This document shows, piece after piece, positions 1 to 64,000 of a DNA stretch of 64,000 bases; positions within the stretch are counted from its first letter, which is position 1; each line of letters opens with the position of its first letter. Where the stretch lies: positions 124,001 to 188,000 of the forward strand of contig CAMNSS010000001.1 of NCBI GenBank assembly GCA_946555345.1, given 5' to 3'. The stretch is from an uncultured Eubacterium sp. Lineage in GTDB: Bacteria; Bacillota; Clostridia; Peptostreptococcales; Anaerovoracaceae. The notes under the pieces are model-generated. The model saw only the letters and a list, made by a program, of their open reading frames with translations, searched no databases and was not told where the DNA came from. Made by a program: the position numbers and the translations under genes.

Positions 1-16
1 TGCATTGCTTTTCTCA

Positions 17-50
17 TGAATAAAACCCGCTATTGAGCGGGTTTTATTCA
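17..50. terminator. Bidirectional intrinsic terminator
   Basis: A perfect 15-bp stem (17-31 with 36-50) around the loop ATTG. The GC core CCCGCT/AGCGGG is flanked by A and T runs on both sides, so it can end transcription in either direction. It probably terminates a gene lying left of the window. Confidence 0.85.
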
Positions 51-589
51 TCGATTTTCACTTTCGGGCGTTACCACGCCTAAATTTATTTTAAATATGC
101 AAAAGGCGCATTTTTGCATGGCATCCACGCAGTTTCATGCAAATGCTGCTTCATTTTCAACGCATTCAGCAGCCGAAGCATATTCAAACTGGAAAATGCG
201 CAGATTTTCAATGCGGTACCGGCTACAACCATTGCAACAAAAACAGCAACCGCTTTCAAAAGTATATTTGCTGCTCAATTTTGCAGATTCCCTTATTTTG
301 CCCCTCACGATTCACTGCTTTCGCTCACAATTCCATTTCGCCCGCCGCCATTTCCACTTCTTGCAAACCACTTCTGCCCACAGCCCTAATCGTATGCCCA
401 GCCAGACTGCTTTACCCGCGTTCATGTCTCACCACCGCCAAAAAACTTCTCCCATGCCTCGCTGCATCCCGTGCGAAGGCCCGCACTCTTTTTGGTATGC
501 AAATCTCCCAGATTATGCTATACTAAATACATATATACACAAATAACATCCTGGCTATAAAATCATTCAAAATAACAAGGAGCGCCACC
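51..589. other. Intergenic region upstream of purB, no gene seen
   Basis: About 540 bases without a convincing gene. Open frames here have no ribosome-binding site, are rich in His, Cys, Phe and Ser as expected of non-coding translation, and resemble no family I know. The only supported signals are the terminator at its left edge and a candidate promoter near 516-524. Confidence 0.6.
492..524 (+). promoter_or_regulatory. Candidate purB promoter
   Basis: An extended -10 element TGCTATACT lies at 516-524. A TTGGTA hexamer at 492-497 is 16 bp upstream of the alternative -10 TATGCT (514-519). The purB start is about 65 bp further on. No purine riboswitch fold was recognised. Confidence 0.4.
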
Positions 590-2026
590 ATGGACAACCG
601 GCAAAACTACACAAGCTCATTATCAGAACGTTACCCAAGCAAGGAGATGAAATACCTCTTTTCCCCGGAAATGAAATTCAAGACCTGGCGGAAGCTCTGG
701 ATTGCCCTTGCCGAAACGGAGCAGGAGCTGGGGCTTCCGATCACGAACCAGCAGATTGCCGAGCTGAAAGCCGCCGCAGGCGACATCAATTACGAAGCGG
801 CAAAGGAGCGCGAAAAAGAGGTACGCCACGATGTAATGTCTCATGTCTACGCTTATGGGCTTCAATGCCCGAATGCGAAAGGGATCATCCATCTGGGGGC
901 GACCTCCTGCTATGTCGGCGACAACACGGACCTGATTATCATGACGGAAGGCCTAAAGCTCGTTCGCAAAAAACTCATCAACGTGATTGCAAATTTAGCG
1001 GATTTTGCGGCAAAATACAAGTCGCTGCCGACGTTGGGATTCACGCACTTCCAGCCTGCGCAGCCAACGACGGTCGGGAAAAGGGCAACCTTGTGGATTC
1101 ACGACCTCCTGCTCGATTTGGAAGATCTGAATCACGTGTTAAATAATATGAAACTGCTTGGCTCGAAAGGGACGACTGGAACACAGGCGAGCTTTTTGGA
1201 GCTGTTCGATGGCGATATCGATAAGGTTCGCAAACTGGATATGCGAATTGCAGAAAAAATGGGATTTGCAAGCTGTTACCCAGTATCGGGACAAACCTAT
1301 TCACGGAAAATAGATTCCAGGGCGCTGAACGTGCTGGCGGGCATTGCGCAGAGCGCGCACAAATTCAGCAACGATATCAGGCTACTCCAGCATCTAAAGG
1401 AAATTGAAGAGCCTTTTGAAAAGAACCAGATCGGCTCGTCCGCCATGGCATACAAGCGAAACCCGATGCGGTCAGAGCGCATCGCTGCGCTTTCCAATTT
1501 CGTCATTTCCGGGGCGCTGAACCCAGCGATTACCGCCTCAACCCAGTGGTTCGAGCGGACCTTGGACGATTCAGCCAACAAACGCCTCAGCATTTCAGAA
1601 AGCTTCCTCGCCACGGACGGGATTTTGGAGCTTTACATGAACATCACCGCAGGGCTGGTGGTCTATCCGAAGGTCATCGAAAGCAGGCTGATGAGCGAGC
1701 TGCCGTTCATGGCGACGGAAAACATCATGATGGATGCGGTCAAGGCGGGCGGCGACAGGCAGGTCCTCCACGAAAAAATCAGGCAGTATTCCATGGAGGC
1801 GGGAAAGCGCGTCAAGGAAGAGGGCGCGGAGAACGACCTTTTGGAACGGATTGCAAAAGATGCGGCGTTCCATATGAGCCGCCAGCAGCTGGAAGCGGTC
1901 ATGAAACCAGAAAACTTCACGGGCTGCGCAGCGATGCAGACGGAGGACTTTCTCGAAACATATGTAAAGCCGATTCTCGATGCCAACCGGGAAAGCATCG
2001 GCATGGAAGCGACGATCACAGTTTGA
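590..2026 (+). CDS. purB: Adenylosuccinate lyase
   Basis: Cytosolic lyase of the fumarase/aspartase superfamily. It removes fumarate from SAICAR and from adenylosuccinate in purine synthesis. The 478 residues match the long PurB form. The superfamily signature GSSAMAYKRNP lies near residue 281 and carries the mobile-loop serine. FTHFQPAQPTT near 150 and GATSCYVGDNTDL near 102 are the other substrate-binding stretches. The start follows AAGGAGCGCCACC at a normal distance. It stands alone: a 365-base gap separates it from the hydantoinase gene, so co-transcription is unproven. All key motifs are intact. Confidence 0.95.
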   Translation: MDNRQNYTSSLSERYPSKEMKYLFSPEMKFKTWRKLWIALAETEQELGLPITNQQIAELKAAAGDINYEAAKEREKEVRHDVMSHVYAYGLQCPNAKGIIHLGATSCYVGDNTDLIIMTEGLKLVRKKLINVIANLADFAAKYKSLPTLGFTHFQPAQPTTVGKRATLWIHDLLLDLEDLNHVLNNMKLLGSKGTTGTQASFLELFDGDIDKVRKLDMRIAEKMGFASCYPVSGQTYSRKIDSRALNVLAGIAQSAHKFSNDIRLLQHLKEIEEPFEKNQIGSSAMAYKRNPMRSERIAALSNFVISGALNPAITASTQWFERTLDDSANKRLSISESFLATDGILELYMNITAGLVVYPKVIESRLMSELPFMATENIMMDAVKAGGDRQVLHEKIRQYSMEAGKRVKEEGAENDLLERIAKDAAFHMSRQQLEAVMKPENFTGCAAMQTEDFLETYVKPILDANRESIGMEATITV

Positions 2027-2391
2027 TGGGAGCGGCGGTCACGTTTTGACAAATGCAAAGACTACGGCACGCACGTTTTAACTTTAACAGGGGCAGCAAA
2101 CGTATTTCGGTAAATGTGAAAAACGCAACGCAGACCGCTTAATGCCTGGCAGGCGTAATTTGGCGAATGCGGGGACGGCGGCAGTTGCATTCTGACAGAC
2201 ACATTTTAACAGAGGCGGCGACCATGATTTGACGGAAACGGCGGCCACATTTGAAACAAATGCAAAAACCGTAGCTTAATCGCTTAACGCCGGCCGCAGC
2301 AAGACGATAATTTAAATAGACAATTATTTGCACGGGCAATCATTCAAATAACGATTACTATCTAAGACACATATTTTAAAGGAGGAATATC
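2027..2391. repeat. Intergenic degenerate repeats
   Basis: No gene is seen between purB and the hydantoinase gene. The stretch contains loosely repeated pieces of roughly 30-35 bases, each with a GCGGC block followed by an ACATTTTGA-like block (near 2032, 2212 and 2247), and the word ACAAATGCAAA occurs near both ends. Copies are too diverged for a firm unit. Similar degenerate repeats occur in other gaps of this window. Confidence 0.4.
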
Positions 2392-3792
2392 ATGGCAATA
2401 TTGATCAAAAACGGAATTGTTGTAACAGCGGAGAACGAATTTAAGGCCGATGTTTCGATTGAAGGAGAGCGCATCGCAACGATCGGGGAACACCTCCATG
2501 CGGCAGAAAACGATGAAATCATCGACGCCGCGGGAAAATACATCCTGCCTGGCGGCGTAGACCAGCACGTGCATTTTTCCTTTACATACAAAGGCAGCAA
2601 AGTAAGGGGATTCGAGACTTCCAATGCTGCGGCCGTAGGCGGGACGACCACCCTGATCGAGTTCGTGAACCAAGAAAAGGGCAAGGGCTTAATTGAGACC
2701 ATCGAAGACTACCGCAAGACGGATGCGGACGGAATCGCCATGGTGGACTACTCCTTCCACAGCGTCATGACAGACCCGCGCGAAGAAGTAATCGAAGAAA
2801 TTCCGAAACTGGCCGAAGCCGGTTACCCTACCATGAAGCTGTTCATGGCATACAAGGGAATGTTCTTCCATGCAGATGACGACGCGATCCTGAAAGCGCT
2901 TTACAAGGGCAAGGAAGCGGGCGTTACCATCATGGTCCATGCCGAAAATGCCGAAATGATCGACGTCGCCACCAAACGCCTCATCGCAGAAGGCAAAACA
3001 GGGCCTTACTATCATGCGATTAGCCGGCCGCCTGTCGTGGAAGCAGAAGCGACAAGGCGCGCGATTTACTTGGCGGAAATGGCAGATGCGCCGCTTTATG
3101 TGGTACACGTGACCTGCAAGGAAGCGCTGGCTGAAATCAGGGCTGCTTATAACCGTGGGCAGAAAATATTCGGTGAAACCTGCTCGCATTATCTGGTGCT
3201 GGATACGGAAGATCTGGCCAAACCGGATTTTGAAGGGGCAAAATACGTCTGCTCGCCTGCCCTCAGAACCGAAGAGCATCGGAACGCGCTCTGGGAAGCA
3301 GTGGACAGGAAGTGGCTCAACGCCATCAGCTCCGACCATTGCGGATTCGATTTCGCCGAGCAAAAACACATGGGCTTTGGCGAAGGCAATTCCTTCGCAG
3401 ATATCCCGAACGGTGCGCCAAGCCTGCAAAACAGGCTCAATATCCTCTGGACCTACGGCGTATGCGAAGGCAAAATTTCCAGAAGCAGGCTGGTTGACCT
3501 GTTTGCGACAAGCCCGGCAAAAATCAACGGGCTTGATAAAAAAGGACAGCTTGCGGCGGGCTTTGATGCCGATGTCGTAATCTTCGACCCTGATTACGAA
3601 GGCACGATCAGCGTTGCGAACAACCTGGAAGGCGTGGATTACTGCCCATTTGAAGGCTTCAAACAGAAGGGACGCCCTGAAACGGTATTCCTGCGGGGAC
3701 AGAAAATCGTTGACGACGCCAAATACATCGGACACAAAGGCCAAGGAAGGCTCGTAGCCGGGAAGCCTTACGGCTCTGCTTACCAGTGGTAA
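2392..3792 (+). CDS. hydA: Dihydropyrimidinase / D-hydantoinase
   Basis: Binuclear-metal amidohydrolase that opens cyclic ureides (dihydropyrimidines or 5-substituted hydantoins) to N-carbamoyl amino acids. The 466 residues are typical for the family. The metal HxH is in GGVDQHVHF near residue 58. The lysine expected to be carboxylated is in MKLFMAYKG near 149. Further ligands are the histidines in MVHAENAEM (about 183) and VVHVTCKEAL (about 239), and the aspartate in SSDHCGFDF (about 316). A strong AAAGGAGG precedes the ATG. A carbamoyl-amino-acid hydrolase and a racemase follow, which supports a role in ureide or amino-acid salvage. Sequence alone does not separate hydantoin from dihydropyrimidine as substrate; no dihydropyrimidine dehydrogenase is in the window. 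Confidence 0.88.
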   Translation: MAILIKNGIVVTAENEFKADVSIEGERIATIGEHLHAAENDEIIDAAGKYILPGGVDQHVHFSFTYKGSKVRGFETSNAAAVGGTTTLIEFVNQEKGKGLIETIEDYRKTDADGIAMVDYSFHSVMTDPREEVIEEIPKLAEAGYPTMKLFMAYKGMFFHADDDAILKALYKGKEAGVTIMVHAENAEMIDVATKRLIAEGKTGPYYHAISRPPVVEAEATRRAIYLAEMADAPLYVVHVTCKEALAEIRAAYNRGQKIFGETCSHYLVLDTEDLAKPDFEGAKYVCSPALRTEEHRNALWEAVDRKWLNAISSDHCGFDFAEQKHMGFGEGNSFADIPNGAPSLQNRLNILWTYGVCEGKISRSRLVDLFATSPAKINGLDKKGQLAAGFDADVVIFDPDYEGTISVANNLEGVDYCPFEGFKQKGRPETVFLRGQKIVDDAKYIGHKGQGRLVAGKPYGSAYQW

Positions 3793-4002
3793 ACGAAACT
3801 TCCGCAAAATTCTCGACAAAAACACTGGCTGCTAGCGGCTGCCTGCCGGCCAGGAATGCGCACGGAAACATTTGGCAACAATTATTATGTATTCCAAATG
3901 ACTGGCGGAGATTGCAACAAAGAATACCTAGCAAAAAACGCAATAAAAATGCAACGGAAAACGTGGTAAAATGCACAGCAGAAAACACAACAGGAAATGC
4001 AT

Positions 4003-5544
4003 ATGAAAACAGACGAACTACGATCGCCCACAATAAATGAAAAACGGCTTCTCGCCAACCTGTATGCGCTGCGGGAATTTACCGATACGCCCGGAGAAGG
4101 GGTCACGCGGTTTTCCTACGGGGCGCAAGATGCAAAGGCACGGGCGTACATCTTAAAAAGGGCGGCTGACGCAGGATGCACGATTACAATAGACGCATTG
4201 CAGAACATCCGCATTGGTTTGAAAACAAATACCAGCGGCAGGAAGACCGTCATGGCCGGCTCTCATATCGACACGGTGCGCAATGGTGGCTGGCTGGATG
4301 GGATATACGGTGTCTGCGGCGCATTAGAGGTAATGGAAACGCTATCGGAGTATTTCACAGAGAATCCGCAAGCGGCTGATTTGTTAGATGCAAATTACGA
4401 AGTGGTAATTTTCGCAGAGGAAGAAGGCTCTAACTTCGGTTCAACCATGACGGGCAGTAAATTCGTCACCGGGTTTTATGCAGAACCTGACTTAGACAGG
4501 TTAACGGATGATACCGGGAAAACCCTTCGGCAAACACTGGAAAACCTTCCACATGGTTTTGCGGATGCGGATACAGAAGAGCGGGAAACAAAATCCGCAC
4601 CTGCCGTCACAAGCGGTGCTGGCGCAGGAAGCCAAAATGTTAAATCCATTGGCGGCGGCATGGAAAATCCCGCCATCGTCCAGGCTAGCGGCGCAGCGAC
4701 TGCCCCCGGATGCGGTGATACGGACACTAGCAATGCGGCTACCCGGATGAATGCGCCAAAACCTGCTAGCGCAAACATCCCAGCGCCTTATTCGCCTTAC
4801 TGCCCGAAAACAGTTGCTGACGGCAGCATCGTCTGGGATTTTGGCCAGATTAAAACCATGCTGGAGCTTCACATCGAGCAAGGTCCTGTCCTGGACAGGG
4901 AAGGCCTTGCCATCGGCATCGTGGATACGATTTTCGGGATGCGGGTTATCGAAGTAACCCTTACCGGTGTAGGAAACCATGCAGGCGCAACGCCTATGGG
5001 CGAACGGCTTGATGCGCTTTGCACGGCCGCAGAATGCATCCTGGCGGCGGAAACGCTTGTCAAATCCGACGCCCAGCAGCGCACCGTCGTTACCGTGGGC
5101 AAGCTGGAGCTTTCCCCAAACTGTTCCAATGTAATCCCGGAAACCGTGAAATTTTCATTAGAAGTGCGGGACCGGGACAGCGATAAAATCAATGGCTTTA
5201 TGGATCAAATCATTTCGCAGATACAACAGATTGCGCAAAACCGCAGTGTGGAATGCTGTATTAAGGAACATTCCAGCTCCAACCCATTGCAGCTTACCAA
5301 ACGCCTGATCGATAGCATGGCGCACAGAGCCCACGCTCAGGGCATTCCCCATAAAGTGATGGACAGCGGAGCCGTCCACGATGCGTGCATGGTCGCCAAT
5401 TTCGCAGATACGGGCATGATCTTTGTTCCCAGCATAAATGGCAGAAGCCATGTGCCGGAAGAAAATACAGATGAAAAGGACTTATTAACAGGTGTGCAGT
5501 TCTTGCTGGACACGATACTATCGGAGGTGTTTAAAAATGTATAA
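4003..5544 (+). CDS. M20-family N-carbamoyl-amino-acid hydrolase (carbamoylase/ureidopropionase type)
   Basis: Zinc-type amidase of the hydantoinase/carbamoylase branch of peptidase family M20. It is expected to hydrolyse N-carbamoyl amino acids to the free amino acid, ammonia and CO2, the step after the hydantoinase next door. Metal-site motifs visible are GSHIDTVRNGGWLDG, EEEGSNFG and LHIEQGPV, and GVGNHAGATPM is the dimerisation/substrate block. The ATG at 4003 is preferred over the in-frame ATG at 3997 because AGGAA lies 6 bases before it. The protein is 513 residues, about 100 longer than the usual 410. The excess is an Ala/Ser/Gly/Pro/Asn-rich insertion at about residues 190-270, between the metal-site half and LHIEQG. 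The end overlaps the racemase start by 8 bases, so the two are translationally coupled. Confidence 0.85.
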   Translation: MKTDELRSPTINEKRLLANLYALREFTDTPGEGVTRFSYGAQDAKARAYILKRAADAGCTITIDALQNIRIGLKTNTSGRKTVMAGSHIDTVRNGGWLDGIYGVCGALEVMETLSEYFTENPQAADLLDANYEVVIFAEEEGSNFGSTMTGSKFVTGFYAEPDLDRLTDDTGKTLRQTLENLPHGFADADTEERETKSAPAVTSGAGAGSQNVKSIGGGMENPAIVQASGAATAPGCGDTDTSNAATRMNAPKPASANIPAPYSPYCPKTVADGSIVWDFGQIKTMLELHIEQGPVLDREGLAIGIVDTIFGMRVIEVTLTGVGNHAGATPMGERLDALCTAAECILAAETLVKSDAQQRTVVTVGKLELSPNCSNVIPETVKFSLEVRDRDSDKINGFMDQIISQIQQIAQNRSVECCIKEHSSSNPLQLTKRLIDSMAHRAHAQGIPHKVMDSGAVHDACMVANFADTGMIFVPSINGRSHVPEENTDEKDLLTGVQFLLDTILSEVFKNV

Positions 5545-6676
5545 GGATGCTTTACGGGCAGCCTGGGCGGAAATCAACATTACCAACCTTGATTTCAACA
5601 TCAAACAGATTAAGGAAAAGGCCGGCCCGGGCAGAAAGATTACTGGAATTATTAAAGCAGACGGGTATGGACACGGCGCCGTCAAAGTTGCTACGGTTTT
5701 ACGCGCCAATGGAATCGATTCTTTCGGCGTTGCCACGCTTTCCGAAGCAGTCCGCCTCCGAAAAGCAGGGTTTGTTTTAGAGGAAATTCTCGTGCTTGGC
5801 CTCACGCCCGATCCTTATGTGGATGTAATCGTAGAACACCGGCTGACCCCTGTCGTATATGGCTTTAAAAACGCACAGGCAATCTCCCGGGAAGCGGAGA
5901 AATCCGACATCATTATCAAAGGATTTATTGCGGCGGACACGGGAATGGGAAGGATCGGCTATAATCCCGAGGATGCGGCGTCGATTGAAGACATCAAGGC
6001 GATCAACGAGCTGCCAAACTTTAAAATCCAAGGGCTTTTCTCGCATTTCGCTACGGCTGACGCAGAGGATAAAACGTATTCCGCCGTGCAGGAACAGCGA
6101 TTTATGGTATTCCATAAAAAACTCCAGAAAGAAGGGATCGAGCTTCCTTGCAGGACATTTGCCAACAGCGCAGCAATTATGGAAATCGCGTCTTCACACT
6201 ATGAAATGGTCCGCCCTGGCATCATCCTGTATGGCTGCTATCCTTCTGAGGAAGTGGATAAAAACCAGCTTGCGCTAAAGCCTGTAATGGCAGTCAAAGC
6301 CAACATCGTACAGCTCAAAAAGGTTTCCGCCGGGACATCTGTCAGCTACGGACGGAAATACACGGCAACGAAAGACAGCCTCATCGCCACCATACCATTA
6401 GGCTATGCGGATGGCTTCCCACGGCCGTATTCTTCCAGGGGCAAGGTTATCGTAAATGGCGTTTTTGCACCGATTGCAGGAAACATTTGCATGGATCAAT
6501 GCATGATCGATGTGACCAATGTTCCATATGTCCGCTTAGGCGATGAAGTGACCATCATGGGAAAGGATGGAATCTACGAAATTCTCGCAGATGATATCGC
6601 CAGGGCAACAGGCACGATCAACTATGAAATCGTGTGCGCTTTCGGGCAAAGGTTGCCTAAGGTTTACGTTTATTGA
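5537..6676 (+). CDS. alr: Alanine racemase (PLP-dependent)
   Basis: Fold-type III PLP enzyme that interconverts L- and D-alanine for peptidoglycan. The PLP lysine is in GIIKADGYGHG (residue 40). The catalytic tyrosine of the second base is in SVSYGRKY (about 263). C-terminal motifs GYADGFPRPYSSRG and GNICMDQCMIDVT are intact. The ATG at 5537 sits behind GGAGGTG; an earlier in-frame ATG at 5492 would add 15 residues read inside the upstream gene and has no binding site. Because it overlaps the carbamoylase gene, it may serve the ureide pathway as an amino-acid racemase. That is inference; by sequence it is an ordinary Alr. Confidence 0.9.
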   Translation: MYKDALRAAWAEINITNLDFNIKQIKEKAGPGRKITGIIKADGYGHGAVKVATVLRANGIDSFGVATLSEAVRLRKAGFVLEEILVLGLTPDPYVDVIVEHRLTPVVYGFKNAQAISREAEKSDIIIKGFIAADTGMGRIGYNPEDAASIEDIKAINELPNFKIQGLFSHFATADAEDKTYSAVQEQRFMVFHKKLQKEGIELPCRTFANSAAIMEIASSHYEMVRPGIILYGCYPSEEVDKNQLALKPVMAVKANIVQLKKVSAGTSVSYGRKYTATKDSLIATIPLGYADGFPRPYSSRGKVIVNGVFAPIAGNICMDQCMIDVTNVPYVRLGDEVTIMGKDGIYEILADDIARATGTINYEIVCAFGQRLPKVYVY

Positions 6677-6692
6677 AGGAGGAGTTAAACCA

Positions 6693-6956
6693 ATGGGGAT
6701 TATGGATGCTTTTAATGATGAAGCGGGCAAGCTGAATAACGGAACCGGAAAATACAGAGTAATGCAAATCGTTCTTCGGGAAAAATTTGTTGGAAAAGGT
6801 TCAAAGAATTTTAAAGAAATCGAAGATCTCTGCAATAGCCAGTATGCGGAAGGTTACAAATTGCATACATTCGCACAATCTACTTCGGGGTCAACGGGTT
6901 TTGGCGGCGGAGACAGAACCGTATGCAATCTGGTTTTTGAACGCATAAGGGATTAA
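6693..6956 (+). CDS. DUF4177 family small protein
   Basis: An 87-residue protein. After a short Gly/Asn-containing start it has the DUF4177 pattern: a beta strand (YRVMQIVLREKF), then FKEIEDLCNSQYAEGYKLHTFAQ, then a closing strand NLVFERI. The function of this family is unknown. AAGGAGG lies 9 bases before the ATG, and the gap to alr is 16 bases, so it is the last gene of the hydantoinase group. A terminator follows immediately. Longer in-frame starts inside alr were rejected for lack of a binding site. Confidence 0.75.
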   Translation: MGIMDAFNDEAGKLNNGTGKYRVMQIVLREKFVGKGSKNFKEIEDLCNSQYAEGYKLHTFAQSTSGSTGFGGGDRTVCNLVFERIRD

Positions 6957-6957
6957 C

Positions 6958-6986
6958 AAAAGCTGCCGGTATCGGCAGCTTTTCTT
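6958..6986. terminator. Intrinsic terminator shared by convergent genes
   Basis: An 11-bp perfect stem AAAAGCTGCCG / CGGCAGCTTTT around GTAT, followed on the plus strand by TTTTCTTTT. It lies directly after the DUF4177 stop and ahead of the leftward fapA group, so it can serve both sides. Confidence 0.9.
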
Positions 6987-6989
6987 TTG

Positions 6990-7184
6990 TTATCCCGTTA
7001 CAATATTATCCTCTATCATAAAAATCCTGCAAGATTCTGTTGCCATGCGTGTAATGGGTATCTTCTTTTCGTCGATGTATGCTTGGCAACAAGATATACC
7101 TTGCCACAGAAAATTGTTCCCATCGATGATGTACGAAGCGTGGCATTGGGCTGCTTGCTTCTCGTTTTCCCGCCCTTTCTTCAT
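6990..7184 (-). CDS. Small hypothetical protein downstream of fapA, possibly frameshifted
   Basis: A 64-residue frame starting MKKGRENEKQ and ending IFMIEDNIVTG, with protein-like composition but no family I recognise. GGAGG lies 14 bases before this ATG. A second frame, opening with GTG at the end of fapA and reading KFRQLQNDEADSAIF, also looks coding for its first ~30 residues and then deteriorates. The two together could be one gene broken by a frameshift near 7170. It lies between fapA and the terminator at 6958-6986. Confidence 0.35.
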   Translation of the reverse strand: MKKGRENEKQAAQCHASYIIDGNNFLWQGISCCQAYIDEKKIPITRMATESCRIFMIEDNIVTG

Positions 7185-7234
7185 ACGGCATTCGATGTTC
7201 CTCCAGCAAGGTAAAAATAGCGCTATCCGCCTCA

Positions 7235-9133
7235 TCATTCTGGAGCTGTCTGAACTTCACCCTCTTTTGTATAGTAAAACTTACTTCCAGTAATCACGCT
7301 GCTCACTAAATAAGTGCTTTCTGCAATCGTAACCGTAGCTGGCGGAAAAATCGTATTGCAATGCAGGACACATTCACTATAATCGCTGACCTTCTTTTTA
7401 AATTCATCAAATTCTGCCTGCTGCTCTTCTACCATTGTCCGATACAGCGCTTCCTGCTCTTCAAGCTGCCGCAAGACGGAGTTTTGCTCTTCCGTTAGCC
7501 CGCCCATTTCAGCGGTCGTTTTGAGCAGCTCCAAATTCCGCTCCAAAAGACTCCTGGTCGCTTCGGTTTTTTCCAGTTGCTCCCGTTTCTTCGCTTTTTT
7601 CTCTTGTACCGCAGGATCGACGCCAAGAATAATTTCCGTTTTCCTGCGCGCTTTACTCCCGATAATCTTCGCTTTCACGGAACGTCCTGCCATCAGCGTC
7701 CCGCCAATCACAACGCCGATGCCGTCGTCTATGCAGATATCGCGGTCGCTATGCGCTTCGCAGGAAATCATGCTTTTCACAAAAATATCTTCCCCTGCAA
7801 AAATTTTCACATTTTCAAGGAATGGACTCCGGACATAACCGCCGGCGTGCAGTTCGCCAAAATTATTCCCATTCATTCCATCCCCGATCTCAATATTACC
7901 ACCCGCTTCAAGGATTGCGCCTTCTATCGCACCCCGCACCAGGATATTGCCCGTCGCTTTCAATGTGAATCCGCTGATAACGTCGCCATAAACGATGATG
8001 TCACCGAGAAAGTCCTGGTTTCCGACGGACATATCCACATTTTCCTTGATCACAAGCTGATCGGCAACACGGAATTTTTCACGGACATAAGAAATATAAC
8101 CGCTACAGTCTGCTACGAGCTGGGTCCCGTCTTCCGTGATCCTCGTGCTATCCCCTGCCGGAACCTTTGCGTTCTTTCCCATTGGGGCTTTCAGCGTATT
8201 GCCCTTTACGTCAATGCCATCTGTTCCTTCCTGCGGCAGAATGATATCACAGATCAGCTCGCCTTCCTCGATCCTGCGAAATAGGTTCTGTTCCTTGTAG
8301 TCAACCCTGCCGTGTTCATCCTCTTTAAATGTCAGCGGCTCTTCCCTCGGCACGTGTTCGATTACCTTCCCATTCTCACCTGGAATGGCAGGCGTCCCCG
8401 TCGCAACTAAAAACATCTTAAAGTACTGTTTCTGTCCGCTAAGTTCATTGATTGCATCCGTTTTAAGCCCGCTGATGACCCCAGCCTCCGCCAGCACCTC
8501 GATCAAACCTGCATGATCCAATTCCGCCCCATTGCCAAATGGCGGCAGAACCATGACGAAAGCTTCCATGCTACCTACCGGGATCTGTACATGGATAGCC
8601 GCATCGATATCGGGCGGTACTTGTACCGGCTCAAAGTCGGCATCCGGGTTATCCGCCATCATGATTTTCTGCTTTTTCGCTTCATTCTCGGCAGTTTCAA
8701 TCTGGCGCAGGGTTTTCTCCGCCGCCATCAACATCTGCCTGCGAAAAATCTCCGCTTTCTGCAAAGCCGTTCCCAGCAACCCCATCTGGTTAATCGCCTC
8801 TACAGCGGGGGCTTTAACCCAATCGGCAAAAAGTCCGCTAATAGACGGCATCCTGCCCTGATAGCCGCACCATTTGTCATATAGCTGGCACATGGTATCT
8901 TTCTTATTCTGCTGTTCTATCTCTTCTTTAGTAAGTCCCGCACTCGCATCCCTCGCCAAAGGCTTCCGCGGCGCTTTTTCCGTCCGGGCAGCTTCTGCGG
9001 CTTCTACAGGCTTCGCCGATTCTACGGGTTCTGCCAGTTCTGTGTTATCCGCATCCGCTGTTTCCTGTGGGCCTTTGTTTTTTCCTGTGGATATAAATTG
9101 TTTAAAAAAACCGCTTTTTTTATTTTCTTCCAT
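7235..9133 (-). CDS. FapA family (DUF342) protein
   Basis: A 632-residue protein. A Lys/Ala/Glu-rich N-terminal stretch (to about residue 70) is followed by a helical region and a DUF342/FapA beta-solenoid. The solenoid core is visible from TDGIDVKGNTL (about 300) through repeated Gly-rich rungs such as GDIIVYGDVISGFTLKA, GAIEGAILEAGGNIEIGDG and GGYVRSPF. A coiled coil near 505-580 (KKAKKREQLEKTEATRSLL) and a short beta tail close it. FapA proteins are known around polar flagella in Vibrio, but clostridial members occur without flagellar genes and their role is unknown. The gene lies 22 bases after a CheY-like regulator, suggesting a shared signalling function. Confidence 0.8.
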   Translation of the reverse strand: MEENKKSGFFKQFISTGKNKGPQETADADNTELAEPVESAKPVEAAEAARTEKAPRKPLARDASAGLTKEEIEQQNKKDTMCQLYDKWCGYQGRMPSISGLFADWVKAPAVEAINQMGLLGTALQKAEIFRRQMLMAAEKTLRQIETAENEAKKQKIMMADNPDADFEPVQVPPDIDAAIHVQIPVGSMEAFVMVLPPFGNGAELDHAGLIEVLAEAGVISGLKTDAINELSGQKQYFKMFLVATGTPAIPGENGKVIEHVPREEPLTFKEDEHGRVDYKEQNLFRRIEEGELICDIILPQEGTDGIDVKGNTLKAPMGKNAKVPAGDSTRITEDGTQLVADCSGYISYVREKFRVADQLVIKENVDMSVGNQDFLGDIIVYGDVISGFTLKATGNILVRGAIEGAILEAGGNIEIGDGMNGNNFGELHAGGYVRSPFLENVKIFAGEDIFVKSMISCEAHSDRDICIDDGIGVVIGGTLMAGRSVKAKIIGSKARRKTEIILGVDPAVQEKKAKKREQLEKTEATRSLLERNLELLKTTAEMGGLTEEQNSVLRQLEEQEALYRTMVEEQQAEFDEFKKKVSDYSECVLHCNTIFPPATVTIAESTYLVSSVITGSKFYYTKEGEVQTAPE

Positions 9134-9155
9134 ACTATTTTCCCATCAATCGTGA

Positions 9156-9530
9156 TTACTGTCCAATATCGGCTGTCGCGTCATCTAATGCGTGCAGAAA
9201 CTCAGCTTTTTCCAGGGGCTTGAATACAAAACCCGCAATACCGGTTTCTTCCGCCTTTTCCAATGCTTCATCATATGCTAGCGAGCTTGCGACAATGATT
9301 TTCGCATCATTCCATTTATCCAGGATCAACTTGCTGGTATCAATCCCGTTAATTCCCGGCATGATGATATCCATGACCACAACATCCGGCAACAGTTCGC
9401 CATACATCCGCATGGCCTGTGCGCCATCCTTCGCATAGCCAACGACCCGGTAATCTGACCCGTCCAGCATATATTTGATTTCCTCATACACAAATACCGA
9501 GTCATCAACTGCCAACACACGTTTCTCCAT
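9156..9530 (-). CDS. Stand-alone response regulator receiver (CheY-like)
   Basis: A 124-residue single receiver domain with no output domain. The acidic pocket is VDDS near residue 9. The phosphoacceptor aspartate is in VVVMDIIMPG near 53. The switch residues are the serine in VASS and the lysine in FKPLEKAEF. GGGAGGA precedes the ATG. It is the first gene of a two-gene leftward unit with fapA. No histidine kinase is nearby, so the phosphodonor must be encoded elsewhere. The family is certain; its cellular target is not visible. Confidence 0.9.
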   Translation of the reverse strand: MEKRVLAVDDSVFVYEEIKYMLDGSDYRVVGYAKDGAQAMRMYGELLPDVVVMDIIMPGINGIDTSKLILDKWNDAKIIVASSLAYDEALEKAEETGIAGFVFKPLEKAEFLHALDDATADIGQ

Positions 9531-10514
9531 TTTATCCTCCCGTCATAAATAACTTTATCCAATGAACACGAAGTCCATTTCCGTTTTTTTTTTATTAAAA
9601 ATGTTTCCGGGCTTTGAGATTCGCAATGTGAATCATGTCCGCAATTTTGAAACGAACTTTACGTTATAAATTATACTTGATTTCAAATATTTTGGCAACA
9701 AAATTGGCCGCTTGAAAATACGGCAAGATTTTACAGGTAAAACTTTTAAAGATTTGCCCGTGGTACAAGGAATAAATGGGAAAAGTGTGAGAGCAGGAAA
9801 AAACAGCGGAAGATGCAAATGAAAACGGAAATCCGGCAATGCCCGTAATGGGCGGGAAGCCTTTGACAAACAAAAGATCCGAGATAAACATGATGCTCAT
9901 GATAAACAGGAAATTAGGAAGACTCGTGACGGGAAAAAGATCCTTGCCAAACAAAAAAGAATTTTAGATAAGGGGAATCTTAAATAAGAGAACAGGCAAC
10001 CTTGAATTATGTAAACTTAACCTTGCCAAAAAAAGCTTACATTTAGCTACCTTCACCGTTAGGCGCTAAAAAAGAGCGAAAACGGTGAAAACCATATTTG
10101 TTCCGGATATGGCAGGCTCTTTAAGATAAGGGAGCAGCGAACGAAATGAACTATTTTCCACAGAAAACGCAAATTTTACAGCGCACAAGCTTGTAACCAG
10201 CTTACCGCCGCAAAAAAGCACAACAATAAACCGGACGCCGCGGCCTCTCCCTCAAAAAATTATGTAAATGGTATGGTCCCATGCAATTTTTTCACCGAAA
10301 ACAGGAAAAATTTATCGAAAACGGTAAAATCCAAGGCTGGCCTCCGCAAGACTCGCGCTTTGCGGCAAAATCCAAAAACCTGCACCCGCAAAGCCTGCGC
10401 TTTGCAGTGAAATTCAAAAACTTGCGCTCGCAAAGCCTGCGCTTCGCAAAGCTATCGTACGCCAATCTTTAGTTTTATAAAAATATCCACACTTTACAAA
10501 ACACGTATGTAACA
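9531..10514. other. Large intergenic region with hairpin and repeats, no gene seen
   Basis: Nearly 1 kb without a credible gene. The left half is A-rich and contains scattered related words such as TTGCCAAACAAAA. A stem-loop at 10050-10088 pairs TTCACCGTT with AACGGTGAA and has an inner CGCT/AGCG stem. The right end carries a 42-base tandem repeat (separate entry). Short open frames here are repeat-derived and have no ribosome-binding site. Confidence 0.6.
10354..10452. repeat. 42-bp tandem repeat, about 2.3 copies
   Basis: Two units of about 42 bases (10356-10397 and 10398-10439) begin CGCTTTGC, contain AAAAACCTGC or AAAAACTTGC, and end GCAAAGCCTG. A partial third unit runs to 10452. Units 1 and 2 differ at a few positions. 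The unit length is a multiple of three, so an open frame runs through it, but it lacks a start signal. It lies 3' of the leftward SDR gene. Confidence 0.7.
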
Positions 10515-11312
10515 TCAATAATACAGTTCCTTTGCACCTTTATATTCTTGAATCGTATTGCCGCCATCCACGACAAAAGACTGACCCGTTATATACGATG
10601 CTTTATCAGAAGCCAGAAACACATTCATGTTTGCGACCTCCTCCGGCGTGCCGCTTCGCCCAGCAGGTGTATTTTCCCCGCCCGCCGCCTCTTCCGGCGT
10701 CGTGTAAGACGTTTCAATCCAGCCGGGCAACACGCTGTTGATGCAAATATTGTGCTTTGCCACCTCTATGGCGATAGACATACTCATGCCAATAATTGCC
10801 GCTTTTGCAGCGCTGTAAGCCGCCTCACATGGATTGCTGGCAACCGGTCCTGTCACCGAAGAGGTATTGACGATCCTGCCGTATTCCTTTTCGATCATAT
10901 ATGGCAATACTTCCCGTGTAACATTACAGGTGATGTTCAAATTCCGGTTGATATCGCTGTCCCATACTGCATAAGGCATCTGTGCGAAAACCGTAGCCTC
11001 TTCTTCAATGCCTGTCTGTACCATTCCAGCATTATTGATTAAGACATCAATCCTGCCGTAGCATTCTGCGATATGGTTGACCAGCTTTTTCACTTGCGCA
11101 CGATCCATTAGATCGGCAACGCAGCCCTCCGTCTCAATGCCAAGCGCTTTTAATTCCGCTTCCCGTTCATAAATCCGCTCCGTTGTCGCTGTTATGATAA
11201 TACGGCCGCCCAATGACCCGAGAAGCTTCGCCGTATGAAAACCAATGCCGATCGGACTTCCCGCACCGGTAACAAGGCATACTTTTTCCGTAAAATCGAT
11301 AAATTGTTTCAT
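10515..11312 (-). CDS. SDR-family NAD(P)-dependent oxidoreductase
   Basis: Classical short-chain dehydrogenase/reductase of 265 residues with a Rossmann fold. Cofactor binding is at GAGSPIGIGFHTA near residue 16, and the structural NNAG motif near 90 (LINNAGMVQ) is present. The catalytic set is Ser in TSSVTGP near 150 and Tyr/Lys in YSAAKAA near 165. C-terminal ITGQSFVVDGG is standard. The substrate cannot be read from sequence; 3-oxoacyl-ACP or sugar/alcohol dehydrogenases are the nearest types. It appears monocistronic, with a divergent DUF4180 gene upstream. Confidence 0.88.
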   Translation of the reverse strand: MKQFIDFTEKVCLVTGAGSPIGIGFHTAKLLGSLGGRIIITATTERIYEREAELKALGIETEGCVADLMDRAQVKKLVNHIAECYGRIDVLINNAGMVQTGIEEEATVFAQMPYAVWDSDINRNLNITCNVTREVLPYMIEKEYGRIVNTSSVTGPVASNPCEAAYSAAKAAIIGMSMSIAIEVAKHNICINSVLPGWIETSYTTPEEAAGGENTPAGRSGTPEEVANMNVFLASDKASYITGQSFVVDGGNTIQEYKGAKELYY

Positions 11313-11381
11313 TTCCTGTTCTCCTTATGTTATCTTCCTGCGCTGCTGGTAACCGCCCGCACAATTCCTAAAGCATACTCA

Positions 11382-11410
11382 TTGAAAAATTCATAACGCT
11401 ATGTTATCAT
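11382..11410 (+). promoter_or_regulatory. Candidate sigma-A promoter for the DUF4180 gene
   Basis: TTGAAA (11382-11387), 17-bp spacer, TATCAT (11405-11410). It lies about 80 bases before the DUF4180 start in the divergent gap. Confidence 0.5.
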
Positions 11411-11488
11411 ATTGCAATGCCGAAAGCGTGAAAACGGTGATAGTATAGGATATTGCCTGCCATTCAGAGAAAAGGAGGCATAAATATA

Positions 11489-11854
11489 ATGTTTGAAAAA
11501 ATTAATTGCGGCAATGGCGCCATCGCGGTCCTCTCTAACAATGGCGAATTGATTGCCAACGTCGATTCTGCGCTCGATTTGCTGATGTCTGCTAAATATG
11601 AAGCAGGCACAGCGTATATCGCCGTAGATAAAAAGCAAATCGCTGAGGATTTTTTTGTGTTAAGCAGCGGCTTAGCCGGCGAAATCCTCCAAAAATATAT
11701 CAATTACGGTGGAAAGCTCGCAATATTTGGCGATTTTTCACATTATACCAGCAAACCGTTAAAAGACTTCATCTATGAAAGCAACAAAGGAAAAAATATT
11801 TTCTTCACTGCTACAAAAGAGGAAGCGATACAAAAATTAGCAGAAATCATGTAA
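11489..11854 (+). CDS. DUF4180 family protein
   Basis: A 121-residue soluble protein. It matches the DUF4180 pattern: an N-terminal beta pair (GNGAIAVLSNNGELIANVDSALDLL), a core with FFVLSSGLAGEILQKYINYGGKLAIFGDF, and the end KPLKDFIYESNKGKNIFFTATKEEAI. The function of the family is unknown; members often look like small stress or regulatory proteins. The ATG at 11489 follows AAAGGAGGCATAAATATA, and the 12-residue longer form lacks a binding site. It is divergent from the SDR gene. Confidence 0.8.
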   Translation: MFEKINCGNGAIAVLSNNGELIANVDSALDLLMSAKYEAGTAYIAVDKKQIAEDFFVLSSGLAGEILQKYINYGGKLAIFGDFSHYTSKPLKDFIYESNKGKNIFFTATKEEAIQKLAEIM

Positions 11855-12161
11855 CAGGCAAAATCCCTCTATCATATGTAAATATGCTTGTATGCAAGAA
11901 AACCGTTTTCGGCATAAAATCACCGTACCCCATAACCAGCACAATAAATCATCCCTGCGCTGAACACGAGGTTTTCTCGATACAATAACGCTGGCAACAA
12001 CAGAAATACTGCAAAATGCGAAAATCACAGATATGCCGCACGCTGCACAAGCGCTTCAAATTTTGGCAAGAGCAACTTCACGTTACAGCCTATGCCCCAA
12101 ATCTTAGCAGCATAAATTCTTTTTACAGCTTGCGCGCCGGTTGTAGCGGCACGATTTCACG
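11855..12161. other. Intergenic, nothing recognised
   Basis: About 300 bases between convergent genes. I see no gene, terminator or ordered repeat. Confidence 0.5.
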
Positions 12162-13070
12162 CTATAGTTCACGTCCCGGCTTTTTTTGAAACGATACATT
12201 GCTGATGATAATCGCTGCAATCAGCATCAGCCCGCCTATGACCTGCACGATTTCAAGCTGCTCGCCAAGCAACAGACAGCCAAACAGCGTTGCCGATACG
12301 GATTCAAGCGGAAAAATCACGCCCGCCTGGTTTGCAGAGGCATACTTCGTGCCATAGGTAAACAATAATTGCGTGAGGAACGTACCGAGGAATATCAAGT
12401 ATACGAACTCCAAGAAAACAGGAGCTGTCAATTCCATTTGCGGCGGCTCTTCCATAAGCAATGCCGCCACAAGCGCAATCAGGAATGTGAAAACAAACTG
12501 GCTTGCCGTAATAAATTCGACCGAAGACTTCTCCGTAAACTTATCGACCGCAACGATTGCCCCGCCATAACCAAACGCACTCAGCAAAGTAAGGACTTCC
12601 CCTAGCCCGATCGATAACTCGCCTGTCGAAAAGCCCGTTACCGACATAATGCTAACGCCGATAAGTCCGATCAATGCACTGACAAAGACCTTGCCCTTCG
12701 GCCGATGCTTTTCCACCGCCCAAACCATGAACGGGACTAAAATCACATACGCCGATGCAAGAAATGCGTTAATCCCCGCATTCGTAAGCGCAAGCCCCAT
12801 GATTTGCAGGGCAGAGCCAAGACCAAAACAGCAGCCGCATATTGCGCCCCTTTTCCAGTCGGAAAGCGTCGCTTCCTTGAAATGCTTTCGCCAGACAATC
12901 ACCGCAAACAGTGAGGTTAAAAACATCCTAACCACATTGCTCCAGTTCGGCGGCATGACATCCAAGACATCCTTTGCCACGACATATTCTCCGCCCCACA
13001 GCAGCGCTGCTATGATGAGCGCTGCAATTCCGACCGATGCGCCGTATTTTTGAGCCATCTTTTCTAACAA
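12162..13070 (-). CDS. EamA/DMT-superfamily permease
   Basis: Membrane protein of about 302 residues with ten predicted hydrophobic segments in two EamA halves. The first begins AALIIAALLWGGEYVVAKDV and the second has FGYGGAIVAVDKF. The ending GQLEIVQVIGG-like block and LLIAAIIISN are typical of drug/metabolite transporters. The substrate is unknown. The best start is TTG at 13070, with AAAGGA 9 bases before it. The next in-frame ATG (13058) has no Shine-Dalgarno, and a still longer start would read into degenerate repeat DNA. Confidence 0.8.
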   Translation of the reverse strand: MLEKMAQKYGASVGIAALIIAALLWGGEYVVAKDVLDVMPPNWSNVVRMFLTSLFAVIVWRKHFKEATLSDWKRGAICGCCFGLGSALQIMGLALTNAGINAFLASAYVILVPFMVWAVEKHRPKGKVFVSALIGLIGVSIMSVTGFSTGELSIGLGEVLTLLSAFGYGGAIVAVDKFTEKSSVEFITASQFVFTFLIALVAALLMEEPPQMELTAPVFLEFVYLIFLGTFLTQLLFTYGTKYASANQAGVIFPLESVSATLFGCLLLGEQLEIVQVIGGLMLIAAIIISNVSFQKKPGREL

Positions 13071-13622
13071 AATCCCGCTTCCTTTCCCGTTCCTTTTTAG
13101 TTTCGCATTGTCAAATTGCTGTATTGCCAGGTTATCATATTCCCAAGTTTGCAAGCTACTGCATCGCTGGGATGCCGCATTATCACATTACCGCATTACT
13201 ACACTGCCAAGTTACCGCATTACCAGGTTTGCAAATCGCTTCTTCAATTTGCCGCATTGCTGTATTACCGCATTGTCGCACTGCTACACCGCCGGGTTAC
13301 CGAAGTACCGCATTATCCGCAAACTGTCTGCAAGGGTTCTTTCCCCGCAAGACCTCTTTTATTTTCGTAATCATTATAAAGTATATCGCAACGGTAGAGT
13401 CAAGGAAATTTTGTAAAATATCGGCGCAAAGGACCAGCATTGCGAAATACCTGCTCTATATGCCATGTGAAAAGGTTGCCCGTTCCGATTATTACACCAA
13501 AGAGCCGCCGCAAAGCGCTCACGCTGTATGCCATGCGAAGCCCCGTCTATTTTTACCGAGGCCTATCCTTATCAAAGCGCTGTATTCCATGTGAATCATG
13601 CCGCCCCATTCCCTCGCTGCAT
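13071..13622. repeat. Intergenic region with degenerate short repeats
   Basis: From about 13105 to 13325 the DNA is built of poorly conserved 9-12-base words: TTACCGCATT, TTGCCGCATT, GCTGTATT and AGGTTTGCAA, several of them more than once. Open frames across it are repeat artefacts. The right part (13330-13622) holds nothing I recognise. Confidence 0.6.
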
Positions 13623-14132
13623 TTATTGTTGTGCCAAATATTCTTTTAATGAACGGTCTTGAAACTGTTTTTCTGCCCGTTCGGAACATTCAAACAGCCC
13701 TAAACCATTTTGGCTTTTATAATCTTTATCTGCGCCGCTTTCAATTAAAAACTTTACAATTTCTGTTTCCCCAAACCAGCCTGCATGTATCATCGTTTCA
13801 TTTAAACACTCTTCTCTATCATCCGCTAAATATTTTATGAGTTCTTTTAAAACTGTGATTCTTTTTTTGTTTAAACTTTCATTTCTCCCATAAACAGTAT
13901 GGAGCATATATTCCTTAACATTATTTAAAGATGCAATATGGCTCAAAACAAACTTCAAAATTTCAACATAACCATTATTGCAGCTAGGGAAAAGCAGTTT
14001 TCCCCATTCTTCCTGCGTTAAAGGCGTTTTACGATTTATTTTATTGATATGATTGATTACTTGTTCATCTGTTTGATCTTGGTTTCTTTTTCCAATATAG
14101 ATCTGTAAATTCCTCAGTTCTTGCTCAGACAT
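13623..14132 (-). CDS. Ankyrin-repeat protein
   Basis: A 169-residue soluble protein. The clearest ankyrin unit is near residues 112-145 (ETMIHAGWFGETEIVKFL, then IESGADKDYKSQNG); an earlier weaker unit reads SCNNGYVEILKFVLSH. No catalytic domain is visible. Small Ank proteins of this size often act as immunity or adaptor proteins. The gene follows a short SUFU-like gene by 27 bases in the same direction, an arrangement seen for orphan immunity genes of polymorphic toxins, but no toxin is present. It is AT-richer than the flanking genes. Confidence 0.7.
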   Translation of the reverse strand: MSEQELRNLQIYIGKRNQDQTDEQVINHINKINRKTPLTQEEWGKLLFPSCNNGYVEILKFVLSHIASLNNVKEYMLHTVYGRNESLNKKRITVLKELIKYLADDREECLNETMIHAGWFGETEIVKFLIESGADKDYKSQNGLGLFECSERAEKQFQDRSLKEYLAQQ

Positions 14133-14159
14133 AATTTCATCTCACTTTCAAATTATAAT

Positions 14160-14381
14160 TTACAAAACCGAAGCCCTATTATAATCCATTATATCATTTT
14201 TAATTTTCTCATATAATTCTTTTACGCCAATTTCTTTGTCCCGAATGGCCCTTAATTCGCGATCAGTTACCCCCACAAATTCAACAAAGCGAACTTTTCC
14301 ATTTGGCGCATTGATTTGTTCATCTTCTTTATTTATGTTTGCACTGTTTTTCTTAAACCGATCAAATAATCCTATAGCCAT
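14160..14381 (-). CDS. Short protein resembling the C-terminal part of a SUFU-domain protein
   Basis: 73 residues. The stretch VRFVEFVGVTDRELRAI, followed by a helix (VKELYEKIKND), resembles the end of suppressor-of-fused (SUFU) domain proteins, which are frequent bacterial immunity proteins. A full SUFU domain is about 170 residues, so this would be a remnant or a fusion: the first 25 residues (FDRFKKNSANINKEDEQ) look unrelated. The match is by eye and weak. AAAGGGG lies only 2 bases from the ATG. Confidence 0.45.
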   Translation of the reverse strand: MAIGLFDRFKKNSANINKEDEQINAPNGKVRFVEFVGVTDRELRAIRDKEIGVKELYEKIKNDIMDYNRASVL

Positions 14382-14644
14382 ATCCCCTTTACAATTATTA
14401 AATCAATTATACCATGAATTTCCTCTATCTTTCCATTGGAAACACCCGCATTTTTCAATGCTTGCACATATAGGAGCGGAAGCCATGCAGGCAAGCGCAC
14501 GCTCGGGACATTCCCAGCCAAACACGACGCTCAATATATAGCTGCCTTTCTGCGAGCCAAGATAAACGCCTGGCGGATGACTTGCCAGCATTTTTATCAA
14601 TGCAAAATAGGTTTTTACGGAATTTTTACGGAAAACAACAATTT
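14382..14644. other. Intergenic, nothing recognised
   Basis: Short open frames on both strands lack ribosome-binding sites and family resemblance. Confidence 0.5.
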
Positions 14645-14677
14645 AAAACCCTGCGACCATTGGAATCGCAGGGTTTT
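14645..14677 (-). terminator. Terminator of tRNA-Leu
   Basis: A 12-bp perfect stem, AAAACCCTGCGA with TCGCAGGGTTTT, around a 9-base loop. It lies 2 bases beyond the encoded CCA end of the tRNA on the minus strand, and T residues follow the stem in that direction. Confidence 0.9.
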
Positions 14678-14679
14678 CT

Positions 14680-14762
14680 TGGTGCGCCTGGAGGGACTCG
14701 AACCCCCACGGTCTCCCACTAGAACCTAAATCTAGCGTGTCTGCCAGTTCCACCACAGGCGC
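14680..14762 (-). tRNA. tRNA-Leu(UAG)
   Basis: An 83-nt class II tRNA. The 7-bp acceptor GCGCCTG pairs with CAGGCGC, followed by discriminator A and an encoded CCA. The D-arm begins TGGTGGAAC. The anticodon stem CTAGA/TCTAG carries the loop TTTAGGT, giving anticodon UAG, which reads CUN leucine codons. A long variable arm and the TTCGAGTCC T-loop are present. The first ~20 nt are duplicated about 175 bp upstream (separate entry). Confidence 0.96.
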
Positions 14763-14765
14763 ATA

Positions 14766-14914
14766 TCATAACAATTATTTTATTTTATCCTGCGCCAGCC
14801 ATGAACTGGGGGACACGCTTTTGCGTGGCTGCGTATTTTCTCCAAACTTGTTTGGCTAAGAAAATACGACAGCAGCGAGCTGCAAGCGAGCTGGAGTGCT
14901 GCGGCGCAGCACGT
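14766..14914. other. Structured ~150-nt insert between duplicated tRNA-Leu 5' ends
   Basis: It lies between 14742-14765 and 14915-14938, which are identical 24-base copies of the 5' end of tRNA-Leu plus GCATA-side flank. The insert holds several hairpins: CACGC/GCGTG (14814-14827), a composite GTATTTTCT-CCAAAC / GTTTGG-AGAAAATAC stem (14833-14867), and GTGCTGC/GCAGCAC (14896-14912). The hairpins suggest a small mobile repeat or a structured RNA, but no coding capacity is seen. Confidence 0.55.
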
Positions 14915-14938
14915 TGCCAGTTCCACCACAGGCGCATA
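14915..14938 (-). pseudogene. Truncated copy of tRNA-Leu 5' end
   Basis: On the minus strand this repeats the first ~20 nt of the downstream tRNA-Leu exactly (acceptor strand and start of the D-arm, GCGCCTGTGGTGGAAC), then diverges. The flank beyond the 5' end also matches (ATAACA versus ATAACG after two changed bases). It could be an integration footprint or the remnant of a tandem tRNA gene. Confidence 0.75.
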
Positions 14939-15041
14939 GGCATAACGAAAAAGCCGATTTAATAGATTCAACGCTATTCAGTATATAAACTCCGCAGGCA
15001 AAAGTCAATAGTAAATTTTTCCGTCCCACAATCCTGCGCAC

Positions 15042-15172
15042 CAGGCATATTGCAAAGGCTACTTCTCCCAAACATCCAGGCGCATTGCAAAAGCTCCCCT
15101 CATACAAACGCCCAGGCGCATTGCAATGCTTTCCGCTTACAAACATCTTGGCATATCACAAGATTCCTTTTA
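15042..15172. repeat. Degenerate ~35-bp tandem repeats
   Basis: Three to four units with the form CCAGGC(G/A)(C/T)ATTGCAAA, then about 10 variable bases, then ACAAAC. Units begin near 15043, 15078, 15113 and, weakly, 15148. They lie immediately 3' of the leftward sulP gene. Confidence 0.6.
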
Positions 15173-16816
15173 CATATGCTCCTGTTGTGCGATCACGATC
15201 GCCTCTTCCGCACTCTGGAATACATATTCCTCGCCGATCAAATCGATCAGCCCGCCCCTGCGCATTTCTTCCAGCACCTTTGGCTGTACGCTGGTGAGAT
15301 AAACTTCCGTGCCGTTTGCCTCCAGCTCCTCCACCATCTCCACGAGCGCTTGTATCCCCGAAAGGTCTATTACTGGAACGCCGCGCATGGAAAGAATCAG
15401 TCCTTCCGTCACGCCCTCCTGTTCATAGAGGGTTTTCGTCAATTTATCCACCACAGCGAAGAAAATTGCGCCAGTCAGATATGCGATCCGCACTTTTCCC
15501 GATAATTTCGGCAGCTTGATGCCGATTTCCGCAAGCCGGTCAGCTTCGATTTCACTTACAGTAATATCAATATCGGTCAGCTTAATCAATATCAGGATTA
15601 CCGAGAACGCCACACCGATAATAATCGCTTGCGTCAAATCCAACACAACCGTCGCAGCCATAGTGATAAAGAATTTCATCATGCCAGACTTGAATTTATG
15701 ATCGAATATGTAATGAATGTTTTCCCAGTCATTCATGCGCCATGCCGTTACAATCAGCACGCCAGCAAGGGCAGAAAGCGGGATCGCAGACATGACAGGA
15801 GCAAGAATAAACATGGAAAGCAACAAAAATACGGCATGGAAAATTCCCGCCAGCCTGGTCTCACACCCAGCTTTAATCGCTACGCTGGTTCTGGCGATCG
15901 CAGCCGTAGCAGGCACGCCGCCAAAAAATGGAATCACGATATTGCCGATCCCCTGCGCCACGAGTTCCCTATCCGCATTCAGTTCTTCATCCTTCATCTT
16001 GCCAGCAGACGCACCGCACAATAAGCTTTCGATCATGCCTAAAGCAGCGATAGAAAGCGCTGGAACGAAGAGATCCCAGAACTGGTCCGGATTCAGCCCC
16101 GTAAAGGAAAGCCGTTCATCCAAGAAAATCGTCTGTGGAATTTCCCCCACGACCGCTACATCCAGCTTCAAAAAATGATTAACCGCTAAAATGAGAATAA
16201 TCGCCGCCAAAGAAGCTGGAAACTTTTCATTGAGCTTCTTCGGCCACAGCAACATGATTACGATAACTGCGCAACCGATCGCAACCGCTTCCAAATTAGG
16301 GTGAAACCCATCGGTGAAATATGAAATCACCTTCATGATCGCAAGGTCGCCTTTTGATGTTACGCCAAAGAAATTATCTAACTGCCCCAGTGCGATAATA
16401 ATGGCAATCCCCGAAGTAAACCCGGTAATGACCGAAGATGGAATATAGTAAATCATATGGCCGAGCTTCAGCAGTCCTGCGATAATTAAAATAATCCCTG
16501 CTAAAAAACATGCGGTCAAAATCCCCTGCATCCCATATTTAGAAGCAAGCGTAACCAAAATCGCAGTCATTGCGCCCGTCGGTCCCGATATTTGAAACGA
16601 TGCGCCCGAAAGCGCACTGATTACGATTCCGCCGATAATAGCCGTAACAAGGCCGGCCGCCGCAGTCGCACCGGAACTGACGCCAAACGCCAGCGCCAAC
16701 GGAAGCGCCACCGCCGCCACCGTCACGCCCGCCATCAAATCCTTGCTTAAGCGTTTCCCGTTATATCCACGAAATTCCAACTTAATATCGCTCATATATT
16801 GCTTTAATAAATTCAT
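15170..16816 (-). CDS. SulP-family inorganic anion transporter with STAS domain
   Basis: A 548-residue inner-membrane protein. Residues ~1-420 form the SulP core with many membrane helices. ALAFGVSSGATAAAGLVTAI and SGPTGAMTAILV are the conserved substrate-pore region. A C-terminal STAS domain (about 435-545) contains LILSMRGVPVIDLSGIQAL. SulP members carry sulfate, bicarbonate or other anions, and the substrate cannot be read here. The binding site GGGGGAAGC precedes the ATG. Full length and intact; it stands alone. Confidence 0.9.
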   Translation of the reverse strand: MNLLKQYMSDIKLEFRGYNGKRLSKDLMAGVTVAAVALPLALAFGVSSGATAAAGLVTAIIGGIVISALSGASFQISGPTGAMTAILVTLASKYGMQGILTACFLAGIILIIAGLLKLGHMIYYIPSSVITGFTSGIAIIIALGQLDNFFGVTSKGDLAIMKVISYFTDGFHPNLEAVAIGCAVIVIMLLWPKKLNEKFPASLAAIILILAVNHFLKLDVAVVGEIPQTIFLDERLSFTGLNPDQFWDLFVPALSIAALGMIESLLCGASAGKMKDEELNADRELVAQGIGNIVIPFFGGVPATAAIARTSVAIKAGCETRLAGIFHAVFLLLSMFILAPVMSAIPLSALAGVLIVTAWRMNDWENIHYIFDHKFKSGMMKFFITMAATVVLDLTQAIIIGVAFSVILILIKLTDIDITVSEIEADRLAEIGIKLPKLSGKVRIAYLTGAIFFAVVDKLTKTLYEQEGVTEGLILSMRGVPVIDLSGIQALVEMVEELEANGTEVYLTSVQPKVLEEMRRGGLIDLIGEEYVFQSAEEAIVIAQQEHM

Positions 16817-16921
16817 GCTTCCCCCATGTCTCTATTTGAATCATCCTTCCTAATCTATTATATATGGGCGGGAATTTTATTCAATGGGTGAAACCCTAAC
16901 TAATTTGCTGAATTTGCCGTA

Positions 16922-16958
16922 AAAAAGACGCACGGCTTGAAACGCCGTGCGTCTTTTT
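16922..16958 (-). terminator. Terminator after the M23 peptidase gene
   Basis: A 15-bp perfect stem AAAAAGACGCACGGC / GCCGTGCGTCTTTTT around a 7-base loop. It lies 18 bases beyond the M23 stop and ends the long leftward replication operon. Confidence 0.93.
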
Positions 16959-16975
16959 ATCGTTTCCGTTCTGTT

Positions 16976-19855
16976 TTATGGCAAATAATTTTCAGGATTC
17001 TTTGGTTCGCCATTCACCCTGATCTCAAAGTGAAGATGCGGACCGGTACTTCTGCCTGTGTTACCCGATTCTGCGATATGCTGTCCTTGGAATACCCGTT
17101 CACCTTGGCTTACTAAAAGCTTGCTGTTATGGGCATACCGGGTTTCCATCCCATTCTGGTGGTCGATCTTAACCAAATACCCATAAGCGCCGCTATATCC
17201 TGCAAAAGTTACGACACCGCCGTCTGCCGCCATGACATCGCTTCCGGTGCTGGTCGCCAAGTCAATGCCCGCATGAAGCCTTCCCCATCTCTGCTTGAAG
17301 CCCGATGATTTCGTATACCCGCCTGATAACGGCCAAATATATTTGCCTGAACCCACCGATGGCGGTCTTTCCTTAACGCCGACCAGCGTGATCTCCGCTA
17401 CCGGCTCTTTCTTGACCGTCGTGACAAGTTCATCTTCATCAATTTGTTCCCCGTTTACCAAGGTGATGCGGGAAGTGATTTCACTCAGCCCGTTCTGTCC
17501 TTGCTGCTGCAACTCCGTATAACCTTCGTAAATATCAGCCGATTCCGTCTGCTGTTTCTCATAAGGTACTTCTTTATCATAAGTGACCTTTTCCACAATC
17601 CTTACGGTCAATATCGGTGCGACCTGCCTGATTACCAGCTTGTTTCCCACGGTCAATTTCTTTGGATCTACATTTTCATTATCCGCCAGGATTTCCTCCT
17701 CCGTCATGGAATACAATTTGGCGATATCCGCCAAAGTTTCCCCGGCTACAACCTCATGCAAGGATTCCTTTTCGCCGCTGGTGCAGAGGATATTGACCAT
17801 TTCAGCCTGTGAGGATACTTTGTTGAGATCCGTATTGCTCTTCCTTCCCTTTACATCTTCAACAATCTGAGCTTCTTCTACCTTTGCGCCTTCCTTGCCG
17901 CTCGTATACCGATCCTTAATCTCCTGCAAAACCGCCTCAGCAACTGCCTTGCTCTCGACAGCGCCCACCTTTTCGCCGTTTACATAAATTCCATATGCCT
18001 CGACATTGAGGTTGCCCATGTATGTAAGCCGCTTGAGAATATCCTCCGATGTATCGATTTTCACATCGCCAAGTACGGAAACACGCTCAAACTCGATATC
18101 ATCCCGCACATCAAGGATGACGTCGATTCCTTTGTCCTCCGTGAGTGCGCCCTGCACTAAATCCGTAATGCGGAGAACATCGTCCTTTTCCTTTACGATT
18201 CCCAATGTTTTCCCATTATAGGAATATGCATAAGCAGTATAATAATTAAACACGCCTGCCGCGCCTACCAGCGCCATGAGCACGACTGCGAAAGCCGTCA
18301 ACAGTGCAGCCTTATGCCTATCGCAAAAAGCTTTAAAAATATTGGCTTTTTTGGAAAAGGCGCTTTGCTGGTAATTCATTGCCTTTTGTTTCAGCGCCAT
18401 ATCTACAAACGCCCTGGCTTCCTCCGTCCTCTTTTCCCGTTCTTCGCGCAGCTCTTGTTTTTCCTGCTCGGTTTCAGCCTTTTTTTCCTGTTTGTCCTTG
18501 ATGCCGATAAGGTCGCGCAATGAAACATTTGGCGTTTCTTTAATTTCAGTGTTGATAGTGATACCCTGGACATTTACGATCCCGCCGCCCAGCTCCGCAT
18601 CCGCCTTGCTTTTTTCCTCCAGCCTCTTTTTCTCAAGCTTTGCGCGTGCGATCGCATCCCGTTTCGCTTTTTTTGCAAGTTCCCGCTGCTCTGCCTTGCG
18701 CAGCCGTTCTTCTCTCTTTTTCCTGGCTTTTTCCTGTCTTGCTTCGCGTTCTGCCTGTGCTTTTGCTTCCCGTTCTTCTCTTTCAGCCTTCGCCCTCGCT
18801 GCCTTTTCTGCCCGAAAAGCATGCGCCTGCTGCTCGCGGATCAAATGCTCAACCAATGATTTCTGTTTTCGCAGCTGTCTTTCGGCACGCTCCCGTTCCA
18901 CGCTCTCAAGCCTTTGGGATTTCAAGTTTTCCAGCATTTCCGCCAGTTTTTCCTGCTCGGTTTTAATCAAAAGCTGTTGCTTGGTCAACCGCTCTTGTTG
19001 CTCCTCCGCCAGCTTTCCTGTATTGACATCCGTCGCATGGGACATCATGCCCAGCATGGAATCCTGCTCTTTTTGTGCGGAAAGGAGCGCTTGTTTTGCG
19101 TTTTCCAGTTCAGCCTCCTGCTTTACAGCCGTAACCGTATCGCCGAAAAAGGATGCCGCTTCTTCCGCAGAAGCATATGCCTTGCCATCGTGGCTTCCTT
19201 CCGCAGCAGCCTTTGCGGCCGCCGCTGCTTCCGCTGCCTCTTTCGCCGCCTGCGCTCTTCTTGCTTGCCGTTCTGCTTCTTCCTGCAGCCTGGCCTGTTC
19301 CTGCCTTGCCTGCCGCTCCGCTTCCATCTCTGCGAGCGCTTTCTTTCTGGCAACTTCCCTTGCTTGTTTTTCTGCTTGGATGGCTTGCTGTCTCTTTTTC
19401 TCTGCCTCTTCCTCCATCATTGCGACACGTTTTTGCGCTTCTAAAATCTTTTGCTGCTCCTGCCTGGCCTCCATTTCCCGGCGGATCGCTTCTTCACGTT
19501 TTGCCTGCTGCTCAGCCGCATCCCGCTTTGCCTGCTCTAAAATCGCCTGTCTTGCCGCAATGATTTCATCAGTCTCCTGCAAATATATCTGCTCCGCTGT
19601 TTTCGGAACGTCCTCTTTCGCCTGGGCAGGCTTTAAAACAGCATCCTGCCCATTTCCCGACTCGCTTTGTTTCAAGGTTTCAACGCTCCTGCGCAAGCTC
19701 ACGATGCTTTCGAACATCTTACGGGCTTCCTCGTTTTGTGCGATGAATTCTTCCCTGCTCATCGGCTTCTCTGGCATCGCCTCCGGCGTTATTTTGTTTT
19801 CTGTTCGTTCAGTAGGTTGATTTTTTCTCTTGTTACTTCTCCGAAGCATTGGCAT
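16976..19855 (-). CDS. Membrane-anchored M23 peptidase with LysM, G5 and long coiled coil
   Basis: A 959-residue protein. Residues ~30-490 are a highly charged Glu/Lys/Arg/Ala coiled coil that should be cytoplasmic. One membrane helix follows (~514-540, LLTAFAVVLMALVGAAGVF). Outside come a LysM (~698-745, VVAGETLADIAKLYSM), a G5 domain (~748-828, containing VRIVEKVTYDKEVPYEKQ) and a C-terminal M23 LytM domain (~852-958). The zinc ligands are in RLHAGIDLA and HLHFEIRVNG (HxH). The enzyme should cut peptidoglycan cross-links or stem peptides at the membrane surface. The coiled coil is unusual for the family. The start lies inside the dnaD gene, overlapping it by 67 bases; AGGAG precedes two possible ATGs (19855 and 19849). 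Confidence 0.9.
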   Translation of the reverse strand: MPMLRRSNKRKNQPTERTENKITPEAMPEKPMSREEFIAQNEEARKMFESIVSLRRSVETLKQSESGNGQDAVLKPAQAKEDVPKTAEQIYLQETDEIIAARQAILEQAKRDAAEQQAKREEAIRREMEARQEQQKILEAQKRVAMMEEEAEKKRQQAIQAEKQAREVARKKALAEMEAERQARQEQARLQEEAERQARRAQAAKEAAEAAAAAKAAAEGSHDGKAYASAEEAASFFGDTVTAVKQEAELENAKQALLSAQKEQDSMLGMMSHATDVNTGKLAEEQQERLTKQQLLIKTEQEKLAEMLENLKSQRLESVERERAERQLRKQKSLVEHLIREQQAHAFRAEKAARAKAEREEREAKAQAEREARQEKARKKREERLRKAEQRELAKKAKRDAIARAKLEKKRLEEKSKADAELGGGIVNVQGITINTEIKETPNVSLRDLIGIKDKQEKKAETEQEKQELREEREKRTEEARAFVDMALKQKAMNYQQSAFSKKANIFKAFCDRHKAALLTAFAVVLMALVGAAGVFNYYTAYAYSYNGKTLGIVKEKDDVLRITDLVQGALTEDKGIDVILDVRDDIEFERVSVLGDVKIDTSEDILKRLTYMGNLNVEAYGIYVNGEKVGAVESKAVAEAVLQEIKDRYTSGKEGAKVEEAQIVEDVKGRKSNTDLNKVSSQAEMVNILCTSGEKESLHEVVAGETLADIAKLYSMTEEEILADNENVDPKKLTVGNKLVIRQVAPILTVRIVEKVTYDKEVPYEKQQTESADIYEGYTELQQQGQNGLSEITSRITLVNGEQIDEDELVTTVKKEPVAEITLVGVKERPPSVGSGKYIWPLSGGYTKSSGFKQRWGRLHAGIDLATSTGSDVMAADGGVVTFAGYSGAYGYLVKIDHQNGMETRYAHNSKLLVSQGERVFQGQHIAESGNTGRSTGPHLHFEIRVNGEPKNPENYLP

Positions 19856-21072
19856 CTTTCTCCTGTTTCAAGCATTCCGGTATCCTTGCATTCCGGGCAA
19901 TTATATTTTACTTCCATATGATCCAGCTCAAATCCGTTATCGGTAAGTAAAAAAGCTTTTTCCATATTTAAAGCATCCATCCTGCTCTTCAGCTCATCCA
20001 TAGCAGTTTTTCTGTCCACCCGGTTGGAAATGATAATCTTGGACATTTCCGAGCTTAACGTGACCGACTCATCCTCTATTTCCCGGATTCTTGGAACGGC
20101 CTCATACACCTCGCGTCTCCGCTCTTCCGCCGCCGCTTCGTTTTGGCGGCGCAGCGCTTCATAATACCGCATGATGTCCCCGGTCGTCAAGCTCTTATCT
20201 GTAGCTTGGCCGCCGATTGTTCCGCCCTTTTGCAGCTTTTCATACCAGTTTACAAGAACCTTATTCACATAGTTTATATTGGGATTGGAAATCCCCGATG
20301 TCTTATCGCACGCTTCCAGCACTGTTTCAAGCGGAAATTCCATGCTCTCAAACCATGTCGCCATGATCCGCCGCTCCGCTTCCGTTGGATTTCTGGAAAG
20401 GCCCAGCGCTTGCAACACTCTTTTATATAAAAACTGCTTTTTATCATGTTCGCTAAGGTGTTTTTCCAGGGAAATAACATCCCTAAGCCCTTCGCCAGCC
20501 CACGCCTTAACCACCGCTGATATGTATTTGATATCTTTTTTCCGTTTTTGGTAGCAATAGGAATAGGCATAAGCGATGACCTCCGGCGTCGCGCCAAAAT
20601 CATTGATCCAGGAAACTACCTCCATCAGCTCCGTGCTGTTGAATACCCGGCCCGTCGTCTTCTCGATGGCGAGAAACATATCCTTGATCTGCTGATCCGC
20701 CATGAAGGTTTGAAGATTCTGATCCATATCAACGCTTTTACGGCTGTTTTTCTCCCCGTAAAGCTGCTCTTTTAAAATCAAAAATTCGACATCGTAATCA
20801 AACTTATTATCAGATTTTTTATTGACTTTCCGGATAACGCCTGTTTTTTCCCAGTAATTCCAAGCCTTCCGAACGTCCTCATGCTCCAGGTCGAGATACC
20901 TGCCGATTTCTTCATTACTGATTTCAACGCCAAGCTCCGCATACATCAAGGCAAAAAGATACACCTTGACAAAATCCCCCGGAGCGGCTGCCATATATTC
21001 GTTGATAAAAATATTTTCCACACCCGTATCCAGCAGAAAATAATCATTTACTTTTTCTCTTTTAAAACCCAT
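19789..21072 (-). CDS. DnaD-domain protein fused to a DnaC-loader N-terminal zinc ribbon
   Basis: A 427-residue primosomal-type protein. Residues ~10-105 look like the DnaD winged-helix domain, and ~120-215 like the second DnaD domain (STELMEVVSWINDFG). From about 310 on, the sequence matches the N-terminus of clostridial DnaC-type helicase loaders: REVYEAVPRIREIEDE, then EKAFLLTDNGFELD, then the zinc motif CPECKDTGMLETGERCQC. Normally these begin a separate protein that continues into an AAA+ ATPase; here the frame ends 18 residues after the zinc motif. It sits just after dnaB, where dnaD-dnaC pairs usually lie. It should act in loading DnaB at oriC, but no ATPase partner is in the window. 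Confidence 0.85.
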   Translation of the reverse strand: MGFKREKVNDYFLLDTGVENIFINEYMAAAPGDFVKVYLFALMYAELGVEISNEEIGRYLDLEHEDVRKAWNYWEKTGVIRKVNKKSDNKFDYDVEFLILKEQLYGEKNSRKSVDMDQNLQTFMADQQIKDMFLAIEKTTGRVFNSTELMEVVSWINDFGATPEVIAYAYSYCYQKRKKDIKYISAVVKAWAGEGLRDVISLEKHLSEHDKKQFLYKRVLQALGLSRNPTEAERRIMATWFESMEFPLETVLEACDKTSGISNPNINYVNKVLVNWYEKLQKGGTIGGQATDKSLTTGDIMRYYEALRRQNEAAAEERRREVYEAVPRIREIEDESVTLSSEMSKIIISNRVDRKTAMDELKSRMDALNMEKAFLLTDNGFELDHMEVKYNCPECKDTGMLETGERCQCFGEVTREKINLLNEQKTK

Positions 21073-21338
21073 TCATCCTCCCCGGCAAAGAGATTAGATT
21101 GTCCATTCCATATTTATATGCGGTTTGCCGCATGGCCGGCTACATGATGCTATGCAGTTTGCCGCACAATCGATCGCATGATACAGCGGCCCATCCGCAA
21201 TACACGCCAGCTCGTCTGCGATTTTCCATGCGTCCCGGCCTTGCGCACAATCCGCCGCTTAACATCATTACAATGTTCCCTGCGGATGCAGGCTGTAATG
21301 CGCGGCCGCTTTATGCATGGTTTGCCGCACTGCTAATA
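21073..21338. repeat. Intergenic degenerate repeats between dnaD and dnaB
   Basis: The gap interrupts the replication operon. It contains repeated words such as GTTTGCCGCA (near 21120, 21150 and 21320) and GCGGCC. The same vocabulary appears in the gap at 13105-13325. No gene, promoter or terminator is evident. Confidence 0.5.
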
Positions 21339-22667
21339 CTACATATGATTCGCCGCGCTATCGACAAACCGCGTGTACTTGCTGAGCCATGCGACCTTCA
21401 CCGTTCCTGTCTCGCCCCGCCTCTGCTTTGCCACAATGACTTCACACTCGCCCGGCGTTTCCGTCGTGTCGGGATTATAGTATTCATCCCGATAAAGGAA
21501 AATCACCACGTCGGCATCCTGCTCGATCGAGCCGGATTCCCGCAGGTCGGAGAGCATCGGCCGCTTATCCGTTCTTTCATCCGGTTTCCTGGAAAGCTGC
21601 GAAAGCACCAAAACAGGACAATCGATCTCCCTGGCCAAAAGCTTGAGATTCCTCGATATCGCAGAAACCTCCTGCACCCTGTTATCGCTCTTGCCTTCCG
21701 AACTCATCAGTTGCAGGTAGTCGATCACCACGAAATCAAGCCCCTTCTCTGCCTTGAGCCTTCTGCATTTCCGTTTCATCTCCATGACGCTGATATCGCC
21801 CGAATCATCGATGTTAATATTCGCTTCCGCCATCAGGTCCATCGCATAGTGGATGTTTTCCCAATCGCTCCGGTCAACGGTGCCGCTTTTCAAATTTTTC
21901 ATGCCGACCTTGGACTGCATGCTGAGAAGCCTTTCGCCAAGCTGTTCCTTGGACATTTCCATGCTGAAAATCAAAACGGAAGCCTTGCTTTTGAGCGCCG
22001 CATTCAGCGCCAGCGTCAATGCGAAGGCTGTCTTTCCCATCGCAGGCCTTGCCGCCAAAATAATCAAATCAGATCTTTGCAGTCCCGACAGCTTCTCATC
22101 CAGGTACTTGAATCCCGTAGGAATGCCTGAAATACCGCCTTCCAGCTTAGACGCCCTATCGATCATGGCAATATTTTCAAAGAGGATTTCTTTGATATGG
22201 GTGTATTCTCCCTTTTCCTTCTTCTGGGAAATTTCAAAAATCCTGCTTTCGGCATAGTCAAACATCTGCGCCGCATCCATGCTGTTTTCGTAGCCCTTAA
22301 CCACGATATCATCCGCTGCACTGATGAGATTGCGTAACGCCGCCTTCTCCGAAACGATTTTCGCATACTCCTCAGCATTGGAAGTAGTCGGTGTCCCCGA
22401 GCAAAGCGCGCCCAGATACCCCCTGCCGCCGACCATGTCGAGCGTGCCTCTTTTTTTCAACGCTTCAGCTACCGTAAGATAATCCACCGGCCTGTTCTGC
22501 CTGTGCAGCTCAAAAATAGTCTCAAAAATTTCCTTGTGGTTTTTATCATAAAAATCGCTTGCTTTCACGACATCCACCACGTCAAAGAGCGCATCCTCGG
22601 AAAGCAGGGCTGCGCCTAAAACTGATTTTTCCGCTTCCAAACTATGCGGCGGGATTCTTCCATCCAT
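21339..22667 (-). CDS. dnaB: Replicative DNA helicase DnaB
   Basis: Hexameric fork helicase of about 442 residues. The N-terminal primase-interaction domain begins IPPHSLEAEKSVLGAAL. The RecA-like motor has Walker A in ARPAMGKTAFAL near 205 and Walker B in FVVIDYLQLM. The arginine-finger region is RESGSIEQDADVVIFLYRD. The ATG at 22667 is preferred because CAGGAG is 6 bases upstream; a second in-frame ATG lies 6 bases earlier. It follows rplI by 16 bases, in the order yybS-gdpP-rplI-dnaB known from Bacillus. Confidence 0.96.
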   Translation of the reverse strand: MDGRIPPHSLEAEKSVLGAALLSEDALFDVVDVVKASDFYDKNHKEIFETIFELHRQNRPVDYLTVAEALKKRGTLDMVGGRGYLGALCSGTPTTSNAEEYAKIVSEKAALRNLISAADDIVVKGYENSMDAAQMFDYAESRIFEISQKKEKGEYTHIKEILFENIAMIDRASKLEGGISGIPTGFKYLDEKLSGLQRSDLIILAARPAMGKTAFALTLALNAALKSKASVLIFSMEMSKEQLGERLLSMQSKVGMKNLKSGTVDRSDWENIHYAMDLMAEANINIDDSGDISVMEMKRKCRRLKAEKGLDFVVIDYLQLMSSEGKSDNRVQEVSAISRNLKLLAREIDCPVLVLSQLSRKPDERTDKRPMLSDLRESGSIEQDADVVIFLYRDEYYNPDTTETPGECEVIVAKQRRGETGTVKVAWLSKYTRFVDSAANHM

Positions 22668-22683
22668 GCTCATCTCCTGTATG

Positions 22684-23127
22684 CTAAACAGTTACGGTTA
22701 CCTTTAATGCCGCAGTCACTTCCGGGAACAATTTAATCGTCACCTGTGTATCGCCTGTCTGCTTGATCGGCGCAGCCAGGTCTATTTTCTTCTTATCGAT
22801 CTTAATATTTTCCTGTTTTTCCAACGCTTCCGCAATATCCTTGGAAGTAATTGAGCCAAACAGCTTCCCATTTTCCCCTCCCTTGGACTGGATTGTCAGG
22901 GTCACTTTTTCGAGTTCCCTAGCCTGCTCCTGTGCAGCTTCCTTCTGTGCCTGGCGTTTTTCCGCAGCCAGGGCTTTCTGCTTTTCCAAATTTCTGACAT
23001 TGCCCTCAGTCGCTTCCTTCGCAAGCCCTCTCGGCAAAAGCATATTGCGTGCATAACCATCGCTCACTTTTACGATTTCCCCAGCTTTGCCAGTTCCTTT
23101 TACATCCTTTAACAGTATTACTATCAT
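22684..23127 (-). CDS. rplI: 50S ribosomal protein L9
   Basis: 147 residues. The diagnostic N-terminal domain ([19 protein letters not shown], then [15 protein letters not shown]) is followed by a long connecting helix ([19 protein letters not shown]) and the C-terminal rRNA-binding domain containing [16 protein letters not shown]. Normal length. It is the third gene of the leftward operon. Confidence 0.97.
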
Positions 23128-23154
23128 TGATTATATCCTCCTAATGTGTCATTT

Positions 23155-24915
23155 TTAAGAAATATGGTTTCCCAGCGCTTTCCTGATTTGTGCAAGAATT
23201 TCCGCAGGAGGGCAGTCCACCTGTGCGCCTGCCGTGTTCAAGTGCCCGCCGCCGCCGAATTTTTCCATCACGATCTGAACGTTAAAATCACCCAATGAAC
23301 GGGCGCTTACAACGGTCTTTCCCTGTTCGTTTATCCCCGCCACAAAACTTGCCTTAACGCCTTTAATCGCCAGCAGTTCATCCGCAGCCTGGGAATTGAT
23401 AATCTGGGCATTTGCGCTCTGCCCCGGGGATACGGACATCGCAACGCCATCCTGGTAAAACTCCGCATTCGCAACGCATACGGCCTTTGTCTTGAAGTTC
23501 TCGGGATCTGCTTGAAAGTATCTTTTGACGTTTGTCAGATCTGCGCCTGCGCGCCTGAGCCAAGATGCCGCTTCAAAGGTCCGCACACCTGCTTTAATGG
23601 AAAAGCGGTTGGTGTCCACCATGATTCCTGCCAAAAGCGCATCGGCCTCCAGCTTGGTAAGTACTTTTTTCTCGCAAGCATATTGAACAATCTCGGTCAC
23701 CAGCTCCGATGCCGATGACGCATAAGATTCCATATAAGAAAGAATCTGATTTGGCAAAACATCCTCAGCCATCCTGTGATGGTCGATTACCACAAGCCTG
23801 TTGACCCGCTCAACGAGCTCCATCGACTCAACAAGGACCGGCCTGTGCGTATCTACCAAAACGACAAGCGAATGTTCATCCGCATAGGAAAGCGCCCGTT
23901 CCGTCGGAATCAAATCATATTCTCCGGTCTGTTTTGCGTCTTCTACAAGATCAATCAGTGAATCGTTGATGCTGTTGAGGACGATGTAAGCTTCTTTTCC
24001 TACGCTCTTGGCAACCCGGCAAATCCCCAGGGCTGCGCCGAAACTATCCAGGTCCGGGCTTTTATGCCCCATGATGAATACCTTGGATGACTGAACCATC
24101 AGCATCTTCAAAGCGTGCGCAATGATGCGCGATTTTCCCTTGAAACCCTTTTCTACGCTTTGCGAACGCCCGCCATAATATTCCAGGTTCTTGACGTTTT
24201 TCACGATGGCCTGGTCGCCGCCCCTTCCAAATGCCAAGTCCAACGCATCCTGCGCATAGCGTTCGCTCTCCAGCAAGGTTTTGCCGCCAATGCCGATACC
24301 GATACTGAGCGTAACCGGAAAATCCGTTTCCGTCTCGATTTCCCTGATTTCATCTAAAATGCAAAATTTCTTCTCCACAAGGGTTTTATAGTTTTTTTGG
24401 GTCAAGACCACTTCATACAAATGATCCCTGTACCTGGCGGATGCTGCGCCCAGCTTCTCTACCCAGGCTTTAATATGCTTGTCTATTTCGCTGGAAAGCT
24501 TCAGTTCTTTTTCTTCGCCTGCGCTGGCCATTAATTCGTCAAAATTATCGATATTGATCAATGCGATACAAGGTTTTTCATCCTTATACAGCTCTTTCAG
24601 GTTTTCAAAGGTTGTAATATCGATAAAATACAGCATGATCGAGGCCATATCGCCTTCCCCGACGAATCCCGCCAATATTTTAAAAGCCTTTTCATTCCGC
24701 TTGCAGACCAGAAACGATCCATTTTCTGCAATTTCCACAAATTCAGGCAGTTTAATCCCCGTAAGCGCAAAGATGTCGCCGCCCGTTATTCCATCATATT
24801 TGAATACCTCTGCAATTTTTTCATTGGCTTTCGTGATCTTCCCCTGTGCATTGATGATACAGGTTGGGACGATTGAATAGTGAGCCAATAATTTCTCGAT
24901 CCTTCCGACGTACAT
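23155..24915 (-). CDS. gdpP: GdpP-type cyclic-di-AMP phosphodiesterase, without transmembrane helices
   Basis: A 586-residue protein. An N-terminal PAS-like domain (VPTCIINAQGKITKANEKI) comes first. A degenerate GGDEF domain follows (INIDNFDELMASAGEE; the active-site motif is not GGDEF). Then comes a DHH/DHHA1 phosphoesterase: GHKSPDLDSFGAALG near 280, VDTHRP, the DHH in VVIDHHRMAED near 375, and GGGGHLNTAGAQ near 553. It should hydrolyse c-di-AMP to pApA. Canonical GdpP is about 655 residues with two N-terminal membrane helices. Here the chain starts directly at the PAS domain, so it should be cytosolic unless the 15-base-distant membrane protein upstream tethers it. Confidence 0.9.
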   Translation of the reverse strand: MYVGRIEKLLAHYSIVPTCIINAQGKITKANEKIAEVFKYDGITGGDIFALTGIKLPEFVEIAENGSFLVCKRNEKAFKILAGFVGEGDMASIMLYFIDITTFENLKELYKDEKPCIALINIDNFDELMASAGEEKELKLSSEIDKHIKAWVEKLGAASARYRDHLYEVVLTQKNYKTLVEKKFCILDEIREIETETDFPVTLSIGIGIGGKTLLESERYAQDALDLAFGRGGDQAIVKNVKNLEYYGGRSQSVEKGFKGKSRIIAHALKMLMVQSSKVFIMGHKSPDLDSFGAALGICRVAKSVGKEAYIVLNSINDSLIDLVEDAKQTGEYDLIPTERALSYADEHSLVVLVDTHRPVLVESMELVERVNRLVVIDHHRMAEDVLPNQILSYMESYASSASELVTEIVQYACEKKVLTKLEADALLAGIMVDTNRFSIKAGVRTFEAASWLRRAGADLTNVKRYFQADPENFKTKAVCVANAEFYQDGVAMSVSPGQSANAQIINSQAADELLAIKGVKASFVAGINEQGKTVVSARSLGDFNVQIVMEKFGGGGHLNTAGAQVDCPPAEILAQIRKALGNHIS

Positions 24916-24930
24916 ATCTTTCTCCTAAAT

Positions 24931-25683
24931 TTATCTTATCTTTCTTCCCTGTATCCTGGACTTGATTCCCATCATCAGATCGAACAGCCCAAGCAGAATT
25001 AAAAACAGCTTCCCGATGGAAGTTCCCCATAAAACGATCACAAAGACAACCCCGAGTGCAGGCGGAAGCCTTTTTAGGTGGACAAACATCAATACTACGG
25101 AAACTCCCTGCAAGGAAAATACCAGATCAAACAAAAGATTGATATTGGCATATAACATCATATCGCCGACGATACCCGTTTCCGTTAAAATCCACGTGAA
25201 CAGATACATGAGCATGATCGCCGTTCCTGTCCCCCGCGAAAACGAAAATTCCCGAAACTTCGGCATCATCGCAACTTCCTTATGCCGTTTCAGCAACCTG
25301 CTTAAAATCAGGTACGCAAGATAGGACACCACAAGCCCCATGAACATAATGCTTACCGGCAGCACTTGAAATACGCTATTATAAACCTGGACGAGTACAT
25401 CCGCCCGCTCCGCCTCGTCGATTCCCGCCATGTTCAAAGCTTCAATTAACACCGGGTTTTTAGCCGCTTCCGTTGACAGGAGCTTTGCCAGCTCCTGGAG
25501 CTGGGAATAAATCCCTGATCCCGTCAAGGACGCCACAAGAAAGACGACCGCTGCCGCCGCCGATATGACAAGCATTGATTTCAAAACAACCTTATATGGT
25601 GAAACTGTAGCCGTCTGAATCATTCCAGGCATTACGATGAAAGGAATTGTCAGCGTTAGAAAAAATATGAGCAGTAAATACAT
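24931..25683 (-). CDS. YybS-like DUF2232 membrane protein
   Basis: A 250-residue protein with six to seven hydrophobic segments, beginning MYLLLIFFLTLTIPFIVMPG and including VLKSMLVISAAAAVVFLVASL. Its place immediately upstream of gdpP-rplI-dnaB is that of Bacillus yybS, and the final helix pattern (VVLWGTSIGKLFLILLGLFD) fits DUF2232. Usual members are about 300 residues, so the N-terminal helices are fewer. Its function is unknown. It may anchor the soluble GdpP-like protein; that is inference from gene order. Confidence 0.75.
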   Translation of the reverse strand: MYLLLIFFLTLTIPFIVMPGMIQTATVSPYKVVLKSMLVISAAAAVVFLVASLTGSGIYSQLQELAKLLSTEAAKNPVLIEALNMAGIDEAERADVLVQVYNSVFQVLPVSIMFMGLVVSYLAYLILSRLLKRHKEVAMMPKFREFSFSRGTGTAIMLMYLFTWILTETGIVGDMMLYANINLLFDLVFSLQGVSVVLMFVHLKRLPPALGVVFVIVLWGTSIGKLFLILLGLFDLMMGIKSRIQGRKIR

Positions 25684-25716
25684 CCGGCGTCTCCTAAAAA
25701 TATCTATATAGTAAAT

Positions 25717-25745
25717 AGTATACCATAAACCGATTGTTTTGTCTT
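25717..25745 (-). promoter_or_regulatory. Candidate promoter of the yybS-gdpP-rplI-dnaB-dnaD operon
   Basis: On the minus strand: AAGACA, a 17-bp spacer, then an extended -10 TGGTATACT. It lies about 35 bases before the yybS start. Confidence 0.5.
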
Positions 25746-25918
25746 CTACTAGATGTTGTGGGCTTTTCGTTTATGGCGCGGAATTATGGCACGAAAAGGC
25801 TATCCCTGCGTCAAGGCGGGCGCACCCAGAAAAGGGCGGAGCCGCATCCATGAAACAAATCCGGTTTTGCCGATTCCGTTTCAACGGCAAGCTTTGCTGA
25901 TTCCCCCTCCTGCACAAT
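25746..25918. other. Intergenic, nothing recognised
   Basis: The stretch between the operon promoter and the rpsR terminator has no gene or ordered repeat that I can support. Confidence 0.5.
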
Positions 25919-25944
25919 GAAAAAGCCGGACAAATGTCCGGCTT
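25919..25944 (-). terminator. Terminator of rpsF-ssb-rpsR
   Basis: The stem AAGCCGGAC / GTCCGGCTT with a 4-base loop is followed by a run of five T on the minus strand. It lies about 30 bases after the rpsR stop. Confidence 0.88.
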
Positions 25945-25972
25945 AAACGAATCGCTCATGATTCATTGATCA

Positions 25973-26209
25973 TTAGTCAGCAGTATAAGGCAGAAGCGCT
26001 ACGATTCTTGCCCTCTTAATTGCTTTCGTAACCTCTCTCTGGTGCATCGCACAAGTTCCCGTGATCCTCTTCGGCAGAATCTTGCCCCGTTCAGTTACAT
26101 ACTTTCTCAGCTTTTCAACATCCTTATAATCTATCGTTTCCGTTTTATCTGCGCAAAACTGGCATACTTTTTTTCTTCTCATGCCGCCGCGTCTCTTGTT
26201 GTTATCCAT
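25973..26209 (-). CDS. rpsR: 30S ribosomal protein S18
   Basis: 78 residues. The N-terminal Gly/Arg-rich start is followed by a CQFCADK zinc-type pair. The core [20 protein letters not shown] and [19 protein letters not shown] are diagnostic. It is the last gene of the rpsF-ssb-rpsR operon and is intact. Confidence 0.97.
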
Positions 26210-26227
26210 GATCTTATCTCCTTTCCT

Positions 26228-26662
26228 TTAGAATGGGATTTCTTCATCCTGGATGGCCTGGAAGCCTTCCGGAATATCATTGGAAGCCTGCTGCCGGCTT
26301 TGCTGGTAGCCCTGTGGCTGCCCGCCGCCAGCTCTCTCGTTTCTGTCCCCCCACTCCAAGAATTCTACTCTGTCAGCCACAACATCCGTCGTATAGACCG
26401 TCTGGCCGTCTTTATTGGTATAGCTGCCTGTCTGAATCTTTCCCTGGACGCCGACAAGCCTTCCCTTCGCCAAAAATCTTTCGCAGTTTTCGGCCTGCCT
26501 GCCGAAGACAGTCACCCGCGGAAAATCCGTCTTTTTCTCCTGGCCGGATCTTACAGGCCTGTCGATCGCTACCGTAAAAGTGGCCACTGCCATCTGGCTT
26601 TCGGAAATATACCTGATATCGGGGTCTCTGGTTAATCTTCCAATTAGTACTACACTGTTCAT
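26228..26662 (-). CDS. ssb: Single-stranded DNA-binding protein
   Basis: 144 residues. The OB fold begins MNSVVLIGRLTRDPDIRY and includes VATFTVAIDRP and VVADRVEFLEWG. A Gly/Gln-rich linker (GGGQPQGYQQSRQQ) leads to the acidic protein-interaction tip DEEIPF, which recruits repair and replication partners. Located between rpsF and rpsR, as in most Firmicutes. Confidence 0.97.
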   Translation of the reverse strand: MNSVVLIGRLTRDPDIRYISESQMAVATFTVAIDRPVRSGQEKKTDFPRVTVFGRQAENCERFLAKGRLVGVQGKIQTGSYTNKDGQTVYTTDVVADRVEFLEWGDRNERAGGGQPQGYQQSRQQASNDIPEGFQAIQDEEIPF

Positions 26663-26677
26663 GCCATGCCCCTTTTC

Positions 26678-26965
26678 TTATTTCTCATCCAGGTTGATAA
26701 TTAAATGCCGCATCACGTTGTCAGAAATCTTCAATCTTCTGTCAAGCTCGCCCGGCAGTGTCGGCTGTGCTTTAAACTGGATCACAACATAATATCCTTC
26801 AGATTTTTTCTGAATCAGGTATGCCAGCTTTCTCATTCCCCAAACGTCTACATTCCCTACTTCGCCTTCCGTCTGGATAATGCCCTTGACAGCTTCGATC
26901 GTTTCCTCTTTCGCAGCGTCTTCCAGCGCAGGATCAAGGATGAACATCAATTCATAATTTATCAT
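26678..26965 (-). CDS. rpsF: 30S ribosomal protein S6
   Basis: 95 residues with the S6 pattern: YELMFILDPALED at the start, VWGMRKLAYLIQKKSEGYYVVI in the middle, and the closing helix LKISDNVMRHLII. It forms the S6:S18 dimer with rpsR two genes on. GGGAGGTG precedes the start. Confidence 0.97.
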   Translation of the reverse strand: MINYELMFILDPALEDAAKEETIEAVKGIIQTEGEVGNVDVWGMRKLAYLIQKKSEGYYVVIQFKAQPTLPGELDRRLKISDNVMRHLIINLDEK

Positions 26966-26991
26966 TTTTTCACCTCCCTATGGACTAAATG

Positions 26992-27012
26992 GCGATAGGA
27001 ACAGCCTATCGC
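26992..27012 (-). promoter_or_regulatory. Leader hairpin upstream of rpsF
   Basis: A perfect 8-bp stem GCGATAGG / CCTATCGC around 5 bases lies in the rpsF 5' leader, between the promoter and the ribosome-binding site. Many bacteria carry an S6:S18-binding leader here. I could not recognise that motif's conserved internal loop, so autoregulation is only a possibility. Confidence 0.35.
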
Positions 27013-27043
27013 AAGGATTTTATGCAAAATTGCACATTTATAT

Positions 27044-27071
27044 ATTATACACGGCGCCATGCAAAATGCAA
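27044..27071 (-). promoter_or_regulatory. Promoter of rpsF-ssb-rpsR
   Basis: On the minus strand: TTGCAT, a 16-bp spacer, TATAAT. It gives a leader of about 70 nt containing the hairpin at 26992-27012. Confidence 0.65.
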
Positions 27072-27131
27072 GGGTTATTTTCCAGCAAAACGGCTAAATC
27101 CAGCCAGGGCAAGAGAGCAGCTCTCTTGCAG

Positions 27132-27719
27132 TTACAACGCCGGAGGCTGCAAATTCCCCAGCACAGCCAGCATTAATTCATCGGTCATCACGATATTCCA
27201 GCCATGATAACCGTCTTCCACCATCGGCACGAAAACGACCGTTTCCACCATCGCATCGCTAGCCGCCGCACTTTCGATCTGCTGCACGTACAATTCAAGG
27301 CACACCGCATTCAGCGCTTCTTTATCAGCGATTTCCTCCGTGTAAAGGTTGCTCATTACATATTGGTAAGATACGGCGTTGTATCCATTCAGCACATTGT
27401 TAAAATCGTGATTGCGGATGGTTATTTTCGCAACGGCCACATCGTTCTTGCGGGCGATTTCTTCAATTTGATAAGAGAAATCCTGAAAAAGCGCATCGGT
27501 CATCCTAGCCGTGACCGCCTCGTCTCCTTGAACATTGTTCAGAAAATTGACATAGGCGTTATCCATATATTTTTCCATTATCCGGGCTTTCTGGGCATGA
27601 AGACCGTCCATGAAGTCCGTCACCGCTTCCCTGGGCGTAGCGGATACCATCGTGACCGCATTGCTATACATGATAAGCGGTATAAGCAACGTAGCAATCG
27701 TTCTTGCGAAATAAAGCAT
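27132..27719 (-). CDS. Hypothetical exported or membrane-anchored protein
   Basis: 195 residues. An N-terminal hydrophobic segment (TIATLLIPLIMYSNAVTMVSA) fits a signal peptide or single anchor. The remainder is a mixed alpha/beta soluble domain beginning TPREAVTDFMDGLHAQKARIMEKYM, with aromatic-rich strands (VSYQYVMSNLYTEE, DGYHGWNIVM). The layout recalls NTF2-like lipoprotein domains, but there is no lipobox and I do not recognise the family. It stands alone, divergent from the glucosaminidase gene. Confidence 0.6.
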   Translation of the reverse strand: MLYFARTIATLLIPLIMYSNAVTMVSATPREAVTDFMDGLHAQKARIMEKYMDNAYVNFLNNVQGDEAVTARMTDALFQDFSYQIEEIARKNDVAVAKITIRNHDFNNVLNGYNAVSYQYVMSNLYTEEIADKEALNAVCLELYVQQIESAAASDAMVETVVFVPMVEDGYHGWNIVMTDELMLAVLGNLQPPAL

Positions 27720-27820
27720 CTGTTTTATAAAGCCTCTCTCCGTTTCAATAGTTGTAATTTTTTCCTGTATTATTTATAATATATAAAAAATCACTATTTT
27801 TCAAGTATACGAGGTAATTT

Positions 27821-28555
27821 ATGGATAGTTCCCAACCTATTGCAGCATCCTTTGCACCAGCTAGAAAATCACCGGCAAAAACGATCCTGCTCATTCTTTT
27901 GGTCCTGCTGATCGTCTGCTTGTCCGCAGCCGCATTTATGTTCGGCATTTATGCTACTGCTGAAAGAATGAGATCCGACGCCGCTGCCGCCAGCACAGCC
28001 CTGGCAAAAGAGAAATCCACTGCGGCAACAGACATTGACCTGGCTACTGCCTTGCGGACATCTACTGTAAACGACGTGATCGCACAGGAATCCTTCCCTT
28101 CCTATTCGCTTGCGCAGATCCAGCAGTTAGACGTCAGCCAGCCCAGCGGCGCAACCCTTTCTGATTTAAAGCTGGTCACACAAGGGGCGCTGTCCGGGCT
28201 TGAGGAATCCTTCCTAAAGGCAGAACAGGACTACGGGGTAAACTGCCTTTTCGTCATGTCGATTGCATCGATTGAAAGTGCAAACGGAACGATATGTTAC
28301 CGGCCAAATAATATGTTCGGCTATGGCGGCATCAGCTTTTCTTCAAAAGCGGAATGCATCAACGTAGTATCCCAAGGACTTGCCACAAAATACCTAAAAC
28401 CGGGAAGCAGCCTTTACTCCGGCAAAACCATATCCGACGTCAACAAGCGGTATGCTGCCAGTACTACCTGGGATGATAAAGTAGCGAAAAAAATGGCAAG
28501 CTACTACGCCATTATCAGCAAGCACCACAACGCCGCACTTGAAAAACTGAAATAA
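27821..28555 (+). CDS. Glucosaminidase-domain peptidoglycan hydrolase, membrane anchored
   Basis: 244 residues. A short cytoplasmic start is followed by one membrane helix (about 24-48, TILLILLVLLIVCLSAAAF). An Ala/Ser/Thr-rich spacer leads to a C-terminal glucosaminidase (Flg_Glucosaminidase-like) domain, about 125-244. The catalytic glutamate is expected in SIESANG near 154, and the conserved NNMFGYGG follows. It should cut glycan strands outside the membrane. ACGAGG precedes the ATG at 6 bases. Full length for a single-pass autolysin; no cell-wall-binding repeats are seen. Confidence 0.8.
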   Translation: MDSSQPIAASFAPARKSPAKTILLILLVLLIVCLSAAAFMFGIYATAERMRSDAAAASTALAKEKSTAATDIDLATALRTSTVNDVIAQESFPSYSLAQIQQLDVSQPSGATLSDLKLVTQGALSGLEESFLKAEQDYGVNCLFVMSIASIESANGTICYRPNNMFGYGGISFSSKAECINVVSQGLATKYLKPGSSLYSGKTISDVNKRYAASTTWDDKVAKKMASYYAIISKHHNAALEKLK

Positions 28556-28631
28556 AAAACGGCTAAACCAGCAGGGGGACAGCGGCCTGCCTGTTCAGCA
28601 TACTAACCATAAAATAACAGGAGGGATTCTA

Positions 28632-29768
28632 ATGATGAAATTAGGAAAAGATATTAAAAAACTGGGGTTCGGCCTGATGCGCCTGCCGCAAAAAGACGGC
28701 AAAACCGATATCAAACAAGTAGAAGCTATGGTCGATCAATTCTTGTCCGCCGGATTCACCTACTTCGATACCGCATGGGCATATACCGGAAGCGAAGATG
28801 CGATCCGCCAGGCATTGGTTGAGCGTTATCCCCGCGAACGTTTCCAGCTTGCCACAAAAAACGCCGCCTGGATCGATTGCAAAACAAGGGAAGACGCTAT
28901 CAAGCAATTCGATGTTTCCTTAAAGCAGACTGGGGCGGGATACTTCGATTTTTACCTGCTTCACAACCTGGGGGAACAGCGCACGAAATTCTTCGATGAT
29001 TTCGATCTGTGGAGCTTCGTGCAGGAAAAGAAAGCGGAAGGCCTGATTAAACACGCCGGGTTCTCATTCCACTCTACGCCGGAGGAATTGGAAGAGCTGC
29101 TCATCGCACACCCGGAAATGGAATTCGTACAGCTTCAAATCAATTACGCCGATTGGGATTATCCTGCTATCCAAGCACGCAAATGCTATGAAGTGGCAAG
29201 AAAATACGATATGCCGATCATCATCATGGAGCCGGTCAAAGGCGGGATGCTGGCAAATCCGCCACAGTCCGTCCAGAAAATTTTAAAAAATGCCGAGCCA
29301 GATATGTCCGTGTCCTCCTGGGCGATCCGGTTCGCCGCTGACCTGGAAGGCGTGATTACGGTGCTTTCCGGAATGAGCAATCTGGAACAAATGGAGGATA
29401 ATCTTTCCTACATGAAGGATTTTAACGGATTAACCCAGAGCGAACGCAATGTGATCCAAAAAGCACAGGAAGAAATCCATCGCGTGCCATTGATTCCATG
29501 CACCACTTGCAATTATTGCGCTAAGGTCTGTCCAAGCGATATCGGGATTTCAGGCTCATTTACCGCCATGAATTACCTGACGCTTTACAATAACTTCGCT
29601 GCCGCTAAACACCAAGAAGAATGGCTCGTAAGGGACCACGGCCTAAAAGCAGCGGCGGAGTGCATCAAATGCGGTAAATGCGAAGAAGCTTGCCCGCAAC
29701 ACATCGCAATCCGTGAAGAACTCGCAAAGGCGGCAGATACATTTTCACCGAAACCTTGCTTAGACTGA
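28632..29768 (+). CDS. Aldo/keto reductase with C-terminal 4Fe-4S domain
   Basis: 378 residues. The AKR TIM barrel starts LGFGLMRLP; the catalytic tyrosine region is FDTAWAYTGSEDAIRQAL and FYLLHNL holds the active-site histidine. The C-terminal ~90 residues carry ferredoxin-type cysteines: CTTCNYCAKVCP and CIKCGKCEEACP. Such fused AKRs are frequent in clostridia, and many have unknown substrates. The iron-sulfur clusters suggest electron supply from ferredoxin. CAGGAGGG precedes two tandem ATGs. Intact. Confidence 0.9.
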   Translation: MMKLGKDIKKLGFGLMRLPQKDGKTDIKQVEAMVDQFLSAGFTYFDTAWAYTGSEDAIRQALVERYPRERFQLATKNAAWIDCKTREDAIKQFDVSLKQTGAGYFDFYLLHNLGEQRTKFFDDFDLWSFVQEKKAEGLIKHAGFSFHSTPEELEELLIAHPEMEFVQLQINYADWDYPAIQARKCYEVARKYDMPIIIMEPVKGGMLANPPQSVQKILKNAEPDMSVSSWAIRFAADLEGVITVLSGMSNLEQMEDNLSYMKDFNGLTQSERNVIQKAQEEIHRVPLIPCTTCNYCAKVCPSDIGISGSFTAMNYLTLYNNFAAAKHQEEWLVRDHGLKAAAECIKCGKCEEACPQHIAIREELAKAADTFSPKPCLD

Positions 29769-30221
29769 ACATTTTGAGCGTATGACAGGAATCCCCTGAT
29801 CGAATGCCATTTTTTGCGTTTTCTGGTCTGTCCCCCTCCCCAAAAAATCGTTCATTCGGATGGCTTTCATCGGTTATCGCCCTGCGAATCTGCTGTCCGC
29901 AAATTTTTAATGGCTTTTTATTGGGGAGTCCAGGAAAATGCCCGCACCCCCTTGTTGTAATTCCTCCGTCGCTTAGAATTACCATGCTCCCTTTTTCAAG
30001 TCCAAGCATGAAGCCAGCCCGCAGGTTTTGTCAGGTTTTTCGGGTTTCGCCAAGATTTTGGCCGGCCGTTCCCTGCGCAGCAATTTTAATCAGCACATCA
30101 AAACCACTTTACAATTTTTTGCTAATACAGCACGCTGAAACCGATCCGCTATTTCCCGGCCGCCTCTTCGCGAACACAAACCGTCCTGAAGAAAAGCCAA
30201 CCCGCCATTTCCTGAATCAGC
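29769..30221. other. Intergenic, nothing recognised
   Basis: About 450 bases between convergent genes. Open frames in several phases lack start signals and family resemblance, and no clear terminator is seen. Confidence 0.5.
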
Positions 30222-30836
30222 TTATCCCTTCATTTGAAGAAAGCCCAGAATATCCGTAATCCAGCCTTTATACTGCAAATAGCTGTCCCATTGCTTCAAA
30301 AGCTTCAAATCGTCCATACGCCCCTGCGCCGCCGCCAGGTAATCCGCAGGTTCCTGGTAAGACGATGCCTTTACATAATCATGCAAGACCGCTGTCGCCA
30401 TAAAATCCTTGTGGCCTGTATGTGCGCTCAGCGCAAGCAATTCGGGATAAGAACAATTCGATGGATTCACATTCCTTACATCCACGGTTTTTTCGTATGT
30501 GTTGCCATTTTGGTCAGTGCCTTTGACCAGATATAAAGGGTTTTCATCGGAATAATCCTTCGCCCTGTATACGTTGGCGCTTTCGCCCGTCGGCGCATGG
30601 CACGTGGAAATCAAGGCGTTTTTATCGAGCAACGATGTTTTGCCGTTTACCGTTATGTAAAATACGCCTTCTTCCGCCTGTGCCGTCTCTTCGCCAGGAC
30701 GATCCGGATTCGCCGCTTCGCAGGCCGCCTTTGCAAGGTCAGCCCCAAAACCCGAATTTCCGCCGTTTCCCTTCCCCTTTACTCCTCCTGGAAAAGCCTG
30801 CTGGTGGTTTTGTCCAATACTGTTAATATTCACCAT
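30222..30836 (-). CDS. Conserved clostridial protein of unknown function
   Basis: About 204 residues. It resembles, by memory of the pattern, an uncharacterised clostridial family: an Asn/Gly-rich start (MVNINSIGQNHQQAF, then FGADLAKA), a strand pair (VFYITVNGKTSLLDKN), then AKDYSDENPLYLVKGTDQNGN, VNPSNCSYPELLALSAHTGH, and a tail LKLLKQWDSYLQYKGW. No signal peptide or catalytic motif is visible. AAGGAG lies 11 bases before the ATG at 30836; a longer start adds 25 unlikely residues. No function is proposed. Confidence 0.7.
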   Translation of the reverse strand: MVNINSIGQNHQQAFPGGVKGKGNGGNSGFGADLAKAACEAANPDRPGEETAQAEEGVFYITVNGKTSLLDKNALISTCHAPTGESANVYRAKDYSDENPLYLVKGTDQNGNTYEKTVDVRNVNPSNCSYPELLALSAHTGHKDFMATAVLHDYVKASSYQEPADYLAAAQGRMDDLKLLKQWDSYLQYKGWITDILGFLQMKG

Positions 30837-31219
30837 GTATGGTATCACTCCTTCCGTGCATTCGTGGAGGGATTCCTGCCCCAAGGCTGCCGGAAAATGC
30901 AGCTTATACATCTTTCACAAACAGCCCCCGCTCGGATTCAGTATACCGCTACGCCCCGTATTTTTCAACAAAATTTATATGATTAAATTGAATATGCCGA
31001 ATATGCTCAAAACGAAAATCGCTTTTTAACGATGCTTTATGAATGGAAAAGATATCACAAGCCTGCATTTTATTTTTCATCGTTTTATGGGGTTTTTTGT
31101 ATCTTCTAGCGAGACAGAGCCTTCATTGGGAGGCGATCGCCATGAGCAATGAACCCTTGTGAAGAAGTTTCAATGGCTCTTTGATTATTTACTTATAAGT
31201 CACCGACTGGCCATCCCCC
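30837..31219. other. Intergenic, one short palindrome
   Basis: About 380 bases with no gene. The only feature is the 10-base palindrome GGCGATCGCC at 31132-31141. Confidence 0.5.
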
Positions 31220-32149
31220 TTACTTCCAAAGCTTCTCCGGGTACAGCCCTTTATCCTTCAGCGCCTCCAGCGTATTCTTCACGTCCTCCTTGTCCTCCTG
31301 GTACGTCACGCCGCACCATTTATCCGGCGAAGTCAAAACCTTCACGTCGACCTTTCCCGCCTTAATCAGCTTGTCCACCGTATGCGGCAGCAGGTATTCG
31401 CCCTTGAGCGGATTTTCCGCCAGCGCCTTGTCGAGAAACTCCGGCAAGCCCGCCTCAAGCTCTTTCATCATATTTGCGGTAAAGCCCCAAAAATTCATCG
31501 ACACGACCGTCCCCTGTGGGAGCTTCGTCCAGCTCTTTCCATCATCCTCCGTAAAGGAAATTCCCTCCGGCCGCTTTTCAATCTTCGTCCGCTCCGTAAC
31601 CTGTTTCAAATAGCCCGTTTCCGTTAGCTCGCATACGCCCCTCGCCACGTGCCCGTTTTCCGTAACGGTGTTCTCCAGCTTATACCCCGCCATGCAAAAG
31701 GCATACTTTTCGCCATCCGCATGGTTCGACAGGTAGTCATAAAGGCTTGCAAAAGCCCCCGGCCCGTAATAATCGTCCGCATTGATTACCACAAACGGCC
31801 CGTCGATCAAATGGCGCGCCGCCAAAACAGCATGGGAAGTCCCCCACGGCTTCTGCCTCCCTGCGGGAACTTCGTAGCCTTTTGGAATATCTGCGAGCCT
31901 CTGGTACGCATATTCGATCTGCATATGCTTGCCAGCCCTTTCATCCACCAGCTCCTTGAAGACCTCGCGGTGTTCCTCGCGGATAATAAAAATCACCCGG
32001 TTAAACCCCGCCAGCATCGCATCGTACAGCGAAAAATCGAGAATGATTTCCCCTGCGTCCGTCATCTTGTCCACCTGCTTCGAGCCGCCATACCTCGAAC
32101 CCAGTCCCGCCGCCATTATAATCAAAGTTGGTTTATTATATTTCATCAT
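31220..32149 (-). CDS. Sugar-phosphate nucleotidyltransferase-type protein
   Basis: 309 residues of the NTP_transferase fold. The nucleotide-binding loop is MAAGLGSRYGGSK near residue 13, and the metal-binding acidic pair is VVINADDYYGPGAF near 113. Members activate sugars or alcohol phosphates as NDP derivatives; clostridial relatives are annotated only as nucleotidyltransferases. KPWGTSHAVLAARHLIDGPF is the conserved acceptor-loop region. GAGGA precedes two tandem ATGs. No partner kinase or glycosyltransferase is adjacent, so the substrate is unknown. Confidence 0.82.
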   Translation of the reverse strand: MMKYNKPTLIIMAAGLGSRYGGSKQVDKMTDAGEIILDFSLYDAMLAGFNRVIFIIREEHREVFKELVDERAGKHMQIEYAYQRLADIPKGYEVPAGRQKPWGTSHAVLAARHLIDGPFVVINADDYYGPGAFASLYDYLSNHADGEKYAFCMAGYKLENTVTENGHVARGVCELTETGYLKQVTERTKIEKRPEGISFTEDDGKSWTKLPQGTVVSMNFWGFTANMMKELEAGLPEFLDKALAENPLKGEYLLPHTVDKLIKAGKVDVKVLTSPDKWCGVTYQEDKEDVKNTLEALKDKGLYPEKLWK

Positions 32150-32246
32150 CGTTTCCTCATTTCATTTCCACAATAATCTTTAGACTGATTTTATCATTGA
32201 TTTTACCACGGCGCAAATATATTATTTAAAAATAGCGATTCTGTGA

Positions 32247-32252
32247 TATACT
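32247..32252 (+). promoter_or_regulatory. Candidate extended -10 for the shikimate-kinase-like gene
   Basis: TGATATACT (extended -10; the hexamer TATACT is 32247-32252) lies about 30 bases before the start. No convincing -35 is seen. Confidence 0.35.
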
Positions 32253-32281
32253 TACCATACACGGCGCATGAGGAGGCATAA

Positions 32282-32764
32282 ATGAAACAAAATATTATCT
32301 TCGTTACCGGATTTTTCGGCGCTCCCGTAATACAAAGCGCTGAGCGGCTTGCGAAAGAAAAGGGCTATGCTTTTTTGTCCTTGGATGCGGAAATCGAAAA
32401 GGATGACGGGCGGAGCATCCAGCGGATCTGTATGATGATGGGCGAACACGAATACCGAAATAAAGAGTACGCCGCTCTATTGCAAATTGTAAAAAGCGCC
32501 GAATCCGGGCTTATCGTCTGCTGCGGCGACGGCGTGCTTTTAGATGATATGTCAAAAGACCTAATAAAAAAACATTCCATCCTAGTCATCGGAACAGACC
32601 TTCCGAAGGAAACGCTCTGGCAAAATGCCAAGAAAGACAAAAGCACCTACCATGCATTCATGCATTTTGGCACGGAAGAAAAACGCCGGACGCTTTTTAA
32701 CGCCCTTTGGGAAAAACAACGTGCGCTCTTTGCTCCGCTGATGCCGCAATCATTGATAAAATGA
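32282..32764 (+). CDS. Shikimate-kinase-like protein lacking the P-loop
   Basis: 160 residues with the frame of shikimate kinase. FVTGFFGAPVIQSAERLA aligns with the Walker A strand and helix, but the GxGKS/T is replaced by GAPVIQS. SLDAEIEKDDGRSIQRI matches the DxD/substrate region, MMGEHEYRNKE keeps the shikimate-contact arginine block, and VCCGDGVLLDDMSKDLI stands for the usual GGG loop. Without the P-loop lysine, ATP phosphoryl transfer is unlikely, so it may be a regulatory or dead paralog. GAGGAGG precedes the ATG. The family call is by pattern only. Confidence 0.6.
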   Translation: MKQNIIFVTGFFGAPVIQSAERLAKEKGYAFLSLDAEIEKDDGRSIQRICMMMGEHEYRNKEYAALLQIVKSAESGLIVCCGDGVLLDDMSKDLIKKHSILVIGTDLPKETLWQNAKKDKSTYHAFMHFGTEEKRRTLFNALWEKQRALFAPLMPQSLIK

Positions 32765-33003
32765 AAGCATGACAAACGTGTATTAAAAATGCACCAGTAT
32801 ATGCAGGCGCAACAAGAAAAACGAGGATGCGCCAAAGATGCGAGGGAATATGACAAAAGCACAGCCAAAATATGATAACGATGCGGCAAGAAAAATAAAA
32901 ACACGCCGAAACCGCATGAATTTGATTGTCGCCAAAAATTAAATTACTATATGAAAACCTTACGTTCGGTTTTATTTCATTTACTTAACAAGGAGGACTT
33001 AAC

Positions 33004-33561
33004 ATGATTTACAAAAGGGAAGACGCCGCTAAGGAAGCTGCCATGAATGTAGCGAAAAAAATGATCGCTGCCGCCGTGACAGCGCCGAAGGGATGCGGCA
33101 TTGATAACATTGAAGCGATTATTTTAGACGGGGAAGAAAAAGATATCCTGGCAAAGCACACCAGGGACATCGGGCTGGAAACGGAAACCGACTTTTTCGT
33201 CAGGGATGCGCGCACCATCAAGCTAAGCCATTGCGTCGTTTTAATCGGCGCAAAGAATGCTCCGATCGATTTAGAAAACTGTGGGCTTTGCGGTTTGGAA
33301 AACTGCGGCAATACGCGAAGAGCAGGGGCAAACTGCGCATTTAACATCGTGGATTTGGGAATCGCCATCGGTTCAGCCGTATCCGTGGCTGCCGACAACC
33401 GCATCGATAACAGGGTGCTTTTTTCCGCAGGCAAAGGCGCACTGCGCATGAAATGCCTTTCCCCGCAGGTGAAGGTCTGCTTTGCAATACCGCTTTCTAC
33501 TTACAGCAAAAGCATCTACTACGATAGGGAATCCGAGGATTCGTTGGTGAACACCTTATAA
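33004..33561 (+). CDS. DUF2148 ferredoxin-domain protein
   Basis: 185 residues. The cysteine cluster CGLCGLENCG...CAFN (about 97-121) is the DUF2148/ferredoxin-like signature. The N-terminus (AAKEAAMNVAKKMIAAAVTAPKG) and C-terminal CLSPQVKVCFAIPLS fit the family. It probably binds an iron-sulfur cluster; its role is unknown. AAGGAGG precedes the start. The 3' end overlaps the convergent PAP2 gene by 6 bases. Confidence 0.82.
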   Translation: MIYKREDAAKEAAMNVAKKMIAAAVTAPKGCGIDNIEAIILDGEEKDILAKHTRDIGLETETDFFVRDARTIKLSHCVVLIGAKNAPIDLENCGLCGLENCGNTRRAGANCAFNIVDLGIAIGSAVSVAADNRIDNRVLFSAGKGALRMKCLSPQVKVCFAIPLSTYSKSIYYDRESEDSLVNTL

Positions 33562-34212
33562 CCGGCCGCCAGAATCCGCCTTAGCACAGCCAAAACGATA
33601 CAGGATTTCAACCATCAAAACAATCACGCTAATACCCAGACACCAGCCTGCCAGCACATCGCTTGGATAATGGACGCCGAGATAAATGCGGCTGACTCCA
33701 ACGCCGATGAGCGGTATGCAAAGAAGTACCGTGAGGACATTCGCCAAGGCGTAATTTTGCGCATTTGTACGGATCAAATAGATCAATATGCCATATACAA
33801 ACACGCTGGTGATCGAATGCCCGCTGGAAAAAGAAAACCCGCCTTCCTGCACTAAGTGCAAAATATCGTCCGGGCGCGGTCTTTGCACGATATTCTTGAT
33901 GATTTTATTCAGGATCGTGACAAAGATGGCGCCGGATGCCACGGGGACGCCATATGTAGTACGCAATGGCGGCAATATCAGCAAAATAAGGCAAAGGATT
34001 GCGATGCTTTGCCAATTTCCCATATAAGTGATGGCTTTTACGATAGGCGTAAGCCATTCACACCTTAAATCATAAAAAAAATTTCTAATTGGATCATCAA
34101 ATGCGGCTGCATGACCAGTAATTACAGAAAAAAGCAGGATGCAAAATCCTGCCGCTCCGGCGATGCCGATTATCAACCGAATTTTTGTTTTATTTTTTGG
34201 ATCATTTTTCAT
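33556..34212 (-). CDS. PAP2-family phosphatase
   Basis: Integral membrane phosphatase of 218 residues with about six helices. The three PAP2 catalytic motifs are present: KNIVQRPRPD, FSSGHSIT and RIYLGVHYPSD. Members dephosphorylate undecaprenyl pyrophosphate or phosphatidic acid on the outer membrane face, and the substrate is not decidable here. The ATG at 34212 is preferred since GGGAGG lies directly before it; the 4-residue longer start would place the binding site within the gene. Confidence 0.88.
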   Translation of the reverse strand: MKNDPKNKTKIRLIIGIAGAAGFCILLFSVITGHAAAFDDPIRNFFYDLRCEWLTPIVKAITYMGNWQSIAILCLILLILPPLRTTYGVPVASGAIFVTILNKIIKNIVQRPRPDDILHLVQEGGFSFSSGHSITSVFVYGILIYLIRTNAQNYALANVLTVLLCIPLIGVGVSRIYLGVHYPSDVLAGWCLGISVIVLMVEILYRFGCAKADSGGRL

Positions 34213-34388
34213 TCTGCCTCCCATAATTTCCGGCCTCTTTTTCAGATAAAAGAACGATACTTTAATAATCTGGCAATGTTATAATTATATATCTGCCATT
34301 TAAATTATGCACGATTTTTTTAATTTTAGCAATGCCATAAATGGTTCTTTCATGGGCAAAAGACTTTCTTTTTTCACAGACAGCCATC

Positions 34389-34417
34389 TTTCATTTTTTA
34401 AATAATTCGTATATAAT
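34389..34417 (+). promoter_or_regulatory. Promoter of the His-rich secreted protein gene
   Basis: TTTCAT, a 17-bp spacer, TATAAT. The same -35 hexamer, spacing and -10, with extended identity around them (GTATATAATATAA), recur at 36010-36038. Confidence 0.65.
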
Positions 34418-34457
34418 ATAAATATCTTTATTATGATGAACGAAAAAGGAGAGAAAC

Positions 34458-34895
34458 ATGAAACGAAATTTATCGAAAATAAAAACGATAAGCATATTGA
34501 TGCTCATATTTACTTTGGGGCTGGTTTTCACAAGCTTTAGCAGCCATAACGGAAGCAGTTATAGCCATAGCAGCAAATGCCTTACAAACATCTTAAGATG
34601 CTGCCAAACGCTGCAATCTGAATTCAAAGCGATAGATACGCCCAATATAACGAAAAATGCGGATGTTTATCCTGGGCAATACGGACAATATGCACAATAT
34701 AATCAAAATAACCAATATAGTCAGTACAACCAGGCAAACCAAGCTGCGGACAGCACGGTATCTGCATACCAGGCGCAAAATACCGTCTGCCCGCAGCCAG
34801 AGCACGACCCTTATAACTGCCCGATCGAGGACTGCTACCAGTGTAACGCTTTTAGCCACGGACATTCCGGGCATAATGGGCATTGCGGGCATTAA
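34458..34895 (+). CDS. Secreted low-complexity protein with His-rich tail
   Basis: 145 residues. A signal peptide (KIKTISILMLIFTLGLVFTSF) is followed by a Ser/His/Cys stretch. A Gln/Tyr/Asn low-complexity block follows (about 73-95, built from QYNQ and QYAQ steps), and then a Cys-containing tail (CPQPEHDPYNCPIEDCYQC) that ends HGHSGHNGHCGH. The His/Cys tail could bind metal ions; that is inference. No family is recognised. The signal peptide and promoter resemble those of the lipoprotein gene at 36082, but the lipobox cysteine is absent. Confidence 0.7.
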   Translation: MKRNLSKIKTISILMLIFTLGLVFTSFSSHNGSSYSHSSKCLTNILRCCQTLQSEFKAIDTPNITKNADVYPGQYGQYAQYNQNNQYSQYNQANQAADSTVSAYQAQNTVCPQPEHDPYNCPIEDCYQCNAFSHGHSGHNGHCGH

Positions 34896-35078
34896 AGCGC
34901 AGAATGCTATAGCAAAACCGATTTTACCAATTTTTATCGAAATTAAAATCCGCAAATATTGAAAATTATGGAAATTAGGCATGAAAATACGAAATCTCAT
35001 TACAATATCGGTTTGCTGATTCTTTTTTCACCGGTAAGCTTTGCCAAATGATAAAAAATTATAATAAGAGGGCATTAA

Positions 35079-35828
35079 ATGAAAATATTTTCCAATATTC
35101 CTGGCGCAATCAAGCTCATCGATTGCTTAAAATACTTAAAAACTTACAAAATCGGCATCGAAGAAGCAAAGAGAGCAGGTGATGCAAAGAAAGAACGTGA
35201 ATTTATCCTCAAAGCGACTTCCACTTGGGGATCGATGGTTTTAGACCGGTTCGGAAGCAAGCTGAATATCCAAGGCATGGAAAACCTGCCGAAGGAGGGT
35301 CCTGTTGTCTTTGCGGGAAATCATCAAGGGTATGCCGATATCTTCGCATATTGCGCCGCTTTCCAAAGATTCCAGTTTGGTTTCGTCGCCAAAGACAATC
35401 TCAGCAAAATCCCCCTTTATGGCGAATGGATTAGAAGGATTGGCAGCGTCTTTATCGAACGGGACGATGCCCGTGCATCTTTGCAAGCGATCAATGAAGG
35501 CATAAAAAAAATCGAAAATGGATATTCCCTGGTTATATTTCCAGAAGGAACGAGAAGCAAAGGAAAAACGCCGGGGGAATTTAAAAAGGGTTCATTAAAA
35601 CTTGCCACAAAACCAGGCGTGCCAATTGTTCCCGTCACCATCAATGGCAGTTACAGGATGTTTGAAGAAAAAGGTTACCTGAAAGGAACGGATATCGACA
35701 TGATCGTCCACCCGCCGATTGAAACAAAAGGGATGAGCCGCCAAGAAGAAAAAGAACTAACGTCAAAAGTAGAAGAAATCATCGTAGGCGGCCTAAAAAA
35801 ATTGCAGCAAGCAGAATCGTTAAAATAA
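35079..35828 (+). CDS. plsC: 1-acyl-sn-glycerol-3-phosphate acyltransferase
   Basis: 249 residues of the PlsC/LPLAT family, which makes phosphatidic acid at the inner membrane. The catalytic HX4D is NHQGYAD near 84. The glycerol-phosphate-binding motif FPEGTRSKGK lies near 155, and a third block VPIVPVTINGSYRM follows. The N-terminal ~60 residues are amphipathic and charged rather than clearly transmembrane. A moderately AT-rich start with weak spacing precedes the ATG. Its neighbours are secreted proteins, not lipid genes. Confidence 0.9.
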   Translation: MKIFSNIPGAIKLIDCLKYLKTYKIGIEEAKRAGDAKKEREFILKATSTWGSMVLDRFGSKLNIQGMENLPKEGPVVFAGNHQGYADIFAYCAAFQRFQFGFVAKDNLSKIPLYGEWIRRIGSVFIERDDARASLQAINEGIKKIENGYSLVIFPEGTRSKGKTPGEFKKGSLKLATKPGVPIVPVTINGSYRMFEEKGYLKGTDIDMIVHPPIETKGMSRQEEKELTSKVEEIIVGGLKKLQQAESLK

Positions 35829-35960
35829 ACAAACCAGCCAAACGAAACACGGCGGCCGAAGCAGCAAAAGCAATCCGGACAGCCAGAACAGGCAAAAAAT
35901 CAAGGCAACCAGAATGTAAAAAACAATTAAAACAATAAGGGAAGCCAAAATAATGTAATT

Positions 35961-36000
35961 TAAAATATCCAGGATAAAAAAGTATTCCAGGATATTTTTT
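35961..36000 (+). terminator. Terminator after plsC
   Basis: AAAATATCC pairs with GGATATTTT, extended inward by GGA/TCC with one A-A mismatch, and ends in a run of T. It lies about 130 bases after plsC and before the lipoprotein promoter. Confidence 0.65.
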
Positions 36001-36009
36001 ATTCCCATA

Positions 36010-36038
36010 TTTCATTTTTCAGGCGATTGGTATATAAT
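36010..36038 (+). promoter_or_regulatory. Promoter of the DUF4854-type lipoprotein gene
   Basis: TTTCAT, a 17-bp spacer, TATAAT, matching the promoter at 34389-34417 in both hexamers and spacing. Confidence 0.65.
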
Positions 36039-36081
36039 ATAATTAATCACATTATTATCAACTGAGAAAGGAAAAAAGAGA

Positions 36082-36483
36082 ATGAAAAAGAACACACAAA
36101 GAACAAAAATTATAAGCGTATTGCTTTCTTTAATCTTCGTCATGGGTCTTGTCCTGTCAGGCTGCGGCGGACCTGAAAACCTCGAAGAAATGGCAAAGAA
36201 TGATGAAGAATTTAAGCAGCAGGTAGAAGCATTCAGCACTTCCGGCATGACGATCGATATCAAGGGCAATACCATTACTTACACTTACAAATACGATCAG
36301 ACATTTGATGATGCAACGGCTGCACAAATGACAACGCAGCTTGAAAGCGCTATGGATTCCATGTCATCGACCTTCACGTCCTTGAAAGATCAGCTTGTAG
36401 ATGAAACTGGATTTAAAGATATCGCATTAAAGGTCGTTTATACCGACGGCAATGATAAGGAGCTGTACAGCGCTGAATTTTAG
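36082..36483 (+). CDS. Small lipoprotein, DUF4854-like
   Basis: 133 residues. A lipoprotein signal peptide ends in the lipobox LSGC (cysteine at about residue 32), so the mature part should be lipid-anchored on the outer face of the membrane. The domain has ENLEEMAKNDEEFKQQVE, a strand pair ITYTYKYDQTF, and a closing VVYTDGNDKELYSAEF, a pattern I associate with DUF4854. Function unknown. AAAGGAAAAAAGAG precedes the ATG. Confidence 0.8.
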   Translation: MKKNTQRTKIISVLLSLIFVMGLVLSGCGGPENLEEMAKNDEEFKQQVEAFSTSGMTIDIKGNTITYTYKYDQTFDDATAAQMTTQLESAMDSMSSTFTSLKDQLVDETGFKDIALKVVYTDGNDKELYSAEF

Positions 36484-36562
36484 CTCTCGCAAACTTATAA
36501 TGTGTTCATGCTTTTCAATTCGATTAGCAAAACAATCGAATAAGCAGACGAACCATAAAACA

Positions 36563-36601
36563 AAAAATCTCCCGCAGGAAAGAATCCTACGGGAGATTTT
36601 T
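36563..36601. terminator. Terminator between the lipoprotein gene and trpS
   Basis: AAAAATCTCCCG pairs with CGGGAGATTTTT, with further AGGA/TCCT pairing inside. A and T runs on both sides let it serve both convergent genes. Confidence 0.9.
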
Positions 36602-36612
36602 ATTACAATTTT

Positions 36613-37596
36613 TTAAAACCCCAAACCGAAATTACCCTTCACGCGCTTCATCGTCTTTTCGGCGATCGCGCCTGCCCGCTCCGCACCGCTTCTCAGCGTA
36701 TCCAAAAGCTCCTGGCTCTGTCGGATTTCATCAAAGTTCTTCTTGATCGGTGTTAACGCTTCCTGCACGATGCCCACAAGCTCTTTCTTAAAATCGCCAT
36801 AACCACAGCCGGAAAACGCCGCTACGATATCTTCTATGCTCTTGCCGGAAAATGCGCTGTAGATATTAAGCAGGTTGCTCACGCCCGGCTTGTTTTCAAA
36901 ATCAAATTTAATTTCACCATCCGAATCGGTCGTTGCCCGCATAATTGACTTCTTGATCTTATTGTCTTCATCGAGGAGCGAAATCCTGCTATGCACATTT
37001 TCTGCGCTTTTGCTCATCTTGGACATCGGGTCATCCAGCGCCATGATGCGCGCGCCCGCCTTTAAAAACCTGCCGTCCGGAACAACGAAGGTATCCTTTT
37101 TTACCGTATTATTGATGCGGATCGCAATATCCCGGCAAAGCTCAATATGCTGTTTCTGATCGTTTCCCACTGGAACGATATCCGTATCATAGAGAAGGAT
37201 ATCGGCAGCCATCAAAATTGGATAGGTAAATAACCCCGTCGGCGCTGATTCCCTGCCCTTGCTTTTGTCCTTAAACTGCGTCATGCGGGAAAGCTCGCCC
37301 GTATAGGAATTACACGTGAGAATCCACGAAAGCTCCGCATGCCCGCTCACGTCCGACTGTACGAATATGATGGACTTTTTCGGGTCAACGCCTACCGCCA
37401 TATAAAGGGCAGCGACATCGAGAATATGCTTGCGCAGCTCCTTCGGGTCTTGCGGAACAGTGATGGAATGCAAATCCACGATACAGTAAATGCATTCGTT
37501 TTCATCCTGTAATTCCACAAATTGCTTTAAAGCGCCCAGATAATTTCCGATATGAATATTGCCCGTAGGCTGAACGCCTGAAAAAACACGTTTCAT
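36613..37596 (-). CDS. trpS: Tryptophanyl-tRNA synthetase
   Basis: Class I synthetase of 327 residues that charges tRNA-Trp. The HIGH variant is HIGNYLGALK near residue 15, and the KMSKS motif is exact (MSKMSKSAEN near 192). RVFSGVQPTGN is the standard start. The ATG at 37596 has AGGTGG 8 bases before it; a GTG 12 bases upstream would absorb that site. It lies 57 bases after gyrA in the same direction, so no T-box leader is possible in that gap. Confidence 0.96.
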   Translation of the reverse strand: MKRVFSGVQPTGNIHIGNYLGALKQFVELQDENECIYCIVDLHSITVPQDPKELRKHILDVAALYMAVGVDPKKSIIFVQSDVSGHAELSWILTCNSYTGELSRMTQFKDKSKGRESAPTGLFTYPILMAADILLYDTDIVPVGNDQKQHIELCRDIAIRINNTVKKDTFVVPDGRFLKAGARIMALDDPMSKMSKSAENVHSRISLLDEDNKIKKSIMRATTDSDGEIKFDFENKPGVSNLLNIYSAFSGKSIEDIVAAFSGCGYGDFKKELVGIVQEALTPIKKNFDEIRQSQELLDTLRSGAERAGAIAEKTMKRVKGNFGLGF

Positions 37597-37665
37597 AAAT
37601 TTTGCCACCTCTCTATATGATTCTCTTCTCTCTAAGAATTTTCATATGATTTATCCTTGCAACTG

Positions 37666-40185
37666 CTATAATTTAAGTTTCGTCTGTTCCTCTTCTTCTG
37701 CCTTCTGCTTCTTCGTTCTTTGACCTTGCTCAGCGTCCGTTCCTTCGATCTCCTCATCCTCACGGATCACCTTAGCGATGGAAATGATATCGATATCCTC
37801 ATCGGTACGCATGATCTTCACGCCCTGCGTTGCCCTGCCCAGCTTCGACACTTCATCGGCCCTGATCCTGATGATAATACCTTCCGAATTGATGAGAAGC
37901 ACTTCGTCCTCATCATCGACGACGATCGCACCCACCAGCTTTCCGGTCTTTTTGAACTTCGTCTTATCATAAGTCAGAAGACCTTTGCCGCCCCTTGCCT
38001 GTATCTTGTACTCCTCAGCGGCCGTGCGCTTGCCATATCCCTTGGTCGTAACCACCAGCAGCTCTTCACCAGGCTGCACCAGCTCCATGGAAACGACTTC
38101 ATCGTCATCTTCAAGCTTAATTGCCCTTACGCCGCCTGCAATTCTTCCCATCGGACGGACATCGTGTTCAGAAAAGCTGATGCATTTCCCATTTCTAGTA
38201 ATGATAATTACATTATCGTTGCCGCTAGTCTGCTTGATGCCAACCAGCTCGTCGCCATCTTTCAAATTAATGGCAATCAGTCCCGCTTTTCTGTTTGTAT
38301 CAAACTGTGAAATTGCTGTCTTCTTAATCGTGCCATTTTTGGTGACAGCGATGAGGTATTTATCATCGCTGAAATCCTTGAACGGAATCACCGTCGTGAT
38401 GCGCTCGCGCTGCATCAGGTTCAGGAAATTAATCGCAGGCGTTCCCTTCGCCGTCCTCGTCGCTTCCGGAATCTCGTAAGCCTTGATCCTGTGCGCCTTG
38501 CCCGTGTTGGTGAAGAACATGAGATTATCATGCGTTGAGGTCATAATCAGGTTTGTCACGAAATCATTTTCCCGCGTCGTAAGGCCCGTGATGCCTTTTC
38601 CGCCTCTCTTCTGCGTTTTATAGGTATCAGCAGGAATCCGCTTAAGGTATCCCAAGTGCGTCAGCGTGATCGCAACCTGCTTTTCTTCAATTAAATCCTC
38701 TTCATCCATATCGCCCGCATCAGCGGCGATCTTCGTGCGTCTCTCATCGCCGTATTTCTCCTTGATTTCAAGAAGCTCGTCCTTTACGACGCCCATCAGC
38801 ATCTTTTCATCGGCCAGAAGCTGGTTATAATAAGCGATTTTTTTCATCAGCTCCGCATATTCGTTCTCTATTTTTTCCCGCTCCAAGCCTTGCAGCCTTG
38901 CCAGCCTCATATCGAGGATCGCCTGCGCCTGGATATCGGATAACCCGAACCGATCGATTAATTTTTCCTTCGCATCATTATAGCTTGCACGGATAATCTT
39001 GATGATTTCATCGATATTATCGAGCGCAATGCGCAGCCCTTCTAAGATATGCGCCCGTGCTTCCGCTTTTTTGAGGTCGAACAGAGTCCTCCTAGTCAAT
39101 ACTTCCTTCTGGTGTTTTAAGTATTCTTCCAGTATTTCATAGAGGTTTAAAAGCCTTGGCTGTCCGTTTACCAAAGCGATCATGATCATGCTGTAATTTT
39201 CCTGAAGCTGCGTATGCTTGTACAGCCTGTTCAGCGTAATTCTCGGATTCGCATCCTTTTTCAGTTCGATCACAATCCGCATACCGTTTCGATTCGATTC
39301 GTCCCGGATGGCGGAAATGCCTTCGATCCGCTTATCCCGCACTAACTCGCCAATTTTTTCGAGCAGTCTCGCTTTGTTGACTTGGAACGGGATCTCTGTA
39401 ATGATAATCTGGGAACGTCCCCGGTCCGTTTCTTCAATGCTGGCAACGGCCCGCACGAGAACCTTTCCCTGTCCCGTCCGATAAGCTTCCCTTGCGCCTT
39501 TTTTTCCTAAGATCTGTGCGCCCGTCGGAAAATCAGGTCCCTTTACGATCTGAATCAAATCATCGACGGTGCAGTTTTCATCATCGATCATCTTGACCGT
39601 AGCATCGATTACCTCGTTCAAATTATGAGGCGGTATCGAAGTTGCCATCCCGACGGCAATGCCGTTGCTCCCATTTACCAAAAGGTTCGGAAACCTCGCT
39701 GGAAGGACGACAGGCTCTTTTTCCTCTTCATCGAAGTTCGGCATAAAATCAACGGTATCTTTGTCTATATCACGGATCATTTCCAAGGAAAACGGCGACA
39801 TCCTCGCTTCCGTATAACGCATTGCCGCTGCGCCGTCCCCATCCACAGAACCGAAGTTCCCGTGTCCGTCTACGAGCAAATACCTCGTCGAAAAGTCCTG
39901 TGCCAGCCTTACCATCGCATCGTAAATAGAGCTATCACCATGCGGGTGGTACTTACCCATTACTTCACCGACGATACGAGCCGATTTCTTAAACGGCTTG
40001 TCCGGGGTGATCCCCAGCTCGCTCAGCCCATAGAGTATTCTCCTGTGTACGGGCTTCAATCCATCCCGCACATCAGGCAAGGCCCTTCCCACGATTACGC
40101 TCATCGCATAATCGATATAGGAATTTTTCATTTCATCATGTATCTCATGTTCGATCATTTTTTGATCTTCAATCAAATTCGGCAT
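37666..40185 (-). CDS. gyrA: DNA gyrase subunit A
   Basis: 839 residues. The catalytic tyrosine is in [10 protein letters not shown] near 123. The GyrA box QKRGGKG near 540 marks a true gyrase rather than topoisomerase IV, followed by six beta-pinwheel blades. The quinolone-determining region around [14 protein letters not shown] reads wild type by eye. A charged tail ([12 protein letters not shown]) ends the protein. It follows gyrB by 99 bases. Confidence 0.97.
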
Positions 40186-40284
40186 TCACCTGCCCCTTTC
40201 TCCGTCTGCCAATTCTGCCAGATTTTTTATTTCCGTTCTACCCAGTTGTCTATTTCAATTCCGTCGCACGCTTTCATGCAGCTT

Positions 40285-42323
<2,039 letters not shown>

Positions 42324-42424
42324 GTAATCGCTGTTTTTTATCTCGTAGAGCTTATTTTACCAAAGGGTGTACCCTATTCGTCTTTTATTCTTTCATTCCC
42401 TTCTTTCCTGCGGCTATCACAAAA

Positions 42425-43516
42425 TTAGATTTCGATCTCGATCTGCCCCTCGGAAATCTTGAATATTTTCCCTTCTGGAAGCTCCCTTGCCACTTTGCCA
42501 GACAAATCGGCCGTGGTGATAAAAAGCTGGTTTCCGCCCAGGGAATGAATCAGGAAACTCTGCCGTTCATGGTCCAATTCGGATAATACGTCATCCAGGA
42601 GCAAAATTGGCTTTTCCCCCATTTCTTCTTCAATCAATTTGATCTCCGAAAGCTTCAGCGAAAGGGCTGCGGTTCTCTGCTGCCCTTGTGAACCGAATTT
42701 CCGCAAATCGATTTCCCCTGCTGATATTTTGATATCGTCTTTATGCGGTCCCATTCCGGTCGTCCTGCTTCTGATATCATCGTTCCTTTTTTCTTTCAGC
42801 AAATGATAGAAAGATTCTTCCATATTATGGGAAACAGTTGTGCTCGGCTCGTATTTTACCGATAGATTTTCCCTGCCGCCGGAAATTTTATGATGGATCT
42901 CCCCGCTGATTTTATCGATTTTTCCTATAAATGCATTTCGTTCAGACACCACCCTGCTTCCGTATTTAGCAAGCTCCATATCCCATATGTCCAGAACGGA
43001 ATTTTCAATCAGATCTTCCTTTAAGTAAGTATTTCTTTGTTTCAAGGCTCTTTTATAATTGTTGAGCGCATGGAAATACCCGGGCTTTATCAAACAAAGC
43101 TCCTGGTCAACGAACCGCCTGCGTTTTTCCGGCTCGTCTTTGACGATTTTTAAATCTTCAGGGGAAAAAATGATAATATAGATCCGTTCCAAAAGCTCGG
43201 TTATTTTCTGAACCTTGACGCCATTGATCTTAATGCCTTTCTTGCCTTCTTTGGTGATCAGAATTTCCGTCGTATGCGTCTCGCCGCCGATGATGCAATC
43301 CGTCTTTACCTTGCAGAACGATTCGCCAAACCTGATCATTTCCCTGTCCCGCATGGTTTTAAAAGACTTTGCCATTGCAGTCAAATAGATGCCCTCCAGC
43401 AAATTGGTCTTTCCCTGTGCGTTATTGCCGAGAAAAATATTGATGTTTTTGCTGAAGGATACCTGCAACTCCTTATAATTCCTGAAATCTTTTAGCTGTA
43501 TATCCTGTATGTACAT
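42425..43516 (-). CDS. recF: DNA replication and repair protein RecF
   Basis: 363-residue SMC-like ATPase that loads RecA at gaps through RecOR. Walker A is GNNAQGKTNLLEG near 32. The signature KFGSQGQQRTAALSLKL and Walker B LLLDDVLSELD near 300 are intact. The S4-domain gene (yaaA/rlbA) that lies between dnaN and recF in many Firmicutes is missing: only 50 bases separate the two. Confidence 0.95.
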   Translation of the reverse strand: MYIQDIQLKDFRNYKELQVSFSKNINIFLGNNAQGKTNLLEGIYLTAMAKSFKTMRDREMIRFGESFCKVKTDCIIGGETHTTEILITKEGKKGIKINGVKVQKITELLERIYIIIFSPEDLKIVKDEPEKRRRFVDQELCLIKPGYFHALNNYKRALKQRNTYLKEDLIENSVLDIWDMELAKYGSRVVSERNAFIGKIDKISGEIHHKISGGRENLSVKYEPSTTVSHNMEESFYHLLKEKRNDDIRSRTTGMGPHKDDIKISAGEIDLRKFGSQGQQRTAALSLKLSEIKLIEEEMGEKPILLLDDVLSELDHERQSFLIHSLGGNQLFITTADLSGKVARELPEGKIFKISEGQIEIEI

Positions 43517-43566
43517 ATTTCGACCATGGCGCCGGGTTTCTAACGATTGTTCATGCCATTATACTA

Positions 43567-44682
43567 TCATATTGTCGGGATTCGGACAGGAAGAATGAGA
43601 TATTCATAAGCATTCCCCTCTACTGGCGTTACAACGCAAGGAGCTGTTGCCGTCTTGAATTTCATGGAAATTTCTTCATCATCGATCGCCTTTAATACAT
43701 CGATGACAAACTTTGAATTAAAACCGATTTCCAGGTCGCTGCCTGTCTTTTCCATGATGATTTCTTCCTTCACGTTTCCTTCCTCCGATCTTGAAGTAAC
43801 GGTAAGAAGGTTATTCCCGATAATCATCTTGATAAGATTATTCTTGCCTTCCTTCGCAAGCAAAGAGGCCCTTTCGATGCTTTCCAAAAGGCCATCCCTC
43901 CCAATCCTGACAGTAATTTCACTGTCGGAAGGGATGATATCCCTGTATTTGATAAATTCGCCTTCCATCAACCGCAGGATGATCTCCGTATCCCCGATGT
44001 GGAAAGTCGCTTTTTTCTCGCCGAGGGATATGTTAATACCATCTTCCGATTCTTCATCTGAAACGATTTTACTGATTTCGTTCATGATTTTAGCAGATAT
44101 GATAAAACTGTTTTCCGCAGCGCCGTCCATTTCTTCGCTGGCAACGGCAAGCCTGAATCCGTCAAGGGCTGCCATGCTGATGTTTTTCGGGCTGATTTCA
44201 GTGAGGATTCCTACCAAGATTCCTTTTGATTCGTCAATCGATGCTGCGAAGGATGTTTTTCGCACCATATCTTTAAAAACATTTTTGGAAAGCGGAATTT
44301 CTTTCACATCCGCTTCCAGTTCCCCAATTTTCGGAAATTCATCTACAGGCATACTGATGACTGTAAATTCCGAAGAATTTGTTTTGATTAAAATGTTGTT
44401 GTCCTGCGTTTCTTCGATTGAAATATCCTCATTGGGAAGTTTTCTGATGATGTCTCCAAATAGTTTTGATAAAACGACGACGGCGCCTTCTTCGGCTACG
44501 TTTGCATCTACTTTTTTCTGTATGCTGATTTCCAGGTCGGAAGCCGTGAGCATTAATGTTCCGTCCGCCTTTGCTTCAATTAAGATTCCTTTCAGGATGG
44601 GAAGCGTTGTCCGCATTGATACTGCTTTTGAAACAGTATTTAAGGCTCTTGCCAGCGTTTGTTGATTACAATAAAATTTCAT
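43567..44682 (-). CDS. dnaN: DNA polymerase III beta subunit (sliding clamp)
   Basis: 371 residues of three clamp repeats. The N-terminus MKFYCNQQTLARALN is typical, and RTTLPILKGILIEA and the C-terminal YEYLILPVRIP match DnaN. GGAGG lies 5 bases before the ATG at 44682; an in-frame start 27 bases earlier has no signal. Confidence 0.97.
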   Translation of the reverse strand: MKFYCNQQTLARALNTVSKAVSMRTTLPILKGILIEAKADGTLMLTASDLEISIQKKVDANVAEEGAVVVLSKLFGDIIRKLPNEDISIEETQDNNILIKTNSSEFTVISMPVDEFPKIGELEADVKEIPLSKNVFKDMVRKTSFAASIDESKGILVGILTEISPKNISMAALDGFRLAVASEEMDGAAENSFIISAKIMNEISKIVSDEESEDGINISLGEKKATFHIGDTEIILRLMEGEFIKYRDIIPSDSEITVRIGRDGLLESIERASLLAKEGKNNLIKMIIGNNLLTVTSRSEEGNVKEEIIMEKTGSDLEIGFNSKFVIDVLKAIDDEEISMKFKTATAPCVVTPVEGNAYEYLILPVRIPTI

Positions 44683-44859
44683 AAAAACCTCCAAGCTAAG
44701 AAAAAGCAATTCTTTTTCTTATATATTATTTATAGTAGTTTTTGTAGTAGGGCTTGTGTATACTGTTGAAAACCGTTTTGTGCCTGTAAATTGCTTGTTT
44801 TTTTGTTATTAAAAATTTGTTGATAACCTGTTTTTTTTATGCACAGCGAATGTTGATAA
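44683..44859. other. Origin element between dnaA and dnaN (candidate DUE side)
   Basis: Two exact minus-strand DnaA boxes TTATCAACA (44818-44826 and 44851-44859) flank a T-rich stretch, and a near match lies at 44764-44772. The last box abuts the dnaA stop codon. The very T-rich tract (44790-44845) is the likely unwinding element. The arrangement mirrors the Bacillus bipartite oriC. Confidence 0.7.
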
Positions 44860-46242
44860 TTATTGTATGTCTTCTTTCAGGATTCTGATTTCTTCTGCTA
44901 ATGTGTCGTTGGTTTTTATTTCAGAAGAAATTTTTTCGTAGGCGTGAAGGACTGTCGTATGATCCCTCCCTCCGAAGTATTCGCCGATTTTTGGAAGGGA
45001 AGAGTCGGTAAGTTCCCTGCATAAGTACATGGCTATTTGCCGCGGATGGGAAAATTCCCTTTTTCGTTTTCCTGATTCGATATCCGCAATTTTTATGTTG
45101 TATTTTTTGCATACCGTTTTCTTGATCGATTCGCATGAAATATTGAAATCGCTCGTAGCTAGTATATCATTTAAGGTTTCCCTTGCGTATTTAACGGTAA
45201 TTTTTTTGTTAAATATTTTGGAAAAGCTTATAATTCTGGTGAGGGCGCTTTCCAATTCCCTGATATTGAATTTTACTTTTTCTGCGATGAGGGCGACTAC
45301 TTCCATAATATCATCGTCGATTTCAATGTTCTGGCATTCGACATTGTGCATGAGGATCGCTACCCTCGTCTCATAGTCAGGTGGTTTGATGTCTGCCACG
45401 ATATTCCATTGGAATCTCGAACGAAGCCGTTCTTCAAGCCCGGTCAGTTTGCTCGGATGCCTGTCGCTGGAGATGACGATCTGTTTTTTTAGTTCGTAAA
45501 GGGTATTGAAGGTATGGAAAAATTCTTCTTGCGTGGAGTCCCCGTTTTCAATGAATTGAATATCGTCTATTAAGAGTACGTCTACGCTCCTGTATTTTTT
45601 CTTGAAGGAATTGGTTTTTGTGATGGAGTTTTTCGGGTCCCGCAGCGCTTGGATCAGCTCGGACATGAATGTTTCCGAAGAAACGTACAGCACTTTTAAG
45701 GATGGATTGTTCTTTAATATGTAATGCCCGATGGCATGCATCAGGTGGGTTTTCCCGAGGCCGGAATTGCCGTATAAAAATACGGGGTTGTAGACGACTG
45801 CGGGGGATTCCGCCACGGCAAGCGCTACGGCATGGGCGTAATTGTTGTTTTTGCCGACGATAAAATTATCGAAATTATATCTTGGGTTCAGTATGTATTC
45901 TTCTTTAAATTCGTTTTCCACGGCGGATTTTTGTTTTATTTTTTCCGGGGAATCTCCTGTTTTGACCGTTTCGATTTCTTTCTCTGACAGATTTTTGATT
46001 ACGACCCTGTATTTTTTGCCGTATATTGCTTCGACGGATTTTTCAAATATCGAAATATAACGGTTCATGGTCACTTCAATCAGAAATTCGTTGGATGAGG
46101 CGAAGTAAATAACGGCGGCGGATTCATCGATTTCTAAAGGGATGAGAGGAACGAACCAAGTTTTGTAGCTGATTTCAGTCACGTTATTTCTTATTTCAGA
46201 TAGGATGTCTCTCCATTTATTGTCGTCAATTTTTTTTTTCAT
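44860..46242 (-). CDS. dnaA: Chromosomal replication initiator DnaA
   Basis: 460 residues. Domain I (about 1-80, WRDILSEIRNNVTEISYKTWF) is followed by a short linker. The AAA+ domain carries Walker A GNSGLGKTHL near 160, Walker B LLIDDIQF near 224 and sensor regions. Domain IV DNA-binding motif GGRDHTTVLHAYEKI is intact. The ATG at 46242 is preceded by a TTG that is a less likely start; AGAGGAAAAATTG supplies the binding site. The promoter overlaps a DnaA box, as expected for autoregulation. Confidence 0.98.
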   Translation of the reverse strand: MKKKIDDNKWRDILSEIRNNVTEISYKTWFVPLIPLEIDESAAVIYFASSNEFLIEVTMNRYISIFEKSVEAIYGKKYRVVIKNLSEKEIETVKTGDSPEKIKQKSAVENEFKEEYILNPRYNFDNFIVGKNNNYAHAVALAVAESPAVVYNPVFLYGNSGLGKTHLMHAIGHYILKNNPSLKVLYVSSETFMSELIQALRDPKNSITKTNSFKKKYRSVDVLLIDDIQFIENGDSTQEEFFHTFNTLYELKKQIVISSDRHPSKLTGLEERLRSRFQWNIVADIKPPDYETRVAILMHNVECQNIEIDDDIMEVVALIAEKVKFNIRELESALTRIISFSKIFNKKITVKYARETLNDILATSDFNISCESIKKTVCKKYNIKIADIESGKRKREFSHPRQIAMYLCRELTDSSLPKIGEYFGGRDHTTVLHAYEKISSEIKTNDTLAEEIRILKEDIQ

Positions 46243-46273
46243 CAATTTTTCCTCTCTTTGAAACGGTCTTTAT

Positions 46274-46303
46274 ATCATATCAAAAAAAGTTATCCACAGG
46301 CAA
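46274..46303 (-). promoter_or_regulatory. Candidate dnaA promoter overlapping a DnaA box
   Basis: On the minus strand: TTGCCT, an 18-bp spacer, TATGAT. The DnaA box at 46290-46298 lies inside the spacer, so DnaA binding could repress its own gene. Confidence 0.5.
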
Positions 46304-46463
46304 TACCCTAATCGAATTTAATAAAAAAATAAAATATAGATTATTTTTCATGAGTTATCCACTACCTGTTGATAAAATTGTGCAAAGTTTTAACAGGGAT
46401 TACTATATCTTGGGCGGATTTCTTTTTGTACGGTAAATTAGCGCTTTCTGTCCTTAAAATCAT

Positions 46464-46492
46464 TTGACATGGTATTTTATCAGGAGTATAAT
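46464..46492 (+). promoter_or_regulatory. Consensus sigma-A promoter of rpmH
   Basis: Exact TTGACA, a 17-bp spacer and exact TATAAT, about 75 bases before rpmH. It is the strongest promoter match noticed in the window. Confidence 0.85.
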
Positions 46493-46565
46493 AGTAAAGC
46501 ATATTGCATAAGTTGAAATTTAGATTTATGCGTTTAAATTCAAGGAATAAGGAGGAATAAACGAT

Positions 46566-46700
46566 ATGAAAATGACATATCAGCCAAAGAACAGGCAGAG
46601 AAAAAAAGAACATGGTTTTCGTAAGAGAATGAGAACAAAGAACGGTAGAAATGTTTTGAAGAGAAGAAGACAAAAAGGAAGAAAAGTTTTATCAGCATAG
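46566..46700 (+). CDS. rpmH: 50S ribosomal protein L34
   Basis: 44 residues, rich in Lys and Arg, with the fixed L34 pattern [36 protein letters not shown] and the end [15 protein letters not shown] precedes the start. It heads the rightward origin arm, with rnpA 50 bases on. Confidence 0.97.
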
Positions 46701-46750
46701 AGACCGCAACGCGTGGTCTTTTTGTTCATTAAGGAAACTTTAGTTAAAAA

Positions 46751-47113
46751 ATGCTAAAAAAGGATGTACTGAGGAGAAAAGATGATTTTGCTTCGATTTA
46801 TAAGCGGGGAAAATCCATCGGTGAAAGATATATTGTGCTTTTTTATAAAAAGAATGGTCTTTCGTACAACAGAATAGCATTTTTAGCAAGCAAAAAAGTA
46901 GGAAACAGTGTCAAAAGAAACAGGGCCAGAAGGCTTATGAAGGAAAGCCATAGATTTTTGAAGGATGATATCCGGCAAGGGTATGATTTAATTTTTATCG
47001 CGCGTAATACGATAAATGGTCAAAAATTACAGGGCGTACAGAGATCTATGCGGTATGCTTTATTAAAAACTGGGATTTTGAAGAAAAAAACAGACAAGAG
47101 GAAATGTAAATGA
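46751..47113 (+). CDS. rnpA: Ribonuclease P protein component
   Basis: 120-residue basic protein that aids the RNase P RNA in tRNA 5' processing. The signature [21 protein letters not shown] (from about residue 51) is typical, as is the N-terminal [19 protein letters not shown]. The ribosome-binding site is weak. It overlaps yidD by 4 bases. Confidence 0.95.
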
Positions 47114-47319
47114 AATTTATCATGATACTGTTGATCAGGGGTTATCAAAAATTTATTTCTCCTCTTTTCCCAAGGACATGCAGATTCTATCCTACTTGTT
47201 CAACTTATTTTATTCAGGCATTAGAAAAGTATGGATTTTTTAAAGGATCTTTTTTGGGCATGAAACGGATATTGAAATGCCATCCATTTCATCCCGGTGG
47301 TTATGATCCTTTAAAATAG
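47110..47319 (+). CDS. yidD: Membrane protein insertion efficiency factor YidD
   Basis: 69 residues. The family signature is complete: [34 protein letters not shown] and the C-terminal [12 protein letters not shown]. It lies between rnpA and yidC with a 4-base overlap on the left and 14 bases on the right, as usual. Confidence 0.95.
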
Positions 47320-47333
47320 GAGGAAATTAATTA

Positions 47334-48056
47334 ATGTATACAATACTGGGCGTAATAGCAAAGCCAATGGGCTGGCTGCTTGATTTACTGTATGGGTTTA
47401 TCAACAATTACGGCATTACCATAATCGTGTTTACCTGTATCGTGAAGCTGTGTATATATCCTTTATACATAAAGCAGACAAAATCCATGGCAGCGATGGC
47501 TGATGTACAGCCTAAGATGCAAGCTTTGCAGAGAAAATACGCGAATGATAAGGAGACTCTGAATATAAAGCTAGCAGAATTGTACAAGGAAGAGAAGTTT
47601 AATCCGATGGGCGGATGCCTTCCAATGCTGATTCAGATGCCTATTATCATGGGTTTGTTCGCACTGTTGAGGAATCCAATGCTGTATATTACTGAGGACA
47701 GCATGATTTTTGCTTTTCATGAACCTTTTTTGTGGATTGAAGATTTGAGCCAGCCTGACCCATGGATTCTGCCAATTATTGCGGGTGTGGGAACATTCAT
47801 ATCCTTTAGCATGAACCAGGCGCTTTCTGATAACCCTGCCGCGGCACAATCGGCTGGAATGATGAAAATGATGAAATTTATCTTTCCGATCATGATTCTG
47901 TGGATGGCCAGGGCATTTCCATCCGGACTAGCGCTTTATTGGGCTGTCAGCCAGGTGATCCAGATCTTCTTTAATATTCATATGGCGTCCGTGCGGAAAA
48001 AGCTAAAGAGAGAGCGGGAAGAAGCGAAGGCGAAGAAAAAAGCAAAGAAAAGGTAA
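47334..48056 (+). CDS. yidC: Membrane protein insertase YidC (short Gram-positive type)
   Basis: 240 residues with five to six membrane segments and a basic C-terminal tail (KKLKREREEAKAKKKAKKR). The conserved arginine-equivalent groove region is KLCIYPLYIKQTKSM. KFNPMGGCLPMLIQMPIIMG and FPSGLALYWAVSQVIQ are family blocks. It has no lipoprotein signal cysteine, unlike Bacillus SpoIIIJ, and starts directly with the first core helix. GGAGG precedes the ATG. Confidence 0.94.
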   Translation: MYTILGVIAKPMGWLLDLLYGFINNYGITIIVFTCIVKLCIYPLYIKQTKSMAAMADVQPKMQALQRKYANDKETLNIKLAELYKEEKFNPMGGCLPMLIQMPIIMGLFALLRNPMLYITEDSMIFAFHEPFLWIEDLSQPDPWILPIIAGVGTFISFSMNQALSDNPAAAQSAGMMKMMKFIFPIMILWMARAFPSGLALYWAVSQVIQIFFNIHMASVRKKLKREREEAKAKKKAKKR

Positions 48057-48094
48057 ATTAGAAATTTCACTCGGTTATGGGAGGAAAATTTAAT

Positions 48095-48931
48095 ATGGAT
48101 TATTCGGAAAAATGGGGCGTTGACGTGGAAGAAGCTGTAAAGCTAGCGTTGATCGATTTAAAGGTACCCAGGGAAGAAGTAACGGTTACGGTTTTGGAAC
48201 AACCGTCAAAGGGATTTTTCGGAATTGGCTCTAAGCTTGCAAAGGTAAGGGTTGAAAAAATAAAGACGGAAGAGAAAAGACCGGAGAAATTAGAAGATCC
48301 TTTGGAAGAAACAAAGAAAGAAAAGCCTCAGAATAAAGAAAATAGGGAACATAAAAATAATAAAAAGAATAAGAAAGAACGCAGGGAATATAAAAAGGAA
48401 AATAAAGCCGGGGAGCAAATCAGCGATTTGGAGGAAAGCAGCTTAAATATAGAAGTTGTAAACAAAGAGGAGCTTCAGGATGTTGATTCGCATGAAGCTT
48501 TGGATTTTCTGAAAGATGTTACAGAGAAGATGGGACTTTCCTTGAACTTGAAGGCCAAGACGGGCGAGGCGATTGTCTATGTCGAAATGGATGGCAAGGA
48601 CTCTGGCACGATCATCGGCAAAAGGGGACAAACGTTAGACGCTATTCAGTATCTTACGAGCTTGGTCATCAATAAGAACAGCGAAAAATATATTAAAGTT
48701 GTCGTCGATGCTGAAAATTACCGGGCAAAGAGGCAGAAAACGTTAGAACAGCTAGCAAACAGGCTTGCAGCCAAGGTCGTAAGGACGAAGAAGTATGTAA
48801 GGCTTGAACCGATGAATCCTTACGAAAGAAAAGTGATCCATGCTACGCTGCAGCAAAACCCAGATATTACAACGAGAAGCGAAGGCGAAGAACCATACCG
48901 AAGGGTTGTAATTGAGTTAAAGAGAAAATAA
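48095..48931 (+). CDS. jag: RNA-binding protein Jag/KhpB
   Basis: 278 residues. The Jag-N domain (about 1-55) includes WGVDVEEAVKLALIDL and SKGFFGIGSKLAKV. A Lys/Glu/Asn-rich linker (about 65-120) follows. The KH domain has GTIIGKRGQTLDAIQYL, and the C-terminal R3H domain has MNPYERKVIHATLQ and EEPYRRVVI. KhpB works with KhpA in RNA binding linked to cell-shape control. The ATG at 48095 follows GGGAGG at 10 bases; the upstream start would lie inside that site. Confidence 0.93.
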   Translation: MDYSEKWGVDVEEAVKLALIDLKVPREEVTVTVLEQPSKGFFGIGSKLAKVRVEKIKTEEKRPEKLEDPLEETKKEKPQNKENREHKNNKKNKKERREYKKENKAGEQISDLEESSLNIEVVNKEELQDVDSHEALDFLKDVTEKMGLSLNLKAKTGEAIVYVEMDGKDSGTIIGKRGQTLDAIQYLTSLVINKNSEKYIKVVVDAENYRAKRQKTLEQLANRLAAKVVRTKKYVRLEPMNPYERKVIHATLQQNPDITTRSEGEEPYRRVVIELKRK

Positions 48932-49048
48932 GAACAAAATATATTTTGCAGAAAAGCTATAGAAAAATCCGGAAGCTGTACTCCTCGTGAGAACTTTCTG
49001 GAATTTTTCTTTTTCTATCGTTTTTTTGTTTTGTGATAAGGTGGTTTC

Positions 49049-50485
49049 ATGAATGATACGATTGCCGCTGTTGCCACGGCTTATGGAGAGGGCGGTATTG
49101 GAATAATCAGAATAAGCGGCGAAAAATCCCTTGCTATTTTAGGGGAAGTTTTTGAACCTGCCGGGAAATATGCGGGAGCTGTTAGCAGGCGCATGATGTA
49201 TGGCAAAATTGTCGATTGGAAAAGTGAAGATGGTCAAGGAAATAAAACGGATGGCGCATGGGCTATTGGCAGAAGGGAAACGAGGGATAAGGAAATAATT
49301 GATGAAGTTCTCGCTGTGTATATGAAAGGACCTAAGACTTATACCGCAGAAGACGTGGTAGAAATCAACTGCCATGGCGGGATCGTGCCGTTACGAAAAA
49401 CATTGGCGCTCGTATTGCGTAAAGGTGCGCGGCTGGCAGAGCCAGGAGAATTTACGAAACGGGCTTTTCTCAACGGGCGTTTGGATCTTTCACAAGCGGA
49501 GGCCGTTATTGACCTTGTTAAAGCAAAAACGGATAAAGGATTTGACGTGGCTCTTTCGCAGCTGGAGGGATCTTTATCCGCTCAGATAGAAAAAATAAGG
49601 AAAAAGCTTTTGGATCTTTTGGTGGATATCACGGTAAATATTGACTATCCCGATGAAGACATCGAAGAGCTGGCTTATGAAACACTGGAAAAAAATATTT
49701 CTTCGGCCAGGGACATGATTGAAAAGCTGCTTCGCACCGCTTCTACAGGGCGCATGATCCGGGAAGGAATCAGGATCGCTATCGTAGGAAAACCGAATGT
49801 TGGCAAATCGTCCTTGATGAATGGATTGCTTCGGGCGAACCGTGCGATTGTGACGGAAATTCCGGGAACGACGAGGGATACGATTGAAGAAGCTGTCAAT
49901 ATCCGGAATATCCCGGTTTATTTGATCGATACGGCAGGCATCCGGGAAACCACTGACCAGGTTGAGCAGATTGGAATCGAAAAATCAAAGGAAGCCGTTC
50001 AGCGTGCGGATTTTGTGATTTTTATTTTAGATGCGAGCCGTGCGCTTTCTATAGAGGATCGGGAAATCGCTACTCATTTGGAAGAAGAAAAAACTTTAGT
50101 GTTAATCAATAAGCAGGATTTAAATCACGTTTTTTCCCTTGCCGAAGCTCAAAAATTGATTTCTGGCGGCGCATTTATTCACACTTCTCTTTCCAATGGG
50201 GAAGGCCTTACGGAAATTGAAGATTTTATTGAAAAGATGGTTTATGGCGGACAGGTGACACAAAAAGATAGCATGATGGTGAACAACGTGCGCCATATTG
50301 AGCTTTTGATGCAGGGAAAAGATTCGCTCGTAGATTCACTCGAAATGGCAAGACGCAGGGAAGCGCTTGATTTTATTGAAATCGATGTGAGGAATGCTTA
50401 TGAAAGGCTGGGGGAAATCATTGGGGAAACTGTTTCCGATGATATTATCGATGAGGTTTTTTCACGTTTTTGTTTGGGAAAGTAA
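49049..50485 (+). CDS. mnmE: tRNA uridine-5-carboxymethylaminomethyl GTPase MnmE
   Basis: 478 residues. The N-terminal formyl-THF-binding domain starts DTIAAVATAYGEGGIGIIR. The inserted G domain has GKPNVGKSSLMNG near 250, PGTTRDT and NKQD. The C-terminal FCLGK is the essential cysteine motif. It modifies U34 of several tRNAs with MnmG, encoded next. About 50 bases, with a CCGGCC/GGCCGG hairpin at 50492-50515, separate them. Confidence 0.96.
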   Translation: MNDTIAAVATAYGEGGIGIIRISGEKSLAILGEVFEPAGKYAGAVSRRMMYGKIVDWKSEDGQGNKTDGAWAIGRRETRDKEIIDEVLAVYMKGPKTYTAEDVVEINCHGGIVPLRKTLALVLRKGARLAEPGEFTKRAFLNGRLDLSQAEAVIDLVKAKTDKGFDVALSQLEGSLSAQIEKIRKKLLDLLVDITVNIDYPDEDIEELAYETLEKNISSARDMIEKLLRTASTGRMIREGIRIAIVGKPNVGKSSLMNGLLRANRAIVTEIPGTTRDTIEEAVNIRNIPVYLIDTAGIRETTDQVEQIGIEKSKEAVQRADFVIFILDASRALSIEDREIATHLEEEKTLVLINKQDLNHVFSLAEAQKLISGGAFIHTSLSNGEGLTEIEDFIEKMVYGGQVTQKDSMMVNNVRHIELLMQGKDSLVDSLEMARRREALDFIEIDVRNAYERLGEIIGETVSDDIIDEVFSRFCLGK

Positions 50486-50537
50486 GGCGACCCGGCCGCA
50501 TAATGGTTTGGCCGGATTGCAGGAGTGGTTTTAGGAT

Positions 50538-52424
50538 ATGGAAAAATTTTCAATGGGGGCATATGACATAGTGGTTGTCGGGGCAGGGCATGCCGGATGT
50601 GAAGCTGGGCTTGCCGCGGCAAGGATGGGCAGGAAAACGCTGCTGCTGTCCATTAATCTTGAAGCGGTAGCGATGATGGCTTGCAATCCTTCGATCGGTG
50701 GAACAGGAAAAGGACACTTGGTCCGGGAAATCGATGCGCTCGGCGGGCAGATGGGCCTTAATATTGATAAGACCTTTATTCAAAGCAGGATGCTCAATAC
50801 AGCGAAAGGCCCTGCGGTTCATTCCTTGCGGGCGCAGGCTGATAAGAACCAGTATCATATCGAAATGAAGAAAACCTTGGAAGCCGAAGAAAACCTGGAT
50901 TTAAAACAAGGCGAAGTGATCGACATTCTGATTGAAGATGGAAAAGCTTGCGGCGTGGTACTAAAAACAGGGGCGTGTTATAAAACTTCTGCCGTGATTC
51001 TTGCAACGGGAACGTTTCTTGCGGGGAAGATTTTTATCGGGGGCAACGCATATGACAGTGGTCCTGCCGGGCTTGCCCCGTCGATGGAGCTGGCGGAAAA
51101 ACTACGTGCGTACGGGCTTCCTATGCGGCGGTTTAAGACGGGTACTCCTGCAAGGGCGCTTGCGAAAAGCCTCGATTATCAGAAAATGATCGTACAAGAG
51201 GGAGATGCGGAAATCGTGCCTTTTTCTTTTATGAATGATGATTTGCAGAAAGACCAGGTAAAATGCTGGCTTACTTATACGAATGAAAAAACCCATGAAG
51301 TAATCAGGGCTAATTTTCATCGTTCCGCACTTTTTGGCGGGCAGATCGAAGGCGTCGGACCGAGGTATTGTCCGTCGATCGAGGATAAGGTCAATCGTTT
51401 TGCAGATAAAAAAAGGCATCAGTTATTTATCGAGCCGGAAGGCTTGTATACGGATGAGATGTACATACAAGGAATGTCATCGAGTTTGCCGGAGGATGTG
51501 CAAGAAGAATTTTATCAGACGATCGAGGGGCTGGAGCATTTGAAAATCGTAAGACCGGCCTATGCGATCGAATATGATTGCATTGATCCGCTTGATTTGA
51601 AGCTGAATTTGGAAAACCGCCATATTGAAAATCTCTTTTGTGCAGGGCAGTTCAATGGGAGTTCCGGTTATGAGGAAGCGGCTGCCCAGGGATTGATGGC
51701 GGGAATCAACGCAGTTTGCAAGATAAACGGCAAAAAATCGTTTATTCTCGACAGAAGCGAGGCTTATATTGGCGTTCTCATCGACGATTTGGTTACAAAA
51801 GGTACGAATGAACCATATCGCATTATGACCAGCAGAGCGGAATATAGGCTCGTTCTGCGGCAGGACAATGCAGATTTACGTTTGACAGAGCGCGGATTTG
51901 AGATTGGATTAGTAAAAAAAGATAGATATGATAAATTTTTGGAAAAAAAGAAGATCGTAGAGCAGGAAACGAACCGGCTTGCAAAAAAGATTTTAAAGCC
52001 GGAAGCAGTAAATTCTTTCCTAGAGGCAAAGGGAAGCACGCCGCTTAAGAACGCCGCCCCTTTGCTTGAGGTTTTAAGGAGGCCTGAAATCACTTATGAT
52101 AACACCGCTGAGATAGATGACGAAAGGCCTGTGCTTTCCAGGCATCAGAAAACGATGATGGAAGTGCAGATTAAATATGAAGGATATATCGAGAAACAGC
52201 GGCAGCAGATCGAAAAATTTAAACGGCTGGAGGATAAGAAGCTTTCTGCAGATTTTCATTATGATGAAATCGAGGGGCTTAGGATTGAAGCCCGCCAGAA
52301 GCTGAATCAGTTTAAACCATTATCGGTGGGGCAGGCTAGCAGGATATCAGGCGTATCCCCGGCTGATATCAATGTTTTGTTGATTTATCTTGAAAAGATT
52401 AGAAGGAAGGGCAGGGATTCTTAG
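50538..52424 (+). CDS. mnmG: tRNA modification enzyme MnmG (GidA)
   Basis: 628 residues, the usual length. The FAD-binding start is [41 protein letters not shown] and the redox-cysteine region [19 protein letters not shown] are intact. The C-terminal MnmE-binding helices ([19 protein letters not shown]) close it. The stop is followed directly by the rsmG start, so the genes are coupled. Confidence 0.97.
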
Positions 52425-53135
52425 ATGTATGAATTTGAGGAAATTTTTGGAAAACTTCATCTTGCATACAATGATGCCATGGGGAAACAGTTCCTTGGGT
52501 ATATGAATGAAATCTTAGAGAAAAACAAGCAAGTCAACCTGACGGCAATCACAGAACGGGATGCGTTCATTCAAAAGCATTATATTGACTCTCTCTTCTG
52601 CGCAAGCGCAAAAGAATTTAAAAATGCTTCCCGTATTATAGATGTAGGCACAGGCGGAGGATTTCCCGGCATTCCTCTAGCTATTGCATTTCCTGACAAA
52701 CAATTCGTGTTGATCGACTCCCTCAATAAGCGGATACGGATTATCCATGAATTATCCGAAAATCTTGGAATCCTTAATGTTTCTGTTTTTCATGGCAGGG
52801 CGGAGGAACTTGCAAGAAGGGAAGATATGCGGGAAAAATTTGATTTGTGCGTTTCCCGTGCGGTTGCGAATATGAGTACGTTGGCTGAATATTGCTTGCC
52901 CTTTGTCAAGGAAGGTGGTTTCTTTATCGCATATAAAGGATCGGATTGTAATCAAGAATTGCGGGATGCGAAAAAAGCATTGCGGGTATTGGGTGGAAAA
53001 ATAGAAAGAGAGGAAAACCCTAGCTTTGAAGGAATTTCATTTGAACATAAATTGATCTTCGTTGCTAAAATGAAAAAAACCCCTTTGAAATATCCGAGAA
53101 AAGCGGGAACTCCGTCGAAAGAGCCAATTTTGTAA
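52425..53135 (+). CDS. rsmG: 16S rRNA (guanine-N7) methyltransferase RsmG
   Basis: 236 residues. The SAM-binding glycine motif is IDVGTGGGFPGIPLAIAFP near 85. LDSLNKRIRII-type residues and AEELARREDMREKFDLCVSRAV match RsmG. It methylates G527 in 16S rRNA. It begins at the base after the mnmG stop. A terminator hairpin overlaps its stop codon. Confidence 0.95.
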   Translation: MYEFEEIFGKLHLAYNDAMGKQFLGYMNEILEKNKQVNLTAITERDAFIQKHYIDSLFCASAKEFKNASRIIDVGTGGGFPGIPLAIAFPDKQFVLIDSLNKRIRIIHELSENLGILNVSVFHGRAEELARREDMREKFDLCVSRAVANMSTLAEYCLPFVKEGGFFIAYKGSDCNQELRDAKKALRVLGGKIEREENPSFEGISFEHKLIFVAKMKKTPLKYPRKAGTPSKEPIL

Positions 53136-53154
53136 TGAAAGCAGGCTCTTTTTG
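53118..53154 (+). terminator. Terminator at the rsmG end
   Basis: AAAGAGCC pairs with GGCTCTTT around an 18-base loop that contains the rsmG stop codon, followed by T residues. It separates the mnmE-mnmG-rsmG group from noc. Confidence 0.7.
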
Positions 53155-53219
53155 TTTGGCGAATGTTCTTTTTTCTCTTTGGACAAGTTGGTACTATATA
53201 GTTGAAAGGGGTGAATCGT

Positions 53220-54050
53220 ATGTTTATAAAAAAAACGACGGAAGTTCCTATCAGCATGATTAGAACCAACAAGCAGCAGCCGAGGCAGTGTTTTAGGGAG
53301 GAGCAATTAATTGAACTAAGGGATTCCATAAGGGAGTTTGGTATTTTGCAGCCCCTGATCCTAAAAAAGCAAGTCAATGGGGAATTTTTATTGATTGCGG
53401 GAGAACGGCGGCTTCGGGCGGCGTCCATGGCTGGCCTTGATAAAGTTCCAGCTATTGTTAAGGATGCGACAGAGGAAGAAATTGGTTTAATTGCGCTCGT
53501 AGAGAACATTCAAAGAGAAAATTTGGGATACATAGAGGAAGCGCGGGCATATCAACGGTTGATGGAAAAATATGGGATTAATCAAGTAGCATTAGCGGAA
53601 AAGCTGGGAAAAAATCAGTCTACGATTTCCAATAAAATACGGATACTCAGCTTACCAGAGGATTTGCAAGAATTTTTGGTAGAAAATAAATTGACGGAAC
53701 GGCATGCCCGTGCATTATTAAAGGTAGAAGAGGATCGGGAGAGACGGATCATTGCAGACAAAGTGGTCCGGCACGGGTTCAATGTCCGCCAGACAGAAAA
53801 ACTGGTGGAGGAATATTTAACCGGTAAGGAAATCAAAAATCGGGAGAAGAATAAGATACGCCATATCAGCTATAAGCTCTATTTAAATACGTTGAAAAAA
53901 ACGTTTCATGATATGGATTTAAAAGAAAAAGGCGCTACATTTGAACAGGCAGACGAAGGTGATAATTTAAAAATTACGATAACGATTCCGAAAGATATAG
54001 AAGGAATGTTGCCTGATAAAGAAGCGTTTCAAGCTGTAAGCCATTTTTAG
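53220..54050 (+). CDS. noc: Nucleoid occlusion protein Noc (ParB family)
   Basis: 276 residues. The ParB N-domain includes LRDSIREFGILQPLILK, IAGERRLRAA and the CTPase block ALVENIQRENLG. The helix-turn-helix is VALAEKLGKNQSTISNKIRIL. Position (rsmG-noc-soj-parB) identifies it as Noc rather than Spo0J; specificity cannot be proven by eye. The ATG at 53220 is preferred to a TTG 18 bases earlier. GAAAGGGGTG precedes it. Confidence 0.88.
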   Translation: MFIKKTTEVPISMIRTNKQQPRQCFREEQLIELRDSIREFGILQPLILKKQVNGEFLLIAGERRLRAASMAGLDKVPAIVKDATEEEIGLIALVENIQRENLGYIEEARAYQRLMEKYGINQVALAEKLGKNQSTISNKIRILSLPEDLQEFLVENKLTERHARALLKVEEDRERRIIADKVVRHGFNVRQTEKLVEEYLTGKEIKNREKNKIRHISYKLYLNTLKKTFHDMDLKEKGATFEQADEGDNLKITITIPKDIEGMLPDKEAFQAVSHF

Positions 54051-54374
54051 CCATTGGCAAATACCCATAAATCACTCTAAAAGTAAATGTTTTTGTGAAT
54101 GTTCCACGTGGAACATTGCAGAAACATTTATTTTTTATTATATTAAAAATATCGTTTTCTATATTTTCGGTTTGCTTCAAATTTTCAGCGAATATTTGAG
54201 AAAATTTCAAAGAACAAATCTTTCAAAATATTACACTATATAAACAGCGTACAAAAATAAGAAACTATAATTCCGTGAATCACACTTTTTTATTTAAAAA
54301 ACATAGTAAAATAATAGACAATAGTATATAATGAAAAGCAGTCATTGATAATGCAAATTATGAGGAGGGTAAAC
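54051..54374. other. noc-soj gap with parS and promoter
   Basis: AT-rich, no gene. It contains a perfect parS palindrome (54100-54115) and a TATAAT -10 candidate at 54327-54332 for soj; no good -35 was found. Confidence 0.6.
54100..54115. promoter_or_regulatory. parS site 1
   Basis: The perfect 16-bp palindrome TGTTCCACGTGGAACA, a close match to the Bacillus-type parS. It should nucleate ParB spreading near oriC. Confidence 0.92.
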
Positions 54375-55148
54375 GTGGGAAAGGCAATAGCAATTTTTAA
54401 CCAAAAAGGCGGCGTGGGAAAGACCACGACTAATATCAATTTAGCAGCATGTTTAGCAATGAAAGGAAAAAAAGTCCTGATCCTTGACATAGATCCACAA
54501 GGAAATACAACGAGCGGTGTAGGAATCTCAAAAAAAGATCTTGAGATTACGACACACGAGGTTTTGATAGAAGAAAAATATCATCCAGAGCAAGCAATTC
54601 TTCCAACAGGCGTTGAAAATCTTGATATTATGCCGGCTAGCGTACAGCTCGCCGGAGCGGAAGTAGAATTAATTGAATTAGCAGGGCGGGAAAAAAGACT
54701 GAAACGGGCAATCGATGTATTAAGGCCAAAATACGATTATATTTTTATAGATTGTCCGCCATCCTTGGGAATATTGACGATCAATTCCTTGACTGCTGTT
54801 GATTCTGTGCTGATACCGATTCAGTGCGAATTTTATGCATTAGAAGGCGTAAGCCAACTGATGAGTACCATAGATATCGTGAAAAGGACGCTAAATCCTG
54901 ATTTAGAGATAGAAGGCGTTATCCTCAGTATGTTTGACGGAAGGACAAATTTGTCGATTCAGGTGGTAGAAGAAGTGAAAAAATACTTTAAAGAAAAGGT
55001 TTATATGACGGTTATTCCAAGAAACGTAAGACTTGCCGAAGCGCCGAGTTATGGACTACCTGTCGTGCAGTACGACCCAAAATCATCGGGTGCGATCGCA
55101 TATATGGATTTTGCTGATGAATTTTTGCGCAACGAGGAGGAAAGATAA
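54375..55148 (+). CDS. soj: Chromosome-partitioning ATPase Soj/ParA
   Basis: 257 residues starting with GTG behind GGAGGGTAAAC. The deviant Walker A is NQKGGVGKTTTNINLA near 10, Walker B-type IFIDCPPSLGILT near 118. It binds DNA non-specifically as the ATP dimer and is stimulated by ParB, encoded at the next base after its stop. An upstream ATG adds ten residues without a binding site. Confidence 0.95.
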   Translation: MGKAIAIFNQKGGVGKTTTNINLAACLAMKGKKVLILDIDPQGNTTSGVGISKKDLEITTHEVLIEEKYHPEQAILPTGVENLDIMPASVQLAGAEVELIELAGREKRLKRAIDVLRPKYDYIFIDCPPSLGILTINSLTAVDSVLIPIQCEFYALEGVSQLMSTIDIVKRTLNPDLEIEGVILSMFDGRTNLSIQVVEEVKKYFKEKVYMTVIPRNVRLAEAPSYGLPVVQYDPKSSGAIAYMDFADEFLRNEEER

Positions 55149-56135
55149 GTGGCAACGGCAAAGAAAACGAGGGGACTAGGAAAAGGCCTCGATGCTCTTT
55201 TCGGCAATGTGGAAGTACCTCTGTCAGGATCATCGGATCGTGCAGAGGAATGGAAAGCGAAAAATCCAGACGTAAAGATGAATGCGGACAGTCTGCAAGT
55301 CAATGAAACAAGCATTCAAATACAGGAAGACGAAAAAAATAGTGGATCTGGAGGAATCACATATATTGATATCAATCAAATTAAACCGAATGCCAAACAG
55401 CCTCGAAAAGTTTTTGATGAAGAAAAGCTGGAAGAGCTGGCCGAATCAATCAGGGAACACGGCTTGATACAGCCGGTCATTTTGCGAAAAGCAGAGAACG
55501 GCTATGAAATTGTTGCCGGGGAAAGGCGGTGGAGGGCTTGTCGGATTATCGGCATCAAAGAAATCCCGTGCATTGTCAAAGAGCTTTCCGATGAAGAAAA
55601 TATGCTGCTCGCTATCATCGAAAATATGCAGCGCGAAGACCTGAATCCGATTGAGGAAGCAGAAGGATTAAAGCAAATGATCGATACATATGGTCTCACG
55701 CAGGAAGAGGTTTCCCGAAGCGTGGGCAAGAGCAGGCCGTATATTGCGAACAGCCTGCGGCTTCTCAAGCTGCCAGATAAAATTGTACAGCATTTATCGG
55801 AAGGGCAATTATCGGCAGGCCATGCGAAAGCATTAGCCGGAGTGGAAGATGAAATGAAGCAACTGCGGCTTGCGGAAGACATTATTAAAAAGGGGCTTTC
55901 TGTAAGGCAGTTGGAGAAAATGATTCGCGAAGACAAACCGAAAGGAAGAAAAACTGTAATTACGAAAGCAAAGAATGCCGACGTAAAAAGAGTAGAAGAT
56001 GATTTAAAGAATGCCTTGGGAACAAGAGTTAATTTGAATCAGAATAAAAAAGGCAATAAAGGGAAAATAGAAATTGAATTTTATAGCAAAGAAGAATTGG
56101 AGAGATTGATAGAACTATTGAAAACACTTAATTAG
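55149..56135 (+). CDS. parB: Chromosome-partitioning protein ParB/Spo0J
   Basis: 328 residues, GTG start. The Gly/Lys start KKTRGLGKGLDALFGNVE is the classic Soj-interaction tail. The CTPase domain has LAESIREHGLIQPVIL, VAGERRWRACR and ENMQREDLNP. The parS-binding helix-turn-helix is GLTQEEVSRSVGKSRPYIANSLRLL. The C-terminal dimer domain ends with a Lys-rich segment. GGAGGAAAGATAA precedes the start. A second parS lies just past its stop. Confidence 0.96.
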   Translation: MATAKKTRGLGKGLDALFGNVEVPLSGSSDRAEEWKAKNPDVKMNADSLQVNETSIQIQEDEKNSGSGGITYIDINQIKPNAKQPRKVFDEEKLEELAESIREHGLIQPVILRKAENGYEIVAGERRWRACRIIGIKEIPCIVKELSDEENMLLAIIENMQREDLNPIEEAEGLKQMIDTYGLTQEEVSRSVGKSRPYIANSLRLLKLPDKIVQHLSEGQLSAGHAKALAGVEDEMKQLRLAEDIIKKGLSVRQLEKMIREDKPKGRKTVITKAKNADVKRVEDDLKNALGTRVNLNQNKKGNKGKIEIEFYSKEELERLIELLKTLN

Positions 56136-56142
56136 GAAGCAA

Positions 56143-56158
56143 TGTTCTACGTGGAACA
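56143..56158. promoter_or_regulatory. parS site 2 (one mismatch in the palindrome)
   Basis: TGTTCTACGTGGAACA differs from the perfect site at 54100 by one base. It lies 8 bases after the parB stop. Confidence 0.85.
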
Positions 56159-56195
56159 GAAAGGATTCTTGCAAAACAAAAAAGGGAAAACGGCG

Positions 56196-56705
56196 ATGGA
56201 CAGTGAAAGAATCAATACCATTTTGAAAGAGGTTATAAAAGAGGCACAGGATTTAAAAATTCCTGTGCCTAAAAATGTTAATGGGAAAATCACGATTAAT
56301 CCCAGGCCGAAAAAGCGTTTTGGATGTTGTAAGCTTAAAGATAGAGAATTTCATATCGAAATAAGCGAATTTGTATTGGCAACCGATGAGAAAAAAATTA
56401 GGGGAATAATTGCGCATGAAATTCTTCATGCTTGCAAAGGCTGCCAGAACCACGGCGTTCGTTGGAAGGAGTATGCGGAAAAGATGAATGCACGATATGA
56501 TTATAATATAAAACGTGTTTCTTCTTTTCAAGAAGTAGGATTGGAAGCGGAGCAGGAGAAAACTTCTGCGGATAAAATTAAATATATTATTAAATGCCAA
56601 AAGTGCGGCAGGGAATATCCGCGGCAGCGATTCACTTGCGTGATGAAAAAAATTAATGCGTACAGATGCCAATGCGGGGGAAAATTGACGCTGATACGGA
56701 AGTAA
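56196..56705 (+). CDS. SprT-like zinc metalloprotease-domain protein
   Basis: 169 residues. The zinc site HEILH is in GIIAHEILHACKGCQNHG near 80, matching SprT-like proteins. The C-terminal zinc ribbon has CQKCGREYPRQRF and CQCGGKLTL. The ATG at 56196 follows AAAAGGGAAAAC; an earlier ATG at 56142 would place the parS site inside the coding sequence. SprT-domain proteins cut DNA-protein crosslinks in eukaryotes; bacterial roles are unclear. Confidence 0.75.
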   Translation: MDSERINTILKEVIKEAQDLKIPVPKNVNGKITINPRPKKRFGCCKLKDREFHIEISEFVLATDEKKIRGIIAHEILHACKGCQNHGVRWKEYAEKMNARYDYNIKRVSSFQEVGLEAEQEKTSADKIKYIIKCQKCGREYPRQRFTCVMKKINAYRCQCGGKLTLIRK

Positions 56706-56851
56706 TTAAATAGAGCAAGAATAAGATTAAGAAAACACTGGCTTTTTCGATTTTTTCTCAGGGATAAATCTTTTCAATATTTTCTATATAATAAACTTGA
56801 ATTATAAAATGAATAGAAAAGTGTAGCTTTTTTCTTTAAAGGAGAATAAAT

Positions 56852-57781
56852 ATGGCAATTCATAACAAGTCCCACAATAACCATGCCCTTATGGCACTTA
56901 ACAAATCGAGAAAAGATAAAACATTAAGGCATAAAACTGCGAAAGATTTTGATATACTAGATAAGGTAAAAATATCTATAAACATAATGGATTGTACCGA
57001 ATTTTTAAAGTCATTGCCTGATGAGTCAGTCCAACTCATTTGCATTGACCCGCCTTATAACTTGGAACTTGCTGGCTGGGATATTTATGATAATTATATT
57101 GAATGGGCGGCATTATGGTTAGACGAAGCATATAGAGTATTGTCCAAAAATGGAAATATGGTAATTTTTGGAGGCATTCAATTCAGGGACGTTAAGTCAG
57201 GGGACTTGATTGACATTATTCAATATGTAAGGCATGAAACAAGGTTTAAACTTATTAATACAATTATTTGGTATTATAAAAACGGTATGTCTGCACACAG
57301 ATATTTTGCGAATAGACATGAGGAAGTTATTTGGTTAGCGAAAGCTAATGATTATTATTTTGATTTGGATTCTGTTAGGATTCCGTATCCTGAAGAAGAT
57401 TTAAAGAATGCACTAAAAGATAAAAGATTGAATCCCGAAAATACAATGAAAGGGAAAAATCCAACAAATGTATGGCAAATAGGAAGATTAAATGGAAATA
57501 GCAAAGAGCGAGTAGGACACCCCACACAAAAGCCCGTAGAGATAATAGAACGTTTTGTCAAAGCGCTTTCCTATCCAGGTTCTACAGTTCTTGACTTTTT
57601 TGCAGGAAGTGGCACAACGGGAAGGGTTTGTATAACTGAGGGCAGACATTGTTTGATGTGTGATAACAACGAAGATTTAAAATTATATTTTAATAAACAT
57701 CTTGAGTTAATGGAAATCCTTGGGCAAAAAACAGAGTATATTTCCATCGAAGATATAGATAATTTTTTTAAAATGGATTAA
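56852..57781 (+). CDS. RsrI-type beta-class N6-adenine DNA methyltransferase, predicted GAATTC
   Basis: 309 residues. The catalytic DPPYNL motif (IV) near 67 precedes the SAM-binding motif FFAGSGTTGR near 249, the order of beta-class enzymes. Blocks NGMSAHRYFANRHEEVIW, KDKRLNPE, GKNPTNVWQIGRLNGNS and VGHPTQKPVEIIERFVKAL closely follow what I recall of M.RsrI, not M.EcoRI. It should methylate adenine in GAATTC and protect the host from the endonuclease encoded 29 bases downstream. Codon use is AT-rich compared with neighbours, which suggests transfer. A strong AAAGGAG precedes the start. Confidence 0.88.
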   Translation: MAIHNKSHNNHALMALNKSRKDKTLRHKTAKDFDILDKVKISINIMDCTEFLKSLPDESVQLICIDPPYNLELAGWDIYDNYIEWAALWLDEAYRVLSKNGNMVIFGGIQFRDVKSGDLIDIIQYVRHETRFKLINTIIWYYKNGMSAHRYFANRHEEVIWLAKANDYYFDLDSVRIPYPEEDLKNALKDKRLNPENTMKGKNPTNVWQIGRLNGNSKERVGHPTQKPVEIIERFVKALSYPGSTVLDFFAGSGTTGRVCITEGRHCLMCDNNEDLKLYFNKHLELMEILGQKTEYISIEDIDNFFKMD

Positions 57782-57810
57782 CGATTTAGTGGATAGGAGT
57801 TGAAGGCGAT

Positions 57811-58644
57811 ATGAAAAAAGGACAATCAAATAGATTAACAGAACAACAGAAAGAAGGGCAAGGACCTTTAACAATTTTTCACGAAGATGCAAAAATACAC
57901 GATAAGGAAGTATATAATACGTCTATTGCAGTTATGTCAAGATTAAAAGAAGAGTTTCCAAGATTGACTTTTCGATATAGAAAAGACCTTGCAAAAAAGG
58001 AAATTAACGAGGCATTGCAGAAAGTGGATCAGTATCTTGGACAAACCCTTTTCATTGAGAATGCCCGCATAATTCCAGATGGTGGATTGATTGAAGTAAA
58101 AGACGATAACGGCAACTGGCGGGTAATAATGGTATCAGAAGCAAAGCACCAGGGAAAAGATATTGAAAATATATGCAATGGTGTCCTTGTTGGAAAGAAT
58201 AAAGACCAAGACCTCATGGTAGCTGGGAATGCAATAGAAAGGGCTCATAAAAATATAAGCGAAATAGCCAATTATATGCTGGCTGAATGCTATTTCCCTT
58301 ATGTGTTGTTTTTAGAGGGTTCTAACTTTTTGACACAAGATGTTACAATTAAAAGGCCTGACGGCAGGGAGGTAACATTAACTTACAATAATGGAGCGCT
58401 TAATCGGCTAGACAGGCTTACAGCCTCAAATTACGGAATGCCAATCAATACAAACCTATGTGCAAATAGATTTGTGCAATGCAATGGTTTAACTATAATG
58501 TTGCAAGCAGCTTCAATTTATACCAAAGGAGAAGGCGGGCATTGGAATGACGGTGATATGATTGAAATTATGCTTGAAATCTCACGAACAGCTCTAAAAA
58601 TATTGGGATCTGACTTATTTAATCAACTTACTATTTCCGAATAA
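57811..58644 (+). CDS. EcoRI-family type II restriction endonuclease, predicted GAATTC
   Basis: 277 residues, the EcoRI length. It is clearly homologous by eye along its whole length: QSNRLTEQ, SEAKHQGKDIEN, AGNAIERAHKNISEIAN, LFLEGSNFLT and LNRLDRLTASNYGMPIN match EcoRI almost word for word. The catalytic set PDGG, EVK and EAK (D90, E110, K112 here) corresponds to EcoRI D91, E111 and K113. The sequence-reading E143-R144 and R199 are kept. It should cut GAATTC after the G. It follows the methylase gene, and is AT-rich. No frameshift or missing key residue is seen. Confidence 0.93.
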   Translation: MKKGQSNRLTEQQKEGQGPLTIFHEDAKIHDKEVYNTSIAVMSRLKEEFPRLTFRYRKDLAKKEINEALQKVDQYLGQTLFIENARIIPDGGLIEVKDDNGNWRVIMVSEAKHQGKDIENICNGVLVGKNKDQDLMVAGNAIERAHKNISEIANYMLAECYFPYVLFLEGSNFLTQDVTIKRPDGREVTLTYNNGALNRLDRLTASNYGMPINTNLCANRFVQCNGLTIMLQAASIYTKGEGGHWNDGDMIEIMLEISRTALKILGSDLFNQLTISE

Positions 58645-58670
58645 GTATTCATACATATCTGGATCATATA

Positions 58671-58699
58671 AAAACATCGTAGCAATGCGGTGTTTTTTT
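58671..58699 (+). terminator. Terminator of the restriction endonuclease gene
   Basis: AAAACATCG pairs with CGGTGTTTT (one G-T pair) around 8 bases, followed by a run of T. It starts about 26 bases after the stop. Confidence 0.75.
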
Positions 58700-59024
58700 G
58701 CAGTATATTTACAATTTAATACAGAATTGTAAATTAGCATAAATATTTTGTAAAGTCTTTTATATTAACAAAGCCTGATTTTAGCAGAATAGCGGAGAAT
58801 TTAGATTTGTTCTGTAGAAAGCATTGTTTAGAATGGAATAAGAGTGTATTTCAAATAGTCACTGAATAATCGGGAACATCGTAAACTTCTTTATTAAAAA
58901 GAAATCAAATGAATATATTGTATAACGCAAATCAAATACAATATAACATTATCACATTAAAGCGTAACCACGTCAGAGAGTTGCTAATTTTCAAAAAATA
59001 GTGGCAGTTTCACCGTATTTTAGG

Positions 59025-59071
59025 TATAATTGAAGGACAAATCAAAACGTGATAATAAAATCAAAATGTGA
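59025..59071 (+). promoter_or_regulatory. Candidate hut promoter and direct-repeat operator
   Basis: TATAAT at 59025-59030 has no clear -35. Just after it, ATCAAAACGTGA (59041-59052) and ATCAAAATGTGA (59060-59071) form a 12-base direct repeat spaced 19 bases. This could be a regulator site, but no regulator gene is in the window. Confidence 0.35.
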
Positions 59072-59141
59072 AATGAAATATAAAAAATAATATTCCGTAA
59101 CGGCATATTTTGAAATTTTTTATAAGAAAAGGAGATACGGC

Positions 59142-60668
59142 ATGGCGATCATGATCAACGGAAAGACGCTTACAGTTGAAGAAGTGATAATGGTTTGCAA
59201 ATACGGCGAACAGGTTGGTATCACGGAAGATGCCCAGAGAGCCGTGAAAAAAGCACGGGATTACGTGGAATGGAAGCTGGACGAAGGCGCGGTCATTTAC
59301 GGGTTGACGACCGGGTTTGGAAAATTTTCAGATACGTTCGTGTCCAGGGAAGAAACAGCGGAATTACAGAGAAACCTTATCATAAGCCATACTTGCGCGA
59401 TGGGCGAGCCTTTGCCAAAGCATGTCGTGCGGGCGATCATGCTCTTGCGTTGCAACGCCCTTGCCAGGGGAAATTCCGGGATTAGGCCGAGTACGTTAAA
59501 AACTTTAATGGATATGCTGAATAAAGGCGTTCACCCGCAAATTCCCGAAAAAGGGTCGCTGGGAGCAAGCGGTGATTTAGCGCCGCTTTCCCATATGGTA
59601 TTGACTATGATCGGCGAAGGGGAAGCGGAATACCAAGGAACGGTTATGCCAGCAAAAATGGCAATGGAAAAAGCCGGAATTTCAACGATAGAACTAGCGG
59701 CCAAGGAAGGCTTGGCGCTCATCAACGGGACGCAGGTGATGACGGCGATCGGCATCAATGCCCTGTACGATGCGATCAATCTTGCCAAGACCGCAGATAT
59801 CGCGGCGGCTATGACGGCGGAAGCGCTGCATGGCATCAGGAAGGCTTATGATTTAAAAGTACATGCGGCAAGGGGACACCAAGGGCAGATCGATACGGCG
59901 AGGAATATGCGAAAGCTCCTAAAAGGAAGCAAAAACGTCCGCAATGTAAATCCAAATAAAGTGCAAGACCCGTATTCCCTAAGATGCGTGCCGCAGGTGC
60001 ATGGCGCATCGAGGGATGCGATCAAATACGTATACGATGCAGTATCGAGGGAAATCAATGCGGTAACGGACAATCCGCTGATTTTCCCGGATCAGGACGA
60101 GGTAATTTCCGGCGGGAATTTCCACGGGCAACCAATGGCGCTGGCCTTTGATTTCCTGAAACTGGCAACGGCTGAGCTTGCGAACATTTCCGAGCGGAGG
60201 AGCGAGCGGCTGATCAACCCGCAGCTTTCCGAAGGGCTTGCGCCGTTTCTCACCAAGTATGGCGGCGTTTGCTCTGGTTTTATGATCGCCCAGTATGCGG
60301 CGGCGTCCATGGTATCCGAAAACAAAATATATGCGCACCCGGCCTCTGTGGATTCCATTCCATCTTCGGGAAACCAGGAGGATCACGTCAGCATGGGAAC
60401 GACAGCGGCGAGGACGGCAGCGTTGATCGTCGATAATGTGCAAAAGGTGCTGGGGATCGAACTTTTCGCAGCGTCACAGGCGATCTGGCTTCGGGGGGAG
60501 AAAGGCCTTGCGACAGCAACCCAGGCTGTCTATGATCGTATCAGGGAATCGGTAGATCCGATAGAGCGGGATGTGGTCATGCATTTTGAACTGAAAAAAT
60601 TTGACGAAATGATAAAATCGAATGAAATCGTTGACCTCGTGGAATCGGTCATTGGTTTACTAAAATAG
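59142..60668 (+). CDS. hutH: Histidine ammonia-lyase
   Basis: 508 residues. The ASG tripeptide that forms the MIO cofactor is in GSLGASGDLAPLSHM near 143. The catalytic tyrosine region is YGLTTGFGKFSDT. It converts histidine to urocanate and ammonia. AAAAGGAG lies 7 bases before the ATG. The hutU gene follows after 12 bases. Confidence 0.96.
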   Translation: MAIMINGKTLTVEEVIMVCKYGEQVGITEDAQRAVKKARDYVEWKLDEGAVIYGLTTGFGKFSDTFVSREETAELQRNLIISHTCAMGEPLPKHVVRAIMLLRCNALARGNSGIRPSTLKTLMDMLNKGVHPQIPEKGSLGASGDLAPLSHMVLTMIGEGEAEYQGTVMPAKMAMEKAGISTIELAAKEGLALINGTQVMTAIGINALYDAINLAKTADIAAAMTAEALHGIRKAYDLKVHAARGHQGQIDTARNMRKLLKGSKNVRNVNPNKVQDPYSLRCVPQVHGASRDAIKYVYDAVSREINAVTDNPLIFPDQDEVISGGNFHGQPMALAFDFLKLATAELANISERRSERLINPQLSEGLAPFLTKYGGVCSGFMIAQYAAASMVSENKIYAHPASVDSIPSSGNQEDHVSMGTTAARTAALIVDNVQKVLGIELFAASQAIWLRGEKGLATATQAVYDRIRESVDPIERDVVMHFELKKFDEMIKSNEIVDLVESVIGLLK

Positions 60669-60680
60669 GAGGAGAGGAAT

Positions 60681-62705
60681 ATGTTAGACAATAAAACGAT
60701 TTTCGACGCCATGACGATCAAGCTGGACGACGAACTCCCAGCATATCCGCAGTTTGTCAAAGGCATAAGAAGAGCGCCGGACAGGGGATTCCGGCTTACC
60801 AAAGAACAGACGAAAATCGCCTTAAAGAACGCTTTGCGGTATGTGCCGGAAAGCTTGCATGAAACGCTTGCGCCTGAATTTATGGAAGAGCTGAAAACGT
60901 ATGGCAGGATCTATGCTTACCGCTACCGGCCGGAAGGGCGCATCTATGGAAAGCCGATTATGGAGTACAAGGGTAAATGCCTTGAAGGCAAAGCGTTTCA
61001 GGTGATGATCGACAACAACCTGGATTTTGAAATCGCACTCTATCCGTATGAGCTGGTTACGTACGGTGAAACGGGACAGCCTTGCCAGAACTGGCTGCAA
61101 TACAGGCTAATCAAAAAATATTTGGAAGAATTGACGCAGGAACAGACGCTGGTAATCGAATCAGGGCATCCGCTGGGATTGTTCCCGTCTAAGCCGGAAG
61201 CGCCGCGGGTTATCATCACGAATGCATTGATGGTCGGGATGTTTGATAACCTGGACGACTGGGAAATTGCAGAGGAAATGGGCGTTGCCAACTACGGGCA
61301 GATGACGGCGGGCGGCTGGATGTACATAGGGCCGCAGGGAATCGTCCACGGCACGTTTAACACGATATTGAACGCAGGGAGGAAATACCTGGGCATACCG
61401 GAGCAGGGGGATTTATCTGGGTATACCTTCGTATCATCAGGGCTTGGCGGCATGAGCGGCGCACAGCCAAAAGCCGCCAACATCGCAAATGCTGTCGGCA
61501 TTTTTGCAGAGGTGGACAGATCCCGAATCGAGACGAGGCATAAACAGGGCTGGGTTGATGTGATCTGTGAGGATCTCAATGAAGTGTTTCGGCTGGCGAG
61601 CGAAAAGCTGGCTGCAGAAGAGAGCGTTTCTATTGCATATTGGGGAAATATCGTGGACTTGCTGGAGACGGCAGTAGAGCGGAATTTTCATATCGACCTC
61701 CTGTCGGACCAGACTTCCTGCCACAACGTATATAACGGCGGATATTGCCCGGTGGGGCTGACCTTCCAGAAGAGGACGGAAATGCTCCATAAGGACAGGA
61801 CGATGTTCCGCGAGATGGTGGATCACTCGCTCAGAAGGCATTACGAGGCGATCAAGACGCTGACCGGGCGGGGGACGTACTTCTTCGATTATGGTAATTC
61901 CTTCATGAAGGCGATGTATGACGCTGGCGTAAAGGAGATTTCAAAGAACGGGCATGACGAAAAGGACGGGTTCATATGGCCGTCCTACGTCGAGGACATT
62001 ATGGGGCCGATGCTGTTCGATTATGGATACGGCCCGTTCCGCTGGGTATGCCTTTCCGGCAATCCGGCGGATCTGGATGCGACGGATCAGGCTGCGATGG
62101 ACTGCATCGATCCAGGCAGGCGGTTCCAGGACCGGGATAACTGGGTCTGGATCAGGGATGCGAAGAAAAACAAAATGGTGGTCGGGACGCAGGCGAGGAT
62201 TCTCTACCAGGATGCCGAAGGCCGGGTGCGGATTGCACTCAAATTTAATGAGCTGGTACGGAAGGGAAAAATCGGGCCGGTGATGCTGGGAAGGGATCAT
62301 CACGATGTGAGCGGCACGGATTCCCCATTCCGGGAAACAGCGAATATCAAAGATGGCAGCAACGTGATGGCGGACATGGCGACGCAGTGCTTTGCAGGAA
62401 ATGCAGCAAGGGGCATGAGCTTGTGCGCTTTGCATAACGGCGGCGGCGTAGGCATCGGCAAAGCGATCAACGGCGGGTTCGGCCTTGTGCTGGATGGAAG
62501 CGGGCGCGTTGACAATATCATCAAATCGGCGATGATGTGGGATGTCATGGGCGGCGTTGCCAGGAGGAACTGGGCGAGAAACGAAAATGCGTTGCAGACG
62601 TCCGTGGCGTACAACAACAATTATCAGGGAGCGGGGCATATCACCATCCCGTTCGTGGCGGACGATGCGTTGGTAGAGCAGACCGTTTCAAAATTTGTCA
62701 AATAG
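60681..62705 (+). CDS. hutU: Urocanate hydratase
   Basis: 674 residues. This is the longer form, in contrast to the ~555-residue Bacillus HutU. The NAD-binding stretch is SSGLGGMSGAQPK, and DQTSCHNVYNGGYCPVG carries the conserved cysteine. It converts urocanate to imidazolonepropionate using NAD as electrophile. TAGGAGGAG precedes the ATG, 12 bases after hutH. The C-terminus is rich in Gly and Asn and intact (NAARGMSLCALHNGGGVGIG). Confidence 0.93.
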   Translation: MLDNKTIFDAMTIKLDDELPAYPQFVKGIRRAPDRGFRLTKEQTKIALKNALRYVPESLHETLAPEFMEELKTYGRIYAYRYRPEGRIYGKPIMEYKGKCLEGKAFQVMIDNNLDFEIALYPYELVTYGETGQPCQNWLQYRLIKKYLEELTQEQTLVIESGHPLGLFPSKPEAPRVIITNALMVGMFDNLDDWEIAEEMGVANYGQMTAGGWMYIGPQGIVHGTFNTILNAGRKYLGIPEQGDLSGYTFVSSGLGGMSGAQPKAANIANAVGIFAEVDRSRIETRHKQGWVDVICEDLNEVFRLASEKLAAEESVSIAYWGNIVDLLETAVERNFHIDLLSDQTSCHNVYNGGYCPVGLTFQKRTEMLHKDRTMFREMVDHSLRRHYEAIKTLTGRGTYFFDYGNSFMKAMYDAGVKEISKNGHDEKDGFIWPSYVEDIMGPMLFDYGYGPFRWVCLSGNPADLDATDQAAMDCIDPGRRFQDRDNWVWIRDAKKNKMVVGTQARILYQDAEGRVRIALKFNELVRKGKIGPVMLGRDHHDVSGTDSPFRETANIKDGSNVMADMATQCFAGNAARGMSLCALHNGGGVGIGKAINGGFGLVLDGSGRVDNIIKSAMMWDVMGGVARRNWARNENALQTSVAYNNNYQGAGHITIPFVADDALVEQTVSKFVK

Positions 62706-62793
62706 GGTAACGCCATGCAAATGATAATACCGTTTAAATGGTAACGCCACGCAGGACGGCTGCATCATTCAAATGGCAAAGGAAGGGATTTAT

Positions 62794-64000
62794 ATGAAAT
62801 TATTAATTAAAAATATCGGCTGCCTGCAAACACCGACAGGCAGTTACAGCCATAAGGGCAGCAAGCAGGGGAAAAATACGAAGCTTTATGATGCGGCGAT
62901 TTCAGTAAACGACGGCATCATCAAGGAAATTACCGAAAATGGAAAACTTCCTGAAGGTTCTTTTGACCGGGAAATCGATGCGGAAGGAAAACTCGTGACG
63001 CCTGGCTTGGTGGACGGGCATACGCATCTGGTCTTTGGCGGATATCGGCAGAATGAAATTCCGATGAAGCTGGCAGGCGCAGGATATTTGGATATTCTCA
63101 GGGCAGGCGGCGGGATCTTGGATACGGTCCGCAAAACGCGGGATGCATCTTTTGAAACGCTTTATGAAAAGAGTGCGGCGTTTCTCGATGAAATGATACA
63201 GATAGGTGTTACGGCTTGTGAAGTGAAAAGCGGGTACGGCCTTGATAAGGAAAACGAAATAAAAATGCTGGAAGTCATCAAGGCGCTGGGGGAAAAACAC
63301 GCCATGGACGTTGTGCCGACTTTTATGGGCGCACATGCTGTGCCGCCGGAATTTGAAGGGCAAAGCGATGCATACATAGAAATGCTCTGCCAGGAAGTGA
63401 TTCCGGAAGTTCGCAAACGCGGACTTGCTGAATTTTGCGATGTTTTTTGCGAGGATTCCGTCTTTACTGCGGAGCAGAGCAGGCGTTACCTGGAAGCCGC
63501 CCGTAATGCGGGGTTTGACCTCAAGATCCATGCGGATGAAATTGAAGATATCGGTGGTTCAAGCCTGGCGGGGGAAATGGAAGCTATTTCAGCGGAGCAT
63601 TTGATCGCAATCGGAGCAGAAGGGATGAAGGCGATGGCGAAGGGCGGCACGACTGCGATGCTGCTCCCTGCGACTTCGTTTTACCTGGGCAAGGATTATG
63701 CGCCTGCACGTTCCATGATAGAAGCGGGCATTCCTGTGGCGATTGCCAGCGATTTTAATCCGGGCTCATGCCCGTCGCTGAATTTGCAGTTTGCCATCAA
63801 TCTGGGATATCTGCGCTACAGGATGACGCCGGAGGAAATCTTGACGGCAGTTACCATCAATCCGGCTTGCGCCATCGACAGGGGCGATCTGATCGGCACG
63901 CTGGAGGTCGGCAAACGGGCTGATTTGGTCGTTTGGAACGCACCGGATTTTGAAATGTTATGCTACAGGTTTGGATCGAATTTAGCAAATCGGGTTATCA
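62794..64000 (+). CDS. hutI: Imidazolonepropionase, 3' end outside window
   Basis: The first 402 codons are seen and no stop is met. The metal HxH is in VDGHTHLVFGG near 75. Further ligands are in PTFMGAHAVP, KIHADEIED and IASDFNPGS. It opens imidazolonepropionate to formiminoglutamate. AAGGAAGGG precedes the ATG. An 88-base gap to hutU holds two copies of GGTAACGCCA. A glutamate formimidoyltransferase may follow outside the window. Confidence 0.93.
   Translation, partial: MKLLIKNIGCLQTPTGSYSHKGSKQGKNTKLYDAAISVNDGIIKEITENGKLPEGSFDREIDAEGKLVTPGLVDGHTHLVFGGYRQNEIPMKLAGAGYLDILRAGGGILDTVRKTRDASFETLYEKSAAFLDEMIQIGVTACEVKSGYGLDKENEIKMLEVIKALGEKHAMDVVPTFMGAHAVPPEFEGQSDAYIEMLCQEVIPEVRKRGLAEFCDVFCEDSVFTAEQSRRYLEAARNAGFDLKIHADEIEDIGGSSLAGEMEAISAEHLIAIGAEGMKAMAKGGTTAMLLPATSFYLGKDYAPARSMIEAGIPVAIASDFNPGSCPSLNLQFAINLGYLRYRMTPEEILTAVTINPACAIDRGDLIGTLEVGKRADLVVWNAPDFEMLCYRFGSNLANRVI

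Follow-up and report, generated by a model that had tools for sequence, protein, structure and literature searches.

Two adjacent genes near the replication origin of an uncultured Eubacterium sp. very likely constitute a Type II restriction-modification pair of the RsrI type, presumably directed at GAATTC, which arrived as a segment of about 2.2 kb after this lineage had split from the sampled relatives. The pair was analyzed within a stretch of 64,000 nucleotides, hereafter called the window. It is a further RsrI-type system and therefore of an already known kind; what it offers is one well-bounded, apparently recently acquired, predicted GAATTC system with empty sites in two relatives.

The methylase and endonuclease genes

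The methylase gene (M, 56852..57781) encodes a beta-class adenine DNA methylase of M.RsrI type with 309 aa, and the endonuclease gene (R, 57811..58644) an EcoRI-family restriction endonuclease with 277 aa. Both open reading frames lie on the + strand, M first, with a spacing of 29 bp.

Judged by its sequence, the endonuclease is a member of the EcoRI family (PF02963). The Pfam profile was matched with E=2e-139 by residues 17-272, covering profile positions 2-257 of 257, and the best solved chains were those of EcoRI (2oxv/1ckq; E=8e-114, residues 3-274). Among 23 active-site and recognition-region positions compared, 20 were identical to EcoRI, the differences being A138V, E192T and S195N. The catalytic D91, E111 and K113 of EcoRI were all aligned and identical in R, as were all seven residues of the set taken here to carry recognition (Q115, M137, N141, A142, R145, R200 and R203), with Val at the neighbouring position 138. 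Hence the original prediction of a full-length EcoRI match keeping the catalytic D/E/K set and the recognition residues was borne out, Ala being replaced by V138. The family is widespread: 5,365 of 5,965 candidates from a large protein collection scored E<=0.001.

The methylase matched Pfam PF01555 (N6_N4_Mtase) with E=1.8e-53 and the PADLOC Type II methyltransferase PDLC03327 with E=2e-101. Its best solved chain was M.RsrI (1eg2; E=1.9e-97, residues 5-291 of 309), 153 of 286 aligned residues being identical, and the next solved protein other than M.RsrI reached E=2.8e-36. The motifs DPPY (residues 66-69) and FFAGSG (249-254) could be read in M, and DPPY before FxGxG is the order that defines the beta class. 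By contrast with PF01555, no Pfam match to EcoRI_methylase (PF13651) was found in M at E up to 0.1, and M.EcoRI of plasmid pCol-4 gave no blastp match to it at E 1e-3. The partner had been proposed to be of RsrI type and not M.EcoRI, and this assignment holds. Such methylases are common, with at least 4,931 proteins at E<=0.001 among the 7,999 candidates listed from a large protein collection; in the other 48 genus genomes no orphan RsrI-type M was found, the best match having 38% identity over 141 residues.

The pair resembles the RsrI system of Rhodobacter sphaeroides in joining an EcoRI-family endonuclease to a beta-class M.RsrI methylase and in its expected site, GAATTC; the comparison covers the methylase sequence, which is 53.5% identical to M.RsrI. 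PMC4081073 gives R.RsrI as about 50% identical to EcoRI and both enzymes as cutting G^AATTC. The EcoRI system of E. coli plasmids is close in its endonuclease, with 64.7% identity between R and the pCol-4 copy across 272 residues, but it differs in its methylase (PF13651, unrelated to the PF01555 of the window), in its gene order (R-M versus M-R in the window) and in its location (plasmid versus chromosomal near dnaA). PMC12707154 describes, for the EcoRI system, this opposite gene order together with antisense control; since the order is opposite, such control is not simply transferable to the window pair.

GAATTC is very probably the specificity of the pair, on the strength of these sequence likenesses. 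In the working that we propose, M, as the first gene of a putative operon, would most likely methylate the N6 of the inner adenine (GAm6ATTC), and R would most likely act as a dimer in the manner of EcoRI, cutting G^AATTC wherever the site is unmethylated. The distance between M and R matches was 19-46 bp in 27 of the 29 loci carrying only an upstream RsrI-type M, window included, and 233 and 1,244 bp in the other two. A controller-type HTH regulator gene was sought in the sprT-M and R-hutH gaps, neither of which has a + strand ORF of at least 60 aa. A promoter scan was uninformative (16 found, 12.0 expected), and the terminator-like sites (4 found, 1.3 expected) all lay on the - strand.

Because of V138, the cut set of R could by analogy exceed GAATTC. 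According to PMC11755562, where Q115, A138, H114 and N141 are named for EcoRI, the A138T variant is promiscuous: it binds the cognate site tightly and shows more star activity at AAATTC. Across 87 compared loci, Val stood at this position in 14 (the window and 13 others), Ala in 62, one of six other residues in 10 and a gap in one. An endonuclease that is present but has a loosened or altered specificity, such as GAATTC plus AAATTC, is nevertheless unlikely: 20 of the 23 positions equal those of EcoRI, the recurrence of Val138 in 14 loci indicates that it is tolerated, and a methylase limited to GAATTC would leave star sites open, which would select against strong relaxation. That R is silent or inactive, leaving the locus a lone methylase, we consider most improbable. 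The methylation state of GAATTC sites is not readable from sequence and nothing direct speaks for a silent endonuclease, whereas the intact frame of 277 aa and the conserved D91, E111 and K113 speak against it. A GAATTC-directed pair, presumably active, is the preferred reading.

Probable acquisition of the inserted segment

The pair occupies a segment of about 2.2 kb (56706..58929, no strand assigned) that two same-genus genomes lack at their sprT-hutH junction. It is preceded by the flanking host gene for a SprT-like protein (56142..56705, + strand; Pfam PF10263, E=4e-10), which lies between parB and hutH also in the genomes G127 and G162, and followed by hutH, the host gene for histidine ammonia-lyase (59142..60668, + strand; NCBIfam TIGR01225 above cut-off), with urocanase (60681-62705) downstream of the latter. 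The gene dnaA (44863..46245, - strand; Pfam Bac_DnaA, E=3e-69) marks the origin side at about 10.6 kb from the M gene, and dnaN, gyrB, a YidC-family gene, mnmG and a Noc/ParB-like gene likewise lie upstream of the pair within the window. The location between a SprT-like gene and hut and the origin region had both been predicted, and these matches agree with them.

In G127 and G162, both of which are without R, parB, sprT and hutH are consecutive, with sprT and hutH matches 229 and 192 bp apart versus 2,439 bp in the window. In these genomes, similarity to the region preceding hutH in the window restarts no more than about 10-50 bp after the sprT match ends, and the right boundary of the insert falls within 58880-58940, the restart lying at 58881 to 58938 depending on genome and method. 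This synteny test covers two genomes, as only 9 of 31 genomes of the genus gave sprT matches (E 1e-8) and some of these were fragments. The pair was described beforehand as AT-rich, and the G+C content of the insert is indeed 33.3% compared with 45.6% for the window. Similarly, GC3 was 0.29 for M and 0.30 for R, against 0.40 for sprT, 0.42 for parB, 0.49 for mnmG, 0.58 for hutH and 0.67 for urocanase. With the genome of the window counted each time, R was present in 1 of 49 genomes of the genus, 1 of 197 of the family and 2 of 398 of the phylum. The empty sites of G127 and G162, the low G+C and the rarity of R in the genus thus favour the suggested arrival by transfer. This segment of about 2.2 kb would have brought the pair into the sprT-hutH interval close to the origin, after the split from the sampled relatives.

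The nearest named relative was found in Erysipelotrichales bacterium C59_1 (locus L005), with R 95% and M 91% identical and with equal order and spacing. In L005 the pair is followed by genes for rolling-circle replication (Rep_trans) and for a Tn916-type integrase, and a 69-aa HTH gene directly precedes M; the window insert has neither. This analogy suggests a Tn916-type element as the possible vehicle of the window pair. No mobile-element gene, integrase included, was found in the window insert, and flanking repeats of at least 11 nt at the insert ends were not convincing, the best near the ends being 26 nt at 77%. Neither non-coding flank of the insert gave a match at E 0.01 among 180 compared loci, and a search of 56706-59141 for an M.EcoRI-like remnant partner gave no match better than E=1. 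There was little link with phage, 1 of 50,697 phage records having a match; 7 viral contigs encode a relative.

Scarcity of GAATTC

GAATTC occurs four times in the window, while 36.1 (sd 6.0) occurrences were expected from dinucleotide shuffles. The original prediction gave at least four sites, at 19745, 26360, 29121 and 34620; the positions are exact, but "at least" understates the scarcity, these being the only four in the window. The whole genome (2.85 Mb) carries 184 sites, or 65 per Mb, versus about 440-600 per Mb in four same-genus kin. A sample of 464 kb from this genome, made up of the window and stretches totalling 400 kb, contained 34 sites where 169 were expected (0.20). For six genomes of the same genus, 400 kb contained 155 where 169 were expected (0.92), the kin stretches coming mostly from contigs with known origin-side genes and hence not being a random sample. 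Eight of the 34 sites lie in one 20-kb stretch (L146; G000 C2:1-20000), as in a recently acquired island.

The shortage was not particular to GAATTC. Ten of 64 palindromes were more depleted by the second-order estimate and at least seven by the highest-order estimate, among the 36 listed there, and GAATTC ranked 13th by drop versus kin. Found and expected numbers in the 464 kb were 7 and 236 for GGATCC, 3 and 55 for GTGCAC, 2 and 89 for GGGCCC and 11 and 81 for CTTAAG. This last palindrome, the reversed control, fell along with GAATTC in the whole genome (76 versus 477-665 in four same-genus kin). We thus rejected GAATTC scarcity as proof of the activity of the pair, ten palindromes being scarcer and the CTTAAG control dropping as much. 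As the shortage is common to many palindromes, the four sites say nothing specific about the window pair. Methylase-domain matches numbered nine for PF01555 (2-7 in seven kin) and nine for PF00145 (0-3), where matches differ from gene counts, some genes giving two, and the genome of the window is larger than those of the kin. The broad avoidance fits a lineage of many restriction systems, past or present, and neither dates nor proves the pair; according to PMC4687349, avoidance resembles in some cases the trace of lost systems.

The shortage also bears on whether the lineage has long had the pair, with the relatives losing it, or has gained it recently. Strong site avoidance is linked to long residence in the same publication (PMC4687349), and 34 sites against 169 expected is a strong scarcity. 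We regard an old pair as very unlikely all the same, for R occurs in only 1 of 49 genus genomes, the insert is low in G+C, and the ten scarcer palindromes point to another cause of the scarcity. About 25 kb beyond the pair, on the same contig but outside the window, an M.EcoRI-family (PF13651) gene lies over two frames (C1:208120-209230; L143:18120-19230). It is 44-49% identical to M.EcoRI and is followed by an HNH-domain fragment, and in the 60 kb around it no match to an R remnant was better than E=0.25. The frame break is either genuine or an error of assembly. This split gene could be the leftover of a former system that methylated GAATTC, and could have contributed to the GAATTC shortage. 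PF13651 matches are found also in the genus genomes G630 and G216, both without R, and with the identity of only 44-49% the family need not mean GAATTC here.

Two methylase types around EcoRI-family endonucleases

A scan of a genome collection confirmed 149 loci with an R relative. The 80 most similar ones were retained, so that the sample leans to the kind of the window. The 87 rows compared comprise these 80 loci, the window, L101 and five plasmid records (L094-L098) out of 19; neither a distant Paracoccus record (L099) nor a split Helicobacter phage record (L100) was included. Methylases were called from matches of at least 150 bits within 2.5 kb of R on the same strand. An EcoRI-type methylase alone was present in 40 rows, an RsrI-type alone in 36, both in 8 and neither in 3. 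The EcoRI-type methylase was downstream in all 40 rows having it alone, while the RsrI-type was upstream in 29 and downstream in 6, with one orientation artefact (L101, which has an R identical to that of L016 and a contig of equal length, and is probably the same record). The emphasis first laid on the pairing has thus to be corrected: the partner is of RsrI type as stated, but the combination is not odd, being the standard RsrI arrangement seen with an RsrI-type methylase alone in 36 of the 87 rows. Among the rows with neither methylase, L021 and L070 lie at contig ends and L024 keeps a 78-residue M piece. In the latter (L024:5741-6822) the open-frame endonuclease has Val at position 142 beside this RsrI-type remnant, the guardian methylase being apparently absent at the locus.

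In L006, L007, L027 and L054, R is flanked by two open-frame methylases with DPPY and NPPF motifs, the first of L007 lacking about 14 N-terminal residues; profile matches support the methylases of L006 and L054 and the second methylase of L007. The Lachnospiraceae loci L006, L007 and L027 are like the window in having an RsrI-type M directly upstream of an EcoRI-family R, and unlike it in having an open-frame EcoRI-type methylase directly downstream. A longer order, RsrI-type M, further methylase, R and EcoRI-type M, was found in L049, L056, L058 and L073 (partly from matches for L058, wholly for L073), and the further methylase is PF01555 in L049, the one locus profile-scanned for it.

The state with both methylases required six changes on the unrooted maximum-likelihood tree and likewise over the 5-95% bootstrap range, from a bootstrap that had not settled. 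Between EcoRI-type only and RsrI-type only, at least three changes were needed on the maximum-likelihood tree and four in a quick tree. As the tree is unrooted, the direction of methylase change is not readable. Closely related cassettes with different surroundings were also found: L073 and L062 have R and the EcoRI-type M in common at 95.7% DNA identity, and L049 and L047 at 81.7%, in both cases with no upstream match (E 1e-10). Similarly, L033 lies inside the EcoRI-type branch, as sister of L043 (support 98/83), yet carries only an RsrI-type M. No match to an EcoRI-type M better than E=0.5 was found in the 6 kb downstream of its R, and its 1,244-bp M-R gap holds another methylase gene.

These arrangements fit a switching of EcoRI-family endonucleases between two unrelated methylases, with the M-R-M loci as candidate doubly protected intermediates. 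They touch the question of how a restriction system replaces its protective methylase without killing the host: one EcoRI-family endonuclease between two unrelated methylases would be a candidate safe intermediate. Alternatively, the second methylase might be active on single strands or at a different site, or be part of an adjoining system, or an R-M cassette may just have inserted next to a further methylase. We put forward only tentatively the joint proposal that the swap passes through doubly protected M-R-M states and that the genome of the window, with its recently gained RsrI-type pair and an M.EcoRI-family gene in possible decay, is perhaps on that path. The swap is open to testing through near-identical R-M cassettes, some having the second methylase and others lacking it. 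Among the titles listed in searches of the open-access literature, none dealt with EcoRI-type and RsrI-type methylases around one endonuclease.

Three further records showed other arrangements. On a Paracoccus plasmid (L099:1106-2976), a distant EcoRI relative (28%) lies beside a third methylase type, MethyltransfD12. In the Helicobacter phage Pt11509_1 (L100:3001-4443), an EcoRI-family endonuclease and a methylase are annotated as short or split frames. Finally, a Rhodococcus plasmid (L096:2495-5819) carries an endonuclease, an EcoRI-type methylase and then a GmrSD_N protein, annotated as DUF262.
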